This document shows, one piece after another, positions 1 to 64,000 of a stretch of DNA of 64,000 nucleotides. The position numbers and the translations under genes were made by a program. This stretch comes from a virus, in the IMG/VR virus record IMGVR_UViG_3300017971_000185, positions 62,001-126,000 of that record; one strand, given 5' to 3'. Every line of letters starts with the position of its first letter. The stretch's first letter is position 1. The notes below the pieces were generated by a model. It saw only the letters and a list, made by a program, of their open reading frames with translations, was not told where the DNA came from and ran no database searches.

Positions 1-141
1 CAGTCCAACATTCGACCGGTGGAGGATCTGCTCGGAGTCCAGAATCCGTCGACTGCGGTAGAGGATCTGGGGCTCGGATTGCGGTCTTTCCGCGACCCGT
101 TCTTCAAGGTCTACGCGGGCACCTACGAGAAGCTCAAGTAG
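1..141 (+). CDS. 3' end of an unrecognised gene (partial)
   Basis: An open frame runs in from the left edge and stops at TAG 139-141, giving the last 46 residues of a protein ending in KVYAGTYEKLK. The tail contains a run reading VEDLLG...VEDLGLGLRSFRDPFF, which has no motif I recognise. It lies just upstream of the zinc-ribbon and sheath genes on the same strand, so it is probably a virion structural or head-tail joining gene, but that is only inferred from position. Confidence 0.6.
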   Translation, partial: QSNIRPVEDLLGVQNPSTAVEDLGLGLRSFRDPFFKVYAGTYEKLK

Positions 142-162
142 TGCGCGTCCCTCGCTAGGTCG

Positions 163-170
163 CCTATATC
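163..170 (+). promoter_or_regulatory. CCTATAKC motif, copy 1 (candidate late -10-like element)
   Basis: CCTATATC lies in the 55-nt gap between the upstream gene and the zinc-ribbon gene, 27 nt before its start. The same octamer (K = T or G) lies in three other short gaps ahead of structural genes, at 14617, 45318 and 51454. I see no shared -35-like partner, so the promoter role is a guess based on placement. Confidence 0.3.
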
Positions 171-196
171 CCACACAAAGTAGGCGGAGGTCTATC

Positions 197-676
197 CTGC
201 CGATCTACGAATACCACTGCACGGGTTGTGGGCTCCACTTCGAGAGGATGCGCCCGGCGAAGAAGGCTGAGGAAGCCGTCAATTGCCTGAGTTGCGGTGG
301 GTCCGTACAAGCACAACTTTCGGCTCCCGAGTTTGCATTTTCGCACGCGCCGGATGGCGCAGGTCCGCAGAACACGGGAGTCAGCGGCTTGGATCTTGAG
401 GTTGATCGGGTGATCGGCCGAGAGGCGGAGCAGCAGTGGGCCAAGGTAGCTGCGCGCCAAGACCGCAAGCATCAGGTTCTTGCGGCCAATCCCGGCGCGA
501 CCGGCTTCGATTTGAGCCGGACCCCGGACGGCGATTACCGCGTCATGCAGCCCGACGAACGGAAGGCTGCGGAGACTGCGCGAGGTCTCCATCAAGAGGC
601 TCAAAGTGAGATCTTGAAGACCAAGAAAGGGAAGGATTGGCTCGCGTCACGAGTGACGGGAGCGGCTGGCCCCTGA
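197..676 (+). CDS. FmdB-family zinc-ribbon protein, probable CTG start
   Basis: Protein of 159 residues starting (M)PIYEYHCTGCG, the hallmark N-terminus of the FmdB/Zn-ribbon_8 family, followed by a second pair CLSCG at about residue 36. The two CxxC pairs would bind one zinc. The rest (residues 50-159) is charged, helical-looking and unrecognised. The only codon that gives the canonical start is CTG at 197-199, preceded by GGAGG at 186-190 with a 6-nt spacing. The first in-frame ATG, at 248, would lose the first CxxC pair. The gene sits between an unknown gene and the sheath gene. Small FmdB-like ribbons occur in phage structural clusters, but their role is not established. Confidence 0.75.
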   Translation: MPIYEYHCTGCGLHFERMRPAKKAEEAVNCLSCGGSVQAQLSAPEFAFSHAPDGAGPQNTGVSGLDLEVDRVIGREAEQQWAKVAARQDRKHQVLAANPGATGFDLSRTPDGDYRVMQPDERKAAETARGLHQEAQSEILKTKKGKDWLASRVTGAAGP

Positions 677-938
677 GTCAGCAGTCATGCCTCTCCGCGA
701 GGAGAGTGCCAGATAAGAACACACAGATCAGACCCATACGCAGATGACTCTGGGACGAGGCACCGCACGCCTCACACGACCGCGCCTTCGGGCTGCCAGA
801 TAAGAACGCACACATAAGTCGCAGAAGCAGAAACAGACCCAGATGAGGACAGGCTGTTCGCAGCCGCATTTCTGACTGCAACCAGGCGGGTTCACCCGAC
901 AGGGAGAATTTACCCGCAACCAAAACTCAGAGGTTCCA
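677..938 (+). other. Leader region upstream of the sheath gene, with short direct repeats
   Basis: No gene is visible in these 262 nt. A direct repeat beginning GCCAGATAAGAAC and continuing with a CACA run occurs at 708-727 and 795-814. CAGACCCA-type words recur at 730-736 and 834-844. CAGACCCAGAT at 834-844 also occurs in the leader at 14645-14655, ahead of another tail gene. This may be a leader or promoter region for the sheath gene. The ribosome site is AGAGG just before ATG 939. Confidence 0.5.
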
Positions 939-3900
939 ATGCCAGACGGCACCCAGATTCCTGGTCACATTTACGCGCCCCCCAACGTCTACGTCGAGAC
1001 TCAGACTGACACGCCGGTTCAAGCACCGATTCAGGGTGTTCGCATTCCGGTGTTCATCGGCACGGGCAACGAGGTTCTGACTCAGACGGATCTCGCGGTG
1101 GTTCGCGGGTCGTCTTCCAGTGTTGACCAGCAGGTTCCGCAGGAGGACATGACCGGCCGCGCGGTTGTCGCAATTCTGGCTTCCGGCGAGGTCGTCCTGG
1201 GTGACTTCGATGGTGATCGGCGGCTCATCCAGGTGCGCAATTATCCCATCGTCACGGGCGACGGGACGGGTACCACGGCGACGGATGCAGCCAGCATCCA
1301 GGTGACGATCAACGGGCAGCCTGACGTGGTTTTGAACGTCCAGGGGGACAGAGGGGTGCTTGAGCTTTCGACGGCTCCAGGGCTCCATGACGACGTGAGA
1401 TGCACGTATTTCTTCAACCGGACCGACACGCTGATCACGGACGACGTGAGCGATCAGGTGACTGCGGATCCCGCGCTCATTTACGGGAGCGGCGAGGAAC
1501 CCGCAGGCGGCTACGACATCACGGTGGACAACAATGAGTTGATCCTGACCATCGATGGCGTCGAGACCACCATCAGCCTGGGGACGCCGGGCGTGAAGCC
1601 CGCAGCTACCGTGGTCTCGTTGATCAACGGAGCGGCCTCTTCTACGTCTCTTGTGGCTTCGCTCTACACCACGAATTTCGGCGGCACTGCCATCCAATTC
1701 GTGGCCGACGAAAACCTCATCGTTGGTGCCGGTACGGCCAACACACTTCTTGGTCTGACCACGGGTGACGCGACCAATCGGCGCTCGACGTTCTACACAT
1801 TCCAGGGTCCGATCGTTGACGGTTCCAACGGAGGAATCACGACCACGGACACCGGGAAGGTGACGGTCCGCGTCAACAATGTCCAGGTCATCCCCACGTC
1901 CGTCAATGGATCGACGCGAGCGGTGACGTTGCCCTTTGCTCCGGCTGCTGGCTCGACCGTCACCATCGAGTACTTTTTCAATAGTTGGCAAGATACCTTC
2001 GACTATCTGGCGAACATCAACCTCACGGAGATCACCCGAGTCGGCATCGTTCCGGGGAACAGCGATTTCGTGCAGGGTGCGGACTTCGTGCTCAAGGATG
2101 ATGTCATTGTCTGGGGTACGTCGGTTCTCATCACTTCGGGTGTTCACACCGAAGGAAGCACGTACTTCGGTGGAGATGGAGGCCAGGTCAGCGCGCTCTT
2201 GGTGGATGCGCAGACGTACTTGGAGGAAGCCACTCCTGTCACGGATGCGACGGTCAGCCCGCCAGTTACGAGTCGGACGAAATTCGACCTTCCGTTCCAG
2301 CCCACGACGGGCAACGGACGCAACACGCCGATCGGGTTGAGTCTGTTCCAGACGGTCAGCAACAACCGTATCGATCTTCCGACCAATCGCCCGGATCTGG
2401 TGATCGCCTATTGGGGCTTCTCGGTCGAGGATGCTTTGCAGCGTGGTCCGGTGGACGTGACAGCGGTCGAGGGAACCAGGATCACTTTGAAGGATCCCGT
2501 GGACGTGGGTGCAACGGTCTACGCCACGTTCTACTACAACACGCTCGTAGATGAGGAGTACAGCCTGGTTTGTGACGTGGCTGGTGCTTCGGGCATTGGT
2601 ACCTATTTCATCCAAGACTCGAATAGCAACGACATGTTCACGCCGCGGTTTGGCGTGAAGGGGGCTGCGCTCACGGGCATCACCATCCAATTCCCGAGCG
2701 GCAGCGAGCTAACCCCGGACGTGCGTTTCGAGAGTGGTACGGACGGTCCGGTCGAGGAGACGGTCACGGTCTCGTTCGCGAGCATCGATGACACGATTGC
2801 GAAGTACAGCGTGCCCGGATCGGGACCGTACTTCACGATCGAGGATGCCTCTGATCATGCACGTTTCTTGATCGACGGCACGGCACCGACTGGTGGCGGA
2901 GCGGGAATCGATCTTGCCCGTGTGGACGGAATCACCGGCTTGGGCGTGTCGGCCAGCTTGCTGGGCGAGGAGATCGAGTATGACGTAGCCTCGGGCAGCA
3001 CGACCTACGACATTACGGCCGGGACCAACGACGAGGTTTCGGTCACGGTCGATGATGTGCTCATTACGTCGATCGCTGCGGCAGGAACGGGTGTCAACGC
3101 GGACAACTACGTTGACGCGCTCAATGCTTTCGCCAAGCTGCAACAGTTTGCTCCGTTCTACACGGCACAGACACGTTTCGTGGGGTCGACGGTCATTACT
3201 GCCGGCGAGTACGACACTTTGGTCATGCACTACAATGGTGCTGTGGCAGGCCCATCGGGTGCGATCACGGCGATCATTCCGCCGCTGACCTACGCCAGCC
3301 CCATGGCTCTGGCAACGGCTCTGGATGGAGTGATTGCAGCCGCAGTCGGTGGTTTGGGTCCGGCGTTTGCCGGGTTGGCGATCAACGTTACTGTGGATGC
3401 CAATAGCCGGCTCCGATTCACGTTGCAGGCGGCGACGGGAGACATCGGCACTTTCGCGGCCGGTGGTGTCATCACCGTGGCGTTAGTGCCGGTCGTGGGT
3501 GACCAGATCATCTTCACGGATTGGGCTGGGAACCAGGCAGCACTCACGGCAGATACGGCCACAACGCCAGGCGGCAACAACTTCGACGTGTCGTCCGGTG
3601 TGGCAGCCACGATCGCTGGTCAGATCGCTATAGCGATTCAAGATGTGACGAACAACGTGGCTTCGATCGTGACCACGACGGGCGCTGTTGGTGTGACGAT
3701 TCCAGTGGTGCCAACTGTTCCGGGTACGCTCGGAAACCGGGTCGTCATGGCCGAATCCGCCGCAACTCCGGCAACCTTCACGTTCGTACAGCCTTCGGGC
3801 GCGACGGACTTGGCAGGTGGCTATTTGGAGTTTGCGGACGCACCGACGCTTGCCAGCGATTTCGCGATTCTGGCAGGCATCAGCGTGGCTCCGGCACCGG

Positions 3901-6278
3901 GAGGATTGCAGACCAAGTTGCTCAACGGAGACATCGCTCGGCGCTTCTCGGTAGCGGGCGGTTCCGGTGCGCTTATCTACGATCGCATCATTCTCCGCAA
4001 CCGCATCATGCCTGGATCGGGCAGCGTGGCCGGGCCTTCCCAGCTTGCGCAGACAGAGCTACGCATCGAGGGGAACAATGCGATCACGGAGACGGGTCTC
4101 CAGCCCAACGACGCTGGGTTGGCGGCGATGGGGGCGGTCGTGCAGCCAGCGACGCTGTTTGGCGAAGTGGGGTTTGTCAGCGGTCAGGTGCCGACAGGCG
4201 CCTACGGGGATGCTCGCGACGGGCAGCCGGTGGTGACGTTCTTCGCAGACGGAGGCACACAGCCGCAGAACAACGTGTTCAAGATCAACATCGATGGCAT
4301 CATGGTGAACGTCACGTTCACGGATGCTGCGGGTGTGGTCATTCCGGCTGGCGGCACAGCAGACGTACCGTTGGGGCCGGGAACGATCGCGAACACGATT
4401 CTGGCACAGCTAGACGCCGCCGCAGTGGCGGCTGGGTTGCCCGCGGGCACGTTCTTGCCAGAAGGCGCTGGTATTCGGATCGTGAGCGGCACGTCTCGCG
4501 TGTCCTCAGCGATCACGGTTGGAGCCGGGAATGCCAACGATGTGTTGGGATTCTCGTCTGGCGGCACGGCGGCACGGACGGAGGTAGAGCCCGAGCAGAT
4601 TGCTTCGGCTCTCATGGCGCATCACGACGCAACGGTATCGGCCAAGCTCCTGAGCTACTCCTCGCCAGGAGTGACCTACTTCGCTGGCTTGGCTCTTGCT
4701 GGTGTCATCAGGGATGCGGCGAATGCCGAATTCCTGTACCTCCAGAGTCAGGCGAGCACGGTCGGAGGTCTGGGTCTGTCGAGCAGCATTGCGCTGCTAC
4801 AGCCCACGGTTGGAAACGGTAGCTGGCTGCTTCCAGGCACGGGCATCAATGCCGAGGTTGGTGACGGCGCATCCGGTGAGGAAGGCTTCAACGGATACTA
4901 CGTCACATCGTCCGATCCGACAGACGGGTCCGGGTCAGCGAACACGTCGAGGCTCAACAACGGAGTGGGTCAAGATGGCGTGATCGGCCAGACGTATCGA
5001 GATACCGTCACGGGTCTCACGTTCACGGTTCTGGCACGTGAGGGTGGCGGGGTGTACCCGACTGGTGTGGGTGCAACCTTCACTTTCGAGGTACGCAATA
5101 AGGTCATCACGGACAGCAACCTTCCGGTCAACACAATCCCCGGAATCGAGCTTTTGGTGACGAACACCACTGGCGTCGCGGTCGGGGACACGGCTGTGGT
5201 CGATACGATCGAGCGCGGGGGCAGCGAGCCTGCCGTGGGCGATCTCTACTACGCGACCTACAACTACCAAAAGGAAAGTTTCGACACTGGCTTGTACACA
5301 CGGCTGGCAACGATCGAGCGTGTGTTTGGTGCAACATCGCCAGAGCATCTTCTGTCCCTGGCGGCGTATGTGTCGATCATCAACGGGGCGGTTGTCGTTG
5401 GGCTCAAACAGGTTCCCAAGCAGCCCAACAGCAATCAGGGCAGTATCACGGACTACTTCGATGCCGTGGACGATGTGCGTGGAGTCCTCCCAGGTGGGGC
5501 GAGGCTCAGCACGCTCACTCCGTTGCGTGGAGACTCGGAGGAGCTATTCCAGAAGATCAGTCAGCATGTTGATCTCCAGTCCAGCATCCGGCTGCGATCG
5601 GAGAGAACCTCGATCTTTGGCGTTTCCTCGGGGACGCAGCCCTCGGCTGCGGGAGACCTGGCCGAGTTGCTGGGCAACACCCGGATGAGGATGGTCTACC
5701 CAGACATCGCCAAGATCACGCTGACCGATGCGGTGAACAACGACAAGCAATTCCTGGTTGACGGCACGATTCTCTCGGCGGCAATGGCAGGAAACCGAGC
5801 AAGCCCGAACATCGACGTGGCAACGCCATGGACACGGGCACGATTGCTCGGGTTCGATGAGCTTGCTCGTATCCTCGATGCGGTCGAGCAGAATCAGGTT
5901 GCCGTGCGCGGCGTGACGATCTTGGAGGATCGCCGTCCGGCAATCAGTGTGCGCCATGGGCTCACGACGGATGTCACCAACGTCCTGACCAAGACCCCAA
6001 CCGTGATGACGATTGCGGATGAGGTACAGCAGCAGACTCGCGTGACGCTGGACAGGTTCATCGGGGTCAAATTCCTGCCCGGTATCCTGAATCAGATCGA
6101 AGGTCGCCTGACCTTCATGCTCAAGGGGCTCATCGCGGCGGAGATCATCGCTGCCTTCACTGGAGTGCAGGCTCAGACAACGAGTGATCCAACGGTGGTT
6201 GCGGTCGAAGCATGGTATCAGCCTGTTTTCCCGCTACTATACATCATCGTCACCTTCAACCTCCGCTCAGTTTTGTGA
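939..6278 (+). CDS. Giant tail sheath protein
   Basis: Protein of 1779 residues. The N-terminus (YAPPNVYVETQTDTPVQ) matches the start of contractile tail sheaths. The last ~320 residues look like the conserved sheath core: LSLAAYVSIINGA at about 1471, MVYPDIAKITLTD, an AMAGNRASPNIDVATPW stretch (sheaths have the VAG..A..D..G.W pattern here), VRGVTILED, and the C-terminal domain ending VEAWYQPVFPLLYIIVTFNLRSVL in pieces. Usual sheaths are roughly 400-700 residues, so about 1000 extra residues are inserted, rich in beta-sandwich-like modules (about residues 185-270, 850-960 and 1105-1210). AGAGG precedes ATG 939. The sheath would contract to drive the tube through the envelope. The last codons appear recoded by the adjacent element (see 8870-8906). 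Confidence 0.8.
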   Translation: MPDGTQIPGHIYAPPNVYVETQTDTPVQAPIQGVRIPVFIGTGNEVLTQTDLAVVRGSSSSVDQQVPQEDMTGRAVVAILASGEVVLGDFDGDRRLIQVRNYPIVTGDGTGTTATDAASIQVTINGQPDVVLNVQGDRGVLELSTAPGLHDDVRCTYFFNRTDTLITDDVSDQVTADPALIYGSGEEPAGGYDITVDNNELILTIDGVETTISLGTPGVKPAATVVSLINGAASSTSLVASLYTTNFGGTAIQFVADENLIVGAGTANTLLGLTTGDATNRRSTFYTFQGPIVDGSNGGITTTDTGKVTVRVNNVQVIPTSVNGSTRAVTLPFAPAAGSTVTIEYFFNSWQDTFDYLANINLTEITRVGIVPGNSDFVQGADFVLKDDVIVWGTSVLITSGVHTEGSTYFGGDGGQVSALLVDAQTYLEEATPVTDATVSPPVTSRTKFDLPFQPTTGNGRNTPIGLSLFQTVSNNRIDLPTNRPDLVIAYWGFSVEDALQRGPVDVTAVEGTRITLKDPVDVGATVYATFYYNTLVDEEYSLVCDVAGASGIGTYFIQDSNSNDMFTPRFGVKGAALTGITIQFPSGSELTPDVRFESGTDGPVEETVTVSFASIDDTIAKYSVPGSGPYFTIEDASDHARFLIDGTAPTGGGAGIDLARVDGITGLGVSASLLGEEIEYDVASGSTTYDITAGTNDEVSVTVDDVLITSIAAAGTGVNADNYVDALNAFAKLQQFAPFYTAQTRFVGSTVITAGEYDTLVMHYNGAVAGPSGAITAIIPPLTYASPMALATALDGVIAAAVGGLGPAFAGLAINVTVDANSRLRFTLQAATGDIGTFAAGGVITVALVPVVGDQIIFTDWAGNQAALTADTATTPGGNNFDVSSGVAATIAGQIAIAIQDVTNNVASIVTTTGAVGVTIPVVPTVPGTLGNRVVMAESAATPATFTFVQPSGATDLAGGYLEFADAPTLASDFAILAGISVAPAPGGLQTKLLNGDIARRFSVAGGSGALIYDRIILRNRIMPGSGSVAGPSQLAQTELRIEGNNAITETGLQPNDAGLAAMGAVVQPATLFGEVGFVSGQVPTGAYGDARDGQPVVTFFADGGTQPQNNVFKINIDGIMVNVTFTDAAGVVIPAGGTADVPLGPGTIANTILAQLDAAAVAAGLPAGTFLPEGAGIRIVSGTSRVSSAITVGAGNANDVLGFSSGGTAARTEVEPEQIASALMAHHDATVSAKLLSYSSPGVTYFAGLALAGVIRDAANAEFLYLQSQASTVGGLGLSSSIALLQPTVGNGSWLLPGTGINAEVGDGASGEEGFNGYYVTSSDPTDGSGSANTSRLNNGVGQDGVIGQTYRDTVTGLTFTVLAREGGGVYPTGVGATFTFEVRNKVITDSNLPVNTIPGIELLVTNTTGVAVGDTAVVDTIERGGSEPAVGDLYYATYNYQKESFDTGLYTRLATIERVFGATSPEHLLSLAAYVSIINGAVVVGLKQVPKQPNSNQGSITDYFDAVDDVRGVLPGGARLSTLTPLRGDSEELFQKISQHVDLQSSIRLRSERTSIFGVSSGTQPSAAGDLAELLGNTRMRMVYPDIAKITLTDAVNNDKQFLVDGTILSAAMAGNRASPNIDVATPWTRARLLGFDELARILDAVEQNQVAVRGVTILEDRRPAISVRHGLTTDVTNVLTKTPTVMTIADEVQQQTRVTLDRFIGVKFLPGILNQIEGRLTFMLKGLIAAEIIAAFTGVQAQTTSDPTVVAVEAWYQPVFPLLYIIVTFNLRSVL

Positions 6279-6279
6279 G

Positions 6280-6304
6280 GTACACTAGCGCTCTAGGCTA
6301 GTAC
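6280..6304 (+). other. Inverted repeat just after the present sheath stop
   Basis: CTAGC at 6285-6289 and GCTAG at 6297-6301 form a stem extended outward to GTAC on both sides with one bulged base. There is no T tract, so terminator activity is doubtful. It lies in the 80-nt gap between the sheath stop and the nuclease-methyltransferase gene. The strong hairpin that probably terminated the original sheath transcript is at 8921-8942. Confidence 0.4.
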
Positions 6305-6358
6305 AGAGCCCAAAAGCGGCGTTTGCCGTGGGGTCTGTGGTGGTGGTATGGTGGTGGT

Positions 6359-8542
6359 ATGGATGAGGAGATCTGTGCAGCCTTTCGGTCCGATCTGTCT
6401 TCTGCCGCGGTTGCTGAATCGTTGGGGGTTGGTCGACAGCGTGTTCTCAAAGTCTGGAAGGCTTCCTTTGGTGCCGGTGAGGTAAGAGCACGTGCGAATA
6501 GGCTTCGCTCTCGCCCCAAGAAAGAAGATCCTCAGCAACGGGCAGCAGCTCTGCCGTGGTTCGCTGAGGGTGTGGCAGTCAAGGAGGCTGCGCGAAGATT
6601 GGGTGTCCACTATCTCAAGGTTCAACGATGGTGGATCGAAGAGTTTGGAGAAGAAGTATATCGGAGTCGTGGAAAGCGTCTTCAAGCTGCGCGAACGGCA
6701 GCCAATAACCGTAGAGGATTGCCGAAGACGCAAACGGTTGTACGAGTCGCCTGTGAAGACTGCGGCACGGAACACGACCGTACAATGATGAGTTTGGCCA
6801 AGGCTGCGCGGCTCATTTGTCCAACGTGTAAGAGCAAGAAGCAAGATCCGCATGCGTGTCCGGTGTGTGGTTTTGTGTTCGAAGGCGCTCGGGGGTTGGC
6901 GTCTCATTTTCGGCATCAACGGAATTGCTCTGCGCATAAGGAGTATCGACGCAAGCAATGGGAAGTCCTGGCAAGTCGGACTGACGAGTACGTGACTTGC
7001 CAGGAGTGTGGCTTCGTAGGTCGGTCGATTTCGGCTCATATTCAAACACACGACCTAAATTGGAGGAGCTACACGCGTAAGTATCCTGGTGCTCCTCTGT
7101 ATTCGGCGATCTCAGAGGCACGGAGGCGTGCTCGTATCCGGGAAACACATGCCAGGTACGGATTCACATACGCGGACTTCAAGGCGTACCTGGATGACGA
7201 GCATCGTTTGATTGTGGCGGCTGCGGCTAAGGGATTGGGAGTTGCTCAAGATACGGTGCGGACATACGCGAAGAAACTAGACATCCCTACGCGGAATCGA
7301 TTGGCGTGGCAGCGAGAAGTCTTGCAGACGGTAGCTGATGTTTTGGGCGAAGCGTATAAGTGGGAATGGTCTGACGATCGTATTCGAAATCCCGAGACGG
7401 GGAGGTTACTGAATTATGACGGCTGTTTTCCCAAGTCAAAGGTGATCGTGGAGTGCCATGGAATTCAGCATTACCAGTTTGTTCCTCGATGGCACCGTCT
7501 TCCAGAGGAATTTGTCAAGTTGCGGGAGCGAGACGTTTACAAAAAAGAGCGAGCGGAGGAGCTTGGCTATACCGTGATCGAAGTGCGCTATGATGCAGAG
7601 GTATCTCGTGAGTTTTTCATGGAGTTGTTGCGAGCACCAAAGAAGAGTCGTCAGGCGGTGAAGGACAAGGCCGAGACAATTCTGCGGGAGCTACGGAGGG
7701 ATTGCTTTCCGTTTCCGGTGATCGATCCAGAGGAGACTCGGAGGGAGTTGGAAAGGCTACAACGGAAGCGCCTGAAGTTAGTTGACGGGATTATCGTTCC
7801 TCGTTCGTGGGTTGGGACCAAAGTCTGCAAAGCATATTTCCCCAATCTCTTCCAAGCCAGGTACAAGAATCAGCTATCGGCTGTAGAGGCGTGGAATTCG
7901 GATGAGAAGCTCCGGCTTGCTATCCTGACTCAACTAGACTCGTCGCATCCGACGACACCAGAACGAGTGCTTAAGGCGATTCTGATGCATCATCGGGTTC
8001 CTACGGTTTTCCGTCCAGCTTATGCTCGATACTTGTATGACCGCTACTGCCCGGAAGGCAAGACAACATGGGATCCTTGCGCAGGGTGGGGCGGGCGTCT
8101 CTTGGGCGCCGCAGCGGCGAATGTGAGATACATCGGAACGGAGATTGATGCTCTTACTGTCGAGGGGAATCGCAGGTTAGCTTCCGATCTGCGGCATGAC
8201 GCGGAGATCATTGAAGGGTCGGCATTGGGCGCGGACATCCCTCAGGTAGACTTTGTATTCACCTCTCCGCCCTACTATGACGTTGAGCAGTATTCAGACC
8301 ATCCTGAACAACCTCACATGCGATTTGGTTCCGAGGAGGATTGGGTAGAGGGGTTTCTCTTGCCTTTGGTCAGGAAGGCACGTTCTGTGCTGCCTCAAGG
8401 CTGCGCTATGGCTCTCAACCTCTCCGATGCCTTGCTAGGGCGTCTAGAAGAGTGCGCTTTTGATTGTGGTTTTGAGCTTGAGACCGTGGTTGGCTTTGAG
8501 CTTCCGAATGGAAAGGTTGCTCGGACAGCCGTTTACCGATAG
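6359..8542 (+). CDS. HTH / zinc-finger / PD-(D/E)xK nuclease / DNA methyltransferase fusion (putative homing element)
   Basis: Protein of 727 residues from ATG 6359; a TTG at 6323 would add 12 low-complexity residues (WGLWWWYGGG) and is less likely. Domains in order: two helix-turn-helix units (about 8-36, 64-97); zinc motifs C132xxC135/C154xxC157, C167xxC170 with H183, H186 and C190, and a MucR/Ros-like finger C214xxC217/H227, H231 followed by a KYPGAPL segment typical of phage homing proteins; a third HTH (about 268-310); a Vsr/DUF559-like nuclease core with D354, E365-C-H367, then ERD and VIEVRYD to about 412; a methyltransferase with motif I DPCAGWGGR (572-580), acceptor YIGTEID (591-597) and motif IV TSPPYYD (635-641), typical of amino-group (N4/N6) DNA methylases. 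The DNA looks less GC-rich than its neighbours by eye. It likely cuts and protects related DNA targets. Confidence 0.8.
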   Translation: MDEEICAAFRSDLSSAAVAESLGVGRQRVLKVWKASFGAGEVRARANRLRSRPKKEDPQQRAAALPWFAEGVAVKEAARRLGVHYLKVQRWWIEEFGEEVYRSRGKRLQAARTAANNRRGLPKTQTVVRVACEDCGTEHDRTMMSLAKAARLICPTCKSKKQDPHACPVCGFVFEGARGLASHFRHQRNCSAHKEYRRKQWEVLASRTDEYVTCQECGFVGRSISAHIQTHDLNWRSYTRKYPGAPLYSAISEARRRARIRETHARYGFTYADFKAYLDDEHRLIVAAAAKGLGVAQDTVRTYAKKLDIPTRNRLAWQREVLQTVADVLGEAYKWEWSDDRIRNPETGRLLNYDGCFPKSKVIVECHGIQHYQFVPRWHRLPEEFVKLRERDVYKKERAEELGYTVIEVRYDAEVSREFFMELLRAPKKSRQAVKDKAETILRELRRDCFPFPVIDPEETRRELERLQRKRLKLVDGIIVPRSWVGTKVCKAYFPNLFQARYKNQLSAVEAWNSDEKLRLAILTQLDSSHPTTPERVLKAILMHHRVPTVFRPAYARYLYDRYCPEGKTTWDPCAGWGGRLLGAAAANVRYIGTEIDALTVEGNRRLASDLRHDAEIIEGSALGADIPQVDFVFTSPPYYDVEQYSDHPEQPHMRFGSEEDWVEGFLLPLVRKARSVLPQGCAMALNLSDALLGRLEECAFDCGFELETVVGFELPNGKVARTAVYR

Positions 8543-8869
8543 TCGTTCTAGTCGTGTTTTCCCATCAGAGGATCGGGCTTCGTTGCAGAAGCGACGAAAC
8601 GGGGGCTTGCAAGAAGCCTCTTGCCAAGAGTCGTAGCCAGGTTCGGCGTATTCGCCAGCGAACCAGATCGCTTCGATTTGGCGTCGTCCTTGGGGCGTCT
8701 TGGCCGAACGAACGGCAGCTTGTAGGGCTGGGCGACACGTCATGGGAGCCATTGGGTGCTTTCTCAGCACATCGATGGCGTGGTGTTTCGCAACTACGGC
8801 CGAAGCCCAAGGGCGGTATCGATTCCCGTCCTTGGGCTGTCACGCCATTGTCGGGTTAGTTGAAGTCAC
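8543..8869. other. Gap after the nuclease-methyltransferase gene
   Basis: No convincing complete gene. On the minus strand an open frame from ATG 8752 reads RSAKTPQGRRQIEAIWFAGE then YAEPGYDSW and looks protein-like, but it runs antisense into the methyltransferase gene and ends at 8444. It may be a small minus-strand gene truncated by the insertion. The right part of the gap is the 71-nt repeat at 8799-8869. No tRNA-like fold or strong promoter is apparent. Confidence 0.4.
8799..8869. repeat. 71-nt direct repeat, copy 1 (includes hairpin 8804-8838)
   Basis: Matches 9907-9977 at 68 of 71 positions, offset 1108 nt. It contains an inverted repeat AGCCCAAGG (8804-8812) / CCTTGGGCT (8830-8838) around a 17-nt loop, and ends with the antisense of GTGACTTCAACTAA, the last codons (DFN-stop) of the DUF932 gene. 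A further short match at the same offset lies at 8907-8920 versus 10015-10028 (13 of 14), so the two loci share both flanks around an unrelated 37-nt core. Confidence 0.85.
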
Positions 8870-8906
8870 CCGCTGCTGTATATTCAACCTCAGGTCGGTG
8901 CTGTAG
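8870..8906 (+). pseudogene. Relic of the displaced tail sheath 3' end
   Basis: Read on the plus strand, 8870-8881 encodes PLLY and 8883-8906 encodes FNLRSVL-stop. The current sheath ends PLLYIIVTFNLRSVL-stop (6231-6278). The relic lacks 11 nt in the middle (the IIVT codons). Every base difference in the aligned codons is synonymous: CTA/CTG twice, TAC/TAT, CGC/AGG, TCA/TCG, GTT/GTG, TTG/CTG, and TGA/TAG for the stop. It lies 14 nt before a strong hairpin that would suit the end of the sheath transcript. I infer this was the native sheath terminus before the nuclease-methyltransferase element arrived with a recoded replacement. Confidence 0.7.
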
Positions 8907-8920
8907 TTGCTCAGTCTTGG

Positions 8921-8942
8921 GGCCGCCGGATTTCCGGCGGCC
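8921..8942. terminator. Hairpin terminator between converging units
   Basis: GGCCGCCGGA (8921-8930) and TCCGGCGGCC (8933-8942) form a perfect 10-bp GC-rich stem. It abuts the stop of the minus-strand gene at 8943 and follows the sheath relic on the plus strand by 14 nt. The plus-strand side is followed by a pyrimidine-rich run (CACTTCTTCTT). Probably a bidirectional terminator. Confidence 0.65.
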
Positions 8943-9311
8943 TCACTTCTTCTTGACCTTCCAGGGAGTGGTCTCTTCTGGGTGGAACGTGGCCTCGATG
9001 CCAGCCTCATCGAGCGCGCCAACGAGATCAAGAAGCATCAGGAGCGAAGTCTCGATCGTGTCTTTTGGGGACTTGGTGGAAAACTTGTAAGCCTGGTCTC
9101 CGAAACGGAGGGAGACGGTTTGACAGTCGCTAGAGATGTGGATGGACGAGTGGTCTCGGATGCTCATGCGTGCCTCTACCGCTCGCGCTTCGGCTGCGTC
9201 GCGCTTGTCTTGCAGTGCAGTTGTTGTCGATACATGGTCCACGAACCGCACCCACCCGCCGTCGTCGGCCGCGTACATGCCGGAAGGTCTCCATTCGTAT
9301 CGCTTATCCAC
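8943..9311 (-). CDS. Hypothetical protein, last gene of minus-strand unit
   Basis: Protein of 122 residues, not recognised. GTG start at 9311 (MDKRYEWRPSG...) overlapping the stop of the upstream gene by 8 nt, which supports translational coupling. The middle (RDHSSIHISSDCQTVSLRFG, then QAYKF) looks like beta strands, followed by a helix SLLMLLDLVGALDEAGI; the end is lysine-rich (WKVKKK). An alternative start is ATG at residue 12. Its stop abuts hairpin 8921-8942. Confidence 0.6.
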   Translation of the reverse strand: MDKRYEWRPSGMYAADDGGWVRFVDHVSTTTALQDKRDAAEARAVEARMSIRDHSSIHISSDCQTVSLRFGDQAYKFSTKSPKDTIETSLLMLLDLVGALDEAGIEATFHPEETTPWKVKKK

Positions 9312-9633
9312 TGTCCGACTTCTTTCCGTAACGCCCGATGCACTCGTCGCGTTTGCGTTGGATCTCGGTCTCGTCTTGCTCGGTGGTGCGGGGTGGCCTG
9401 TCGTTCATCCACGCGAGGTCAAAGGCAGCGCACGCCTTCTCGGGAGTGTCGCCAAACCCGGCCACGCCAACCTGCAAGTCTTCGCCTAGCAGCGCGCACC
9501 ACTGGTTTCCGTCTGGGAAAATGCGTGGCCGGAACACGACTGAGGGGCGCGAATACTGCTCGCCTACGATCGCTGCCTGTCTACAGATCTCTGCGCCTGC
9601 GGCCGTTGCTTCTAGCCCGACCGTCGTCCTCAT
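9304..9633 (-). CDS. Hypothetical phage protein (FPDGNQWCALLGE-type)
   Basis: Protein of 109 residues from ATG 9633, preceded by GGGAG with about 7 nt spacing. The frame stays open upstream to 9918, but that extension is Arg/Pro-rich, overlaps the better-looking RHH gene and is not used. The core RPRIFPDGNQWCALLGEDLQ then VGVAGFGDTPEKACAAFD resembles small phage proteins that report a dose or fraction per item; I recognise the pattern but not a function. The C-terminus is charged (TEQDETEIQRKRDECIG). Confidence 0.65.
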   Translation of the reverse strand: MRTTVGLEATAAGAEICRQAAIVGEQYSRPSVVFRPRIFPDGNQWCALLGEDLQVGVAGFGDTPEKACAAFDLAWMNDRPPRTTEQDETEIQRKRDECIGRYGKKSDSG

Positions 9634-9698
9634 CTCACTTCTCCCATTGTCCGAAGCCGGCATCGCGATAGCCAGGTCGTCCCGTGTAGTTAGCCATA

Positions 9699-9896
9699 TT
9701 AGCCTTCCAGGGGTGGTAGGGCGACTTGGAGGACAGCCCGTACCAGCGTAGAGGGCGATACCCCGCGGTCCCTCGCTATCTTCTCCAGCCGGGCGCGGTA
9801 GCCTGCCGGCAACCGAAGGTGGAAATGCTCGGAAAGCTCGACGCCCCTGTTCGAGAGCACGAAGTCGATCTGGGTTGAAAGGTCTCTTGATCGCAA
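9699..9896 (-). CDS. Ribbon-helix-helix-like small protein
   Basis: Protein of 65 residues. Residues 24-61 (HFHLRLPAGYRARLEKIARD then RGVSPSTLVRAVLQVAL) fit a ribbon-helix-helix DNA-binding fold: a beta strand, a helix, an SPSTLVR turn and a second helix. No ATG is available after the upstream repeat; I chose TTG at 9896 because GGCAGG precedes it by about 7 nt. Starts further up to 9998 would run through the terminator repeat and are unlikely. Probably a repressor or autoregulator of the accessory block; inferred. Confidence 0.5.
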   Translation of the reverse strand: MRSRDLSTQIDFVLSNRGVELSEHFHLRLPAGYRARLEKIARDRGVSPSTLVRAVLQVALPPLEG

Positions 9897-9906
9897 TGTT
9901 GCACCT

Positions 9907-9977
9907 GCCGAAGCCCAAGGGCGGTATCGATTCCCGTCCTTGGGCTGTCGCGCCGTTGTCAGGTTAGTTGAAGTCAC
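9907..9977. repeat. 71-nt direct repeat, copy 2
   Basis: Partner of 8799-8869 (68 of 71 identical). Here it covers the last four codons and stop of the DUF932 gene (9964-9977) and the downstream hairpin. Confidence 0.85.
9912..9946 (-). terminator. Hairpin downstream of the DUF932 gene
   Basis: AGCCCAAGG (9912-9920) and CCTTGGGCT (9938-9946) form a 9-bp stem about 17 nt past the DUF932 stop. The loop is long (17 nt) and there is no T tract, so it may be a weak or factor-dependent terminator or an mRNA end-protecting hairpin. Read-through would feed the next three minus-strand genes. Confidence 0.45.
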
Positions 9978-10770
9978 GCCGGAGGCCACAGAAGCCATCG
10001 AGCAGGACGTGAAGCTGCTCAGTCTTGGCCGGAAGGGTGAAGAGATCGTTGCTTTCGCGTCGGGGCTTGAGAACCTCGGTAAACGCGTTCATCAGCCGCC
10101 AGGTGGTCGGTCCCGCTTCTCGGAATTCGGGGTGACGGGGCTCTCTCCACTCGGAGAGGATCTGCGAGATCTTGCTGGAGGCGATGACATCGGCATCGAG
10201 CGCGCGAATGAGCAGGTCGTTTACCTGCGCGTCGTTTAGCTCGTGCTGCTTGTACGTCGCGAGGCGCTGGTCTTGGAAGTCCTTGAGCGCTGCGACTTGC
10301 TGGAGAGCCTCGGCGATCAGCTTGGCAAGATCGCGAAGGATGTTCGGGGTGTGCTTGCGACCGACCTTGATTTCGCCGGAGAAGCACAGGTTGTCGCAAA
10401 CGAACACGCCCGAGCCGACTACAAGGCCAGCCAGGAACGTCTTGTCGTTGGCGTTGCGGAGCCCGAGGATGATGCTGTAGTCCGGGTCGAGGATCGGGCT
10501 GTTCATCTCCGTGGGAACAGGATCGAGCACCGGAGCCGGTGCTACTTCCAGCATTCCGAAGTAGCGCAGGTTCTCGTGAGAGAGTGCGTGTACCTCTTGG
10601 ATGGTGGTTAGCCCCACGGTGGTGATTTGGTTCTCCACTTCCTCCAGCAGTGTGCTGTGGGGGATGGGGGTGTGTCTTGGGCCGGCGGCCTCAGGCTCGG
10701 GCAGCGTAAAGAGGACTTCCCGAGGAACCTGATGGGCACCGCAGTGAGTCAAGAGGTTGAGGTTTGTCAT
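9964..10770 (-). CDS. DUF932 family protein
   Basis: Protein of 268 residues. It shows the DUF932 pattern: LLTHCGAHQVPREVL near the start, TPIPHSTLLEEVE (34-46), YFGMLEV (70-76), DYSIILGLRNANDKTFLAGL (about 97-116) and VFVCDNLCFSGEIKVGRKHT (122-141). DUF932 proteins are common in phages and plasmids; their biochemical role is not known. ATG 10770 has GGAG at 10778-10781 (plus coordinates). A strict 28-nt promoter-like element lies just upstream (10789-10816). The terminal codons are part of the 71-nt repeat, and KTEQL near the C-terminus corresponds to the second short match with copy 1. Confidence 0.8.
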   Translation of the reverse strand: MTNLNLLTHCGAHQVPREVLFTLPEPEAAGPRHTPIPHSTLLEEVENQITTVGLTTIQEVHALSHENLRYFGMLEVAPAPVLDPVPTEMNSPILDPDYSIILGLRNANDKTFLAGLVVGSGVFVCDNLCFSGEIKVGRKHTPNILRDLAKLIAEALQQVAALKDFQDQRLATYKQHELNDAQVNDLLIRALDADVIASSKISQILSEWREPRHPEFREAGPTTWRLMNAFTEVLKPRRESNDLFTLPAKTEQLHVLLDGFCGLRRDFN

Positions 10771-10788
10771 GTCGTATCTCCTGTCTCT

Positions 10789-10816
10789 TCTACGCGAGAT
10801 TCGGGGGAAAGTTTAC
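10789..10816 (-). promoter_or_regulatory. 28-nt promoter-like element P1
   Basis: On the minus strand GTAAACTT, exactly 12 nt, then CGCGTAGA. The same arrangement with the same 12-nt gap stands at 12538-12565 and 13608-13635, each time a short distance before a minus-strand ribosome site and ATG. Here the ATG of the DUF932 gene starts 18 nt after the element. Likely the binding site of a phage-specific or host RNA polymerase for the accessory genes. Confidence 0.7.
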
Positions 10817-10824
10817 ATAGTCGC

Positions 10825-11280
10825 TCATTCGCATCGGCGAATCGGAGCTTTTCTAGGTTGCGGGGTGTTTACATAGTATGTCTTCGCTTCGGATCTGAGC
10901 CACTTCAAGAAGATGGTAACCCTCGGTGCGTCGTATTCGTTCACGGTTTTCAAGGGCGCGTCCATACCCTTCTTAAAGGCTGCGAAGGCTTGCTTTTGCT
11001 TCATCCACAGACCGTCGCTGGGTATGAGCCATAGACGTTCCCAATTGTTGCTCAGGCAGAGGGCTTCATCGAGAGACTCGACAGGCTCAAAGTACCAAGC
11101 CCAGTGCCCCTTGCAGGTTCCACCGATGCAGCCGGGCGAGATGACCCAACCCTCTTCGTAGTCCTTGCAAAGTGTGCCGATGGTGATGCCTTCTACGCGC
11201 ACGTCGTATTGACAAGCGTTGCGGTGCTTTTCGGCCAGCCGCTTGAATTCGACGTTCATCTTTTGGTAGCCGCTGATCAT
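10825..11280 (-). CDS. Hypothetical protein
   Basis: Protein of 151 residues from ATG 11280, which starts 2 nt after the stop of the PolX-like gene. The frame is open further up (to 11469), but that part is antisense to well-conserved PolX codons and is rejected; ATG at residue 8 (MNVEFKRLAEKH) is an alternative start. Contains DVRVEGITIGTLCKDYEEGW and C..G.CKGHWAWYFEPVESLDEAL, a mixed alpha/beta-looking core with several Cys and Trp residues, and a basic end. Not recognised. Probably expressed in one unit from 12565 down to 10825. Confidence 0.6.
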   Translation of the reverse strand: MISGYQKMNVEFKRLAEKHRNACQYDVRVEGITIGTLCKDYEEGWVISPGCIGGTCKGHWAWYFEPVESLDEALCLSNNWERLWLIPSDGLWMKQKQAFAAFKKGMDAPLKTVNEYDAPRVTIFLKWLRSEAKTYYVNTPQPRKAPIRRCE

Positions 11281-11282
11281 GT

Positions 11283-12023
11283 TTAGCTCGCTATCTCGCA
11301 CTCTTTGTTGTACTTGGCCTGAGCGGTCTCGATGTGACGGCATTTGCGCCGAAACTGGAAGCCCTCGCACTCGCAATTCCAGCGGTTGTTCTTGCCAAGC
11401 CAGACTCGGTAAGAACCATCCTTGGCGCTCGGGATCTCGCACTCCCATTCGACTTCGCCACGGAAGCACTTGAGATCGTCACGAGCGGGCGGGGTGGTGT
11501 ACTCCAGCCCGAGCGCTTCGAAAACCTCGCGTTCGGTCTTACCGGCGATGCGCCGATACCAGCGCTTTTCAGTCTCGCCCTTCCGCTTGACGTGAATGAA
11601 CGCGTAGCCCTGGGACTCGTCCGTTTCCTCGGGATCACATGGCTTGTATACGCCCTTTTCGTTGAGGAGTAGCCCCAGCGCGGCGGCGTGGCTTCGCATC
11701 TTGATGTTGAAGGTATGCGGGCCGGTCAGGTAGAGCCACGCGGCGCCGAAGCCATCTTCATCGGGCGCTCGGATCACGTCTACCTGCATGCCACCCACGA
11801 TGAGCCGGATCTTGGCATCCTTTCCTTGGACCCACTCGAAACCAGCTTTCTCGATTTCCGCCTGTGTGGGTAGCGTGCCGAGGAACACGATATCGACATC
11901 GCGAACGTACTCTTTGCCACGACGGAGAGAGCCGGCGATCTTGGCTTCCTTACCGAGCAAGGCGAGGACGGGAGCTACTCGCTCGACCGCGACGCCCTGG
12001 GGAATCTTCTTACCTTTGCTCAT
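11283..12023 (-). CDS. PolX-type nucleotidyltransferase fused to a SWIM zinc finger
   Basis: Protein of 246 residues. Residues 28-45 (KIAGSLRRGKEYVRDVDI) carry the DNA polymerase X palm signature GSxRR...DVD; D42 and D44 plus D82 (QVDVI) fit the three metal-binding carboxylates. FGAAWLYLTGPHTFNIKMR (92-110) and LLLNEKGVY (118-126) fit the PolX thumb region. The N-terminal HhH/8-kDa domain of full PolX enzymes is absent. Residues 203-237 (C217xC219...C228xH230) form a SWIM-type zinc finger, probably for nucleic-acid binding. ATG 12023 has a GGAG site; the gene overlaps its upstream neighbour by 14 nt. Likely role: gap filling or nucleotide addition in DNA repair or RNA processing; the substrate is unknown. 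Confidence 0.8.
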   Translation of the reverse strand: MSKGKKIPQGVAVERVAPVLALLGKEAKIAGSLRRGKEYVRDVDIVFLGTLPTQAEIEKAGFEWVQGKDAKIRLIVGGMQVDVIRAPDEDGFGAAWLYLTGPHTFNIKMRSHAAALGLLLNEKGVYKPCDPEETDESQGYAFIHVKRKGETEKRWYRRIAGKTEREVFEALGLEYTTPPARDDLKCFRGEVEWECEIPSAKDGSYRVWLGKNNRWNCECEGFQFRRKCRHIETAQAKYNKECEIAS

Positions 12024-12303
12024 CGTTGGTCTCCTTTAGCCGATACCAGAGGAAGCCTCGGTCTACACACTCAGCGACTCGAATGGCAGTGCTCTCCAGC
12101 ACGAGATGCTTGACCGGATGCCCGGACGAGCAAACCGGACACGGTCCGGTGAATGAGCCGGTGATTCGTATTCGTGCTCCGCCAAGCTCGGAAGGAAGCC
12201 TGACCCAATCGGGAGCGCCGTCGCCCACGAGGTACATGCTCTCGTCCTCCGTGGAGGGTGAGGCGAAGTCGCCGGGGCGGCGGTTGAACCATGCGGTGGT
12301 CAT
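12010..12303 (-). CDS. Hypothetical protein with a CxxC pair
   Basis: Protein of 97 residues. ATG 12303 overlaps the stop of the upstream small gene (TGATG), and its own stop lies within the start of the PolX gene, so the three are translationally coupled. Features: MYLVGDGAPDWVRLP, then GPCPVCSSGHPVKHLVLE (CxxC followed by His) and a later VAECVDRGFLWYRL, suggesting a small zinc-binding fold. Function not recognised. Confidence 0.65.
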   Translation of the reverse strand: MTTAWFNRRPGDFASPSTEDESMYLVGDGAPDWVRLPSELGGARIRITGSFTGPCPVCSSGHPVKHLVLESTAIRVAECVDRGFLWYRLKETNDEQR

Positions 12304-12519
12304 CAGGACGCCTTGGCTTCGGGAGCACTCTCCAGCTTGAGATCATCCCCGATGGCTGTCAACGCATCTTGGAAGGACCCCACGAAGGTGTTGCGAGAGG
12401 CGGTTATCACGTTGATGTGACGGCCGCGCCTCTCCTTGGGTCCGGCGAGTCCGCGGTCGATGCTTGTCCTGGTAGACGAGGGTCCGGTCGTCGCGGGAGG
12501 TTTCGAGAAGAAGGTGCAT
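12303..12519 (-). CDS. Small gene with an apparent frameshift
   Basis: The first gene after element P2. ATG 12519 has GGAG about 7 nt upstream and opens MHLLLETSRDDRTLVYQDK, then degenerates into Arg/His-rich sequence and stops at 12343. The frame shifted by +1 carries a plausible continuation: KERRGRHINVITASRNTFVG then SFQDALTAIGDDLKLESAPE, ending at 12303 in a TGATG overlap with the next gene. I read this as one gene of about 70 residues interrupted by a frameshift near 12450-12465, either a mutation, an assembly error or programmed shifting. No clear slippery site is seen. The alternative is a TTG start near 12530 in the second frame, without a good ribosome site. Confidence 0.45.
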
Positions 12520-12537
12520 CTTTTGCTCTCCAACCTC

Positions 12538-12565
12538 TCTACGCGAGATCCCCGAAGAAGTTTAC
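12538..12565 (-). promoter_or_regulatory. 28-nt promoter-like element P2
   Basis: Minus strand: GTAAACTT, 12 nt, CGCGTAGA, identical in both boxes and spacing to 10789-10816. It stands 18 nt before ATG 12519 and heads the longest minus-strand unit (12519 to 10825). Confidence 0.7.
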
Positions 12566-12619
12566 ATTTCAAAACGCGCGTAGGGCGCGGGCAAATCCTT
12601 CGATAGAAGCCTGTCTACG

Positions 12620-12877
12620 ATGGCTCTGGCCAAGATCATTAGGTTTGTCCGCTTGGCGGACGGCAAGACCAAGCTGGAGGCGAAGCGTGGAGCGAAGAAT
12701 CCCTACTTGAACACGCCGCCGACTGTGTTGAAACGCGATCTCGAAAAGGAGACCAATCCCATGAAACGCAAGTTGATGAGCGACGCATTGAATGCTTGGC
12801 GGATGACGCATGGGAATCCTTTGGCTCGTTCTGCGGCTCGTGTAGCTGCGCGTTGGCTCGACAGCGGAGGGACCTGA
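12620..12877 (+). CDS. Hypothetical basic protein upstream of speD
   Basis: Protein of 85 residues, rich in Lys and Arg: MALAKIIRFVRLADGKTKLE, then helices around DLEKETNPMKRKLMSDALNA and PLARSAARVAARWLDSGG. Not recognised. It lies 2 nt before the SpeD start, so the two form a small plus-strand pair inside an otherwise minus-strand block, diverging from P2. The upstream ribosome site is weak (GATAGAAG). Confidence 0.55.
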   Translation: MALAKIIRFVRLADGKTKLEAKRGAKNPYLNTPPTVLKRDLEKETNPMKRKLMSDALNAWRMTHGNPLARSAARVAARWLDSGGT

Positions 12878-12879
12878 CG

Positions 12880-13275
12880 ATGCATGGGCCGTTTGCTGGT
12901 TGGCACCTAATCGTGGATGCTCTCGTCGGGTCTGGAGATCCCACTGACCGGTTGGCGGATGTTGAGTTTCTGGAGACGTTTCTCAGGGATCTCGTGATCC
13001 ATCTGGATATGAAGATCCTGGGCGGTCCCTACATGAATGTGGTCGAGCCCGATTCGAAGCTCATTGAGACGGAAGAGGATGAGGGTGGGGTGACAGGATG
13101 TGTAGTGATCACAACGAGCCATATCTCACTGCACACGTGGCCGCTACGCAACCGCTTCTCCCTCGACATCTACTCGTGCAAGCAGTTTGACCCGGATGCA
13201 GCTAAGGACTTCATCACGGGACGACTTAGTTGCACGGAGCGAAGTATCAACTGGACGCAGCGGCTCTGGCCTTAG
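12880..13275 (+). CDS. speD: S-adenosylmethionine decarboxylase-like (SpeD) protein
   Basis: Protein of 131 residues from ATG 12880 (GGAGG at 12866-12870), the usual size of short bacterial SpeD. The core TSHISLHTWP (79-88) then DIYSCKQFD places Ser80, His85 (+5) and Cys100 (+20), the same spacing as the catalytic Ser63/His68/Cys83 of class 1 bacterial SpeD. SpeD self-cleaves before this Ser to make a pyruvoyl cofactor; the usual residue before it is Glu, here Thr79, and the Glu after HTWP is Leu89. SpeD normally decarboxylates S-adenosylmethionine for spermidine synthesis, but some SpeD homologues decarboxylate ornithine or arginine instead, so the substrate is open. It ends flush against the convergent gene at 13276. 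Confidence 0.8.
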   Translation: MHGPFAGWHLIVDALVGSGDPTDRLADVEFLETFLRDLVIHLDMKILGGPYMNVVEPDSKLIETEEDEGGVTGCVVITTSHISLHTWPLRNRFSLDIYSCKQFDPDAAKDFITGRLSCTERSINWTQRLWP

Positions 13276-13590
13276 CTACTTGTCCTTGTCTAGATCGGCC
13301 TTGCAAGCGTCCAGGTCTTCATACGTGATGAGCAACGGGCGCTCATCCACATCGGGGAAACACTGATTGGGCACGCACTGTGACTTCACGTCCCAGCCAT
13401 CGACGGTGGTCACGATGGAGCAGGTGAAGCCATCCTTGCAGCCGTCCTCGCCGTGGGGTGCCTCTTCATCGCATTCGTCCGCAGGCGCATTCACGACAAT
13501 CGGATCGCTCTGCGTGTCAGCGGCAGGCGCCGTCTGCAAAGGAGCGTTGGCCGTCAGAGCGAGGAACCCGGTGAGGATGGTGGTGAGCAT
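13276..13590 (-). CDS. Exported Cys-rich small protein
   Basis: Protein of 104 residues. The N-terminus MLTTILTGFLALTANAPLQT looks like a signal peptide with a likely cut after an Ala near residue 24. No lipobox Cys follows. The mature part is acidic with six Cys (DECDEEAPHGEDGCKDGFTC, then SQCVPNQC and DACKA), so disulfides outside the cytoplasm are likely. ATG 13590 has GGAG about 7 nt upstream and is driven by element P3. It is a single-gene unit. An envelope or extracellular function during infection is plausible; nothing specific can be said. Confidence 0.65.
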   Translation of the reverse strand: MLTTILTGFLALTANAPLQTAPAADTQSDPIVVNAPADECDEEAPHGEDGCKDGFTCSIVTTVDGWDVKSQCVPNQCFPDVDERPLLITYEDLDACKADLDKDK

Positions 13591-13607
13591 TTCTTGTCTC
13601 CACCCAG

Positions 13608-13635
13608 TCTACGCGGGTTTTGTGGAGAAGTTTAC
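13608..13635 (-). promoter_or_regulatory. 28-nt promoter-like element P3
   Basis: Minus strand: GTAAACTT, 12 nt, CGCGTAGA, third copy. It stands 17 nt before ATG 13590. The spacer sequence differs from P1 and P2, so the two boxes and their distance are what is conserved. Confidence 0.7.
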
Positions 13636-13722
13636 TGCGCCAAGTCCGCGCCCCTAGCTTGTCTATTTTCAAGCGCTTAACGAGGGTGGTGCGTCGCGCA
13701 TTCCCCGCCCTTAGGAGACAGT

Positions 13723-14520
13723 ATGCCAAACACCGATCTAGTCCAGGGAGGCGCAGCAGGGCTCCAGGGCTCTAGCTCCGTCTACGACTACGGGACTTCC
13801 CCCAACACGAGAACAGCCGTTTCACAGAAGGTGAGGATCTTGTCCCCGGCCTACGGGACGACAAGTCAGCTTCTTCAGATTGGCGTGCTGACCAACTTCA
13901 CACCTTCCGAGAGTCGCACTGTCGAGCCCCTACGCGGCATTGGGTTTGGCGATCAGATCGCTGAGCTTGTGCCGTCCGTGACGACAGAGATGACGCTGAG
14001 CTTTGAGCGAGCGTTGCTCTACATGGCGAATCTCTGGCAGGCGACTGGTTACGCTGGAGGCATCGACGGGCCCGTGCGTTCGTTGAAGCATCACAGGTGG
14101 CCGTTCGATGTGGAGGAGCAGCTTGTGTTTTCGACTCTTGTCGATATGGCACTTGGAGTCGAGAACGTGGGCTACCAGGGTCAGGGTTTCCAGGGAGGAA
14201 CGGCTCAGATCGTCTATCCCGATCAGCTAGATGGCGAGACCGGCCCGACTCCCAACGGTCCTTTCCCGCAGGGTGGCCAGCAGGGACACACGGCCATCAT
14301 CACCATGTACGAGGCGTGCTGGTTCACGTCTTGGTCCAAGACCAACATCACCCGCGACACGGGAATGCTCATGGAGACGGGAGATGCGATGGTCACCGAC
14401 GTTCACGACTTCGCCTCCGAGTACGGAGAATTTCTGGCTACGGGCAACGACCCATCCGTAGGCCAGCTTGGATCAGTCAGGTTTGGCGATCCACAGGCAG
14501 GAGGGACGCCGTTCGGCTAG
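13723..14520 (+). CDS. Tail tube protein (probable)
   Basis: Protein of 265 residues with AGGAG just before ATG 13723. The composition is rich in beta-strand-forming and Gly residues. The C-terminal third, ITMYEACWFTSWSKTNITRD then ETGDAMVTDVHDFAS, fits the strand-rich end of a tail tube protein. It is the next structural gene after the sheath once the inserted block is ignored, and it precedes the chaperone and tape-measure genes, which is the standard place for the tube. The identification rests mainly on context. The tube forms the inner channel that the sheath drives into the cell. Confidence 0.65.
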   Translation: MPNTDLVQGGAAGLQGSSSVYDYGTSPNTRTAVSQKVRILSPAYGTTSQLLQIGVLTNFTPSESRTVEPLRGIGFGDQIAELVPSVTTEMTLSFERALLYMANLWQATGYAGGIDGPVRSLKHHRWPFDVEEQLVFSTLVDMALGVENVGYQGQGFQGGTAQIVYPDQLDGETGPTPNGPFPQGGQQGHTAIITMYEACWFTSWSKTNITRDTGMLMETGDAMVTDVHDFASEYGEFLATGNDPSVGQLGSVRFGDPQAGGTPFG

Positions 14521-14708
14521 GGTACAGTGGCCTAAAACCGAGCAGTCGGTGGTTTCCAAGAATCAGACGCAGATGAATATCAGATCATATCCAGATTCCC
14601 GTGCTGTCTCCTAAACCCTATATCAGATCCAGACCCACATAGATCAGACCCAGATTCGTTTGCGCTGTTTTCCAGGCCACCGCTTGCTCTCTCAACGGGA
14701 GTAGCGGT
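14521..14708 (+). other. Leader between tube and chaperone-position genes
   Basis: No gene. ACCGA (14538-14542) and TCGGT (14547-14551) form a small hairpin followed by GGTTT, a weak terminator candidate after the tube gene. Downstream are repeated CAGAT/CAGACCCA words (14564-14656), including CAGACCCAGAT at 14645-14655, shared with the leader of the sheath gene at 834-844. A CCTATATC octamer is at 14617-14624. Likely a promoter or processed leader for the long tail operon. Confidence 0.45.
14617..14624 (+). promoter_or_regulatory. CCTATAKC motif, copy 2
   Basis: CCTATATC in the 188-nt leader ahead of the gene at 14709. See the copies at 163, 45318 and 51454. Confidence 0.3.
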
Positions 14709-15932
14709 ATGACAATCAACTTTGAGGCTCTGCAAGCCTCGCTCGAAAAGATCGGGCAACTAGGCCAAGCGGAGCGTTCTTTCAAAGCAGGCGACCACGC
14801 GATCACCATTCGTGTGCTTCAAGCACGTGAGGAGATCGAGGTCGATAAGTACGCTCAGATAGCCTGGGATGAGGCTTCGGGAGATGAAGACCGGGCTGCC
14901 TTGGCGGACTACATCGATCGGGTGCGGGTAGCCACTCTGTCACACGTCATCGTTCAGATTGGCGATCAAGACCTTCGACGGGAGGAGTTTGTCGAGACGG
15001 GGGAGGAGGACGAGAACGGGAACAAGGTCAAGAAGCCTCGTTATCTCGTGATTCGCGAGATGATCGGCAAGTGGAGTCGGCCTGTTTTGCACATGTGTTA
15101 CCTCAACTACGGGACTTTGGTTCAAGAAGTCGAGAGTGCTTCTAGTAAGAGTATCGAGTCCTCAGAGGCTAACGTCGGGGGAGAGATCGATCGCCTTCAA
15201 ACGCGGTTAGAGAACCTCAAGCGCATTCAGAGTGAGCAGAAGGCCATGGCTGATCGTGCCGCCATGACGGCGCAGACACGAGAGGCTCTCGGTGAGTACA
15301 GCCAAGCCCATGAGGATCACATTGACCGACTGGCAACTGTGACGGGAGAGGTTGTAGAAGAGTCCGAGTCCGAGCCCGAGGCCGCGCCCAAGGCTGAAGG
15401 CGCGACCGAGCCCCCGAAGCGGCCTGTCAGACGAGAGCCGACGATACCACGTCGGGCAGTGCCGCCTGTGCGCGCTCAGAAGTCCGAACCTGTTGATGCG
15501 GACGGGATACCGCTGCCACATGAGGGGGATTCGTTCTACGATCCGGCCGATGGGGATGCGGCTGTAGCGGCTGAGCACAAACGTCTGGAAGCTTTCCGAC
15601 AACAAAAGATGCGGGCGCAATCGAGACCCACAGCAGAACCAGAAGCGCCTGAATCTCCAGAACCGGAACCGGAGCCCCTTGAGCCTTTGCCTGGGGTGAC
15701 GCGAGGACGGAAGCCGCCACACCGAGACGCACTCAACACGGCTGACGCCGTGCTCAATCTTCAGGGAGAGACGGTAGTGGACCAGCCCAAAGCTGCCACG
15801 GAAGCAGTAGAGGGTGTTCGATTGCCGACAGAGACCCTAAGTCCTCGATCGAAGCCAACAGAAAAACCAACGAAGGCTCCTGTGGATCCTCCACCAACGG
15901 GCTCAAGAAACCCGCGGTTTAGAGGTGCGTAG
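14709..15932 (+). CDS. Probable tail assembly chaperone or tail-tube associated protein
   Basis: Protein of 407 residues. Residues 1-150 look globular (ITIRVLQAREEIEVDKYAQI ... LRREEFVETGEEDENGNKVK), then a coiled-coil segment (about 158-215), then a long Pro/Glu-rich, low-complexity tail with repeats such as PESPEPEPEPLEPLP. It sits between tube and tape measure, where tail assembly chaperones are found. No family can be named from sequence alone. It stops 2 nt before the next start; no slippery sequence typical of G/GT-type frameshifting is visible. Confidence 0.5.
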   Translation: MTINFEALQASLEKIGQLGQAERSFKAGDHAITIRVLQAREEIEVDKYAQIAWDEASGDEDRAALADYIDRVRVATLSHVIVQIGDQDLRREEFVETGEEDENGNKVKKPRYLVIREMIGKWSRPVLHMCYLNYGTLVQEVESASSKSIESSEANVGGEIDRLQTRLENLKRIQSEQKAMADRAAMTAQTREALGEYSQAHEDHIDRLATVTGEVVEESESEPEAAPKAEGATEPPKRPVRREPTIPRRAVPPVRAQKSEPVDADGIPLPHEGDSFYDPADGDAAVAAEHKRLEAFRQQKMRAQSRPTAEPEAPESPEPEPEPLEPLPGVTRGRKPPHRDALNTADAVLNLQGETVVDQPKAATEAVEGVRLPTETLSPRSKPTEKPTKAPVDPPPTGSRNPRFRGA

Positions 15933-15934
15933 TA

Positions 15935-17089
15935 GTGTTGTCTCCGCCCGCACCAACGCTTGAACAACGCAGTCCCATGTATGCGGACGTGCGTCATCTA
16001 CTGACGCCTGGTTTTTTGACAGAGACGGTTCGTATCAACGAGACAGCGTTGGTATTGCGGACGTTCAACCGGGGAGACTATTTCATGCTCCTCAATCGAG
16101 GAGTCGAGTCCGAGAATCCGGCCTTTCTCGACTGGATCATAGCTGCCGCTGTGTGGGTGGTTGATGGGCAGCCGGTTCTAGAAGATCCGTCTGCTACCTA
16201 CCACATTCGGGAGATGTGCGCGGGGTTTCCGAGAGTCATCAAGCACGATCTCATGGCGGTGGTTGGTCATCTTCGCGAACGAGTCGAGACAGCATTGAAC
16301 CGGGTGGAGGCTTTCTTTTACGAGGATGAGTCTCGCTTTATCTGGCGTGCTCATGGGCCACGCATTACGGGAGCAACCGGCGTTCCTGGCAGTGAGCGAT
16401 TGGGTGTGAATGCGTTGCAGGAGTTGTGGATCGCTTACAACGAAGTTGAGGATCACCGGGAGTCCTTCGTCGCACAATGGACGCAGACGAAGTTGATCGC
16501 CCAAACCATGGCTCCGAAGGGGATCAAGAAACTCAACAAGTCGGATGAGATGGCTCAGCGTCGGTTGGACCAGGAGCGCGAGGCTGTACGAACGAAGGCG
16601 TACTATCAATTCATTGGGCGCGAGGAGCTAGCGGCCAAGAGGGTGCCGGAGCAGAGCAACAGTCCCTATGTAGAGCGGTATGTTGTTCGTTCCGTCGAGG
16701 ATATGCAGGAGGAGTATCGGAAGTGGCGTCAGGGCATCAAGGATGAGCACGATCTGATCGTGGACGCCTACAAAGCGAAGATTCGCGAGAAGATGGAACG
16801 CGAGCGACATGAGCGGGAGGAACGGATTGTAGAGGTCGATCGGGCAATGGAGACTGAGGGGGTCTCTGAGCCGCCTCTTCGAAACGTGTTGGGGCGCATT
16901 GAATCAATGGAGCCAGGATGGGCGAAGGGCAAGCGGATCTACTCAGGAGGAAAATCAGAGCGTCTTTACGAGCGCTATCTCAAGAATGACGTTGTGCCGG
17001 GTGCCATTCGCATGAAGGACGGCCAAGCAATCTCTGTTCCCGACACGTTACAAGAACGTGTGGAAGCCAGGAAGCCTGGAGGAAAATAG
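15935..17089 (+). CDS. Second protein in the tail chaperone position
   Basis: Protein of 384 residues. GTG at 15935 directly follows the previous stop; ATG at 15977 (MYADVRHLLTPGF) is the main alternative start. The N-terminal 200 residues look helical (NRGDYFMLLNRGVESENPAF, then LDWIIAAAVWVVDGQPVLED), a pattern seen in proteins that bind the hub or tape measure during assembly; the C-terminal half is highly charged and probably coiled coil (REKMERERHEREERIVEVDR). A T4 gp26-like assembly role is possible but not shown. It precedes the tape measure by 3 nt. Confidence 0.5.
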   Translation: MLSPPAPTLEQRSPMYADVRHLLTPGFLTETVRINETALVLRTFNRGDYFMLLNRGVESENPAFLDWIIAAAVWVVDGQPVLEDPSATYHIREMCAGFPRVIKHDLMAVVGHLRERVETALNRVEAFFYEDESRFIWRAHGPRITGATGVPGSERLGVNALQELWIAYNEVEDHRESFVAQWTQTKLIAQTMAPKGIKKLNKSDEMAQRRLDQEREAVRTKAYYQFIGREELAAKRVPEQSNSPYVERYVVRSVEDMQEEYRKWRQGIKDEHDLIVDAYKAKIREKMERERHEREERIVEVDRAMETEGVSEPPLRNVLGRIESMEPGWAKGKRIYSGGKSERLYERYLKNDVVPGAIRMKDGQAISVPDTLQERVEARKPGGK

Positions 17090-17092
17090 CCG

Positions 17093-19981
17093 ATGCCTGC
17101 TCCAGATAGCATCATCGAGATGGCTGCACGCCTCCAGGTGGACGCCGCCAGCCTTCACCATGCGGCCAGAGCAGTCCACAAGTCGATGGGAGATGCCATC
17201 ACGGGCAGCGTGGACCAGGGCATGAAGGCGAGTTACCGGCTGATCAAACGCGGACTTGAACGCGCTGCGTCGGCATCAGACTTCGCCAAGAAGATGCTGG
17301 ATGCTCGCAAGACGCGGAAAGAGCTTGTGGACTTTGCTGGGAAGGTGGGCGACTGGTTTGGGAAGGGGTACACGAAAGCACAAAAAGTGTTTTTCGATGA
17401 GGTTGACAAGTATCGGAAACGCAGCAGACGGAAGGAGCAAGAACACGAAGATCTGATGCACGATCGGCGCAGGCAAGCTGCGCAAGAGATCGAGAGCTTT
17501 CGTAAGAAGGAATTGGAAGAGCAGATCGAGACTTACGGCAGGGGAATGACCGGAGTGCTCGAAACCCTGAAGAGCGGGGAGCTAGCAGGGTTAGCGGGAA
17601 TCGTCGGGGCCGCTGGACGAGCGGGAGTGACTAGGGGACGCGCGTGGCAGGCTGCGGGCGAAGCAGGGGACGCAGGCAAACTACAGAAGGCCATGGCGAA
17701 GTTGGGGAAAGGCATGGTAGCGGTGGGGAAAACACTTGCGGTAGTAGGCGCGACGGCTGGGGTCTTAGCTATAATCGTGAAGCTCTTGGTGGAAATTGCA
17801 GATGGGGCTTCTATAGTCAAAAAGTCGTTTTTGGAGATGGGTGGCGCAGTCGCCATGGGACGGACTTCGGTGGCGGCTTTGGATAGACAGATGGAGGCTT
17901 TCTACAAAACTGTGTACGAAGGCGACTTCAAGACACACTGGAGTCTCGTCAAGGATGAGATGATCGGTGTCACAAAGGCCATGGCGGATGCCGGGATGCA
18001 CATGGCACGGCTGAGGGCGCAAACGAAGGCGGGCGCCAGTGTCATGGGAACCCTCAAGGACAACATCGGGTTCGCAGTGACCTACGCCACCATGTTTGGC
18101 AAGCAGATCGATGAGGTTGGGCGTGACATGGCGACGCTCTCCTTTGAGACCGGCCTTTCTATGGAAACGATCGCGCACGGGATGGCGGAGATCTCAGAGA
18201 TCACGAGAGTTGCGGGATTCGACGCCAAGCGGTTCTACGGGACCGTTCTGGAAGTCACCAGTGGCATGGGCATCTACAGCCGGCGTGTGGAAGAAGCCGC
18301 GGGGATGTTGAAAACGCTCAGCCATATTCTGGGAGAAACGGTGGGTGCGGATTTCCTCAAAGGAATCGAGCGCAGCTTCAAGGACATGCCTATCACGCAG
18401 CGGATCCAGTTTGTTGCGATGGCGGGCACCGAGAACGTTATGCGGCTCATGAAGGACGCCGCGGAAAGGCAAGGACGGGCTGTAGAGGAAACCTTGGCTG
18501 ACATGGTCGGACAAGAGGACAAACGAGCATTGGCAATCGTGAAGGCATTTGGCGGAAGCGCGGACAAGGTGGCGGAAGCAATTGAAGGCATGACGAAAGA
18601 AGAGTACCGAGCGGCTGAGGCAAAGGCGCTTCGCGTCGGGGGTCCTGGCACGGCAGAGCTTCTCAAAGAGCTGACTCGTCTCCGCAGGTTGCAAGAAGGC
18701 GCTGTGGATGAGCGCAAGACTACTTTGGCACTGCAAGACTGGCCAGCCACGCACAAATTGTTGGGGCAACTGTTTGCGGCCATGCGGCCATTGGGGGGCA
18801 TCGAAAAGAACATCGATAGGCTGAATGACATAGAGGCCCTAGCCTCGGAGGCTGGCTGGAGCATGTCGGTCGAACAGTTGCATACACTGCAAGATTTGGT
18901 GGGCCGGTCGCAAGCAGGCTGGAAAGACTTGGAGAACGCGACGGGAAAGGTCAGAAAACAACTGGCAGAGCAGTATGGGTTGACCGTGAAAGATGGGAAG
19001 TTGCAGGAGAAGGGCTCAGGCAAACTTGTGGAGTCGTTTACGGATTTTTTGATTGCGACTGCGACTCTTGAGAAGGATACGAAGAAGCAGACAGATCTTC
19101 TCACCGACCAGGCCAACCTTGCTAAGGGAATACGCGACAAAACCGAGGGGATGTCAAAAGATATTGAGAATCTCAAGGACGAACTCATCGAGAAGATCCA
19201 GATTGACCTGCACGATCTGGTTACGACGATACCCGGTAAAATTGAGGATCTGATAGATGCCATAGATAGCATTACAGGAAAGAAAGGAACGGCTAAGGGG
19301 GATACAGGTGAAGAGTATCAAACGGCATCTACTGTCGGGGCGGCTCTTAAAAAGGGGACGGAAGGGACGTGGGTGCAGCCTGTAATTGAGGCCCTTGGCA
19401 CGGGAGAGTTTGCTGTTGGTCAGACGACCGAACAGGCGGTTCAGGCGGGGTTGCGTTCTGCCTTCGAGGCATGGGCGTTGAGGCCAACACGAGGGACTGA
19501 GGAAGAAAAGAGACAAAAAAGAGTCGAGTGGATCACAGGGGAGACAATCTCGGAGGACCCCGCATATTTGCGGATGTTGGAGAAATTGAGGGGAGCTGGG
19601 ATGTCTGAGGAAATGATTAAGCAACGAAGTGCCGTGGCCATTGACTTGGCTGATTTAGCTAAGGAACAATTGTTGGCAGAACATCCTGGCGCAGGGCCCT
19701 TTGTCGTAGGCGGCACCATGGCAGGCGCAATGGCTCCGGTACTGTTATATGGGCGCGAGGCTGGCTTTACTGGTCCTGAGCAGCCGGCGGGGGATTTTGT
19801 TGTTACCGATCGAGGTGATGTCATCAAGGCAGACCCGAGAGACACCATCGTGGGGTTCCGCGGTAGAGCAGGCGGTCCGGGCGCTGGGGCCGTGTACGTC
19901 AACATCTATGGAGGCGATCGGCGTGAGGTTTACGAGACCGTGCGCCAGGCTCTCCGTGTCGCGAGGGTGGCTACTGCGTAA
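17093..19981 (+). CDS. Tail tape measure protein
   Basis: Protein of 962 residues with GGAGG ahead of ATG 17093. The first 190 residues are long charged helices; a hydrophobic segment at about 205-235 (MVAVGKTLAVVGATAGVLAI) fits a membrane-inserting part; the rest is mostly helix-forming with Gly/Ala-rich turns. Length, composition and place after the chaperone-position genes support tape measure. By the usual rule of about 1.5 angstrom per residue the tail would be near 145 nm. Its stop overlaps the next ATG (TAATG). Confidence 0.75.
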   Translation: MPAPDSIIEMAARLQVDAASLHHAARAVHKSMGDAITGSVDQGMKASYRLIKRGLERAASASDFAKKMLDARKTRKELVDFAGKVGDWFGKGYTKAQKVFFDEVDKYRKRSRRKEQEHEDLMHDRRRQAAQEIESFRKKELEEQIETYGRGMTGVLETLKSGELAGLAGIVGAAGRAGVTRGRAWQAAGEAGDAGKLQKAMAKLGKGMVAVGKTLAVVGATAGVLAIIVKLLVEIADGASIVKKSFLEMGGAVAMGRTSVAALDRQMEAFYKTVYEGDFKTHWSLVKDEMIGVTKAMADAGMHMARLRAQTKAGASVMGTLKDNIGFAVTYATMFGKQIDEVGRDMATLSFETGLSMETIAHGMAEISEITRVAGFDAKRFYGTVLEVTSGMGIYSRRVEEAAGMLKTLSHILGETVGADFLKGIERSFKDMPITQRIQFVAMAGTENVMRLMKDAAERQGRAVEETLADMVGQEDKRALAIVKAFGGSADKVAEAIEGMTKEEYRAAEAKALRVGGPGTAELLKELTRLRRLQEGAVDERKTTLALQDWPATHKLLGQLFAAMRPLGGIEKNIDRLNDIEALASEAGWSMSVEQLHTLQDLVGRSQAGWKDLENATGKVRKQLAEQYGLTVKDGKLQEKGSGKLVESFTDFLIATATLEKDTKKQTDLLTDQANLAKGIRDKTEGMSKDIENLKDELIEKIQIDLHDLVTTIPGKIEDLIDAIDSITGKKGTAKGDTGEEYQTASTVGAALKKGTEGTWVQPVIEALGTGEFAVGQTTEQAVQAGLRSAFEAWALRPTRGTEEEKRQKRVEWITGETISEDPAYLRMLEKLRGAGMSEEMIKQRSAVAIDLADLAKEQLLAEHPGAGPFVVGGTMAGAMAPVLLYGREAGFTGPEQPAGDFVVTDRGDVIKADPRDTIVGFRGRAGGPGAGAVYVNIYGGDRREVYETVRQALRVARVATA

Positions 19982-20730
19982 TGCCTGGCCCGATTCCCAT
20001 CGTCCCCTCTGCGTTTGAGACTCATCGAGATGGTGAGCTTGGCCTCGGTAAGCGGCCTGTGGTGTTTGACATCCTCGCGTCCGATCGCGAAACGAGTCTG
20101 TTGCCCGATGACATCAAACTCGTGCTGCATGTGAATCCGCGCACGATGCGGTTGAATTACCAGAAGTTGATCACTCGCCAGCAGACGCTTGGAGGGTTTG
20201 TCGAATTCCATTGGGGCGATGCGCTGGAGGACATCAATTTCGAGATGGCTACTGGTGCGTTCGTTCGCCTCTACAGCGGCCTATCGAACATAACGAGCAG
20301 CCCAGGAGGACCGGGTCGGAGAGAGTCGATTGCGTATGACCGCTTCCTCGACATCCTGGCTCTCTTCCATTCGAATGGAGCCGTCTACGACATCAACGGG
20401 AACATTGCCCTTCAGGGTTACCTCCAGGTGACGTTCGATGGGGGCATTTACATCGGTTGGTTTGACACGGATTTCACGCTCACTGAGAGCGCTGATTCTC
20501 CGTACCAATTCACGCTCACTTCGCGCTTCATCATCGACCGGGAGGAGCTACAGCTTCGTTCCACCATCCTCAACCCTGTTACGGACACCATCATTGCTGC
20601 GACGGGCGCTTCTCAAGCAAACCAGCCTATTGGTGGTCTGGATGCCAACCAAGTTTTTGGTGAGGTTGGTGCTGACCCAAATACCGGCGAAGTGGGAATC
20701 CGGCGTCGCTCCGGGTTCACGTCGTTCTAG
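19981..20730 (+). CDS. Tail hub/baseplate protein, paralogue A
   Basis: Protein of 249 residues. It shares a scaffold with the next gene: LVLHVNPRTMRLNYQKLITR, GGFVEFHWGD, a Gly-rich loop, SIAYDRFLDILALFHSNGAV then YDINGN, GIYIGWFDTDFTLTESADSP, and FTLTSRFIID. The strand-rich pattern and place directly after the tape measure suggest a ring protein at the tube-baseplate junction, similar in position to distal tail or gp48/gp54 proteins. It is probably exported to no compartment and assembled in the virion. The function is inferred from context. Confidence 0.55.
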   Translation: MPGPIPIVPSAFETHRDGELGLGKRPVVFDILASDRETSLLPDDIKLVLHVNPRTMRLNYQKLITRQQTLGGFVEFHWGDALEDINFEMATGAFVRLYSGLSNITSSPGGPGRRESIAYDRFLDILALFHSNGAVYDINGNIALQGYLQVTFDGGIYIGWFDTDFTLTESADSPYQFTLTSRFIIDREELQLRSTILNPVTDTIIAATGASQANQPIGGLDANQVFGEVGADPNTGEVGIRRRSGFTSF

Positions 20731-20732
20731 TC

Positions 20733-21899
20733 ATGGCACGGACACCACCCCCTGCGTTGTTGTACCAACCACTTCCGGCCGGGCCGGGTTGGAAACGCAC
20801 GTATGAGATCCAGGCGAATGTCCCGATCGATGGGTCCAGGGGCATTCTTCGCGATTCATCCGTTGGCTCTCCCTTCACGCTCAGTGTGATTCCTCCGCCT
20901 CTTCTCATGGACGCGATGAACCGCGAGCGGAAGGAGCCCATCGATGTCATCAGTGCCTCGTTGCGGGTCAACGACGACTTCACGGCTTTCCAGGAGAAGA
21001 TCACCGAGTTTCGTAGCAACGGGATTGTCACGAAGTCGAATGTGCAACAGACTCGGCTGGAAACTCTGGTGGGGAACAACGGCATCTTCTTTGATCCGCA
21101 AACTGGCCAGACGAACCAGGCTAACGTGTTGGGGATTGCGGATGTCACCCAAGCTCTGAGTGTCATCTCACAGCTTAACGCATTGCTGGCAACGCCGCCT
21201 CTCACGCTGTTGATCAATCCCATGGCCTTCTCGATTGTGCGGCAGAAGAAGCAGCAGTATTCAGACCGCAATCGGAGTGGGTACATTTTCATGGCTTGGG
21301 GTGAGGAGCAGGTACGTCTCAACGTGTCTGGTCGGATCGGAGCTTACTACGCTGGAACACGGTACTTCGATGGAGACTCTCCCCAGAATTTCCAGGGGCA
21401 TGGTGGCCCGTCGCGGGGGCGGATTTCCACGACCACATCGCCATCGGGAAATCAGTTTGCCACGATGCGCGATTCGGCGTCGTACCAGAACCTCATGAGC
21501 TTGCTGACGCTGTTTCGGAACAACGGTTACATTTACGATCTCGTTGGCGAGAGTGAGGCGCACTGGTGGATCGGAATGATTGCGATTTCGTATGACCAGT
21601 GGACGTATGCCGGGCACTTCGAAAACTTCAGCTTTACGCACCAAGAGACCACTATGCGGGGAGGAATCGAATTCACGTTTGACTTCGTAGCCTCCTTCGT
21701 ATTCGACAACGCTCAGCGAAACTTCCAGGTGCTTCCGATCCGGGCACCGACGCCGAGCCCGAGCGATCCTTTGTGGTCTGATCCGACTAAAAGACCGCTT
21801 CCTATCGGGACCACACGAGGTCGCTTACAGCCGGCCCCACGGCTCAACCCTCCCCTCTCACCCGTGGCCGATCCGCTTCGCGCACCGCTTCTGAGGTAG
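20733..21899 (+). CDS. Tail hub/baseplate protein, paralogue B
   Basis: Protein of 388 residues, related to the preceding gene in its second half: TLLINPMAFSIVRQKKQQYS, GYIFMAWGEEQVRLNVSGRI, SYQNLMSLLTLFRNNGYIYD, and YAGHFENFSFTHQETTMRGG then FTFDFVASFVFD. The first 150 residues are extra, with ISASLRVNDDFTAFQEKITE. The C-terminus is Pro-rich. It starts 2 nt after paralogue A and ends 3 nt before the hub gene. Probably forms a second ring in the same junction. Confidence 0.55.
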   Translation: MARTPPPALLYQPLPAGPGWKRTYEIQANVPIDGSRGILRDSSVGSPFTLSVIPPPLLMDAMNRERKEPIDVISASLRVNDDFTAFQEKITEFRSNGIVTKSNVQQTRLETLVGNNGIFFDPQTGQTNQANVLGIADVTQALSVISQLNALLATPPLTLLINPMAFSIVRQKKQQYSDRNRSGYIFMAWGEEQVRLNVSGRIGAYYAGTRYFDGDSPQNFQGHGGPSRGRISTTTSPSGNQFATMRDSASYQNLMSLLTLFRNNGYIYDLVGESEAHWWIGMIAISYDQWTYAGHFENFSFTHQETTMRGGIEFTFDFVASFVFDNAQRNFQVLPIRAPTPSPSDPLWSDPTKRPLPIGTTRGRLQPAPRLNPPLSPVADPLRAPLLR

Positions 21900-21902
21900 T
21901 GG

Positions 21903-24900
21903 ATGCCTAATCTTCTCGATCGTCCTTATGCAGGCAACTTCCAGCCCAACGCACGTCGGGTTGTGAAGTACACGCCTGATGCGTTGGTCTACGTCAACGG
22001 GGATCTCTCTATCCCAGGTTGTCCCAAGTGCAATGGACGAATCAACATCCAGCGGTTCGTGAAATCGGTTTCGGTCGAGGCCGGGGTGCATGCGGGAGCG
22101 GCCAGCGGCTCGATTCAGCTTGCGGTTCCCGTCATCTGGGGGGACCAGCTATTTCGAGAAGGCCGGATGCTGCTTCAGCCTGGGTTGGAAGTCCATATTT
22201 ACATGCGCGGCTATTTTCCGGTGCAGGGTCAGTTTGCACATCTGGATACGGCAGATGCCGTGGGGCAGACGGGGCTGAATCAGGGAAACTTCGATAATTT
22301 CCCGACCTACCCCTACTACCATGTGTTCCATGGCGTTGTTACGTCGGCGGATTACAGCTACTCGGATGGTTTCTATTCGGCATCACTCCAACTCGCGTCG
22401 ATGTTGCACTTTTGGCAATTCCACAACATTGCCACGAACGCTGCGTTGGTGGCCGTCAAGCCAGATGGTACGAGAGCGCAGCCAAACATCTGGGGGAACA
22501 TTTACACCAACATGCACCCCTATGCGATTATCTACGATCTCTATCGGTCGATAATCGGAGCACCGGGAGGCATCGAGGGGATAGCCCGTCTTGACACATA
22601 CAGGACCAACCTCAACGCAACAATCACGACTAGAGACGGCCAGGATCGCTTGATCTACTCGATGATGCAGTTGTATTGGGAGGAGCGGTTTCGTACGTCG
22701 ATTCAAAGCCTGCGCATGTATGGGGTGAACGGGAAGCTATACAACGCAGTGCAGCAGGCGTACATCGGACGGCGAAACAGCACCAAGCTCAACAAGTTAC
22801 TGCAACACAACCAGCATCTCGATCTCGATGCGCAGTCGAATGCGAAGGATCCCTTCTCTCGGAGCTTCGCAGTCGCCAAGGCTATTGGTCTTGAGGGAGC
22901 GGGTCTGGATGTCACATTTGCCCCGAGCATGGGGACAGAAGGAGCGTCAGACGAGAAGGAACCGCTCGACTTTAACATGACTTCGATCTTTGCGTTCACC
23001 TTATCGCCAGGATCGGCCAATCTCAACGTTTTCAACACGTCGTACATGCCCAAGCTCACCATCGCCCAACAGGTTTGTGAGGCGACGGGTTTCGAGTTTT
23101 ACCAGGACGTGGACGGCGACTTGGTGTTCAAGCCGCCCTTCTACAACCTGGACACGCGATCGAGTCGGGTCTATCGGTTGGAGGACATCGACATCATCAG
23201 CTTCTCTGTTCAGGAGAAGGAACCGCAGGCTACCTACTGCACCGTGAAGTCCGGGTTGATCAACAGCTTGAACACGGGTAGCGATCCGTCTGTTGGAAAC
23301 AGAGGTACGTTTATCGATTGGCGGCTCGTCTGCAAGTACGGATGGCGTCCCGCTGACATGGAGATCACGTATTTCTCTAATCCCAAGTCATTGTTCTTCG
23401 TTGCGCAGCATCGGCTGGATATTCTCAACATCGACATTCACTCAGCGCAAGTGACCATTCCTTTGCGTCCCGAGATGCGGCCGGGGTATCCAGTCTACAT
23501 CCCATCGCTGGATTGCTTCTACTACATCACGGCACTGAGCCACCAGTTTTCGTTCGGCAGCGCGTGCCAAACATCGCTGACGTTGACGGCACGGAGGGCG
23601 AAGGTCTTTGCTCCCGGCCTTCCAGGGCCGCTGCAAGAGGGTGAAAACGCCATCGATCGGATCAAGTTGGATGAGCCGTGGCTGCCCGAGCGTCCTCTGG
23701 AGATCATGGACAATGGCATACCGCGTTGGGCTGGGTTTCCCAATCTGGTCATGGCGCTGGATCCTCTCAAGCTCAACCCCAAGCAGTTTGCGTTGCGGGC
23801 AGGGTTGGAGGATCTGGGGACTGAGATTCTGGGCGAGGGCAAGGTCGAGTTGCTTTTCAACATCATCAATCAGCAAGTCAAGACGACAGGCGAGGGAGCG
23901 GGGGTTTTTGCCTTGGCTGCTCCGCGAGAGGATGATGCTTCATCGCCCACCGAGCACACACGGTATGTGTTGCGTCGTTCCGGCAACCCCGAGGATGACA
24001 TCGAGTTTTCGCTGGCCGAATTGCGTGAGGACTACGCTTCTTTCGACGCTGCTCGGACAGAGATTCAGAAACGACGGGGACAGGTCGCACGTCTGCGGGA
24101 TGACCTGCGCCTGACGGCGAGCGGCGGCGAGCCAGGGCTTGCTCAGGAAGGGACTCTCTCACGAAGAACGGGCGGGGCTGACGCGATAGAAGCCCGGTTG
24201 AACGAAGCGACTGCCTCCCTGCGCCGCGCCACGGAGTTGTTCGCCACGGGCGTGACTGACTTCTCGGCCAATGGCGACAAGACCATCAATTCACTGGTTT
24301 TGATTGTCCAGTCTCTTCAGAACAACGATGTGATACGGCGCTCGTTTGGCGGGATGCCAGACGCGTCAACAACGATGACATGGCTGGACATCATAGCGGA
24401 CACCAAGGCCAACATGAATCCCGGCATGTCGTTGCCTGGCTACTATCGGTTCTACTCTGCTTCTCATCCTAGTCCCGAGATGCAGGGCCAGGCGACCCTG
24501 ACTTTCACGGAAGGGTCAGCAGATGACTTGTTTGTGTATCAGGATGAGACGTTGTCCGAGCCTGCCGAGACTTCGGGCGGAGAGGTAAAAAAACCTGTTG
24601 AGCCCGAGCCCGCGCCTCCCGAGGAAGTCCCTGATGATCTCAAGGTTACGGAGGATGGCCGCGTAAGGCGAAAGCAACCTGGAAGCCATATCGGTTGGTT
24701 TGACGACTACACGAGAGGAAAAGCGGGCAAGCAGGAATTCGAGGATGTGGCACGACGGGCGCAAGCTCTTGGTGTTCCAGAGTCCTACATTCGCTACATG
24801 CGTGTCCAGGTAGCGCGCGAGACAGGCAACACTTGGAACACGGGGGTGGTTGCGCTCAGGTCAGGAGGCACGGCGAGAAGAGACTACAACAAGCGAAAGA

Positions 24901-27446
24901 AACGAGGCGCGTTCTCTGATCAGACGGCTCCCGATGACCATTACACGATGGGGGCGTCGGGATGGTTTCAGCTTCTTCCCCCGACAGGCATGGCTACTTT
25001 CGAGGGGACGGATTGTGAAAACCACGATCCCTATGTGTTGTTTGATCCCGACTATGCAATGGCTGCGAATTTGTCGAACATGCGTGCTCGTCAGAGAGTC
25101 ATGAGTGGTCGGGTACACCAGCTTCCCCCGGACGAGCGCACTTGGTCAGCGATTGCTCGGTCTCAGCATAACCTCTGGTCTATCAATCCTCATTCGACAG
25201 CCCCAACCCATTACGTGAACAATGGTGGCAGTTTCGCGACTAACTTACTCCGGCGGGGGGAGATGGTGACGTCAGCGCAACAAACCGATGCGCGTCTGAG
25301 AAAGTGGGCTGCGGTGGTGGGTGAAGATGAGAGCTTTCTGTTTGAGAGCGGACCGCCTTCGCGGTCGTCCTGGGGTTATCCGGCCGGCAACGTAGACAGT
25401 CGCGGTCGCCCTGCTTTCAATCCGTGTGCTTTCGCCGCCGCTTTGAAAGAGCTACGGGCACAGGAGGAGGGGGAGGCTACACAGAATCAGCTTGAGCCCC
25501 CAACACCGCAGCCTTCGAAGGGTCTCGTAGCGCAGAACGATCCTTCGCGGATAGTAGTGGCTCCGGCTAAGCTGAGCGGTGCTGCCCGGAAAGTCCAAGG
25601 TTTTATAAAGGGTGTGCTGCCGCTCGGTTCGCGGGCTGTCGAGGCAGCGCTGGGTGATGTGACCCCTACGCGCGGTATCAAGGTGCTGGTGAACAACTCT
25701 GGTCAGACCAAAGTTGTCGATACCTCGCAGATTCAACGACTGACTTTCACTCGCTCCGAGGTTAACAAGAGTATCACTGTTGAGGGCCTCGCCAACGAAC
25801 AGGGGATCTACGGACCGGCTGACTTCGAAGCCTTCCTGACCAAGAATCTCACGCGTCGGCTCCAAGAGGAAAGCAACCCGAAGATCGAAGGGATGGACAG
25901 CACGCCCAACGATTTCCTCAAAGAGAGTTACGATCAGATACGGAACGATCTTCTGGAGGGCGCCGGGCAAGATTTCCGCGACTTCCCAGAGGCCAAGAGC
26001 TATCCCGTCTACTTTTCGATTGGAGACCAACTGGCGTCTCCCGATACGGAATACGTGATCGATGACTTTGAGGTTGTCCGTCTGCCTACGTTCGAAGATG
26101 CGGCGTTCACGAACGAGATCTTGTTGCACGATCCGTATGATACGTCTGTCGACTTTGAGACGCTGGATGATCAAGGTCAGTCGGCCGCGGGGCTTACGCT
26201 GAAAAAACTCGGGCAAGTGCCTCCCTTCCAGGGAGTCACGCTCGATGTGATCGTAGAAAAAGTCATTACTGCTTACGTCAGCACGATCGTCACGACGGTT
26301 GTAAGAGACTTCACCACGGCTCGGGACAGAGCTGGCTTCGTGGAAGGGAAACGTCCGTTCGGCTTCAGCGACCGGATGGCGATCATTACTGATGGTTTCA
26401 GCAACATCGCATTGACGGTTACGGGTGTCGAGTTTGACATCAAGGCTCAGCGTTCGGAGGCTCGCGCGCTTCGGGCAGCCAAGCGCAATCATGGGATCTA
26501 CACGCCTGTGTTTCCGGTCTCTGATTCGGGCGGCTACGAACACATTGGTGCGTTTCGGTACGGCCGAGGGCTAGAGATCGATCCGGGCGGCAACTTCGAA
26601 GTGATCAACACTGGTCTCGATCCCTTCAGGAATGTTGACGCACAGGCGGCAGAGGATTTTCTAAACGCACTGACGAGCATCAAGGGTGTTCGGCCGCCCA
26701 AGGAGGGGGAAGAGGCGAAGCCGGGGCGCGAGGCTTTCCTTGCGGAAGAAATCCGTCGTCTGACTGAGGAGCAACGGGATGTGTTGTTGGGAGTGGCGGG
26801 CGGCACGAGGGACATCGATCAGTCCACTCTGGAAAGCCTGACCATGGCGGACATCCACAGAGTTGCGCAAACGCGACTAGCCTTGCAGGAGCTACAGAAG
26901 ACCAATCCCGATGCTGTGCGCCAACTGGAAGAGGCCAACGACATGGAGCAGGGCACACTGCTCATCCGCAGCGCACGACCGAACATTTTTGAGACCAAGT
27001 TTGCCAATTACCCCGCGAACCAGCTTCAAGAGGGGGTCCTCAAGACCACGGTGATGAACGCCGCCTACAACCTTGCTGACCTGGAACCGCACATGCAGCA
27101 AAACGCCCACCAAGGCTGTGTCTGCCGGGGGAATGCTTCACAACTAGTGCTTCCTGCGTTTGGAAGGGATGACTTCGTGGCTATCGATGGGATCGATTCC
27201 AAAAGGGATCCGGCAACCGCTTCGTTGTCGGAGCAGATTCTACAGTCGCTACCAGACTATGTTGCCCAGAGGCAGGCGCTCCGCGGTCAGCAGCTTGACA
27301 CAAGGCCGCCTAGTCTGAGCGATGCTTTCAACAAGGTCAGGGATATCCGTAACCTGATCGCCGGCACGGGAGAACAACTGGCTGAGGCGGGCGAACAACT
27401 GACGGAGGTAGGTGGGCAGGTAGGCAGCCTGTTTGGGAGTGATTGA
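21903..27446 (+). CDS. Baseplate hub protein with embedded lytic transglycosylase-like domain
   Basis: Protein of 1847 residues. The N-terminal ~600 residues look like a gp27/gpD-type hub: a Cys pair CPKC near residue 40, then SVSVEAGVHAGAASGSIQLA, FHGVVTSADYSYSDGFYSAS, and VCEATGFEFYQDVDGDLVFK. About residues 940-1130 resemble a goose-lysozyme/SLT fold: E973 in VARETGN as candidate catalytic Glu, GASGWFQLLPPTG at about 1017 (SLT G.FQ..P.T), and DPDYAMAANLSNM. The C-terminal part (LLVNTG-like strands, then GEQLAEAGEQLTEVGGQVGS) is a helical tail. GAGGTAGTGG precedes ATG 21903. It would sit at the tail tip and degrade peptidoglycan after contraction. Its stop overlaps the spike ATG by one base. 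Confidence 0.7.
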   Translation: MPNLLDRPYAGNFQPNARRVVKYTPDALVYVNGDLSIPGCPKCNGRINIQRFVKSVSVEAGVHAGAASGSIQLAVPVIWGDQLFREGRMLLQPGLEVHIYMRGYFPVQGQFAHLDTADAVGQTGLNQGNFDNFPTYPYYHVFHGVVTSADYSYSDGFYSASLQLASMLHFWQFHNIATNAALVAVKPDGTRAQPNIWGNIYTNMHPYAIIYDLYRSIIGAPGGIEGIARLDTYRTNLNATITTRDGQDRLIYSMMQLYWEERFRTSIQSLRMYGVNGKLYNAVQQAYIGRRNSTKLNKLLQHNQHLDLDAQSNAKDPFSRSFAVAKAIGLEGAGLDVTFAPSMGTEGASDEKEPLDFNMTSIFAFTLSPGSANLNVFNTSYMPKLTIAQQVCEATGFEFYQDVDGDLVFKPPFYNLDTRSSRVYRLEDIDIISFSVQEKEPQATYCTVKSGLINSLNTGSDPSVGNRGTFIDWRLVCKYGWRPADMEITYFSNPKSLFFVAQHRLDILNIDIHSAQVTIPLRPEMRPGYPVYIPSLDCFYYITALSHQFSFGSACQTSLTLTARRAKVFAPGLPGPLQEGENAIDRIKLDEPWLPERPLEIMDNGIPRWAGFPNLVMALDPLKLNPKQFALRAGLEDLGTEILGEGKVELLFNIINQQVKTTGEGAGVFALAAPREDDASSPTEHTRYVLRRSGNPEDDIEFSLAELREDYASFDAARTEIQKRRGQVARLRDDLRLTASGGEPGLAQEGTLSRRTGGADAIEARLNEATASLRRATELFATGVTDFSANGDKTINSLVLIVQSLQNNDVIRRSFGGMPDASTTMTWLDIIADTKANMNPGMSLPGYYRFYSASHPSPEMQGQATLTFTEGSADDLFVYQDETLSEPAETSGGEVKKPVEPEPAPPEEVPDDLKVTEDGRVRRKQPGSHIGWFDDYTRGKAGKQEFEDVARRAQALGVPESYIRYMRVQVARETGNTWNTGVVALRSGGTARRDYNKRKKRGAFSDQTAPDDHYTMGASGWFQLLPPTGMATFEGTDCENHDPYVLFDPDYAMAANLSNMRARQRVMSGRVHQLPPDERTWSAIARSQHNLWSINPHSTAPTHYVNNGGSFATNLLRRGEMVTSAQQTDARLRKWAAVVGEDESFLFESGPPSRSSWGYPAGNVDSRGRPAFNPCAFAAALKELRAQEEGEATQNQLEPPTPQPSKGLVAQNDPSRIVVAPAKLSGAARKVQGFIKGVLPLGSRAVEAALGDVTPTRGIKVLVNNSGQTKVVDTSQIQRLTFTRSEVNKSITVEGLANEQGIYGPADFEAFLTKNLTRRLQEESNPKIEGMDSTPNDFLKESYDQIRNDLLEGAGQDFRDFPEAKSYPVYFSIGDQLASPDTEYVIDDFEVVRLPTFEDAAFTNEILLHDPYDTSVDFETLDDQGQSAAGLTLKKLGQVPPFQGVTLDVIVEKVITAYVSTIVTTVVRDFTTARDRAGFVEGKRPFGFSDRMAIITDGFSNIALTVTGVEFDIKAQRSEARALRAAKRNHGIYTPVFPVSDSGGYEHIGAFRYGRGLEIDPGGNFEVINTGLDPFRNVDAQAAEDFLNALTSIKGVRPPKEGEEAKPGREAFLAEEIRRLTEEQRDVLLGVAGGTRDIDQSTLESLTMADIHRVAQTRLALQELQKTNPDAVRQLEEANDMEQGTLLIRSARPNIFETKFANYPANQLQEGVLKTTVMNAAYNLADLEPHMQQNAHQGCVCRGNASQLVLPAFGRDDFVAIDGIDSKRDPATASLSEQILQSLPDYVAQRQALRGQQLDTRPPSLSDAFNKVRDIRNLIAGTGEQLAEAGEQLTEVGGQVGSLFGSD

Positions 27447-29896
27447 TGCCACCCAGAGACTACATGCCGCCTTTCCCGCTGAATCTCCTCACGTATGGAG
27501 AAGTCTGGAGAGATTGGCAGGCTGAGAATTGGCTCAAGGATCAGGATCCTGACCAGGGAGACAGCAGGTTCTCTCTCGCGCTCGCTCGTGTGACGCGGGT
27601 GGACTATTCGCTTCACACCGTCACGTTGATGATGATCAGCGGGACCAAGAAAACGGAGCTTCGGACTCCTGTTCCGATCAGCTATCCGGGGGCCGGCGCT
27701 CGTCATTTCCTTGGGGCAGTCCCCACCGTAGGTTCCTTTTGTGTAGTCGGGTTCTTACCTACCAAGCCCACGCACACGCCGGTTGTGCTCGCCTGGAACA
27801 TTCCAAATCCGTGGATGGGACACGACTGGATTCCCACACAAGATTTCCACCCGACAGAGTTTGATCTCACCTTCCGAAAGCAGACAGAGCTAGAAGGAAT
27901 CTCTCATCGGGTTCGCCACAAACTCCGGCACATGTATCCCGGTAACATCTGCGCCTCGTCAGACCAAGGCGCGGACCTTGTTCTCGATGAGGGTGTGCTG
28001 GTTTGTGACCGCCGCGGAGATGAATTTCGGATTCGAGAGCAAGATGGTTCGTTCATCTTCCGTTCGCAGCAGCAATTCCATGCGGCTGGAGGCATGCGTC
28101 AGTACACGGGGATGGTCCAGCGTGACGCGAGCTTTCTTCCTATCCCAATGGTCTCGGATGGACGGCGATGGGACGGGCCAAAGGTTACCTCCAACGGCTT
28201 GCCTTCGGCTCCCTTCCAACTCGATGAAGATCTCCTGCGCAAGGCAATGCAGATTCAGCCCCACGATGCTTTCAAGCGGGTGCAAGTGGGCGGCGTGGAC
28301 CCCGACTCGGGCTATCGGATTCAGCCGAGTCTGGATCCCTATCGATTTCTTCGGAACGGTCTGTTCATTGCAGAGGATGGGCAAGTCATCAATCCCGATC
28401 TCACGCTCGCAGACGCGGAGTATGCTGGCAAGTCGATCTTTCGCGTGTCGGCAGGGGACAACCCGGATTCGGGAGATGGGCAGCCGGCCAACGCTGCGGT
28501 CGATGCGGATGAAAAGACCTTGGTCGAGCACCGTGTCGAGATCGATCATACGTGGGATGGTCGCTTGCCCGTCACGGAGCAGACGGATGGGTTTGATGCA
28601 GATCGGTTGCCTCCGGCCCCCGGAGACGGTAGTCCTCTTTCCGCAGGGGAGCGGCCGTTCATTGAATGGGTGCTTGGAAGCGTAGTCGGCAATGACCCCT
28701 TCAGCGCTCAGGGGAGGCCGCTCTATGGCAAGCCGCTTCTTGCCAGGGTCTTCGATGACGCGGGGGCGATCGAGCCCGTGCTGGAGTCTGCGATTGGGGC
28801 CAACGTCAGCGAGCATGCTGCTACGTTGTTCCGTCTGGACCCGCCGGTAGATCCCAACTATCTGCCGACGTTTGCCTCGTTCACAAAGGATGGTCGGCTC
28901 AAGGCATATGTCAGTGGTCCGCCGACTGAGAACAGCATCGAGATCGCAACTTCGGGAGGGATCAAGGTCAGGGCAGGCGGAGCTTTGGATCTCAGGACCG
29001 GCTCTCCTCTCATCATTGAGGCTCCTTCCGGCGACGCTAAAGACAACTTCGGATTCTGCTTCACGTCACCCACGGGTGCGATTTGCCTGACTGCCGGAGC
29101 GGCTACGACGCGGGGAAGCGTGACGGCTCGGACGGCTCCCGAGGCTTTCGAGGAGAACACGCTGCCTGGGATTATCGTTGAGGCCCCCACAACCAGCGTG
29201 AACATCACAGCCGGGCGCAACGTGAAGATCTCCGCGGGAGGTCAGACACGCATCGAGAACAGCCAGGATGTGGTCATTTCGCCGCAAAATACAGTCAGCA
29301 TTACGACAGATAAGGTGTCGCAGCAGAGTACGTCTGTCGATAAGACGGTTCTGGCGAAGGAAACCACGCTTTACTCCGGTCCCAAAAACTTCAACCCCGC
29401 CAATGCTCCCCTGCGATCAGTAACGTTTGGGGCCAATCCTTTGACAGGACATATTGGGGGGCCCACCGACACTTACAGGATGGTCTTTGGTGATCGTGAA
29501 GAGACCTTCTTGTTTGGTAACCATTCCACTAACGTCATCATCGGGAACCTGACCTATCAGACTGGCGTGGGAGCCTTTCGTGCGCAGGCGGGAGCCAATC
29601 TGCTCAACTTGGATACCGTTTCTGGCATGGCCGCTACCGTGACGGCGGGCACGATGTCCATGACATCGACTACGACCGCGACCATTACAGCAGTTGGTGC
29701 TGCTTCGATGTCCGCTGTATCAGGTACGGCACGCGTGAGCGGTTTGGCTACAGTCCTTGGTGGACAACTCACGCCCAAGACGAAATTCGGGGCGATCATT
29801 GCCGAGTCGGACATCGATCCTACTTCGGGGTTGCCTTTTACCTTCTACGGGATGGGAAGCGCTACCCATCTTCTAGTGCCGCACACAGGTCCGTAA
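27446..29896 (+). CDS. Central spike / baseplate assembly protein V-like
   Basis: Protein of 816 residues from ATG 27446. Residues 40-125 look like the OB fold of gp5/gpV proteins (LARVTRVDYSLHTVTLMMIS, then PGAGARHFLGAVPTVGSFCV and PTHTPVVLAWN). The C-terminal half has short repeated beta strands typical of a triple beta-helix needle (IATSGGIKVRAGGALDLRTG; VNITAGRNVKISAGG; TMTSTTTATITA-type stretches). This is the membrane-piercing tip. No muralytic domain is present here; it is in the preceding gene. Confidence 0.7.
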   Translation: MPPRDYMPPFPLNLLTYGEVWRDWQAENWLKDQDPDQGDSRFSLALARVTRVDYSLHTVTLMMISGTKKTELRTPVPISYPGAGARHFLGAVPTVGSFCVVGFLPTKPTHTPVVLAWNIPNPWMGHDWIPTQDFHPTEFDLTFRKQTELEGISHRVRHKLRHMYPGNICASSDQGADLVLDEGVLVCDRRGDEFRIREQDGSFIFRSQQQFHAAGGMRQYTGMVQRDASFLPIPMVSDGRRWDGPKVTSNGLPSAPFQLDEDLLRKAMQIQPHDAFKRVQVGGVDPDSGYRIQPSLDPYRFLRNGLFIAEDGQVINPDLTLADAEYAGKSIFRVSAGDNPDSGDGQPANAAVDADEKTLVEHRVEIDHTWDGRLPVTEQTDGFDADRLPPAPGDGSPLSAGERPFIEWVLGSVVGNDPFSAQGRPLYGKPLLARVFDDAGAIEPVLESAIGANVSEHAATLFRLDPPVDPNYLPTFASFTKDGRLKAYVSGPPTENSIEIATSGGIKVRAGGALDLRTGSPLIIEAPSGDAKDNFGFCFTSPTGAICLTAGAATTRGSVTARTAPEAFEENTLPGIIVEAPTTSVNITAGRNVKISAGGQTRIENSQDVVISPQNTVSITTDKVSQQSTSVDKTVLAKETTLYSGPKNFNPANAPLRSVTFGANPLTGHIGGPTDTYRMVFGDREETFLFGNHSTNVIIGNLTYQTGVGAFRAQAGANLLNLDTVSGMAATVTAGTMSMTSTTTATITAVGAASMSAVSGTARVSGLATVLGGQLTPKTKFGAIIAESDIDPTSGLPFTFYGMGSATHLLVPHTGP

Positions 29897-30477
29897 TGGC
29901 TGTTGATCCCGGCACGCTTGCGAAGGACATCCTGACGATCGGGCGCGTGGTTGCTCCGGGTGCTCCGAATCTGCCGAAGATAGCAGGTGCGGTCGGAACC
30001 TCGGTCTTTGCGTGGCTTCCTCAGCTTCAGAACGTGACTTCCAACGGCGTTACTGCGGGGTTGTCGGGATTGGGAACGGCCACCGGCAAGCTGTTCTTCG
30101 TCCCCGCAGGCCAGGTAGTCAGCCAGCTTTCGGCAGCGGGCTTGACGGGACCATCCAAAGCGGTTGGGTTGGCAGTTGAATTAGGTCTCGCTAAGCATCT
30201 CAATGCCCGAGCGCAATACCTGGGCACTTCTATAGGTGTTTCCTCTGGCGTTGATGTCACGAAGGTCTCGCTGTCCAACCCAGCAACGCTGATAGGGCTG
30301 CTGTCCAGCAATCTCCCGGCTATGGGGATAGCTGGACCGTTGGCTGCTCAGTACGCCACAGGACTCGGTGTCGGCATAGCTCTGCTCGTTCAAACCGGCT
30401 TTGGCGTGGGAGGGGTTGCTCCCGTGACACCCGCGCCGCTTCCAGGAGCCGGTACTTCCATCTCGACGGTATTTTGA
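29896..30477 (+). CDS. Small hydrophobic baseplate-region protein
   Basis: Protein of 193 residues, starting inside the stop of the spike gene (TAATG). Very rich in Gly, Ala, Leu and Val, with long uncharged stretches (GVTAGLSGLGTATGKLFFVP; ATGLGVGIALLVQTGFGVGG), and almost no Cys or Trp. No clear signal peptide. It could coat the inside of a channel or form a tip plug. Not recognised. Confidence 0.55.
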   Translation: MAVDPGTLAKDILTIGRVVAPGAPNLPKIAGAVGTSVFAWLPQLQNVTSNGVTAGLSGLGTATGKLFFVPAGQVVSQLSAAGLTGPSKAVGLAVELGLAKHLNARAQYLGTSIGVSSGVDVTKVSLSNPATLIGLLSSNLPAMGIAGPLAAQYATGLGVGIALLVQTGFGVGGVAPVTPAPLPGAGTSISTVF

Positions 30478-30486
30478 GTCACGACT

Positions 30487-33400
30487 ATGGGATTCCCTCT
30501 CGACGGCTTCGTTCTACGTGCTCCGCGCACGGCTCCGTCCAATGCGATATCTACGGATGAGGCGGTCAATGGTGTCGAGCGCGACTTCAAGCCGCCAGTC
30601 ACGTCGGCCTTCGGTGGTGGCGAAGCTCCCGAGCTAGTCGAGGTAGCGGCAGATCAGTACCGCGCAGCAGTGCTTCTGCGTCCTGACGATGGCCAGACCG
30701 AGTATCTCATCTGGGCCGCCAACACGGCTGATCTATCGACGCTGGAGATCTTCGAGGCCGACAGTGACGACGGCTCGATCAGAGCGCTCTATGGAACGCT
30801 TGAGGTCGAGAATCAAGTATCCGATCCCGATCCTGAAGTCTATGAGGATGGGACGCTTCGGTTCTATGTCAGCGATAGCACCAACGCTAGCATCGCCGCC
30901 ATTCTGCAATTCAAGATCGCTCGGGGTGACACCGACGATACTCTCGTTCTCACAGAAGGTTTCTACGACTTCAATCCAGTCACGAGCATCGTCACGATCA
31001 CGGATGAGGCGACCATCCAAGCTCTGAGTGGTGGTTTTTCGCCGCTGCGGAGGGATCGGCTAGGTAGCTTGCGCTACACGAGAGCGGCGGTCCGCTTTTG
31101 GTGGTCCAAAAACGATCGCTATGCAACTCGGTTCCAGTGGAACGGCTTGACTCAGAGATGGGAACCGCTCAAAGGAACCGCTCCCCGAAATCTGGGTACG
31201 CTTCTCGCAGACGGAACGTACACGGCCATTCCGAATCCCAACGTGCCGGCGGGTGAGTACCTGCCGGGGAACAGTGTCGATCCTGATTCGTACTCGATGA
31301 TCCGTGTTGGTGTTCGCCCGGACTCGGGCTCGACGCCAGTGGCAGAGCCAGTGTCGGTGACGGGCTACGGTGGGATTCTTGTCGTTGCGGATGATGAGGT
31401 CGAGGAGTACGACTTTCCCACCAACGCTCCCACGGCAGCGGGCGTCATGGGGCAGTCGTCTGGAGAGCTACTGTGGAATCCCGGCTTCGTGAATCTGTTC
31501 GCGGGGCAGTCGGTTTTCTACTGCTACCAGAGTTTCCTAACTGAAGGAGATGCTGAGGCGGTCGGCAAGCTGGAGACGAGCGAAGAGGAGCCTCTCTTCC
31601 TTTCTCCCGTTCCGGGGGTGACGGACTATCCATTCGTGCGTATCGGCAATCGGACTCCGTTGGAAGCGCTCATGGCCGATACCGAAGCACTCTTGGCGGT
31701 GACGGCTGTCAGCGAAGGTCAAGTGGGGATTGCGCTGTCCACGGGAAAGCTCAAATTCAGCCAGGTTGACATCGACAAATCCGACCCAGAGTCAACAACT
31801 TTCGACACGAATTGGCTGGGAGCGGAAGTGTTCTACGACGGTCTCAGCCTCACGCGGAGCCCTCTCAAGACCAAGGCTCCTGTGAGACTCGTAGACGGCT
31901 CAGGAGACCCCACGACGATCTCCAAGGACCAGCGCCTCTACATTCCAGACGCGGAACCACAGCCCGCTCCGGGCGTCTCAGGCGTCCAGTTTGAACCGGA
32001 TCTGACGGGAACCATCCCCGACCCGGCGATCGATCCCAGCATCCGGTACAACAAGTCCGGGCTTGTGCGCGATGTGCGCGGAGATTGGGACTTGGTGCTG
32101 TTTACGACCGAGGGACGAATCACTTCGGTTCGCGTTGTAGACGACCCTGAAGATGAGGTTCCGAGGTTCAAATTCCGCATTCCGCAGGGCCGTGCGTACA
32201 TCGATCTCAACCGAGGGTCCGGCGGCAGTGAGGTCATCCTCGGCAAGAAGGATCGGCAACGGTTTGCTGGAGAGCCCATGTGGTTTCTTCAGTCTGGAGT
32301 GCAACCGGCTGTTTATGCCAGCGAAGCACGGATTTGTTCGCGCGTGCGCGGCTCGTTTGACTTGGTGGGGACAGAGCGACTCAAGTTTGCCATCCAGAAC
32401 AACATCTATCTCTGGAACGCATCGGCCGACCCCGGTGGCGTGGCTACGAGTGCTGGCGGCACGTTCACTGCCGAAGAGATAGCTACGAGTCTCGATGCCG
32501 TGATCACAGGTCAGGGATCAGCAGTAGTTGTCGGAAGCTGCGTCGTTCTGCAAACGGACTTGGAGGCCAACGGCAAGCAGTACGGTGAGATCGAGGTTGG
32601 ATGGGGACCGGTAGACACGAAGGACTTGTCTGGAGCAGCGGCGTTGGGCTTCTTGCCTGGTTGGCATGTCAGGGTCTCCAACCCGCCCTCAGTCGATGAC
32701 CTTCACTTCTTGCCCGACTCGGGCACGCATCTCGGTGTGTATCGTAGTCCGCTCAACATCTCCGGCAGACGCGACGACATCGCTGACATCGGTCACCGAG
32801 ATCGCCTAGAGGACACCACGTTGTCCGAGAACATCGCGCAGATACCCGTGGTGCTTCTCGACAAGATCCCTTTGGAGGACCAGCCGGGCTATGACGACGG
32901 TGTGTTTTTCCGGCTCCAGACGGGATTTTTCACTCGCGATCTTCAGAATTACGATGAGGTTCTTCACCAGTTTGGCGAAGGCAAATTCACGTGGGTTGAC
33001 GAGAACAGTTTGTTCGGCTTGGTGCCACGCCCCACGACGGAGTTAGGACTAGGAGCATCCTCTCTCGTTCCCGATTCGTTCCGTTTGCCTGGCAAGGGCT
33101 TGAAGGTGTCGGCAGACGGCGGTCCCTTCGTTGAGCAAGAGCTAGACACGGACTTCAAGCTCTTGCTCGATGGTCAGCCAGGCATCGCCACGCTCATTCA
33201 GCAGGTTGGTGATCGAGTCGCTTTGGGCGCGCGAGGAACGGTTGCCGCGCGGGGAACGACATTCGAGGACAACTCCCCGGATGTGGACTTCGTGGCGCTT
33301 GGAGTTACGGAGGGCTATCAGCTCAAGTTGCTGACCGGGGCAGAAGCGATCCAGGGAACGTACATCGTCACGGCCGATGCGACCAATCCCAAGCAGCTAC

Positions 33401-36400
33401 AGGTCAAACCGGCGTTTCTCGATGATTCGTCCAGCGTGACTTGGGAGTTATTCGTCGGTGTAGATGAGGACACGAACGATCCGGGGATCGTTGCCGATGC
33501 TCACTACCTCCAATTCAACCATCTGTTGGAGGAGCCGTTCAAGATCCGCACGCTCACTGACCTGGGCGACGTACCGGTAGACGCAACGACACAGGAAGCC
33601 AGTCGTCTCCAAGCCAACATCAGCCGCGCGTTGGCTTCCGAGCGAGAGATCGACATACGGTTTGGACAACCCAACGGCAGTCCCACGGCCACGCTCAGGC
33701 GGCTAGAGCAGGAGTTTCTCGGAGAGATCGTCAACAGTGGGTTGTATGTTCCCGATCCGAGCGGTGAGAGGTTCGTCAACGAGGACTTCTCGATTCGAGT
33801 CGGGACCAAACTGTTTACGTTCGCTGCGGGAGATCTGGTCAAGGTCCCGCCACCTGTGACGTTCCCGTTGACGGGCAACATCATCGAGGTCGAGGATGGT
33901 TCGGGGCTCCTGAATTTCGGCGCTGAGGTTTTCGCTGAGCTAGCGCAGTCCGATGTCTACTACGTCGAGGAATTCGCGGACCCGGCCGCCAGCCCAACGG
34001 TCTTGCCAGCAGGAGTGGCCGAGTATCGCATTGACGATGGTCTGTTGAATTTCTCGGCAGACGACATGGCGCAGTACGGGGGAACCACGACGGCTTACTT
34101 CGTGCAGCAGATGGTCACGGAAAACGGTCAGGATGTGACCATCAGCCCTCTTCAGGGATCGATCCTGTTCAACACTCCCATAGATGAGCAGACCATTGTC
34201 GAGGTCGAGTACTTCCAGGCCCAGGTCGGATCGGGGGAGCTAGCACTCGATAATGAGGGGGATCCGATTCAGGTCATCGAGTTTGTACCTCTGTTCGTAG
34301 ATCAGGAGGAAGCGACACTACCGCCGGTTCCGCCGGGGAGCATCGTGCCTGCGGACTACGGTAGGCGATGGGATTTCAACCCCACAGAGAGGACCGTTCG
34401 TGAGGACATCGACGCAACGATCTACGTGGGGAACAACTTGGCGAACGTCGGAGGCGCTGTTTCTCCCCAAGTCGAGATTGACTACGAGGCGAACCAACTC
34501 ATTCTCAAGCAGCCGGTTGATCAGAACACGAAGGTCACGATCACGTATGCCGTCAATGAATCGTTTGGGGGCGAGCAGTCCTACACGGTGTCTACGATTC
34601 CCGTGTATCGGCCGCCTTTCCGCATCCCGGCGAACACTGACGAGTTTGTGTTGGAGGGAGACCGGACCGGCGATGTGATCGCAGGCAAGCTGCTTCGCGT
34701 CGGTGAGTTTCCGTTCTACATCAAGGAGTCCACATACGACGCGTCGGCAAACAGCACGACGGTCGAGATTTTCCCCCCGACGCAGCCAAACCAGGAGCCC
34801 GGCACGCTTGCTCCAGGGCACGATGTTCTTTCGCTGCTCACGGAGCGCCCCATCGCCAAGCAGTACAACACGGCGGCTGACGACGGCATTTGGAAGGACA
34901 TTCCCAACGAGTATGAGCCGGTCAATCGGGGCTTCGTTTCGGTCACGTTCTTCGGCAACTTGGTCGAGGATGCAATAACGGGTTACTTGCTGGAGATCGG
35001 CGGCTACCCGTTCATCATCGCGGGCGCAACGCTTTCAGAGGACGGGAACCGGACTACGATTGATCTGACTTCGCCAACACCAGAAGGGTTTGTGGTTGGG
35101 CAGGATGCGGTCCGGGTCACGATCCGCCCTGTGTATCAACCGGCACCGATGAATTTCCTGGGGCTCGGGCCAGTTTCCAGGGAGGACGTTGCCGAAGTAG
35201 TGCTGTTTGGAGAGACGGATGATTCTGGCAACGTACTTCCTGGGCGCACCCTCAAGCTGTCAACGGAATACACGCTGGACTACGACTCAGGAACCATCGA
35301 CTTTCTGGCGCCCCAGCAGGCTCCTCTCCGTCCTGGTCAGACGCTCTATCTCCGCCACACGCGGCTCAGGGTTCTGGCTCCGTTCGTCAGGGATGAGGTT
35401 GTCGTAACGCCGCGATACTTTGCTTCGTATGTCAATGGCATCGTGCCGTCCGAGGACAACGGCATTCTGGGCCAGGTTCTTCGTGCCGAGTACACGTTTG
35501 CCAGCCCAGACACATGGTTCTATCGCACAGCGCCTTTGCTCGACTACTTGGGAGAGGTAGGCGAATCGCTGCAAGCGGGGATTTCAGCGCAACTGCCGTC
35601 TCGCGGTGCTGTTGTTGCGATTCCTCCGGCGGTCGAGAACGACACAGAGGGCAACTTGGGGCTCAGGGCGCAGATCAGTGATCTGGAGGACCAAGATCGT
35701 GCTGCCCGGACGTTCATCGAATTCTACAACAATGTCATCCTGGCATACGAACAGGTGTTGGAGACGATCTCTGGCAACGTCATTGGCGACCGGGATGGGA
35801 AATTCAAATTCTTCGTTGGTCGGGGAAAGGAGCTAGCGCCACCCGGATACGAGGATGCCATCACAGGCAACCTCAACACGCGCAACATCTTCTCGGAGTT
35901 GTTCTTCGCCTACAATCGCCATCTCATTCACCTGACGCGAGACCCGTTGGTAGAGCCGATCACGGCGGAGCTACAAGGCGATCAGATTGTCGGAGATTTC
36001 CTCGATCCTGATCGCCTGGCCGACTTGTTTGGGGAGATGCGCGAGATCATCCACAACGATGTGGACGATTTGGTGCTGGTGTCTCGCACTCGCAAGCGCG
36101 TGCGAAGGAAGCCGCTTCGCTATGAGTCGTTTGGGCGCTATGACATCGCAGGAGAGCCCAACAAATTCTCACGTCTCTTCCCCGAGCGCGCAACCGCTTT
36201 CACGCTGACCGATCCGGGGCTCTTGGCGGATCTCGAATCCGATCCGGTCGATCCGGGTGTCTACGCTTTCCGCAAGAAACTTACGAAGTGGTCGTTCAAG
36301 GGAGGGATTCAACGGCCGAAGCGCGGGAGCACGTTCCGCAAGTCCATTGGGATCATCGGGAATCCTGTGTTGGGCCAGATGACTGGGATCACGAGTATCA

Positions 36401-39400
36401 CGGTGACCGATCGGTTGCCGAGAGCACGGGTGTTTGCCTACTCGGAGACGGGGTTCCCCGATCTTGATTCGAGTTTTGAGTCTGACCCGCGGCCAGCGGT
36501 GATTGCCACGGTTCTTCCGCTGCACGAGTTTCCCATCCGTGACGATGGTTTGCCGGACGTATCGCAGTTAGAAGCGAACGGCGGAGAGTTGCCAGACCTG
36601 ACGACTGGCGATTCCGACTTGATCACGCCTGCGTTCACTACCTTCGATCGTGACGACCGAAGGTTTCCCCAGATAGCGATTGGGCGTCCTACGGGAGAAA
36701 TCATCGACATCGTGTCCGCTACCAGCGTGAACATTGGGTTTGGGGACTTTACTGTTTCCATACCTCAAAAGGTGTTTGTAGGAGAGGTTCTCCAGGGCTG
36801 CATCCTCACGTTCGTGACTTCAAACAATTCGACTGGCGATCCTATCCTCGATTCGACTGAGATTCTTGAGGCTGGCGATGAGCCCGAGGACGCGACGCCG
36901 CTCACGCTGGAGCGCGGCGATACCATCTTCATTACGCCGCCGGACGTGGACATTGAACCGGCCGATCCCTCGGAGAACGAGCAACGGGCTGCGGAGGTAA
37001 AAGGACTCCCAAGCTATCGCGTAGACTTCGATCTTCGTGTGAACGATGGCGATGGTGTGTATGAGGACAACACGCTGCCGTCGATCCTCGATCCCAGCAT
37101 CTTCTTCCTCAAGGAGCTACTAGGCCAGAAGCCTCCAGATCCACTCAGTCATCTGGAAGCTGAAGTGAGCTTCCGCAACAGCTTGACCGATCCTCTGGAG
37201 ATCCCCGCGCTTACGGGTGGCTATACGAACGACTCGGGGGACTACACGCTTCCGTATCTGTACGTCACGAATACGGAAATCGATCGCTTGGGTGAGGCAA
37301 AGGCAGCCTTCGCGACGATCGTGAGTACCGATGCCCCCGCTCCTCGGGCTGTGTATCCTGATGAGATTCAAGGAACGGATGGGCAAGTCCTCGCGTCGTT
37401 GTCGTTCGGGGGCGAGCAGCCTGCGGCGTTGCTCACGAGCCTGGATGCTACGCCCGTTACGACTGCCGGAGGCTACACACCGGGCTCGGGAGTGGGTGAC
37501 GTTGCGCCTTACGATCTGCTCCTCATCGAGACTCCACAGAGCGAGATTCCGATAGGAGCGCAAGGCATCATCAACCTCGGGACGGTTGAAGGCGGCGCCT
37601 CTGGAAGTCGGCTTCATCCTGCGCGCTTCGTGACGGCGACTTCGGCAGGTGCGCGTTTTCGCTACGAGTTTCTGGCGATGCAGACCTACGTTAACCAGCC
37701 GCCGACTGTGGCTCCTCCTGGCATGGTGGTTTCGGTAGCCGGCCCGACTACGACGTTCGATGTCACGTCTGTCTCTCCAGGTTTCATCGTGTTCAACGAC
37801 GGGAATCCGCCTCCGAGTCCGACTGGCGGTCTCAATGACATCGTTGATCCGGGCGGACCCTTTGCCTACCCGGCCAACGACAACCGCATTCGGATCAACA
37901 TTTGGACGGCAGACGATACGGTCAATCCGGTCGTGTTCGTGGGATACATCGAGATCGCCATGAATGGCGTCGGAGTCCCCACGGCAGACGCACCATTCAG
38001 TGGCCTTGGGCCTCAGACGATCACATCACCGCCGCCCTTCTTCGATCAACAAACGCTCAGTTTCCAGACGGCTGCTCCGTTTCTCACGGTGGGGTTTGGG
38101 CCGACCGACGTACCAGAGGACATCTCGAATCCGGGGTTCTCACGGCCGCTCTGGTTCACGGTCGATGTGGACACGACATCAGCGGCTCCGTCTGGCGGAG
38201 CAAGCCTGACGGGTTACATTGACAACGATCGAACGACTTTCCGTGAGGGCATCGACATGCGCGGTGTTCTCGATCGTGGCACACCAGCGTTGGTGGGACA
38301 ACCGGTACATGGGCGTCTCAGGGTCGAGTTTGTGGAAGGCCCTGGCGGTCAGGATGCGATCACGGTCAACAACCCGGCAGAAGTGAATGGCGGCGTTCCG
38401 TTCACATTCTTGAATCGAGAGTTTTCGTTCCCGACCATAGGCAGTTTCGATCTCAACACAGGGCGTGGATCGATCAAGGTCATGGGGTTTGAGGGACACG
38501 GGAACACGCCGTTGCCCTCGACCGGGGAAGTGGTCTTCTCGGCCATTCCGTCTTGGAGTCAGGACGAGAACGGGACGATTGCCTACGGCACCGGTACTTC
38601 GGCAGCAGCCACTTTCAACCCGGATTTCGACAATCGGGTTGCGGTGCTCACTGAGGCTGATGTGACGAGCGGCAATCTGGCTAATGTGGAGGCTGGCGAC
38701 ATCCTCACCATTGCCAGTAGCGACGACACGTCTGCTAGGGCGACCACCAAGGCAGGTACCTACCTAGTCAAGCACGCGATTCAGCCCCTCGCAGGAGGTT
38801 GGCCTTTCGCTACCTACGGGCTCACGACAAACACCAACCCGATTAACACAGGAGCCGGCTGGTTGCAGGTCCAGTTTCCGAGACTGGTCAGCGTCAACAC
38901 GCTGACCAAGGAAATCACGATCACGTCGGCTCGCCTCGATAACGGAACGGATGCGTGGCCTCCTGCCACAAACCGGATTTATCTCATCCCCGACGTGGCG
39001 GACATCGCTTCGGTTGTCAGCGTCGAGTACACGGCGGTGGACTTTGCCAACGCGGTGTTCACCTACGATGACACCACGGTTGAGGATGCGAACGGAGGGG
39101 GTTTGACTGAGGCGGATTTGGTAGCAGTGGCGGAGGACTCTTTCGTGTCTGGGTTCTGGGCTGCTGAGGTGCGGATGGATCGGGCAGGCGCAGGCTTGCC
39201 GAGGAACCTTGTGGGGTATCGGACGCCGGGGCCTGACAACACAGCTTACGGCTTCGGAGGAGTCAGGTTTTTCAATCCCAAGGTTCCCGCAAGCACGGCA
39301 GTCATCTTGACTTTCGGAGGAGGTCAGATCATTGAAGGCGGCACACCTGCTGCGAACGAGATTCGTGTTACGGATCATACGCCCATAGTCAACACGTCCT

Positions 39401-41391
39401 TTGTCAACGATCCCGATGCCATCGTGTATCCAAGCGTGGCGGAGAATTTCTTGTGGCGGCTTAGTCAGGCTAACTGGGATTTGATTCATGACGGAGCGGC
39501 TCAAGGTGCGGCGCAGGTGAATTGTCTTTTCCCTGGCGATCAGCTCAATACAGAGACAGCCATTCCGGCATTTCGAGCGCAGGCGGGTGTGTTTCTGGAG
39601 CCGTCAATCCCGAGGCCCGTTTTCGATCTGGGAGGAGTGTCGCCCAAGGTCGTGGACGCGAACAACTCACTGCTCCCGGCTGATATCGGGTTTCGGGATG
39701 CGGTGACTTACGGCATGTCGGAACCCGAGCGTGTGCGGTTTGAGGTACGTCGCATTCGTCGGTTCCATCTGCCGCTCACCGATGCGTCGCAAGCACTGCT
39801 GCCGCTCCAGTACGCGTACCAGATTCGGCGTGGGGTGGTGACGACCTATGGCCCAGACACGCTGCCTCCTACGAGTGAGGAGTGGCCTTACGTCATAGAG
39901 ACCATTGGCGGCACTACTCTAGGCGACTTCTTGGATGAGAACGTCAACATCAACCCCGGCGACATGTTCCGTCTGCTCGATAGCGACGGAACATTGCTCG
40001 ATGAGGTCGAGATCGCGGGTATTCCAGACGAGAATCGCCTGGCTCTTGCTGCTCCGGGGATCTCGGCTGTCAGCGCGGCTAACGTGAACGGAAAGGCTTT
40101 CGAGATCTACCTGCGGGCGGTTCCGGTTCCGCACGAGCAATCGAATGAGCAGCTTCTCGATCTGGTCGCTGACGAAGTGCTGATCGAGCGCACGGCAGAC
40201 TACGGTGCGCAAACCGGCGGGTGGGTTCCCATCGAAGCGTCATCGCTCGATCCTCGGCGTGTTCGTGACACGGACGGGAGCGTCAACTTCGCTGGTGCTG
40301 GAGTGGAGGAAGGCGACATCGTTCTCATCGACGGTGCGGGGGATCTGAGCGGACCAGGCGGTATTCCCATCACTGGTCAGGAAAGAGGAGCACGGCCGTT
40401 TGGGGATCGTTCTGTTCCGAATCGGACCGTGGCTACGCCTGGGCAAGAGGTTCCGTTCATCGCGGGCGCTCCGTCTGAGTTGGATGACAACCGGGGGTTC
40501 TACCGCGTGTCGGAGGTTGCTTCTGAGTCGGTGACGATAGATCCCACAACGACCTTCTCTGGAGAGAACGGCGGAAGTTTCATTACGTTTGGCGACCAAG
40601 CGGAGTATGCCGTCTACCCAACTGTGAGCGATTCGACGGCTCCGTTTGCCGATCCTCCGGGCGGTCCGGGGGTGGAAGGGCAGATGGATCTGAGGCCCAC
40701 GTCGTTTGCTGGAGAGAACGGGTCTCCAGCGGATTCGTACTTGGACAATCTGTTCTCCATCGCTCCGTTCTCCTACCGCATCATCCGTCCTTCGGCTCTC
40801 CTCTCAGATGAGGCAGTGGATCTCATCTTGCTGATGCGCGAGCGAACGCTCAGCTTCATCGATGCGTTCAATGTGTTCTTCACAGGCACGAAGGAAGGGT
40901 CGTACTTCATCTTCCAGCGCGACGCTCACATCTCTGATTTGGGGAATCCTCTTATCCCAGATGAGGGGTTGGGAGTCATGTCCAATGCTCTCATTCAGGG
41001 TGTCGCGGGACTGACCCAGATCTCGCCTTTCGCCAACACGACGGACGCACTCTCCGTGCTCGACCGGCGGTTTTGGGTAGCTGACACGCGTCTCGACGCC
41101 GAGCGCCCCCAGCCGGGAGATCCCACATACTCAACCTTTGAGACGAACGACGGCAACCCCAGCGCCGCTGTGGGCGATGGGCGTCCGGTTCTGCCCGACC
41201 GCATCACAGAGGTACTCGATAACAGCGATCAATTCCGGCCGTTGCGGTTGTCCTGGCTGAATTTCCGCGTGAACCGAGAGGATGGCATCTTGGTCACGCT
41301 CAACATCAGCCGTAGTCGGTTTTCCAAGAACAGGCGCAGGCAGATTCGCCAGCTACAGCAGGCCAAGTCTCTAGAGGATGCGCAGTCATGA
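30487..41391 (+). CDS. Giant baseplate or tail-tip structural protein (3634 residues)
   Basis: The largest gene of the window. Strand-rich throughout, acidic, with recurring segments of the type TVTIEYF or VEVEYFQ that resemble joints in the sheath insert. Two adjacent copies of one module are visible at about residues 1383-1455 (GKLLRVGEFPFYIKESTYD) and 1481-1550 (GYLLEIGGYPFIIAGATLSE). A helical insertion lies near 1740-1900 (DRAARTFIEFYNNVILAYEQ). A module ending AAALGFLPGWHVRV (about 633-735) resembles others in the sheath, the gp25-like protein and the last fibre. It is placed between the spike and the wedge genes; probably a large baseplate ring, cage or whisker. No enzyme motif seen. 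Confidence 0.6.
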   Translation: MGFPLDGFVLRAPRTAPSNAISTDEAVNGVERDFKPPVTSAFGGGEAPELVEVAADQYRAAVLLRPDDGQTEYLIWAANTADLSTLEIFEADSDDGSIRALYGTLEVENQVSDPDPEVYEDGTLRFYVSDSTNASIAAILQFKIARGDTDDTLVLTEGFYDFNPVTSIVTITDEATIQALSGGFSPLRRDRLGSLRYTRAAVRFWWSKNDRYATRFQWNGLTQRWEPLKGTAPRNLGTLLADGTYTAIPNPNVPAGEYLPGNSVDPDSYSMIRVGVRPDSGSTPVAEPVSVTGYGGILVVADDEVEEYDFPTNAPTAAGVMGQSSGELLWNPGFVNLFAGQSVFYCYQSFLTEGDAEAVGKLETSEEEPLFLSPVPGVTDYPFVRIGNRTPLEALMADTEALLAVTAVSEGQVGIALSTGKLKFSQVDIDKSDPESTTFDTNWLGAEVFYDGLSLTRSPLKTKAPVRLVDGSGDPTTISKDQRLYIPDAEPQPAPGVSGVQFEPDLTGTIPDPAIDPSIRYNKSGLVRDVRGDWDLVLFTTEGRITSVRVVDDPEDEVPRFKFRIPQGRAYIDLNRGSGGSEVILGKKDRQRFAGEPMWFLQSGVQPAVYASEARICSRVRGSFDLVGTERLKFAIQNNIYLWNASADPGGVATSAGGTFTAEEIATSLDAVITGQGSAVVVGSCVVLQTDLEANGKQYGEIEVGWGPVDTKDLSGAAALGFLPGWHVRVSNPPSVDDLHFLPDSGTHLGVYRSPLNISGRRDDIADIGHRDRLEDTTLSENIAQIPVVLLDKIPLEDQPGYDDGVFFRLQTGFFTRDLQNYDEVLHQFGEGKFTWVDENSLFGLVPRPTTELGLGASSLVPDSFRLPGKGLKVSADGGPFVEQELDTDFKLLLDGQPGIATLIQQVGDRVALGARGTVAARGTTFEDNSPDVDFVALGVTEGYQLKLLTGAEAIQGTYIVTADATNPKQLQVKPAFLDDSSSVTWELFVGVDEDTNDPGIVADAHYLQFNHLLEEPFKIRTLTDLGDVPVDATTQEASRLQANISRALASEREIDIRFGQPNGSPTATLRRLEQEFLGEIVNSGLYVPDPSGERFVNEDFSIRVGTKLFTFAAGDLVKVPPPVTFPLTGNIIEVEDGSGLLNFGAEVFAELAQSDVYYVEEFADPAASPTVLPAGVAEYRIDDGLLNFSADDMAQYGGTTTAYFVQQMVTENGQDVTISPLQGSILFNTPIDEQTIVEVEYFQAQVGSGELALDNEGDPIQVIEFVPLFVDQEEATLPPVPPGSIVPADYGRRWDFNPTERTVREDIDATIYVGNNLANVGGAVSPQVEIDYEANQLILKQPVDQNTKVTITYAVNESFGGEQSYTVSTIPVYRPPFRIPANTDEFVLEGDRTGDVIAGKLLRVGEFPFYIKESTYDASANSTTVEIFPPTQPNQEPGTLAPGHDVLSLLTERPIAKQYNTAADDGIWKDIPNEYEPVNRGFVSVTFFGNLVEDAITGYLLEIGGYPFIIAGATLSEDGNRTTIDLTSPTPEGFVVGQDAVRVTIRPVYQPAPMNFLGLGPVSREDVAEVVLFGETDDSGNVLPGRTLKLSTEYTLDYDSGTIDFLAPQQAPLRPGQTLYLRHTRLRVLAPFVRDEVVVTPRYFASYVNGIVPSEDNGILGQVLRAEYTFASPDTWFYRTAPLLDYLGEVGESLQAGISAQLPSRGAVVAIPPAVENDTEGNLGLRAQISDLEDQDRAARTFIEFYNNVILAYEQVLETISGNVIGDRDGKFKFFVGRGKELAPPGYEDAITGNLNTRNIFSELFFAYNRHLIHLTRDPLVEPITAELQGDQIVGDFLDPDRLADLFGEMREIIHNDVDDLVLVSRTRKRVRRKPLRYESFGRYDIAGEPNKFSRLFPERATAFTLTDPGLLADLESDPVDPGVYAFRKKLTKWSFKGGIQRPKRGSTFRKSIGIIGNPVLGQMTGITSITVTDRLPRARVFAYSETGFPDLDSSFESDPRPAVIATVLPLHEFPIRDDGLPDVSQLEANGGELPDLTTGDSDLITPAFTTFDRDDRRFPQIAIGRPTGEIIDIVSATSVNIGFGDFTVSIPQKVFVGEVLQGCILTFVTSNNSTGDPILDSTEILEAGDEPEDATPLTLERGDTIFITPPDVDIEPADPSENEQRAAEVKGLPSYRVDFDLRVNDGDGVYEDNTLPSILDPSIFFLKELLGQKPPDPLSHLEAEVSFRNSLTDPLEIPALTGGYTNDSGDYTLPYLYVTNTEIDRLGEAKAAFATIVSTDAPAPRAVYPDEIQGTDGQVLASLSFGGEQPAALLTSLDATPVTTAGGYTPGSGVGDVAPYDLLLIETPQSEIPIGAQGIINLGTVEGGASGSRLHPARFVTATSAGARFRYEFLAMQTYVNQPPTVAPPGMVVSVAGPTTTFDVTSVSPGFIVFNDGNPPPSPTGGLNDIVDPGGPFAYPANDNRIRINIWTADDTVNPVVFVGYIEIAMNGVGVPTADAPFSGLGPQTITSPPPFFDQQTLSFQTAAPFLTVGFGPTDVPEDISNPGFSRPLWFTVDVDTTSAAPSGGASLTGYIDNDRTTFREGIDMRGVLDRGTPALVGQPVHGRLRVEFVEGPGGQDAITVNNPAEVNGGVPFTFLNREFSFPTIGSFDLNTGRGSIKVMGFEGHGNTPLPSTGEVVFSAIPSWSQDENGTIAYGTGTSAAATFNPDFDNRVAVLTEADVTSGNLANVEAGDILTIASSDDTSARATTKAGTYLVKHAIQPLAGGWPFATYGLTTNTNPINTGAGWLQVQFPRLVSVNTLTKEITITSARLDNGTDAWPPATNRIYLIPDVADIASVVSVEYTAVDFANAVFTYDDTTVEDANGGGLTEADLVAVAEDSFVSGFWAAEVRMDRAGAGLPRNLVGYRTPGPDNTAYGFGGVRFFNPKVPASTAVILTFGGGQIIEGGTPAANEIRVTDHTPIVNTSFVNDPDAIVYPSVAENFLWRLSQANWDLIHDGAAQGAAQVNCLFPGDQLNTETAIPAFRAQAGVFLEPSIPRPVFDLGGVSPKVVDANNSLLPADIGFRDAVTYGMSEPERVRFEVRRIRRFHLPLTDASQALLPLQYAYQIRRGVVTTYGPDTLPPTSEEWPYVIETIGGTTLGDFLDENVNINPGDMFRLLDSDGTLLDEVEIAGIPDENRLALAAPGISAVSAANVNGKAFEIYLRAVPVPHEQSNEQLLDLVADEVLIERTADYGAQTGGWVPIEASSLDPRRVRDTDGSVNFAGAGVEEGDIVLIDGAGDLSGPGGIPITGQERGARPFGDRSVPNRTVATPGQEVPFIAGAPSELDDNRGFYRVSEVASESVTIDPTTTFSGENGGSFITFGDQAEYAVYPTVSDSTAPFADPPGGPGVEGQMDLRPTSFAGENGSPADSYLDNLFSIAPFSYRIIRPSALLSDEAVDLILLMRERTLSFIDAFNVFFTGTKEGSYFIFQRDAHISDLGNPLIPDEGLGVMSNALIQGVAGLTQISPFANTTDALSVLDRRFWVADTRLDAERPQPGDPTYSTFETNDGNPSAAVGDGRPVLPDRITEVLDNSDQFRPLRLSWLNFRVNREDGILVTLNISRSRFSKNRRRQIRQLQQAKSLEDAQS

Positions 41392-41645
41392 AGCCACTCG
41401 ATGAAGATCTGACTCCAGAAGAGGCCAAGCGACGGCTTGATGAGATGGGCATTCCAACAGACGCCTGGCAGAACACCAACCCTGATGGGGAGGTCGAGAT
41501 CACAAGCATCCCAACATTCGAGCGCATGGCAGGTAGGCTCGGGGAATTGGGTGGCTTGATCGAGGAACAGATCGAGAAGGACCGGAAGCAGATCAAGGAT
41601 CTACAACTCAAACTCGCGCGGCTCAAGCATGGAGGAGGCAGGTAG
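41388..41645 (+). CDS. Small coiled-coil protein
   Basis: Protein of 85 residues; ATG overlaps the stop of the giant gene (ATGA). Its middle and end (ERMAGRLGELGGLIEEQIEK then DRKQIKDLQLKLARLKHGGG) form a heptad-like coiled coil; the N-terminus, LTPEEAKRRLDEMGIPTDAW, is another helix. Possibly an assembly factor for the giant protein. Not recognised. Confidence 0.65.
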   Translation: MKPLDEDLTPEEAKRRLDEMGIPTDAWQNTNPDGEVEITSIPTFERMAGRLGELGGLIEEQIEKDRKQIKDLQLKLARLKHGGGR

Positions 41646-44258
41646 GTGCCAAACCCAGAACAGGGGCCGCAACAGCAGGGGCTCGTAGGCACCTGGCAGA
41701 CGGTCAATCTCGGGATTCCCGACTTTCTGGAGGAAGTCCGCGAAGCCGTAGACCAATTCTTCTCGTTGCTCATCCAGATCCTCAACATCCTGTTGCAGAT
41801 CTTGGAGATTCTCAAGACGTTCGCCATCGGTTTTCTCGATCCGATCATCGCGTTGATCGAGGCTCTCCTGGCGCTTCTTGAGGCAATTCTCAACGACCTA
41901 CGTCAAGCAGGGTTGTATCTTCACGGAGATTGGTCGCTCTTGAAAGGGCCTGAATTTCGCAACCTTCTCGGCGGATTCACGGCTTACGAGCGACGGATGA
42001 TAACTCGGCTTGTTGATCGACGTGACCCGAACCGGCCGAACATCTCCAGTTTCTCGGCTTGTATTGCGGTGTTCTTGTACGTCTCGGTAGACATTTCGGC
42101 ACTGGAACGACTCATCCGGCTGATCAGAGGCATCTTGGCTCTGTTCACTCGCAAGATTCCGTTGCCGCGAAGTCTGGGGGCAGTTGTTCAACTTCGGGCG
42201 ACGTATGGATACGAGGGTGCTGCGGTCACTTCGTTTGCGAAGCCGGGGTTCTTCCCGACACGCGAGCAGTTGAAGAATGAGAAGCTCTCGGATGCTTTCA
42301 ACGCGGTGAACATTACGTGGCGGATGGCTCCCACGCCCGGTAATTTCCTCACCACGTTCGCACAGCTTCCGCCCTCGGGTTTCTTGGTCGAGGTTTCCAC
42401 GATCTCGCAGGGCATTACAGTCCAGTACGACAAGCCGATCAAGGGAGCGAACGAAGGACAGGAGGACAACAAGGGGCGAGACGTGGGCACGGCGGTCAAC
42501 GAAGATGGGCAGCCCATCGTGTTGTTCGGTGGCTATGACCAGCTACGAGTCGAGGACAGCCTGCAATTCAACGAAGGGGTCACGGGCCAGGGACCGTTCC
42601 GACAACTCAAGCCTCTGTCTGTGAGGGTGTTCGGAGTCAAGAGCCTTTCCGACGCTGCGCCGATTCAGTTTAGCGATCTCAAGGACGCCAGCGGCAACTA
42701 CTACATCCAAAAGACGTTCTACACGAGCGGCTTTGCTGGCGCGTTCTTCCCCGGCAAGGGATACGGCATCACGATTCCGTTTGAGGAAATGCCGTTCGAT
42801 GCGGAGTTTGGCTACGAGGGTGGTCTGTCCAAATTCAAGCCGACTGGACGGCCCTCCAAATTCTTCGTCCGCGTTCGGGCCGTCAGCAAAACGATCAAGA
42901 AGCCGGAGGACTTTGCCTATGACGTTGCTCGGGTTTTCTTTGATGACGTAGGCAACCCGGTGACGCTGCCGTTGGTCCAGCCTTTTCCGTTTGAGGAAGC
43001 CACTACGCCGGGTGACGCAGGCCCTCTGTCCGCGCCTTTGGAGATCGTGTTCCCTGGCGGAGCCACCGAGGAGTATCTGCGCTGCGTCGTATCGGCTCTG
43101 GCTGTCATGGTGCTGAGTCGGGCGGACTTGCCGGTCAAGGTCGGAACGTCCTCGACGGAGGGCGATGCTCCTACGATCCACACGTTCAACTATCCGCCGA
43201 CAGAGGAGGATTTGGAGTTTGAGGGAGCTAGCTCGTCATGGTCAGGCTACGAGGGACAGGCGCGCAAGTACACACAGCTTGAAGAGTTGGCTGGAGTCCT
43301 GACGCCGCAGCTTCTCGGTCGTAAGTGGCGAGTGGCGAAGTTTTACGAGTCAACGAACAACCTGGCGAGATGGCGCAAGAGGTTGTTGGCCCGGTGCGTC
43401 AACCTGACGAATCGCATGTACCGAGAGAATCGTCCTCCAGCCTCGCTGGAGGAGGTTGTGGTCTCGACTTGCAAGGACTTGTTAGACTTCAAATTCGATC
43501 TCGGCGAGTCCGTAAGCATCATCGAAGCATTGAGTAGTCGAGAGGTCAAGTCAGGATTAGCTCCCAATCCGCTCAGTATTGGCATCACATCACCAGGGCG
43601 CAATGTCGAGCAGATGGAAGATCCCGGTCTGTTGGCTCGTGCGGAGCACTTCTTTCAGATTAGCCGTAGAGGCGGGAAGAGCATTCAAGGTTCCGTAGAC
43701 AAGTCGCCTGTGGTCTTTAGCCGAAGGAACAACATCGATATCGATTCGCTGGAGTTTTGTCGCAACGCATTCTCCGATGCGATCTATGAGCAAGCGGCTT
43801 TTGCTCTCCGAGTTGCGGTAGGGCCTTTCCAGCGACCACAGGAGGACGGCTGGATCGCTATTCGGCTGTTCCCTCAGGGGCTCCCCGCTATCGATCGATT
43901 CCTCGATGAGTTGCTTGCACTTCTGCGCAGCATCCGGGCTGCTCTTCAAGCAATCACGGATCTGATCAAGCGCTTCATCGAATTCTTGCAGTCGCGCATT
44001 ATCGAGTTGCAAGCGTTGCTCAACCGGATCAACGCGATGATCCAAAACCTCTTGCGGTTTTTCATTGGGATTCCGGCGGCAGCCGGTTTGGTGGTTGTTG
44101 CGCCGGGGACAGATGGGGTGTTGTCTGCTCTCGTTTCGGCAGGCAACAAGCCCTACGACAGCCCAAGAGCTTACGGTGGCGGGGTGGTCATGTTGGCTGG
44201 CGGCATACCGACGATCGCGCTGGATCTCTTCAAAGCGCTTGTACAGGGGAGTGGCTGA
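41646..44258 (+). CDS. Baseplate-region protein with hydrophobic helical ends
   Basis: Protein of 870 residues, GTG start at 41646 directly after the previous stop. Residues 25-85 are Leu/Ile-rich helices (SLLIQILNILLQILEILKTF, then LIALIEALLALLEAILNDL-like), and a matching Leu/Ile-rich helical part recurs at about 750-820 (LLALLRSIRAALQAITDLIK). Between them is a mostly beta region (SKFKPTGRPSKFFVRVRAVS). The mirrored amphipathic ends suggest membrane contact or bundling around the tail. Its stop overlaps the next ATG (TGATG). Function not recognised. Confidence 0.6.
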   Translation: MPNPEQGPQQQGLVGTWQTVNLGIPDFLEEVREAVDQFFSLLIQILNILLQILEILKTFAIGFLDPIIALIEALLALLEAILNDLRQAGLYLHGDWSLLKGPEFRNLLGGFTAYERRMITRLVDRRDPNRPNISSFSACIAVFLYVSVDISALERLIRLIRGILALFTRKIPLPRSLGAVVQLRATYGYEGAAVTSFAKPGFFPTREQLKNEKLSDAFNAVNITWRMAPTPGNFLTTFAQLPPSGFLVEVSTISQGITVQYDKPIKGANEGQEDNKGRDVGTAVNEDGQPIVLFGGYDQLRVEDSLQFNEGVTGQGPFRQLKPLSVRVFGVKSLSDAAPIQFSDLKDASGNYYIQKTFYTSGFAGAFFPGKGYGITIPFEEMPFDAEFGYEGGLSKFKPTGRPSKFFVRVRAVSKTIKKPEDFAYDVARVFFDDVGNPVTLPLVQPFPFEEATTPGDAGPLSAPLEIVFPGGATEEYLRCVVSALAVMVLSRADLPVKVGTSSTEGDAPTIHTFNYPPTEEDLEFEGASSSWSGYEGQARKYTQLEELAGVLTPQLLGRKWRVAKFYESTNNLARWRKRLLARCVNLTNRMYRENRPPASLEEVVVSTCKDLLDFKFDLGESVSIIEALSSREVKSGLAPNPLSIGITSPGRNVEQMEDPGLLARAEHFFQISRRGGKSIQGSVDKSPVVFSRRNNIDIDSLEFCRNAFSDAIYEQAAFALRVAVGPFQRPQEDGWIAIRLFPQGLPAIDRFLDELLALLRSIRAALQAITDLIKRFIEFLQSRIIELQALLNRINAMIQNLLRFFIGIPAAAGLVVVAPGTDGVLSALVSAGNKPYDSPRAYGGGVVMLAGGIPTIALDLFKALVQGSG

Positions 44259-45313
44259 TGAGTTTCGGATTCCTTGGGAGTTTTCGGCAGACGCAGTGGC
44301 GAATCTTCCGCCAATTCATCCTCAATGAACGGCGGGTCATCGATGCTCGTTTGGCTTACATCGATGCCGAGCTACAGCGTATTGGTGAGATCACGGTGTC
44401 CTATGCCCGTCGAAATGAGGATTCCTCGGGAGAAGTAACAGAGCGTAGAACCGGTTTCTCCGTGATGCCTGAAAGCTCGTCCCTGCACAAGCTCGTGCAA
44501 GCCTACATCGCTCAGGGCGGCAATCCGTGTGAGATTTCCTTGTTCCTCAAGCCGGATCATGTGCTCTGGGAATCGGACCGTGATCCTGATGAGAACCCGG
44601 ACATCGATCCCACGGCTCCGATCAACGATGAAGAAGTGGACGGCGCTCTCAGCGAACAGCCGGAGTTTGGCGTGGTGTCTCCCGAGAGCGATAACCGGTC
44701 GGTGGGTGGTCCCGATCGTGGTGGGTGGCTTCGGTGGGGACGCTATCCGTTCCGTAGAATTGGCCGCATGATCGACCTGAGTGAAGCCGATCAGCAGATT
44801 GCGTACCACGTGGATTTCGCACGTCGGTGGGCTAATCCGACGATTCAGGAGCGTCGTAACAATCTGGAGGCTCGCATCATCAAGTTGATGGATTACCGCG
44901 AGCAACTCATTCACGAGCGAGAGAATGTTCTGTCGCAAGCGGTAGGCGGAAGCGTGGATAGCGTGCCCCTAGGCGATCAACGGATGGTTCAGCCGAATCT
45001 TCATGTTGCTCTCATCGTGCAGGCTATCGACAAGATCATCTACACCCTCATTCCTCGCGGCCGTACCCGAGGAGAGTTACGGGAACAGCAGCGAAAGGAG
45101 ATTACGGAACGACCCGGAGTGGTGGTTAATGCCGATGAGGCTCTTGCGAAGTTGAAAGCAGATTTGGAGGCCAGTCAAACTGCTACAGAGAGCCAGGGAT
45201 TGCCAGATGAGGATCTCATTCCCGACTTCAACCAACCCAACTACGCCAACTTGGGGGAATTCGACACTCTTTGGTGGGACCATCCCGTAGAGGACGACTC
45301 CAATACTGCGTGA
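44258..45313 (+). CDS. Baseplate-region protein, helical
   Basis: Protein of 351 residues. Starts with aromatic and basic residues (MSFGFLGSFRQTQWRIFRQF), followed by helices (VIDARLAYIDAELQRIGEIT), an acidic loop (DRDPDENPDIDPTAPINDEE) and a second helical region (ANPTIQERRNNLEARIIKLM; DYREQLIHERENVL). Possibly a trimerising or wedge-linking protein. It is followed by a 31-nt gap with a CCTATAGC octamer. Not recognised. Confidence 0.6.
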   Translation: MSFGFLGSFRQTQWRIFRQFILNERRVIDARLAYIDAELQRIGEITVSYARRNEDSSGEVTERRTGFSVMPESSSLHKLVQAYIAQGGNPCEISLFLKPDHVLWESDRDPDENPDIDPTAPINDEEVDGALSEQPEFGVVSPESDNRSVGGPDRGGWLRWGRYPFRRIGRMIDLSEADQQIAYHVDFARRWANPTIQERRNNLEARIIKLMDYREQLIHERENVLSQAVGGSVDSVPLGDQRMVQPNLHVALIVQAIDKIIYTLIPRGRTRGELREQQRKEITERPGVVVNADEALAKLKADLEASQTATESQGLPDEDLIPDFNQPNYANLGEFDTLWWDHPVEDDSNTA

Positions 45314-45317
45314 TTTG

Positions 45318-45325
45318 CCTATAGC
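45318..45325 (+). promoter_or_regulatory. CCTATAKC motif, copy 3
   Basis: CCTATAGC in the 31-nt gap before the gp25-like gene, 19 nt ahead of its ATG. Gaps between tail genes here are otherwise absent, which makes its placement notable. Confidence 0.3.
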
Positions 45326-45344
45326 AAACCCCTCGTGAACCAGC

Positions 45345-46511
45345 ATGACTGTCGATTTCCAGATCGGTTTTCCTTGCCCGCATCTCACCATTGAGGAGCG
45401 GGTAGCCCTAGGGGAAGATCGCCGTTCTCTGGAGACTCTTCAGCCGGTTACGTCAGGGGACTTTGTTCGGATTACGGCAAACGATGACGTGGACATTCCG
45501 AAGCAAGGTCTGGTTTCCTCTGCTCGGATTGCGGCAAAAGCTCCCGGTCCGTTTACTATCCCTTGTGGACGGAATCGCATTACGATCAGCAATGCTCGCG
45601 GGTCACTAGAAGACTTCGTGCTTCCTGTTGGTGTGCGTGTCGAGGCGGCACGCGTGGTCGGGCTTCTCTCTGCGGCTTTTCTGAATGCCCAGCTTGGCAT
45701 CTTGCCGGTAAGTCGCAATGGTGTGTTGGTTTTGACGGACACGGACGATGCGGGGCCTCTTTCTCGCATAGACGTGCGCGGGACCGCTGCTGAAGCGTTG
45801 GGGTTCACGGGACAGATCGCGAGCCGAGGCCGACAGGTATACCCCGGCTGGGAGATGGCGGAGCGCGAAGATCTAGTCACCGCAACGAGCATCAATCAGT
45901 TTGTGAGCATCACGACTCGGTATCCTCGTTTCGTTACGCCAATCAAGGCCAATCCCGTTTTCAAAGTCACCTATGCCACGATTCAACAACGGTGTCGTCG
46001 GTGTTCGATGACTGGAATCGAGAATGACTACCGCTTCGACACTCAAGGACTCGCGCTCCTCGTACAGAACGAGGATCTGTTGAACCAGGCGCTGATCAAG
46101 ATCCTCCTGACGAGACGGGGGTCCAACCCTTACCACACGTACTATGGCTCAAGACTGTCCGATTTCCTCGGCAACAAGTCAGTCAATCGGACGACGATTG
46201 GCGTCAACGAGGATGTGATTCGGACGGTCGATACGTTCAAGCGTCTACAGACTCTCACCGGACAGTTTCAGGCAATCACCGCTCAAGAGCGGTTGTTCGC
46301 TGTGTTGTCGATCAATGTGATTCCGAAGGCAGATGATCCCAACGTGTTCAACGTGGTCATCACCGGCACCAATGCTTCGGGAGACCCGGTGACTCTCACT
46401 ACAGTGTATGTTGCCCCCGGAGCAGCGGCACTTGTGGGAGCCAGCGGGAAATCCCTAGGGCTCGGGGGTGTTGGGTTGAAGGAAGATATCACCAGAGGGG
46501 ATGTCTTTTAG
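45345..46511 (+). CDS. Baseplate wedge protein, gp25-like, with N-terminal extension
   Basis: Protein of 388 residues. Residues about 235-360 fit the gp25/gpW-lysozyme-like wedge domain: LLNQALIKILLTRRGSNPYH, TYYGSRLSDFLGNKS, then helices and ITAQERLFAVLSINVIPKAD with a final strand pair. A Cys pair CRRC (217-220) just before it resembles the Cys-containing linker of large-phage gp25 proteins. The first 200 residues are an added strand-rich domain including a module ending TAAEALGFTGQI (about 65-150) that also occurs in the sheath. gp25 initiates sheath assembly on the baseplate. Confidence 0.7.
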   Translation: MTVDFQIGFPCPHLTIEERVALGEDRRSLETLQPVTSGDFVRITANDDVDIPKQGLVSSARIAAKAPGPFTIPCGRNRITISNARGSLEDFVLPVGVRVEAARVVGLLSAAFLNAQLGILPVSRNGVLVLTDTDDAGPLSRIDVRGTAAEALGFTGQIASRGRQVYPGWEMAEREDLVTATSINQFVSITTRYPRFVTPIKANPVFKVTYATIQQRCRRCSMTGIENDYRFDTQGLALLVQNEDLLNQALIKILLTRRGSNPYHTYYGSRLSDFLGNKSVNRTTIGVNEDVIRTVDTFKRLQTLTGQFQAITAQERLFAVLSINVIPKADDPNVFNVVITGTNASGDPVTLTTVYVAPGAAALVGASGKSLGLGGVGLKEDITRGDVF

Positions 46512-46514
46512 CTG

Positions 46515-49500
46515 ATGTCGTTGACTCCCAAAATCCTCGGTCCAGACGGCATAGCTCGTGAGAATTCCATTTTCACGACAACGCTGCCGCAACGCTTCTT
46601 CCAGGGCACTGTCGACGCCTCGACGGTGGACATGCAGATCAGTGTTCGTGGTGAGGCTTTCACATCGAATCCCGACCTGATCATCTTCGAAGGTGAGTCG
46701 TTCCAGATTCCCAATCCTTCAGTGTATCCCGAGGGATTGGAGTTGGCGCCTGGTCTCAACGTCATCGAGGTGCGTGCAGTCTCTTTCTCGGGAGCGGTAT
46801 CACCAGCCGCTCGCGTTGAAGTGACGCTCGTACAGGAGGCCGACGTTTCCTTCATTCCCGATCCTCCGACGAACATCACGGTGGAACGGTTCGATGAGGA
46901 GATTGAGATCTCTGTGCAGATGCCCACGGACGCGCGCGTTCGGGGGATCAACTTCTATGCTTCGGAGTTTTCGGGCGGCGGTGCTATCGGATATCAGCGC
47001 ATCAATCTCGATCTTGTACAGGACACGGTAGTTGTAGAAGAGACCGATACCCTCCACACATTGGAGGTCGACAGCTCCATCGCGACGAACCCGGATGGTA
47101 CTCCTGCGGCCGACCCTTTGTATGTGCAACTGCGGGAGACCCAGACCAAGGGTGGAGACACCATAGAGAGACTGGAGGACGTGACGCTGACGGATGAGTT
47201 GGCGGCAGCGATCACGTACAACGAGCAAGAGAATCTGCTCAAGACTGATTTCCTCGATGTCTTTGAAGTCCCCGAGACGGTCCAGAACATCCGCACTTCC
47301 GTGTCGGTCGCTTCTGTCACGCAGGTTGTCTTTGCCAAATTCAGGCACAACCGCACCGCCGGCCCATCGAGCACGCCTCCCACGGTAGCCGTAGGCGTGT
47401 TCGCGTCTACTCCCATTAGCGATCCGCTGTACTACGTCGTGACGGCGGTGGCTTTCGATGAATCGACGCAGATTGAGTCGGAGTCGGCTTTCTCGATCGA
47501 GGTCTTCGGCAACCCCGTCACTGTCAACCTCCAGGTGGGTGCTTTTCCGGTGGTGTCGAGGTCGGACATCACACAGCAGACGATCACATCCATCTTGCGG
47601 ACGAATCCAACCCAGGCTCTCGCGCCTGGCGCCGTGATTCGTGACACGGTTGTTGATCCGTCCTCCAGTGAGGCAGAGCGGGTCCGCTTTATCGTGGACT
47701 TCTTGCATCGCGCACAGTCCTTTGATTCTCTGTTGCGGGTTGATGGTATCGACGCGAACGGTGATTCCATTGCCGTCCAGAATTCGGCTTACAAGCAAGC
47801 GCTTCAGCGTGCCTTTGGGAACATCAGTACGCAGCAAACTCAGGCCATCATTGATGCGGCTTTTGAGCAGGAAGCTGCGAGGGTTGGCGAATCTCGTCGG
47901 CCTGGTATTTACTCACGCGGGCTTCTCACCTTCTTCACTTCGAGACGGCCCAAGCAAACGATCCAGATTCCTCTCGGCACGCGGGCTGCTATCGGTGGTG
48001 TCTTTTTCAGCACAACGCAGTCTGCGTCAATGCCTCTTGATAGCGTGGCATCGTTTTTCAATCCGGTCACAGGGCTATTTTCTCTCGACGTGCCCATCCG
48101 TGCCGATGAGGTAGGGACGCAAGGGAATGTGGCGCGCGGGCAGATTCGGACACTCGTTGATCAGGTCGGCGGTCTCCAGGTAGTGAATCCAGGGCCGACG
48201 TTCGGTGGTCGGGGTGTGGAGACGAATCTGCAATTGGCGACGCGAGCCAGGAATGCCGTGGCTGGGTCTGATACAGGAACCGAGGCGGGATATCGCCAGA
48301 CTCTAGCAAACATTCCAGGAGTTGAGCAGGCGAAGGTTGTCACGTCGGGTAACACGTTGATGCAGCGGGACTTCGATCCTGCTTCGGGACGACACGTCGG
48401 AGGGAAGGTTGATGTCTATACCCGTGGCGATGTCCTCGCTACCGTCACGGACACGTTCGCCTTCACTTTCGAGATCGCCTACAACATCCAATTCAAGCTC
48501 TTTGGCAACCCGGCAGAGCTTAAGTTTGAAGCCATGGACCCAACACTCTCGGTGGACAATCCGATTGCCGAGATGTTGGATTTCCCCGACGCAGGGTTGG
48601 GACTCCGTAATGCTTCGCAGTCGGCTGCATACGACCTGACGGATGTGCAGATTCTCGACTACAAGACAATTCAGTTGAGCGATGCGGTCCCGCAGCCGGT
48701 GATCACGGCTCTCAGCGATGTGGTCCTTGGGGACTATCGTTACGTGGTCAGTCGCAAGTTTGTGTTGCCACGGCAGCCTACACGAGAGGTGTTGTCGGTC
48801 ACGGGGGCTGTGACCGGCGTTCTCGATGAAGACAACTACCGCTTCTTCAAGACGGAATCGCCGTTGTTGGACGGCCTCTCGACGGAATCGCAATCCTATC
48901 TCCAGATCGATGAGGTCAATGGTCAGCCGACCGGCGAGGTTATCCCTGTAGAGGATGAGGTTCATGTCATCATTGGCGAGTTTCCCGAGTCTTTGTTCAA
49001 CCTGGGTGCCAATGTTCTGACGGTAAAGGTGTACAACGAGGATCGCACGGTTCTGTTCCGCGGTCCCTTCGATCCCAGCGGCATCAGCGATTACACGATT
49101 ATCCCCGGTAGCCAGACGACTCCGGTCAAGATCAAGCGTGTCGAGTCGGGGGCGATTCTCTCGGGCCAGCGTCTCAGTGTTGACTACTCGCACGATGAAA
49201 ACTTCGTGGTCGAGTACACGATCAACCTGGCGGTACGCACTGCCCAGGACGCGGTCGATGCCCAAAAGCACGCTACGGCGGACATCTTGATCAAGGAGGC
49301 CATTCCGGTACTCGTGGACAGAACCGCTACTGTGATCAAGGAGTCGGAGGCAGCCACGTCTACGGTAGATCGGAGCATCCGATCGAACCTGAAGGTGTTT
49401 TACGAAGGGTTGTCTCTGGGTGACTCCGTTCGTCAGTCGGATGAGGCGGCAGAGATCAACCGGAGCGTTGGTGTCGCGTATGTGACGGTTCCCTTCACAA

Positions 49501-50045
49501 AACTCGCGCGACAGCCTGGCTCTGCCGTGCTGCGAGAGTCGCTCACGACGGCACAGAACGCAGACATTACCTACCTATCTGAGTACTCCACGGAGTCCGT
49601 GCTCGTTTGGCTCATCGAAGAGGAGTTGAACGCGGCGACGACTACAGGCGGCGGAGATGCGACGGAATTTCGCGAGGTCACGCAGGATGATCTGGCGATG
49701 GATTTGCAGATCGTGGATCTTCCTTCGATTGGATCCGGTGCGAGTCGTGCGTACATCATCGGGGACGCGGGGGCATCGATCATGGGCTACACGGACGATG
49801 TAACTCTTGAGGAAGAATTCCCCACGGCGACTCCTCAAGAGCGAAATCAGGTCCGTAGAGATCGGACGGCAAACCGAGTAGTCATCTCGCTTGCCGTTGG
49901 GGATAGTCCCACGAATTACAAGTACACGGTCAGCTACATCGTTGGCTCGACCAACGCTGGCGTGAAGAACCTGGATGCCTTTGACATCGAGTACTTCACG
50001 CTCGGAAACGTCAACCTCACCATCGTGGATGAAAAAGACCAGTAG
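46515..50045 (+). CDS. Baseplate wedge protein, J/gp6-like
   Basis: Protein of 1176 residues. The N-terminal ~350 residues are strand-rich with Ig-like features (ADVSFIPDPPTNITVERFDE). From about residue 400 it follows the baseplate J/gp47 plan: a helical start (QNSAYKQALQRAFGNISTQQ), SLDVPIRADEVGTQGNVARG (about 520-540), then RGVETNLQLATRARNAVAGS with DTGTEAGYRQTLANIPGVEQ. J-like proteins form the wedges that surround the hub and change shape on contraction. It starts 3 nt after the gp25-like stop and its own stop overlaps the next GTG. Confidence 0.75.
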   Translation: MSLTPKILGPDGIARENSIFTTTLPQRFFQGTVDASTVDMQISVRGEAFTSNPDLIIFEGESFQIPNPSVYPEGLELAPGLNVIEVRAVSFSGAVSPAARVEVTLVQEADVSFIPDPPTNITVERFDEEIEISVQMPTDARVRGINFYASEFSGGGAIGYQRINLDLVQDTVVVEETDTLHTLEVDSSIATNPDGTPAADPLYVQLRETQTKGGDTIERLEDVTLTDELAAAITYNEQENLLKTDFLDVFEVPETVQNIRTSVSVASVTQVVFAKFRHNRTAGPSSTPPTVAVGVFASTPISDPLYYVVTAVAFDESTQIESESAFSIEVFGNPVTVNLQVGAFPVVSRSDITQQTITSILRTNPTQALAPGAVIRDTVVDPSSSEAERVRFIVDFLHRAQSFDSLLRVDGIDANGDSIAVQNSAYKQALQRAFGNISTQQTQAIIDAAFEQEAARVGESRRPGIYSRGLLTFFTSRRPKQTIQIPLGTRAAIGGVFFSTTQSASMPLDSVASFFNPVTGLFSLDVPIRADEVGTQGNVARGQIRTLVDQVGGLQVVNPGPTFGGRGVETNLQLATRARNAVAGSDTGTEAGYRQTLANIPGVEQAKVVTSGNTLMQRDFDPASGRHVGGKVDVYTRGDVLATVTDTFAFTFEIAYNIQFKLFGNPAELKFEAMDPTLSVDNPIAEMLDFPDAGLGLRNASQSAAYDLTDVQILDYKTIQLSDAVPQPVITALSDVVLGDYRYVVSRKFVLPRQPTREVLSVTGAVTGVLDEDNYRFFKTESPLLDGLSTESQSYLQIDEVNGQPTGEVIPVEDEVHVIIGEFPESLFNLGANVLTVKVYNEDRTVLFRGPFDPSGISDYTIIPGSQTTPVKIKRVESGAILSGQRLSVDYSHDENFVVEYTINLAVRTAQDAVDAQKHATADILIKEAIPVLVDRTATVIKESEAATSTVDRSIRSNLKVFYEGLSLGDSVRQSDEAAEINRSVGVAYVTVPFTKLARQPGSAVLRESLTTAQNADITYLSEYSTESVLVWLIEEELNAATTTGGGDATEFREVTQDDLAMDLQIVDLPSIGSGASRAYIIGDAGASIMGYTDDVTLEEEFPTATPQERNQVRRDRTANRVVISLAVGDSPTNYKYTVSYIVGSTNAGVKNLDAFDIEYFTLGNVNLTIVDEKDQ

Positions 50046-51436
50046 TGTCCAACGGCGACGACAGAGCAGATCGGTTTCTGCCGTTTAGCATCGAGCAGAA
50101 CCCCGCACCGACTCGCCTTGAGGGTCAGGACAGCACCAACCAGATCCAAGACTTGACGGACTCGATCATGGAGACGTTCCTGCGCGTTCTCCCATCGAAT
50201 TACGTCAGTCAGATTAATGGCCCGTACTACACTACGCAGTTTCGATCGCTAGCCGAGGTTCTAGCTCGGGTGCAGGTCACGGCTGAGCAAGCTGCTCTCG
50301 ACGGCTACATCAACTTCACACGTCCAGAGTATCTGTGGCAGGTCATTGGTGCGTTGGCCTTTCCTGAGGCCAAGTCGAATCGGGACGTGCCCACCATCCC
50401 AGGGGATGTCTCGTATCGAACCTTCCTCAAGAGAATCATCGAGCTACTCTTGGAGGGAGCCAAGCTGGAAGTCCAGAAGGAAGGCATCGAGGCGCTGACT
50501 TCGGCCGTCGTGTCGGTGTTGGCGAAGGTTGCCTACCAGCGTGACCCCAACACCGCGTGGGGTTTCCCCGATCAATTCACGTTTGAGATCAACGTCAGCG
50601 ATCGGACGGTTTGGACAGACCCAGGTACAGGCGATCTGATCGAGGGGGACATCGGTACGGGTTTCCCCGATCTTCCTTTCGTGCTTCAGAAAAACGTCGG
50701 AATCGTGCTCCGGGCTCTCAAACCGGGCCACGCAATCTACGATTACCGAAACCTGTTTCTGGAATCCTTTGACACGCTGTTTGAAGATACGGTTTCCTTT
50801 GACTTCGACACGTTCTACTACGAGGACTTTCGGAAATTCTGCACCGGGGCCAAGGAAGTCACCGGTACAGAAGGTGAGACGCTGACCGATCGTTTCCTCT
50901 TCTCGGACCCCACGCGTGAGTTTCGGTGGATCCTACCTGGAGCGATTCTGGAGGTTCTGTCAGGCCCCAATGCCCGTCCCACGCTCGGAGGCGTCGATCA
51001 GGCCACGTTGGGGCGTTACCGTGTCCGTGAAATTCTCCGTATGCCCATCGGTGCGGAGACAACGCCTCGAAGCTATACAACCTCGCCTACAGGTTTGGTG
51101 GGCACGGTAACGATTCTGGATGGTGGTGAGCTAGAAGATCTCAGCCAGGATTGGTCTCTGGCCGAGGAAGGTGAAATTCTGACCCTCAGCGATGGCCCCA
51201 ATGGGGGCCGCTACCGCTTGGAAACGTTGCTTGGCCCGGATGGCGGCTCTGTGGGATTCGTGCCTTCGGGGTCAGGCATAACCAACGTGCGTGTTTCGCC
51301 GAGTCTCCTTCGCTTGGAGACGATCATGCCGGAGACGGCAACAGACCAGATCTACCGTGTGGGAGTTGATCGTCTTGGCGTCAGACGCCCTCAGGTCGTT
51401 ACGGGGGAAGATGTTTCTGCGCAGTTTTACCTGTGA
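50045..51436 (+). CDS. Baseplate protein in the gpI / gp53-like position
   Basis: Protein of 463 residues, GTG start at 50045 overlapping the previous stop by one base. The N-terminal half has features of tail protein I: IQDLTDSIMETFLRVLPSNY, then SLAEVLARVQVTAEQAALDG and FLKRIIELLLEGAKLEVQKE GIEALT in succession. The C-terminal 200 residues are strand-rich (GRYRVREILRMP; GGRYRLETLLGPDG). Following J, this is the normal location of gpI, which attaches fibres to the baseplate. Moderately confident from order and helix pattern. Confidence 0.6.
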   Translation: MSNGDDRADRFLPFSIEQNPAPTRLEGQDSTNQIQDLTDSIMETFLRVLPSNYVSQINGPYYTTQFRSLAEVLARVQVTAEQAALDGYINFTRPEYLWQVIGALAFPEAKSNRDVPTIPGDVSYRTFLKRIIELLLEGAKLEVQKEGIEALTSAVVSVLAKVAYQRDPNTAWGFPDQFTFEINVSDRTVWTDPGTGDLIEGDIGTGFPDLPFVLQKNVGIVLRALKPGHAIYDYRNLFLESFDTLFEDTVSFDFDTFYYEDFRKFCTGAKEVTGTEGETLTDRFLFSDPTREFRWILPGAILEVLSGPNARPTLGGVDQATLGRYRVREILRMPIGAETTPRSYTTSPTGLVGTVTILDGGELEDLSQDWSLAEEGEILTLSDGPNGGRYRLETLLGPDGGSVGFVPSGSGITNVRVSPSLLRLETIMPETATDQIYRVGVDRLGVRRPQVVTGEDVSAQFYL

Positions 51437-51453
51437 GATGGGCCGATATAGGC

Positions 51454-51461
51454 CCTATAGC
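51454..51461 (+). promoter_or_regulatory. CCTATAKC motif, copy 4
   Basis: CCTATAGC inside the 69-nt gap before the first fibre gene, 45 nt ahead of its ATG. The octamer overlaps a partial inverted repeat (GGCCGATATAGGCC). Confidence 0.3.
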
Positions 51462-51505
51462 CGAGCCAAGATAAGGGCCGCTACAGGTCTCTTTGGAGAA
51501 GTTTC

Positions 51506-54500
51506 ATGGCCATCCAAAGCCTCGTAAACGGAATCAATCCTCTGACTGACACCAGCCGGAATGATGCACGTTCTGGCGATGTCATCACGCTGAATTACGT
51601 CGGTGGTCCGTTTGTCACGATCGGTTGGTCGTTGACATTCACACCGGATGCTCCAGACGGAACGCCATCAACCGCAGTCTTGTCGGGTACGTCTGGTCCT
51701 GGTCCGATCACCTTCACGATCGATAATGAAGGTTCCTACATGGTTCGGCAGGTGGTGGACGATGGCGTGTCTATCACCGAGACCTATGTGCGGATTCGAT
51801 ACCTTACCTTCTTTGCCGATCTCAAGCTGGTAGCGGGTGGGGAGCGTATAGATCCTCCGCTTCCTCCGATTCCGGTTGATGCGACTCCAGAGGGATGGGC
51901 CGACGATCAGAACCAGAATCTCCAGACGTTGCTGGGGCTCATCGAGCACGTCTCCGCCAGCGGTCGCATCATCTACGTCGATGCCAACCGTGGCAAGGAC
52001 TACTCCAACACTCCCAGCGATCCCACGGTTGCCGAAGGCTTTGCCGACTTCGACTCAGTTGACAATGCGATCCAGGCAGCGTTGTTCGATCCCACGTACA
52101 ACGGTGGTGTTTCACCATCCCCGACTGACCCGGTGATTGTTGCGGTTCGCCCTGGTCTGTATGATGAGGCGGTCACCTTTGAGCCCTACGTGCATGTCAT
52201 CGGGTGGCCTTCGACGGGTGGTTTCCTTGGCGATACCGATCAGTCAGTCCGCATTCGTACCACATCAGGCTCGCCGCATGTTCTCAACATGACGAGTGGC
52301 GGTGAATTCTGCCACATCCATGCAGTGTTGCTGGAGAATAATGCGTCCACAGCAAGCGCCGCGGTTCGCAAGGTAGGTCTTGGTCAGGCGTATCTCTCCA
52401 ACAGCCGAGTCTTGCAGAACGGAGACAGTGTAGGGCAAGGGCCAGCGGTGGCCATCGATGTGGGTCGTCTCGTGTTTCACGAGTGCAAGGTGATCCAGAA
52501 TGCGACTACGGATGACACGGCTGTAGCTCTACAGCTATCCCCCACAGGGCCGAACACGGCCGAGGTCGTCGCGACGCGCAGCGAGTTTCGCGGCACAAGC
52601 AGCGCGATCTTGGATTCCAACCAGGCTGGGTCCACGACGGAAGCCAACTTCCGCGACTGTGACTTCGTACAGGTTGGTGCTGGAGTCACTTCGTTCTGCG
52701 TGGACTCCTTTGCACCGGCAGCACGGTTTGAGGATTGTCGCTTCATCATGGAGAATGCTGCTACGGACGCGGTTCGTGGTAACCCCGGCGCAGTGGGAAC
52801 GCCAGGCGACCTGCTCATCGCACTACGCGGTTGCATCGTAGGCGGGCCGAATCCCTCGGCCTATCTGGGTATCAACGTAGACGATACGGGTGTCACGGGT
52901 ACGCCAACGCTCCAGCTTGGATCGTCCGAGTATGGAACGCTCACTCTCGGTGGTACGGTTGTCGAGACTGCTCTTACACTTGGCACGTCGTTGTTCTACG
53001 ACAACTCGGTTACGACGATCACGGCCACGAATGTTCAGGACGCGATCGATCAGGTCTCTGCTCAGGCGACATCCATCGCAGATCTCGATGATGCCTACGA
53101 CGGCTACGACTTCACGACCACACCGCCGACACGTCTCATCGGGGGTGGGCGAACGATCACGGCCGATGCCGATGCTGTAGAGATCCATGGTTCGGGTGTC
53201 CCCACCAATCCTCCGCCACTAGAGGATGCGACCGGGGACGGAACGCTTCGTGTTGTAACGGCTACCGAGATCGGAGCGATCAACGCGCCGGAGATGGCGT
53301 TGCGCTCCAACTTCTTCGGCAGTGGCCCGATGATTGAGCTTGGCAACTTGATCTGGAGCGATAGCTCGGTCGGAGCAAACGGTCTGATCATCGCGGGCCA
53401 GAACACCCCAGGCGGGGCGTTGTTCCGAAACTACAATCTGCGGCTTCAGAGCTACAGCGGCCAGGGGAACACGGCAACAGGCGGTGCTTCTCCCGCTATG
53501 GGGTCGGTCATCGTCATGGGCGGATCGGCCTATGCCATCGCTGGCGTGGATTCTCCGGCAGGCGGGACCGTCTATGTCATGGGCGGCAACGTAGACTCCA
53601 ACGCGGTTGGGCTCGCTAGTATCGCGGGAGATATCTTCCTTGCACCGGGCATTACGGCAGCCCCTTTAGCCACCGAAGCGTTTGGGACCGTCCAGATCCC
53701 GAATCCAGAGACGGCGACGCCTGCAACACTCGTTGCGGGTGCAAACTTCGTAGACTCCGGTGCTCCCGCTGGAATCATCACTTTCGCTACGAGCAACGGA
53801 AAGGCGGACATCACGTTCACGGGTGGTGAGGTTTGGGCCGGGCCTGGAGGTATTCAGGAGGCGCTCCAACTCAACACGGGAATTTTGGCGACGTGGCCCG
53901 GCGCTGGAAACCCGATTACGTTGACAACGACGCATACGGGGCCGACTGCCGATCTGGTGTTTATCTCGGACTCGATAGCGGGAGCGCTCAATACGTTCCT
54001 TGGAGACTTCACACCGGGCGGCGGGGCTCTTTTTACTGCGGGCACCTATCCAGATACGGCACGGTTGTGGGGAGCCACCAACCAGATTCTTACGCTGGAC
54101 GCCGTTCTCAAGATGCCTCAGATCGCGCACACGACTATCCCAGCGGGTCAGTCGGGTATCTTCGTTTCGGACGGCACAGCTCCGGCCAGTGTACCTGGGG
54201 TGCCCTGGTACAAAGATCCGGGCGGGATTCTCTTCGATTTGACGGCGGGTGGCGGCGGAGGAGCGCCAATCTCGGCTCCTTATGTCACCTTCAGTGGCCC
54301 TGTTGGTGCGCTCACGAACAATCGGGTGCTGACCGGAACGCCGGGGCGAATCAGTGTTGTTGTTGGTGGCGCGGATGACGGTCCGGCCACAGTGGACATG
54401 ATCACGACCGGAGTCGTTCCCGGCGCGTACACGAACACCAATCTCACAGTTGATGCTTATGGGCGGATCACCGCCGCGGCCAACGGAGTAGGAGCAACTG

Positions 54501-54898
54501 CGGAGAAGCTGCTCTCGCGTCAGATGTTGATTCCGGTCGGCGTACCGGCTCCCAACACGATCCGTGAGTATGACATTCTTCAGTTTTCGGCAGGGTTTAC
54601 TCCGGTAGCGGTGTCCGTGATGGTAAACATAGCTGTCACGCCTGTGTTTCCTCCGGGTAATATAACCATCAGTATTGACGTGAGAGACCCAGTTGGTGTT
54701 TTAATTGGGGCGTTGATTACTCCTTTTGACGTGACCACTCTGGCCCCTAATGTGCCAGCCATTCTGCCTCTTATTCCGCCTTTTCCTTTGTTGATTCCAC
54801 CCAATAGCACCATGGAGATTCGCATGGATCAGCCTCCGGGCGCTTCGACTTTGCTCACGGGGGATGGCCTTGTCGTAGCCGTTACCGGAACGGCGTAG
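51506..54898 (+). CDS. Tail fibre / tailspike-like protein with beta-helix
   Basis: Protein of 1130 residues; GGAGAAG precedes ATG 51506. Residues 1-110 look like an Ig-like attachment domain (GPFVTIGWSLTFTPDAPDGT). About 150-480 has the repeating pattern of a right-handed beta-helix (IIYVDANRGKDYSNTPSDPT, then DSVDNAIQAALFD, VNLTS/HIHAVLLEN-type rungs). Then a junction TNVQDAIDQVSAQ, common in phage fibres, and a Gly/Ser-rich region. The end (PPNSTMEIRMDQPPGASTLL) is a strand pair. No catalytic pair for sugar hydrolysis can be assigned by eye. Likely a receptor-binding component. Confidence 0.65.
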   Translation: MAIQSLVNGINPLTDTSRNDARSGDVITLNYVGGPFVTIGWSLTFTPDAPDGTPSTAVLSGTSGPGPITFTIDNEGSYMVRQVVDDGVSITETYVRIRYLTFFADLKLVAGGERIDPPLPPIPVDATPEGWADDQNQNLQTLLGLIEHVSASGRIIYVDANRGKDYSNTPSDPTVAEGFADFDSVDNAIQAALFDPTYNGGVSPSPTDPVIVAVRPGLYDEAVTFEPYVHVIGWPSTGGFLGDTDQSVRIRTTSGSPHVLNMTSGGEFCHIHAVLLENNASTASAAVRKVGLGQAYLSNSRVLQNGDSVGQGPAVAIDVGRLVFHECKVIQNATTDDTAVALQLSPTGPNTAEVVATRSEFRGTSSAILDSNQAGSTTEANFRDCDFVQVGAGVTSFCVDSFAPAARFEDCRFIMENAATDAVRGNPGAVGTPGDLLIALRGCIVGGPNPSAYLGINVDDTGVTGTPTLQLGSSEYGTLTLGGTVVETALTLGTSLFYDNSVTTITATNVQDAIDQVSAQATSIADLDDAYDGYDFTTTPPTRLIGGGRTITADADAVEIHGSGVPTNPPPLEDATGDGTLRVVTATEIGAINAPEMALRSNFFGSGPMIELGNLIWSDSSVGANGLIIAGQNTPGGALFRNYNLRLQSYSGQGNTATGGASPAMGSVIVMGGSAYAIAGVDSPAGGTVYVMGGNVDSNAVGLASIAGDIFLAPGITAAPLATEAFGTVQIPNPETATPATLVAGANFVDSGAPAGIITFATSNGKADITFTGGEVWAGPGGIQEALQLNTGILATWPGAGNPITLTTTHTGPTADLVFISDSIAGALNTFLGDFTPGGGALFTAGTYPDTARLWGATNQILTLDAVLKMPQIAHTTIPAGQSGIFVSDGTAPASVPGVPWYKDPGGILFDLTAGGGGGAPISAPYVTFSGPVGALTNNRVLTGTPGRISVVVGGADDGPATVDMITTGVVPGAYTNTNLTVDAYGRITAAANGVGATAEKLLSRQMLIPVGVPAPNTIREYDILQFSAGFTPVAVSVMVNIAVTPVFPPGNITISIDVRDPVGVLIGALITPFDVTTLAPNVPAILPLIPPFPLLIPPNSTMEIRMDQPPGASTLLTGDGLVVAVTGTA

Positions 54899-54901
54899 TG
54901 T

Positions 54902-57900
54902 ATGTCGAATGGCTTTGGACACGTTCCGTTCGGTTCGGGTCCTTACGGGTCCACGGGTGGCGTCCTTGTGCCTGCGCCTCATGGGGTCGGGAGCGGCTAC
55001 GGGGGCATTCCGTATGGCGTAGGAGCATACGGAGCTACGACGCCTCCGCCCTTCGCGTTTCCGATCATGGGCGGCTACGGAGGGACGGCCTACGGGTTGG
55101 GATCCTACGGCAGCTTGGGGATGGTCGCGGGCACCGTCACGAGTGTCACGTCGATCAACGGGTTTCAGACTGAGGTTTTCTTCTCGACTGCGGTGGCCGA
55201 GAACACGGCTTTCTTCAATCCCGCAAGCTACGTTTTCACGCCTGTCTTTGGTGCCGCGCCGACTACAGCCGTGAGCGTTGCGGTGGGAACGACGGATGCG
55301 TATGGCCCCACGTCGGCAATTGTCACGCATACGGGTACGACGCTTGGTGGTCGCTACGACATAGAAGCCCTCGGGATCAAAACGTGGTCAGGCCAGCCGT
55401 TGATTCCGCCAGGAAGCATCGCTTCCTCTGTGTTGACGAAGGGCGATCCTCCTTCGTACACGATGACGCCGCCTTCCGGCGACACGGTGGAGATTACCTT
55501 CGATGAGATCATGCTCACGGAGGCTCAGTTTACGCCTGGCATCAAGGACAAAACGGCGTACCAATTCAACTCGTCCTATCCCGTTCCTCTGACGATCAAC
55601 ACGATCACCCATCCAACTGGAGGGGATGCTTCGGTTGTGACCTTGGATGTGCAGGGCATGACTTCCGTGTCGTACAACACGGTGATCAGCCCGGCTGATG
55701 CCATCATCTTCGACGGCACGTACCTCCCGAGCACGGCAACCACTTTCGCGGGAGTCGAGATAGGAACCGGAACCTCTACTATCGGTGCCGGTCGACTGTT
55801 GCTGACCAAGACCCCTACTGCCGGGTACGGATGGCAATTCATCGATACCAGCGGGAAGGTTCTGCCAGCTTCTTCATTCCGATGCGAGGTCACGATCGAT
55901 GTGCCGTCTGCATCGTTCGTGCCTCCGTTGTTCGATACGACGCTAGCGACTTTCAGAATCTCAGATGGCGCAGTCGAAGCCCTCTTCACGCTCAAGCGCA
56001 TCGCAGGAATCGATCACATCGAGGTAACGAGCGGGGCGTACTTTATCTCATCTCCGACGAATTGGAGCACGGCTGGCCCTTACACGTTTGGTCTCGTTCG
56101 CAATCAGAAGGCGGATACGTTCACGATCTTGGTGGACGGAGCACCCATCGCCTCCGCGCTCACGGGCTCCTTTACGGGAGCCGCGACTATTCCCGGCGGT
56201 GCGGAATTCATACTCGACCCGACCGGAGCCTACGACGTTCAACTGTTTCCGCTCCAGAGCGTGGACTTCACGTCCTCCCAGACCGTGTTCTCTGGGGCCT
56301 GGAATTTCTTGCACGGCCAGGGCGCGACGTTTCAGGGGAATGACGGAATCACCAACGATACGCTCCTTGTCGATTGCGGGCCGCTGGTGAAGGGATGGGG
56401 CGATGCGACTCCTGCCACGAAGCAGGATGTCACGGTTCGTGTCAACGGGACTCCGGTAGAGGTCTCTTCGGTCAACCCGTACCTCGGTGTGATTACGACC
56501 ACCATCCCGATCCCGTTGATGCCGCCGGGGACGATGACGGTGGGGGTAGACTACACGTGGTTCCCGTCACCCGTCTTCGAATTCGCAGGGCTGAATACGT
56601 TGGGGGTCGTGCTCAACAAGTACGACATCCACCCAGGGAACAACACGGTCTTCTCTCCCGCGGCGATGTTGCCGGGAGGGGGATCCAAAGAGGGCGAACG
56701 TTTCCAGTTTGGGCTCGTGCTCGCTCCGCAGACTCCCCGCGAGCCGCTGTACATCAGTCATCGGTTCCTGGGGTTTGAGAAGGCATACACGGCAGCGTTG
56801 AACAGCCCGACCACGTTGCTGTTGAACCGCAGCAATCACACGGTCGCGCTGCCAGACAGAGAGATCGAGGCAGTTGGAGAGTCAGTTGCCTACGATGGCA
56901 CGACCGATCCTGTCGAGGCTGATCCCGTTTGGTCGCTGCTTGGAGTCAATGCGCAGGATGAGAACCCGGACGACATCGCTACGTCGGGTATCTTCCCCGT
57001 CGATGATGCGCTGACAGGATCGTACAGCACCGGACAGCCGACGATCTACTCGCGTGAGATCAACACGTCGCTTCCCTCTACCGTGATCGTTGTCCCGCGG
57101 TTCGTGGTTGACAGAGGGAACACGGAGGTTCCGTTCCAGACGGATGGCGTGTTTACCGGGGTGGGGTTCGGAGCACACAACGACGATCACTTGTACCTTG
57201 TGGGCGCGTTGCTCATCAACGACGTGCAGCACATAGGTATGCTGACTGAGCCCACTCGGCCCGAAGAAGTCGAGTCTTGGGAGATTGCGCTCGCGACCGA
57301 GATCACGATTACGTCGTCTACCACGTTCACCATGCTGCAATCGGACATTCCGTCAATCGTCCGCGAGCATGTTTTCTGCGCCGAGGGTTCTCGTATTCAG
57401 ATTCTTGAAGGCACTCAGGCTGGTGTCTACGAGATCGTGGAGATCGTGGACAACACGGACGACACGGCGACGGTCACGGTTTCTGACAGCACAGCTTTCC
57501 CCAACGATCCGTCCTTGTTCGGCAATGCCTTCTTCACTGGCTACTTTGAGATCAAGTGGGACGGCGATGGTGACCTGTCGAGTGCGATAACCTATCGCCT
57601 GGTCATCCTGAATGACATCAAGGACACTCCCGAGGGGTGGGCGCAACTCTACGTCGGCGGCAGTCTCACGGGACTTGTCTTGACGATGGAAGGTGGCGTG
57701 CCGAGGCTTCCCAAGCCCGCAGATTCGGTGCTGCTGTTCCCCACGTCGGATCGTGGTCAGGTGTTCTGGGGATCGCTCAGTCGGAAGGCGACAGGGCGAA
57801 GTTTGTGGAGCTTTGTCCGGTACGGAGTCGAGGATGCCGCAACGGTTCACCACTTCCGCGGCGTCGTGGTCGCGGCCGAGATGAACGACAAGCCAGAGGA

Positions 57901-60346
57901 CGATCCAAACAACATCTGGTTTGTCAGTCAGGAGTTCGGCTTCTCCGAGATCGATTCGAGCGCCGACACGCTGTTGCTCAAGAGCACGTCGGACAACAAC
58001 CAGCCCGGCGTCAATGGTATCGACCTGACGTTCGGGTACGGCCGAGTGGAAGCGTTCCTCGATAGGACTCAAGCACTCGACCTAGACGCCACCTACCGAG
58101 TCGAGAGCGGTCTCCGAGGATCAGGAGATGCTCACATCGTTGTCCGCGATGGAGAGCGTGAAGTCCGTCTTGCGACGTTGGCCTACGAAGAAACCGTAAC
58201 TGAGCGACGGCTGATTGGCACTCTTCCCTCCATTTCACTTTCTGGGCTGCTTCTGCCCGAGCGGCAAGTCACGGACGATGGCGATGGGTGGGTCAAGGCG
58301 GGATCGTTGACACTGGAATCCGTCCAGGGCCAGCGGATTCAGTATCAGCAAGTAGCTGGAGAGACGCTCTCCTACGCGGTGAAATTCACGGACTACTATC
58401 CTGACCCGCTCCCGAGCAAGGGGCGCATCATGGAGATGCGTCTCCGGGTCGGGTCTCTGACGACGGCTGACGTATCTGGCAACACGGGGCTCTACTGGAC
58501 CACGGATGCAGATGATGTCGGTATCACACGTGGCGTCGGCATAACGTTGCGTGTGCCTGTTGGTCTCAACCCTGCTCGCGTTGTGTTGTTCGATGTCAAC
58601 TCCGGGGCTGACGTTGCTACTTACGACTTCGATTGGCAAGACGGAGATCTTCACACCTATCGAGTGCTCATCGATCCAGACTCGGATGCCGTCACTGTAG
58701 TCCTTGATGATACGGTGGTCGGCACAGTCACGTTCTTCGCCAATTTCACGTTCACGCCTACTGATGGTGTTGCCTATGGGTTCGGCGGCAGTACGACAGC
58801 GGCAACGGCTGAGCTAGAGAGTTTTTCTGTGGTCGTTACGCCGCCTGCAACGGTCAAGCGCACGTTGGGTGTTTGGCTTGGGGGCGACTTCGCAGACATC
58901 GACAATTGGGAGATCCCACGCACCGATTCGTTGACGGTGCCAAATAGTGATCTTTCAGCCGTGGTCGAGGAGATGGATTGGCGCTCTACCATCAAGGTTC
59001 GCATCCATCGCGATCCGACATGGGGTGTCACGATTCTTCGCCCAGACTTGCCCCCGCCGCCTTACTTCACGGGAGACTTCGCGACGCAGATCACAGAACC
59101 AAGCGCAGGCTGGATCAACGTCGAGTACAGGCATCTTCCTCAGCTAGATAACCCACAGCTTCAGGACACGTTGCTCACGCAACTCATGTCGCTGACGCCC
59201 CCGCACATCGGGTTTGTGGCCTTTGGAGCGCTCGACCCAGCGTCGGTCACGCAGCAGCGATGGGGAGAGGTTCGCTATCGGATCTACGAGTATCCGAGCG
59301 AAGATCTGATTGCGCCGCACCACATGGTGCTCAATCAGTACAACGTCGTTTCGGGTGGTGAGCTTGGTGCGGATGTCTCCGTAGAAGAAGTCACGGTGAC
59401 GACGGTCAATGCGACAACCATTTCGCTCAGAGTCACCAACATCACTGCGGACAGGGTGTTCAACCTTGAGTATGTGGATAGTGAGGGGGAGGTCGTAATC
59501 CTCACCCCGGATTCGTTCACATTCAACCGCGAGCTACAAACCATCACGCTCAACGACGGGCTGACCTTCCGTCCGTTGTTGATTGCGCCTCCTGATCCTA
59601 ATTTTGATCCGAATGCCTCGATCAACCCCGAAGCAAATGATGCCGGGGTGGTCGTTGATCCCGCCTCTGTTCACATTCCCGCCACGGTTCGCGCCGCACC
59701 CGGCGAGCCAGTCACGACATCCTATCTGACTTCGCAGCCTTTGCTGGAAGGCATCACGCTGCTCAATGAAGGGACTCCGCCCTTCACCAAGAGTCTCGTG
59801 ACGGGAACGGAGCCGGTGCCTACGTTTGGGTCGAAGGTCAACGATCCCACGGACACGCTCAGCACCGATCCCGACTTCATCCTGAATGACCCGTATCGTT
59901 ACGTCGATTTCGCGATGACGCTGCCGGAAGGGATGTACGAGAACATCGACTTCTTGGAAGTGGATAATGGAGGATTGACCGGTCGGCTTTCTTCGTTCTG
60001 TGACAGCCAGGGAAAGCTGGCTGGCCTACATGAGCTTTCCCTCGACGGCCTGGCGTTCACGGAGGTTGACAAGATCACGTTCACGGATGGCACTCCTGGG
60101 GTGGCTCCGGCCGGCGGAAGTGCTTTCCAGGTTCCGAATCAGGTCATGGCCTGGAGCGGCGGGAGCGCAACCACATACGGGAATCTCAATCAGGGGGCTT
60201 GGGGGCCTCCGCCTCCAATGCTGCCTCCAACGGGCTCTGGGAGCCTCTCCGGTATGGTGCCGATGGGTGTCATCGGGTTCCTCTACGACACCCTCGGAGG
60301 CACGACTCAAGTCCTCTACTTTGGCAAGCAGGTGCCCTATCCGTAG
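54902..60346 (+). CDS. Large tail fibre / adhesin with Gly-Tyr-rich N-terminus
   Basis: Protein of 1814 residues. Residues 1-75 are a Gly/Tyr-rich stretch with units such as GSGPYG, GVGAYG and GLGSYG. It is followed by several strand-rich domains; about 295-400 and 1110-1300 look like concanavalin/LamG-type jelly rolls (ATFRISDGAVEALFTLKRIA; SYAVKFTDYYPDPLPSKGRI; TYDFDWQDGDLHTYRVLIDP). The C-terminal part includes a possible tip domain (VPNQVMAWSGGSATTYGNLN). It starts 3 nt after the previous gene. Jelly-roll domains suggest sugar binding, hence a fibre role; inferred. Confidence 0.6.
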   Translation: MSNGFGHVPFGSGPYGSTGGVLVPAPHGVGSGYGGIPYGVGAYGATTPPPFAFPIMGGYGGTAYGLGSYGSLGMVAGTVTSVTSINGFQTEVFFSTAVAENTAFFNPASYVFTPVFGAAPTTAVSVAVGTTDAYGPTSAIVTHTGTTLGGRYDIEALGIKTWSGQPLIPPGSIASSVLTKGDPPSYTMTPPSGDTVEITFDEIMLTEAQFTPGIKDKTAYQFNSSYPVPLTINTITHPTGGDASVVTLDVQGMTSVSYNTVISPADAIIFDGTYLPSTATTFAGVEIGTGTSTIGAGRLLLTKTPTAGYGWQFIDTSGKVLPASSFRCEVTIDVPSASFVPPLFDTTLATFRISDGAVEALFTLKRIAGIDHIEVTSGAYFISSPTNWSTAGPYTFGLVRNQKADTFTILVDGAPIASALTGSFTGAATIPGGAEFILDPTGAYDVQLFPLQSVDFTSSQTVFSGAWNFLHGQGATFQGNDGITNDTLLVDCGPLVKGWGDATPATKQDVTVRVNGTPVEVSSVNPYLGVITTTIPIPLMPPGTMTVGVDYTWFPSPVFEFAGLNTLGVVLNKYDIHPGNNTVFSPAAMLPGGGSKEGERFQFGLVLAPQTPREPLYISHRFLGFEKAYTAALNSPTTLLLNRSNHTVALPDREIEAVGESVAYDGTTDPVEADPVWSLLGVNAQDENPDDIATSGIFPVDDALTGSYSTGQPTIYSREINTSLPSTVIVVPRFVVDRGNTEVPFQTDGVFTGVGFGAHNDDHLYLVGALLINDVQHIGMLTEPTRPEEVESWEIALATEITITSSTTFTMLQSDIPSIVREHVFCAEGSRIQILEGTQAGVYEIVEIVDNTDDTATVTVSDSTAFPNDPSLFGNAFFTGYFEIKWDGDGDLSSAITYRLVILNDIKDTPEGWAQLYVGGSLTGLVLTMEGGVPRLPKPADSVLLFPTSDRGQVFWGSLSRKATGRSLWSFVRYGVEDAATVHHFRGVVVAAEMNDKPEDDPNNIWFVSQEFGFSEIDSSADTLLLKSTSDNNQPGVNGIDLTFGYGRVEAFLDRTQALDLDATYRVESGLRGSGDAHIVVRDGEREVRLATLAYEETVTERRLIGTLPSISLSGLLLPERQVTDDGDGWVKAGSLTLESVQGQRIQYQQVAGETLSYAVKFTDYYPDPLPSKGRIMEMRLRVGSLTTADVSGNTGLYWTTDADDVGITRGVGITLRVPVGLNPARVVLFDVNSGADVATYDFDWQDGDLHTYRVLIDPDSDAVTVVLDDTVVGTVTFFANFTFTPTDGVAYGFGGSTTAATAELESFSVVVTPPATVKRTLGVWLGGDFADIDNWEIPRTDSLTVPNSDLSAVVEEMDWRSTIKVRIHRDPTWGVTILRPDLPPPPYFTGDFATQITEPSAGWINVEYRHLPQLDNPQLQDTLLTQLMSLTPPHIGFVAFGALDPASVTQQRWGEVRYRIYEYPSEDLIAPHHMVLNQYNVVSGGELGADVSVEEVTVTTVNATTISLRVTNITADRVFNLEYVDSEGEVVILTPDSFTFNRELQTITLNDGLTFRPLLIAPPDPNFDPNASINPEANDAGVVVDPASVHIPATVRAAPGEPVTTSYLTSQPLLEGITLLNEGTPPFTKSLVTGTEPVPTFGSKVNDPTDTLSTDPDFILNDPYRYVDFAMTLPEGMYENIDFLEVDNGGLTGRLSSFCDSQGKLAGLHELSLDGLAFTEVDKITFTDGTPGVAPAGGSAFQVPNQVMAWSGGSATTYGNLNQGAWGPPPPMLPPTGSGSLSGMVPMGVIGFLYDTLGGTTQVLYFGKQVPYP

Positions 60347-60392
60347 CCGGTAGCGAGCCTATGAAATTCCACAATCGACAGCGGAGATCCTC

Positions 60393-61040
60393 ATGCTCAA
60401 ACACGACTCCATAAGGCGCGCCAAAACGGCGATGAAATTCGCCTTGCACAACCAGCATGAGGAAAACCTCGGGTTGCGTGTGAAGGGCTTGGTGACCTTT
60501 GACATGCGTGACGCACGGACCGGTGAGGTTCTTTGCTATTGGCAAAAGGACAACATCGTTCTTCTCGATGCGGGGATTCTGACTGCGCGTCTCTACAAGG
60601 ACAATGCCGAGCCGCCGCACGGAATCAACATGCTTGCCGTGGGCACCGGAGCACTCGGGGCCATTCTCAATCCCGATGCGCCGCCGGTCGAGCAGAGAAG
60701 GCTCAACAACGAGATCGAGCGCAAGGCATTCGATTCGACCACGTTCCGCGATAGCTCTGGAGCGGCAGTGTCGATCCCAACGAACGTGGTGAATTTCACC
60801 ACCATCTTCAACCAGTCGGAAGCGGTTGGTCCTCTCAACGAGATGGGGCTGATGTCCACCATCTCGGACAACCCAACCGTCACGAACCCGAACCCCAACT
60901 TCGCGGGGCAAGGAGGGCAGCCATACGATCCGACGATCGATGTCACGCTCTACGACATGCAGGTCAACTACCTGACTTTTGAGGTCATCTCGAAACCCGC
61001 GACAGCGGTGTTGGCAGTCACGTGGAGGCTTTCTTTTTGA
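60393..61040 (+). CDS. Tail fibre-associated structural protein
   Basis: Protein of 215 residues from ATG 60393 with GGAG about 8 nt upstream. Features: GLVTFDMRDARTGEVLCYWQ, NIVLLDAGILTARLYKDN, INMLAVGTGALGAILNPDAP, and a C-terminal strand pair LTFEVISKPATAVLAVTWRL. The pattern KDNIVLLDAG...LAVGTG occurs in small phage tail proteins found near fibres, but I cannot name a family. Its stop overlaps the TTG start of the next mini-gene. Confidence 0.55.
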   Translation: MLKHDSIRRAKTAMKFALHNQHEENLGLRVKGLVTFDMRDARTGEVLCYWQKDNIVLLDAGILTARLYKDNAEPPHGINMLAVGTGALGAILNPDAPPVEQRRLNNEIERKAFDSTTFRDSSGAAVSIPTNVVNFTTIFNQSEAVGPLNEMGLMSTISDNPTVTNPNPNFAGQGGQPYDPTIDVTLYDMQVNYLTFEVISKPATAVLAVTWRLSF

Positions 61041-61114
61041 AACGATGTCCTTCATGTCTCGTCCCGAAGGACGAATCTGAATTCGGCAAATGCAAGAGCC
61101 GGAGGGTGGCCTAG
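61037..61114 (+). CDS. 25-residue zinc-knuckle-like mini-protein
   Basis: A short frame from TTG 61037, with a perfect GGAGG at 61024-61028 (8-nt spacing), encodes MKRCPSCLVPKDESEFGKCK then SRRVA and stops at 61114, two bases before the next ATG. The CPSC...EFGKCKSRR pattern is like the first half of a zinc ribbon (CxxC...SEF) found in HNH-linked proteins. It overlaps the previous stop by 3 nt. A hairpin GTCCTTC (61047-61053) / GAAGGAC (61066-61072) lies inside and may instead be the reason this stretch is conserved. It may be a remnant of a larger gene. Confidence 0.4.
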   Translation: MKRCPSCLVPKDESEFGKCKSRRVA

Positions 61115-61116
61115 CG

Positions 61117-64000
61117 ATGGCGCGCCACGAAAGATATTTCCCGTCCTCGACGCTTTCTCGGTATCTCCTGCCGGGAGAGACGGCGTGGGACACTCTCGTT
61201 TACCAGAGCACCAAGCCGATTCTGGATGCCGAGGGTGTTCTCCAGCAGGACGTTCGCGAGCTATTCCAGCGCCACGTGCTCCAGCACAATGTCCACTCGG
61301 GATGGTTGCGTGGGCAGACGCGTGCTGACCCCTACGATGACTTCAGCTTCGATGCGCCGTGGCTTCCCGGTCCCGTGCTCAATCCAGACTTCACCGCGAA
61401 CACATTTCACATGCGGAGAAGGCAAGCGCTTGTCGCAGGGCACTACGTGGATGTCGAATTCACGAACACGGACACGCCAAACGACAATCTGATCACACTC
61501 AACGCTCCAACGGTGTACGACGGGACGCCGCCTTCGTTCAAGCGAACAGACTTTGTTTTCCTAGAGGTTTGGTTGGCTGAGGTTCGCGACAGCCCCAATG
61601 CCACGGGAACGATGTTGGTCGTCAGTCCGCAGACGGTGAACCCCGGCGACTTCGTTACGGTAGATGGGATCGTTCTCACGGCTGTGATAGGGCCTCCTGG
61701 TTTGAATCAGTTTCAGATTGGAGGCACGGCGCCGGCTACCGCAGCAAACCTGGCCGCGTCGATCACGGCCAATGTAGGAACCGTTCGGACGCAAGTGGTC
61801 GCCAACTTGGTGACCATCATTGCTCTCGTGTCGGGTACGGCAGGAAACCTGATTGGCATTTCGTCATCCGTACCAGCTTCGATCACCCCCTCGGGCTTGA
61901 ACCTCACAGGCGGCGTCGATACGGTCAACAAGCCGACGCAGGACTTGATCTACCGACATGGCAATGTGCAATCGTCTACTACGGTCGCATTGCCGGATGA
62001 CTTGGCCGATCCCGCAATCAACGCCGAGACGGCGCGTAGGGTCCAGGTCCAGTATCGCATTCGCGTAACGGGCATTCCCGAAGGCATCAACTACAAACTC
62101 CAGCCAGACGGCTTCAGCAACCCAGCCATCATGGCACAGGGAGCGCAGACGGCTCCGGTAGCTTTGTATCCGTTTGTTCCTGCCGATCTGACGACGGTCA
62201 TCAACAACTCAGACGCGCGAGACGAGGTTGGAGGTCCGGGGATTGGCTACGGCATTCGGGACAACGGTCTCTACATCGCAGGCAACGGAACCTCGGCATC
62301 GTCGGTTGCTCTCGGGACGGTGGATGGCTACTGCTATGCGATTCCAATCGGTTTTGTCTTTCGCCGGAACGATGCATACAACGGCGGTCTGGGCGGTGGC
62401 TGGACACCAGCTACGAACACCAACGGGGCATTGACGCACGACCATGCCTTGTTCACGAATCCGAATCTCTACGATCCAGTAGACGTAGCCGAGTCTGATC
62501 GCCCGGACAAGTACTTCGCGGACGCCATTGTCGAGACGGACTTGCTCGACCTTCGCCGCCACGTCAATCTCATGGGTGTTGATCTCGCGGCAGAGCTACA
62601 GTTTCAGATGAAGGCTCTGCTGGACGGAAACTTCCGCACGTGGGCGATCGATACGGCTGACAAGCAAGTGATGGGAGCCGGGACGGGGGACGTTTCGACA
62701 CAATTCCTCGTTTGTGACCAGATCGGCCGCACGGAGACCAATCCTCCGGGGCTCAACGGAACGCCGCCTCTGTCTGGCGACACCACAAACGGTGAGACGA
62801 TCCGAAACTTCGATCATGTCTGTCGGAGGTTTGGCGATCAGTCCGTGGTCGAGCACTTCGTGCTGGAATTGTCTCCCACGGACGACATTGGCTCGAATGC
62901 AGGCAAGTACGTCGCACGAGCCGCGTATGCTGGCGCGTATCTCGGGTGGGCCGAAGAGGACACTATCCATATCGACTTGGCTGCTCTCAACGGATCGACG
63001 CTGGGCAACTTCAATCCAGCAGACGCGACGTTGCCCACGGGAGACATCTTCGACTTCATGCCCGCAGGGACGCAGATCACGGACATCCTGTCCGTTTTCC
63101 ACGATGACGGAAACTTCGATGTGGTCGTGGCTCAGGAGGCCCAGGTATCGGTGATCACCGGGCTGGGAACGGAGCATGTGACGGTCCAGATCGATGCGAA
63201 CACCACTCAGGTCAATGGCGGCTTGCCTGGAGCTACGCATGACATGGTGGGAACCCAAGCATCGGGCGACGTTGGATCTCAGCGCCGCATCTTCGTGGAG
63301 TTGGAGATCACGTATCCGCCCGGTGGCGGCTCGACCTGCACGCCAGACGTGGAGTTGACGGACCAAGACACCGATCCGTTCCCGTTTGGGCCGTATGTCG
63401 AAAACGACATTACGTTGACGCAGCGCCCGAGGGACATGGAAAACCCCATCGCTCCAGCGTTCCGCTCGGGGTTCCGTGAGATCAACCTGGAGTACATTGC
63501 CAACGATCCCTCTGGCGGTGGTGGGAATGCTGGGGCTCCCATCGGCTCGATCACGCCCGAATTGCTCGTGAGCCGAGACAATCTCACCTTCGTGCTTCCA
63601 CGTCGAGCCTGGGGATCGTTTGTCACGTCCATGAGCCTGACGGACCAGAACGACTTGGGCGGCCGAGTGATCGATGACGGGAACACCGACTACGGTAGCT
63701 CGTCTCGCTTCGTGCAGCTTGCCAATACGGGAATCATCCCTGCGGTTCCGCTCTCGGGAGCCGGGCAGACGTTGGTAGCCGTGGCCTGGTTTGGGCAAGA
63801 TGCGATTCCGCAGGCCGGACCGGCGGGTGCGGGCTATCAGGTCGGTGTGTACTATCGCTCCAATGCGCCGCAGACGGCGGGAGTGAAAGAAGGCACGATT
63901 CACACGACGATCACCAGTTTCCCATGGACCGGAGCGGGTGGTCCGATGCCCGCGGAAGTCGTTGTCGAGCCTCTGGCGATCTCTCCCGAGCTTTGGACAG
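61117..64000 (+). CDS. Large tail fibre / baseplate protein (partial, runs off right edge)
   Basis: At least 961 residues from ATG 61117 (GGAGG about 11 nt upstream), open to the end of the window. The N-terminus MARHERYFPSSTLSRYLLPG then ETAWDTLVYQSTKPILDAEG looks like an attachment segment. About residues 168-268 form a module (VNPGDFVTVDGIVLTAVIG ... TAANLAASITANVG ... GTAGNLIGISS ... LTGGVD) similar to parts of the sheath insert. Further on: IYRHGNVQSS, DLRRHVNLMG and many strand-rich domains. The reading frame has no stop over 2.9 kb. Likely a fibre or large baseplate arm, following the other fibre genes. Confidence 0.65.
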   Translation, partial: MARHERYFPSSTLSRYLLPGETAWDTLVYQSTKPILDAEGVLQQDVRELFQRHVLQHNVHSGWLRGQTRADPYDDFSFDAPWLPGPVLNPDFTANTFHMRRRQALVAGHYVDVEFTNTDTPNDNLITLNAPTVYDGTPPSFKRTDFVFLEVWLAEVRDSPNATGTMLVVSPQTVNPGDFVTVDGIVLTAVIGPPGLNQFQIGGTAPATAANLAASITANVGTVRTQVVANLVTIIALVSGTAGNLIGISSSVPASITPSGLNLTGGVDTVNKPTQDLIYRHGNVQSSTTVALPDDLADPAINAETARRVQVQYRIRVTGIPEGINYKLQPDGFSNPAIMAQGAQTAPVALYPFVPADLTTVINNSDARDEVGGPGIGYGIRDNGLYIAGNGTSASSVALGTVDGYCYAIPIGFVFRRNDAYNGGLGGGWTPATNTNGALTHDHALFTNPNLYDPVDVAESDRPDKYFADAIVETDLLDLRRHVNLMGVDLAAELQFQMKALLDGNFRTWAIDTADKQVMGAGTGDVSTQFLVCDQIGRTETNPPGLNGTPPLSGDTTNGETIRNFDHVCRRFGDQSVVEHFVLELSPTDDIGSNAGKYVARAAYAGAYLGWAEEDTIHIDLAALNGSTLGNFNPADATLPTGDIFDFMPAGTQITDILSVFHDDGNFDVVVAQEAQVSVITGLGTEHVTVQIDANTTQVNGGLPGATHDMVGTQASGDVGSQRRIFVELEITYPPGGGSTCTPDVELTDQDTDPFPFGPYVENDITLTQRPRDMENPIAPAFRSGFREINLEYIANDPSGGGGNAGAPIGSITPELLVSRDNLTFVLPRRAWGSFVTSMSLTDQNDLGGRVIDDGNTDYGSSSRFVQLANTGIIPAVPLSGAGQTLVAVAWFGQDAIPQAGPAGAGYQVGVYYRSNAPQTAGVKEGTIHTTITSFPWTGAGGPMPAEVVVEPLAISPELWT

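Follow-up and report, generated by a model that had tools for sequence, protein, structure and literature searches.

Mobile ORFs carrying a foreign C-terminus have been described in fungal mitochondria, namely in atp6 of Allomyces and in atp6, atp9, cox2 and nad3 of Glomus (PMC3630166). The native gene end is displaced downstream, being unexpressed in atp6 and cox2, and this native relic is 91-98% identical to relatives, compared with 64-81% for the inserted end (PMC3630166). These fungal elements, which are the nearest precedent for the locus described here, reside in mitochondria, employ LAGLIDADG or GIY-YIG enzymes and affect several genes per genome. In T4-like phages, intronless homing is performed by the Seg and Mob endonucleases, whose genes lie between phage genes, are patchily distributed and bring about co-conversion of the flanks, the usual behaviour of homing endonucleases in phages (PMC2988022). 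Another relevant enzyme is I-Bth0305I, listed among the group I intron endonucleases, which combines a Vsr-like catalytic fold and the E-D-x-H-D pattern with multi-domain DNA binding and a target near 60 bp. Finally, cleave-and-rescue and home-and-rescue gene drives have been engineered (PMC7951863; PMC7968924), and a recoded gp178 with 17 silent mutations has been used against PhiPA3 gp210 (PMC11620839).

We analysed a 64-kb stretch (the window) of a 497-kb phage genome, in which an insert with a nuclease gene follows the tail sheath gene. The features of the locus are as follows.

939-6278, plus strand: contractile tail sheath gene (1779 aa) whose 3' end has been replaced (ORF; the C-terminal 292 aa match annotated phage tail sheaths)
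about 6216-6278, plus strand: sheath 3' end in recoded form, covering about 20 codons and the stop TGA (codon usage, family profile, comparison with locus L005)
6359-8542, plus strand: free-standing homing endonuclease fused to a methyltransferase, 727 aa when counted from ATG (ORF)
7280-7630, plus strand: EDxHD (Vsr-like) nuclease domain (alignment of 49 family members, predicted structure, fold matches)
7955-8539, plus strand: N4/N6-type DNA methyltransferase domain, WDPCAGWGG ... TSPPYYD (Pfam N6_N4_Mtase, Foldseek)
8543-8800, no strand assigned: remainder of the insert, right of the nuclease gene, with a possible minus-strand ORF at about 8543-8770
8801-8869, no strand assigned: near copy, about 69 nt with 3 mismatches, of 9909-9977, overlapping the relic by 1 nt (alignment)
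8870-8906, plus strand: decayed relic of the sheath 3' end in its ancestral form, with an 11-nt deletion after PLLY (match to the end of L005, which lacks the insert)
8918-8945, plus strand: Rho-independent-type terminator, a 12 bp stem and then CTTCTTCTT

We consider it probable that the mobile unit comprises roughly the last 20 sheath codons in recoded form with their stop codon, then a short spacer and a nuclease that in this phage is fused to a methyltransferase, and that it constitutes a natural "home-and-rescue" element; the recoded sheath end (about 6216-6278) is proposed as its left part. As in the fungal mobile ORFs, an in-frame replacement 3' end is followed by an endonuclease ORF, and the displaced native end is nearer to insert-free relatives, the latter in this phage and in none of the 54 other carriers searched. 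The element acts like the fungal mobile ORFs but is not a member of that group, because its predicted fold is the Vsr-like EDxHD one instead of that of LAGLIDADG or GIY-YIG enzymes. In contrast to the fungal elements, the phage family employs an enzyme of the EDxHD type that has zinc fingers and, in some members, a methyltransferase, and it occupies one fixed gene, the tail sheath, in many lineages, with recoding demonstrated statistically. Seg and Mob differ in being GIY-YIG or HNH enzymes that cut hundreds to thousands of bp away from their own gene, and a fixed recoded gene end is not described for them. Judging from the open-access literature, this would be the first known case in bacterial viruses of a homing endonuclease systematically co-travelling with a recoded piece of the adjoining essential gene.

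The nuclease ORF begins past the sheath stop and does not lie within a self-splicing intron or intein; an alternative upstream TTG start is possible at 6323, 44 nt past that stop. No match to a group I intron or any other Rfam family was found at 5900-9300, which sets the locus apart from I-Bth0305I, as do the methyltransferase fusion and the gene-end cargo. Among the 49 aligned family members, the nuclease domain displays invariant D, E, G, Q-H and K and near-invariant E, D and R residues. The E-D-x-H-D pattern is present (n = 49) as E29 (at least 90%), D47, E58 at the x position, the invariant H64 and D85 (at least 90%), the catalytic positions being assigned by pattern alone. The domain is predicted to adopt a Vsr-type PD-(D/E)xK fold: for its model (pLDDT 94), the top PDB folds in Foldseek were Vsr (1vsr and 1cw0, prob 1.00) and I-Bth0305I (3r3p, prob 0.98). 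It is tethered to a modular DNA-binding region, in which the HTH and zinc-finger matches are each weak and the model presents helices and finger-like segments. We thus classify the window nuclease as a probable EDxHD (Vsr-like) homing endonuclease with putative site-specific cleavage. Its methyltransferase domain matches SAM methyltransferases in Foldseek and Pfam N6_N4_Mtase at E 4e-4, under the curated cut-off. A restriction-modification system was considered and rejected, since the methyltransferase does not always accompany the nuclease, its motif being found in only 13 of the 58 carriers.

The 37-nt piece at 8870-8906 (CCG CTG CTG TAT A(11 nt missing) TTC AAC CTC AGG TCG GTG CTG TAG) had been described in the initial annotation as a copy of the sheath end, PLLY...RSVL-stop, with synonymous differences only and an 11-nt deletion. 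Our comparison agrees, as 10 of 36 aligned bases differ from the present sheath end, all of them synonymously, among them CGC to AGG and TGA to TAG. The strong terminator reported shortly past the relic was likewise recovered as the hairpin at 8918-8945, starting about 12 nt after the relic stop, and it is presumably the original terminator of the sheath transcript. The initial annotation predicted that an insert-free relative would end in the relic's codons followed by the hairpin; L005 ends in TCG GTG CTG TAG and then the hairpin, and thus carries the relic's codons and not the present ones. The L005 end matched 8869-8906 with a score of 53 (Gumbel p ~4e-6; null mean 24.1, sd 3.1, from 600 random sequences), while the best score in the rest of the window, over both strands, was 36. 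The present sheath end scored only 29 against the relic (p 0.02); the relic therefore represents the ancestral version, as opposed to a recent duplicate of the end now in use. A coincidental match or a fragment of unrelated origin, the sheath end never having been replaced, could be argued from the relic's shortness and its interruption by the gap, but we give this next to no credence: such a match is found only once in 64 kb on both strands and far exceeds the null, it sits where expected, with the insert on one side and the terminator on the other, and it differs from L005 at only 3 of 36 positions; L005 refutes the chance reading. On sequence comparison, the piece is confirmed as the decayed remains of the sheath 3' end in its ancestral form. 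Searches in 54 other carriers, with their own ends and all relatives' ends as queries, yielded no relic that beat shuffled controls. One match to sheath sequence, in L028, was dropped as it falls within the nuclease gene.

Codon-by-codon comparison indicates that the sheath 3' end of this phage looks locally foreign. The codon usage of its last 18 codons lies within the bottom 1-2% of its own gene. The window sheath is 93% identical to that of L005 over the C-terminal 292 aa, and at the sheath end half of the synonymous codons differ; taken by itself, this pair shows no significant surplus of synonymous changes there (p 0.13). The recoding previously noted is real, but it is not confined to the relic's 12 codons and spans roughly the last 20.

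EDxHD nucleases with HTH and zinc-finger domains, sometimes with a fused methyltransferase, are present in many jumbo phages, and the sheath C-terminal 292 aa also match 29 jumbo-phage loci. The nuclease lies directly downstream of a sheath gene in all 64 complete family members with upstream sequence, which were found from the nuclease sequence alone; a scan of genome contigs added one sheath locus. The sheath tree requires a minimum of 13-18 changes of carrier state, and nuclease remnants occur in several non-carriers, a patchy distribution consistent with repeated gain or loss of the nuclease.

The recoding of the sheath end is linked to this nuclease family. When the last 18 codons were compared with their own gene, the median percentile was 0.002 in the 58 carriers, against 0.32 in the 30 non-carriers (p 9e-8). 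Among phylogenetically independent sister pairs, 15 of 17 supported carrier recoding (p 0.0023) with a continuous z score, used because the binary version (5 vs 2 of 13) was underpowered. In carriers, abnormality sets in sharply about 5 codons ahead of the invariant PLLY and continues to the stop, while the profile of non-carriers is flat through the sheath end, and the position and length of the tract are evident from these profiles. The earlier claim that the element brought its own sheath 3' end thus gains support both from the L005 end and from the family-wide association in many lineages. One may ask whether the silent changes instead build a regulatory signal, e.g., a promoter driving the nuclease. 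Allowing at most 1 mismatch, hexamers resembling TATAAT occur within the final 69 nt in 25 of 58 carriers as against 6 of 34 non-carriers, preferentially at offsets 30 and 32, but such counts would rise from AT enrichment alone, the abnormal codons span all of the roughly 20 codons up to the final one and not one or two hexamers, and no sigma-70-type promoter is found at this stretch in the window; we regard this explanation as very improbable.

A stronger competitor, although still an unlikely one, is ordinary intronless homing with co-conversion, in which the end would be the donor's divergent native end, with no role in escape and no fixed place in the element. Flank co-conversion is usual in phage homing endonucleases (PMC2988022), the GC3 of the end (0.65) is nearer to that of the nuclease (0.63) than to that of the sheath body (0.75), and the window's donor end still encodes RSVL, as does the recipient's. 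Against it, unrelated lineages share a short tract with about the same limit, whereas co-conversion tracts vary, and the ends show no amelioration, with a GC3 of 0.50-0.61 in the last 18 codons of genes whose GC3 is 0.92-0.94.

Individual loci display the same boundary. L089 and L156, which have different nucleases, differ by 13 synonymous changes and at no amino acid over the final 22 codons, while the preceding ~240 compared codons are identical. These two loci also differ downstream of the nuclease, and for this reason the breakpoint could reflect a wider exchange. The end-confined pattern recurs between carrier and non-carrier in L118/L209 and L016/L014. L089 and L091, both with a methyltransferase-type nuclease, match at 80% of synonymous codons at the end vs 43% in the gene body; across the family, a partial Mantel test of end similarity against nuclease similarity was weak (r 0.055, p 0.10). 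Five carriers have ordinary sheath ends (L018, L176, L093, L156 and L128), two apparent non-carriers have abnormal ones (L017 and L205), and abnormal ends are also found in 3 of 5 loci with nuclease remnants.

Regarding the mechanism of the proposed home-and-rescue element, the most likely substrate of the nuclease is the unrecoded sheath end in a co-infecting phage, with a cut somewhere in the ~60 bp round the conserved QPVFPLLYIIVTFNLRS codons. Repair templated by the carrier would then give the recipient both the recoded end and the nuclease gene, with left-side recombination falling inside the sheath gene. The sheath protein would be unaltered and the carrier itself would be without a target. 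On this inferred scheme, cleavage would be directed at the unrecoded end, and recoding would block it, render the carrier immune to its own nuclease and prevent back-recombination. The length of the recoded tract approximately matches the target of the one characterised EDxHD enzyme, which is nearly 60 bp (PMC3943268, review). By analogy, the arrangement may resemble engineered drives and the recoded gp178, in which a nuclease directed against an essential gene is paired with a synonymously recoded, uncleavable copy; those drives are human-made, whereas the phage arrangement is natural and recoded at the 3' end only. We are evenly divided on the broader proposition of a widespread jumbo-phage drive, in which each nuclease lineage would travel with the 3' end of an essential structural gene, silently rewritten across the whole ~60-bp recognition site of that nuclease, combining invasion, gene repair and self-immunity, with nuclease and end co-evolving.

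Such an element would offer an answer to how a free-standing homing gene beside its presumed target avoids self-cleavage and leaves the gene undamaged. Abnormal codon usage restricted to the last ~20 codons provides a genome signature by which other genes can be scanned, L153/L154 being a candidate, and it would predict the target site of each nuclease from sequence alone. Such elements can also distort trees built on gene ends and the codon statistics of structural genes in phages, so caution is advisable.

On the right side, the insert of this phage would have been joined illegitimately, with the 11-nt deletion and a 69-nt local duplication, and therefore part of the recipient's former sheath end persists as the relic before the old terminator. 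The 8543-8800 segment and its small ORF had no relatives in viral contigs other than the same phage. The source copy of the duplicated segment (9909-9977) comprises the 3' end of a minus-strand DUF932 gene and a hairpin, and the segment occurs in two copies only within the genome.

The window belongs to a 497-kb virus record, that of a jumbo phage, and the region around its tail sheath gene is organized as follows.

939-6278, plus strand: tail sheath gene, ending CCG CTA CTA TAC ATC ATC GTC ACC TTC AAC CTC CGC TCA GTT TTG TGA
6323 or 6359 to 8542: nuclease-methyltransferase ORF, after the sheath gene
8870-8906: relic of a sheath 3' end, CCG CTG CTG TAT A - TTC AAC CTC AGG TCG GTG CTG TAG, with an 11-nt gap relative to the end of the sheath gene
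8918-8945: strong terminator, 3' of the relic

The relic's likeness to the sheath end, its synonymous differences, its deletion and the terminator behind it, all described in the initial annotation, were recovered here; 10 of 36 bases differ, and every aligned codon difference is synonymous. The relic is confined to one phage population (the window and loci L002-L004). When viral contigs were scanned for the sheath C-terminus, 29 loci were recovered. The closest one from a different phage is L005, whose C-terminal 292 sheath residues are 93% identical to those of the window and whose 223 nt examined 3' of the sheath stop contain no insert. It had been predicted that an insert-free relative would end in the relic's codons followed by a hairpin, a present-type ending (CGC TCA GTT TTG TGA) counting against the idea. 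The L005 sheath gene ends CCG CTG CTG TAC ATC ATC GTT CGA TTC AAT CTC CGG TCG GTG CTG TAG, its last four codons being identical to those of the relic, and a GC hairpin and TTTT follow (read from the sequence; unlisted by the consensus scan of L005). Against the window, this end scores 53 at the relic and 36 at the next best place on either strand (random sequence 24.1 +/- 3.1; p about 4e-6). The end now on the sheath gene reaches just 29 there. The relic is thus the ancestral sheath 3' end and the present end a replacement.

Homologs of the window nuclease lie behind the sheath gene at many further loci. Searching by the nuclease alignment only, with added profile checks, matched 79 loci, 64 of which have the end of a sheath gene immediately 5' of the ORF, usually 20-140 nt away. 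The remainder comprise L106, a strong match truncated by the start of its contig, and 14 weak matches (E > 1e-17), which are other nuclease families. In a tree built from the sheaths of 91 loci, carrier status, i.e., a nuclease behind the sheath gene, changes 18 times, at least 13 of them on well-supported branches. Degenerate copies occur in L021 and as remnants near L196, L208, L222, L237, and L240. L021 (6952-7300) is an element caught decaying, an internal deletion leaving the first ~300 and last ~80 nt of the nuclease gene. In L013/L026 (6971-11300), an insertion with a C5-cytosine methyltransferase-like ORF splits the sheath-linked nuclease gene.

Relative to codon usage in their own gene, the final 18 sheath codons had a median percentile of 0.002 in carriers (n=58; mean z -3.17) and 0.32 in non-carriers (n=30; mean z -0.61; Mann-Whitney p 9e-8). 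The carrier was lower in 15 of 17 phylogenetically independent nearest pairs (sign p 0.0023, Wilcoxon p 0.0017), and in 14 of 16 without remnant loci. For example, GC3 in L016 and L011 is 0.92-0.93 gene-wide vs. 0.50-0.56 in the last 18 codons. The codon comparison proposed earlier for placing the start of recoding succeeded for the family, where the mean carrier score is normal up to ~5 codons before the invariant PLLY motif and strongly negative thereafter through the last codon, with no drop in non-carriers. In the window, where the last 18-43 codons lie in the bottom ~1% of their gene, it placed the left edge only within about 6150-6231. By codon usage, the recoded sheath end is a trait of the nuclease family. 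Several carriers have no abnormal end, and end type and nuclease type are weakly linked in a global test over all carriers. The apparent non-carriers L006, L205, and L210 have carrier-like PLLY codons (CCA CTT TTG/TTA), which may be traces left by elements since lost, or alleles that are resistant.

Close pairs of loci were also compared. L089 and L156 have 2.2 kb of sheath in common, with no synonymous differences in ~240 compared body codons, while 13 of the last 22 codons differ, all synonymously (11/19 in the last 20 vs. 0/236 in the body, p 1e-14). Their nucleases differ, one having a methyltransferase and the other none. The L089 end matches that of L091, which has the same nuclease type, at 80% of synonymous codons vs. 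43% in the body. As the similarity of L089 to L156 is just 73-84% 3' of the nuclease, the pair represents a breakpoint at codon -22 rather than the neat exchange of a cassette; there is a small chance that the pattern comes from strains mixed during assembly. Differences were also concentrated at the end between L118 (carrier) and L209 (empty; 10/19 vs. 31/224, p 2e-4) and between L016 and L014 (14/20 vs. 75/216, p 2e-3).

The nuclease domain occupies aa 320-436 of the 739-aa ORF. Its predicted model (pLDDT 94) resembles both Vsr endonuclease and the catalytic domain of I-Bth0305I, and the family alignment conserves E29-D47-x58-H64-D85, the EDxHD pattern. HTH and zinc-finger regions lie N-terminal to it. 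By motif, 13 of 58 carriers have a DNA methyltransferase domain C-terminal to the nuclease, and in the window ORF a fold match also identifies this domain. Binding targets of nearly 60 bp have been described for EDxHD enzymes (PMC3943268), a size suggestively near that of the recoded tract, although this is a coincidence and not a test.

Sequence comparison throughout suggests a mechanism in which the nuclease would act on a co-infecting phage whose sheath end is still uninvaded, cutting that end near PLLY, and repair would copy the carrier's recoded end and nuclease gene into it, leaving the sheath protein intact. Prevention of self-cleavage by recoding would fit what was seen experimentally in a different jumbo phage system, in which a gene escaped its homing endonuclease once it carried 17 silent mutations (PMC11620839).

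The right junction in the window is illegitimate. Positions 8801-8869 nearly duplicate the 69 nt at 9909-9977 (96%, 3 mismatches; the genome has just these two copies), and the latter stretch contains the 3' end of a DUF932 gene (minus strand) and a hairpin. The copy adjoins the relic with one base shared and looks like a templated insertion; 11 nt are absent from the relic just after PLLY. A local copy at the junction and a small deletion are scars typical of error-prone end-joining.

In fungal mitochondrial genes, a replacement C-terminus, a mobile endonuclease ORF and a displaced native C-terminus occur together, the same anatomy but with no homology to the phage elements (PMC3630166), and intronless homing with co-conversion is already known in phages (PMC2988022). 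In the open-access literature searched, no description turned up of a phage endonuclease family in which a recoded gene end is a standing feature.

A distant nuclease relative in L153 and L154 (ORF from 4158) starts 10 nt 3' of phrog_3013, a virion structural gene in which the final 18 codons are abnormal too (z about -3.6), making phrog_3013 a candidate second gene with a recoded end and nuclease. Finally, many of the compared phages carry an S-adenosylmethionine decarboxylase-like gene between the sheath and tail tube genes (window 12796-13275; also L011, L014, L015, and L016).
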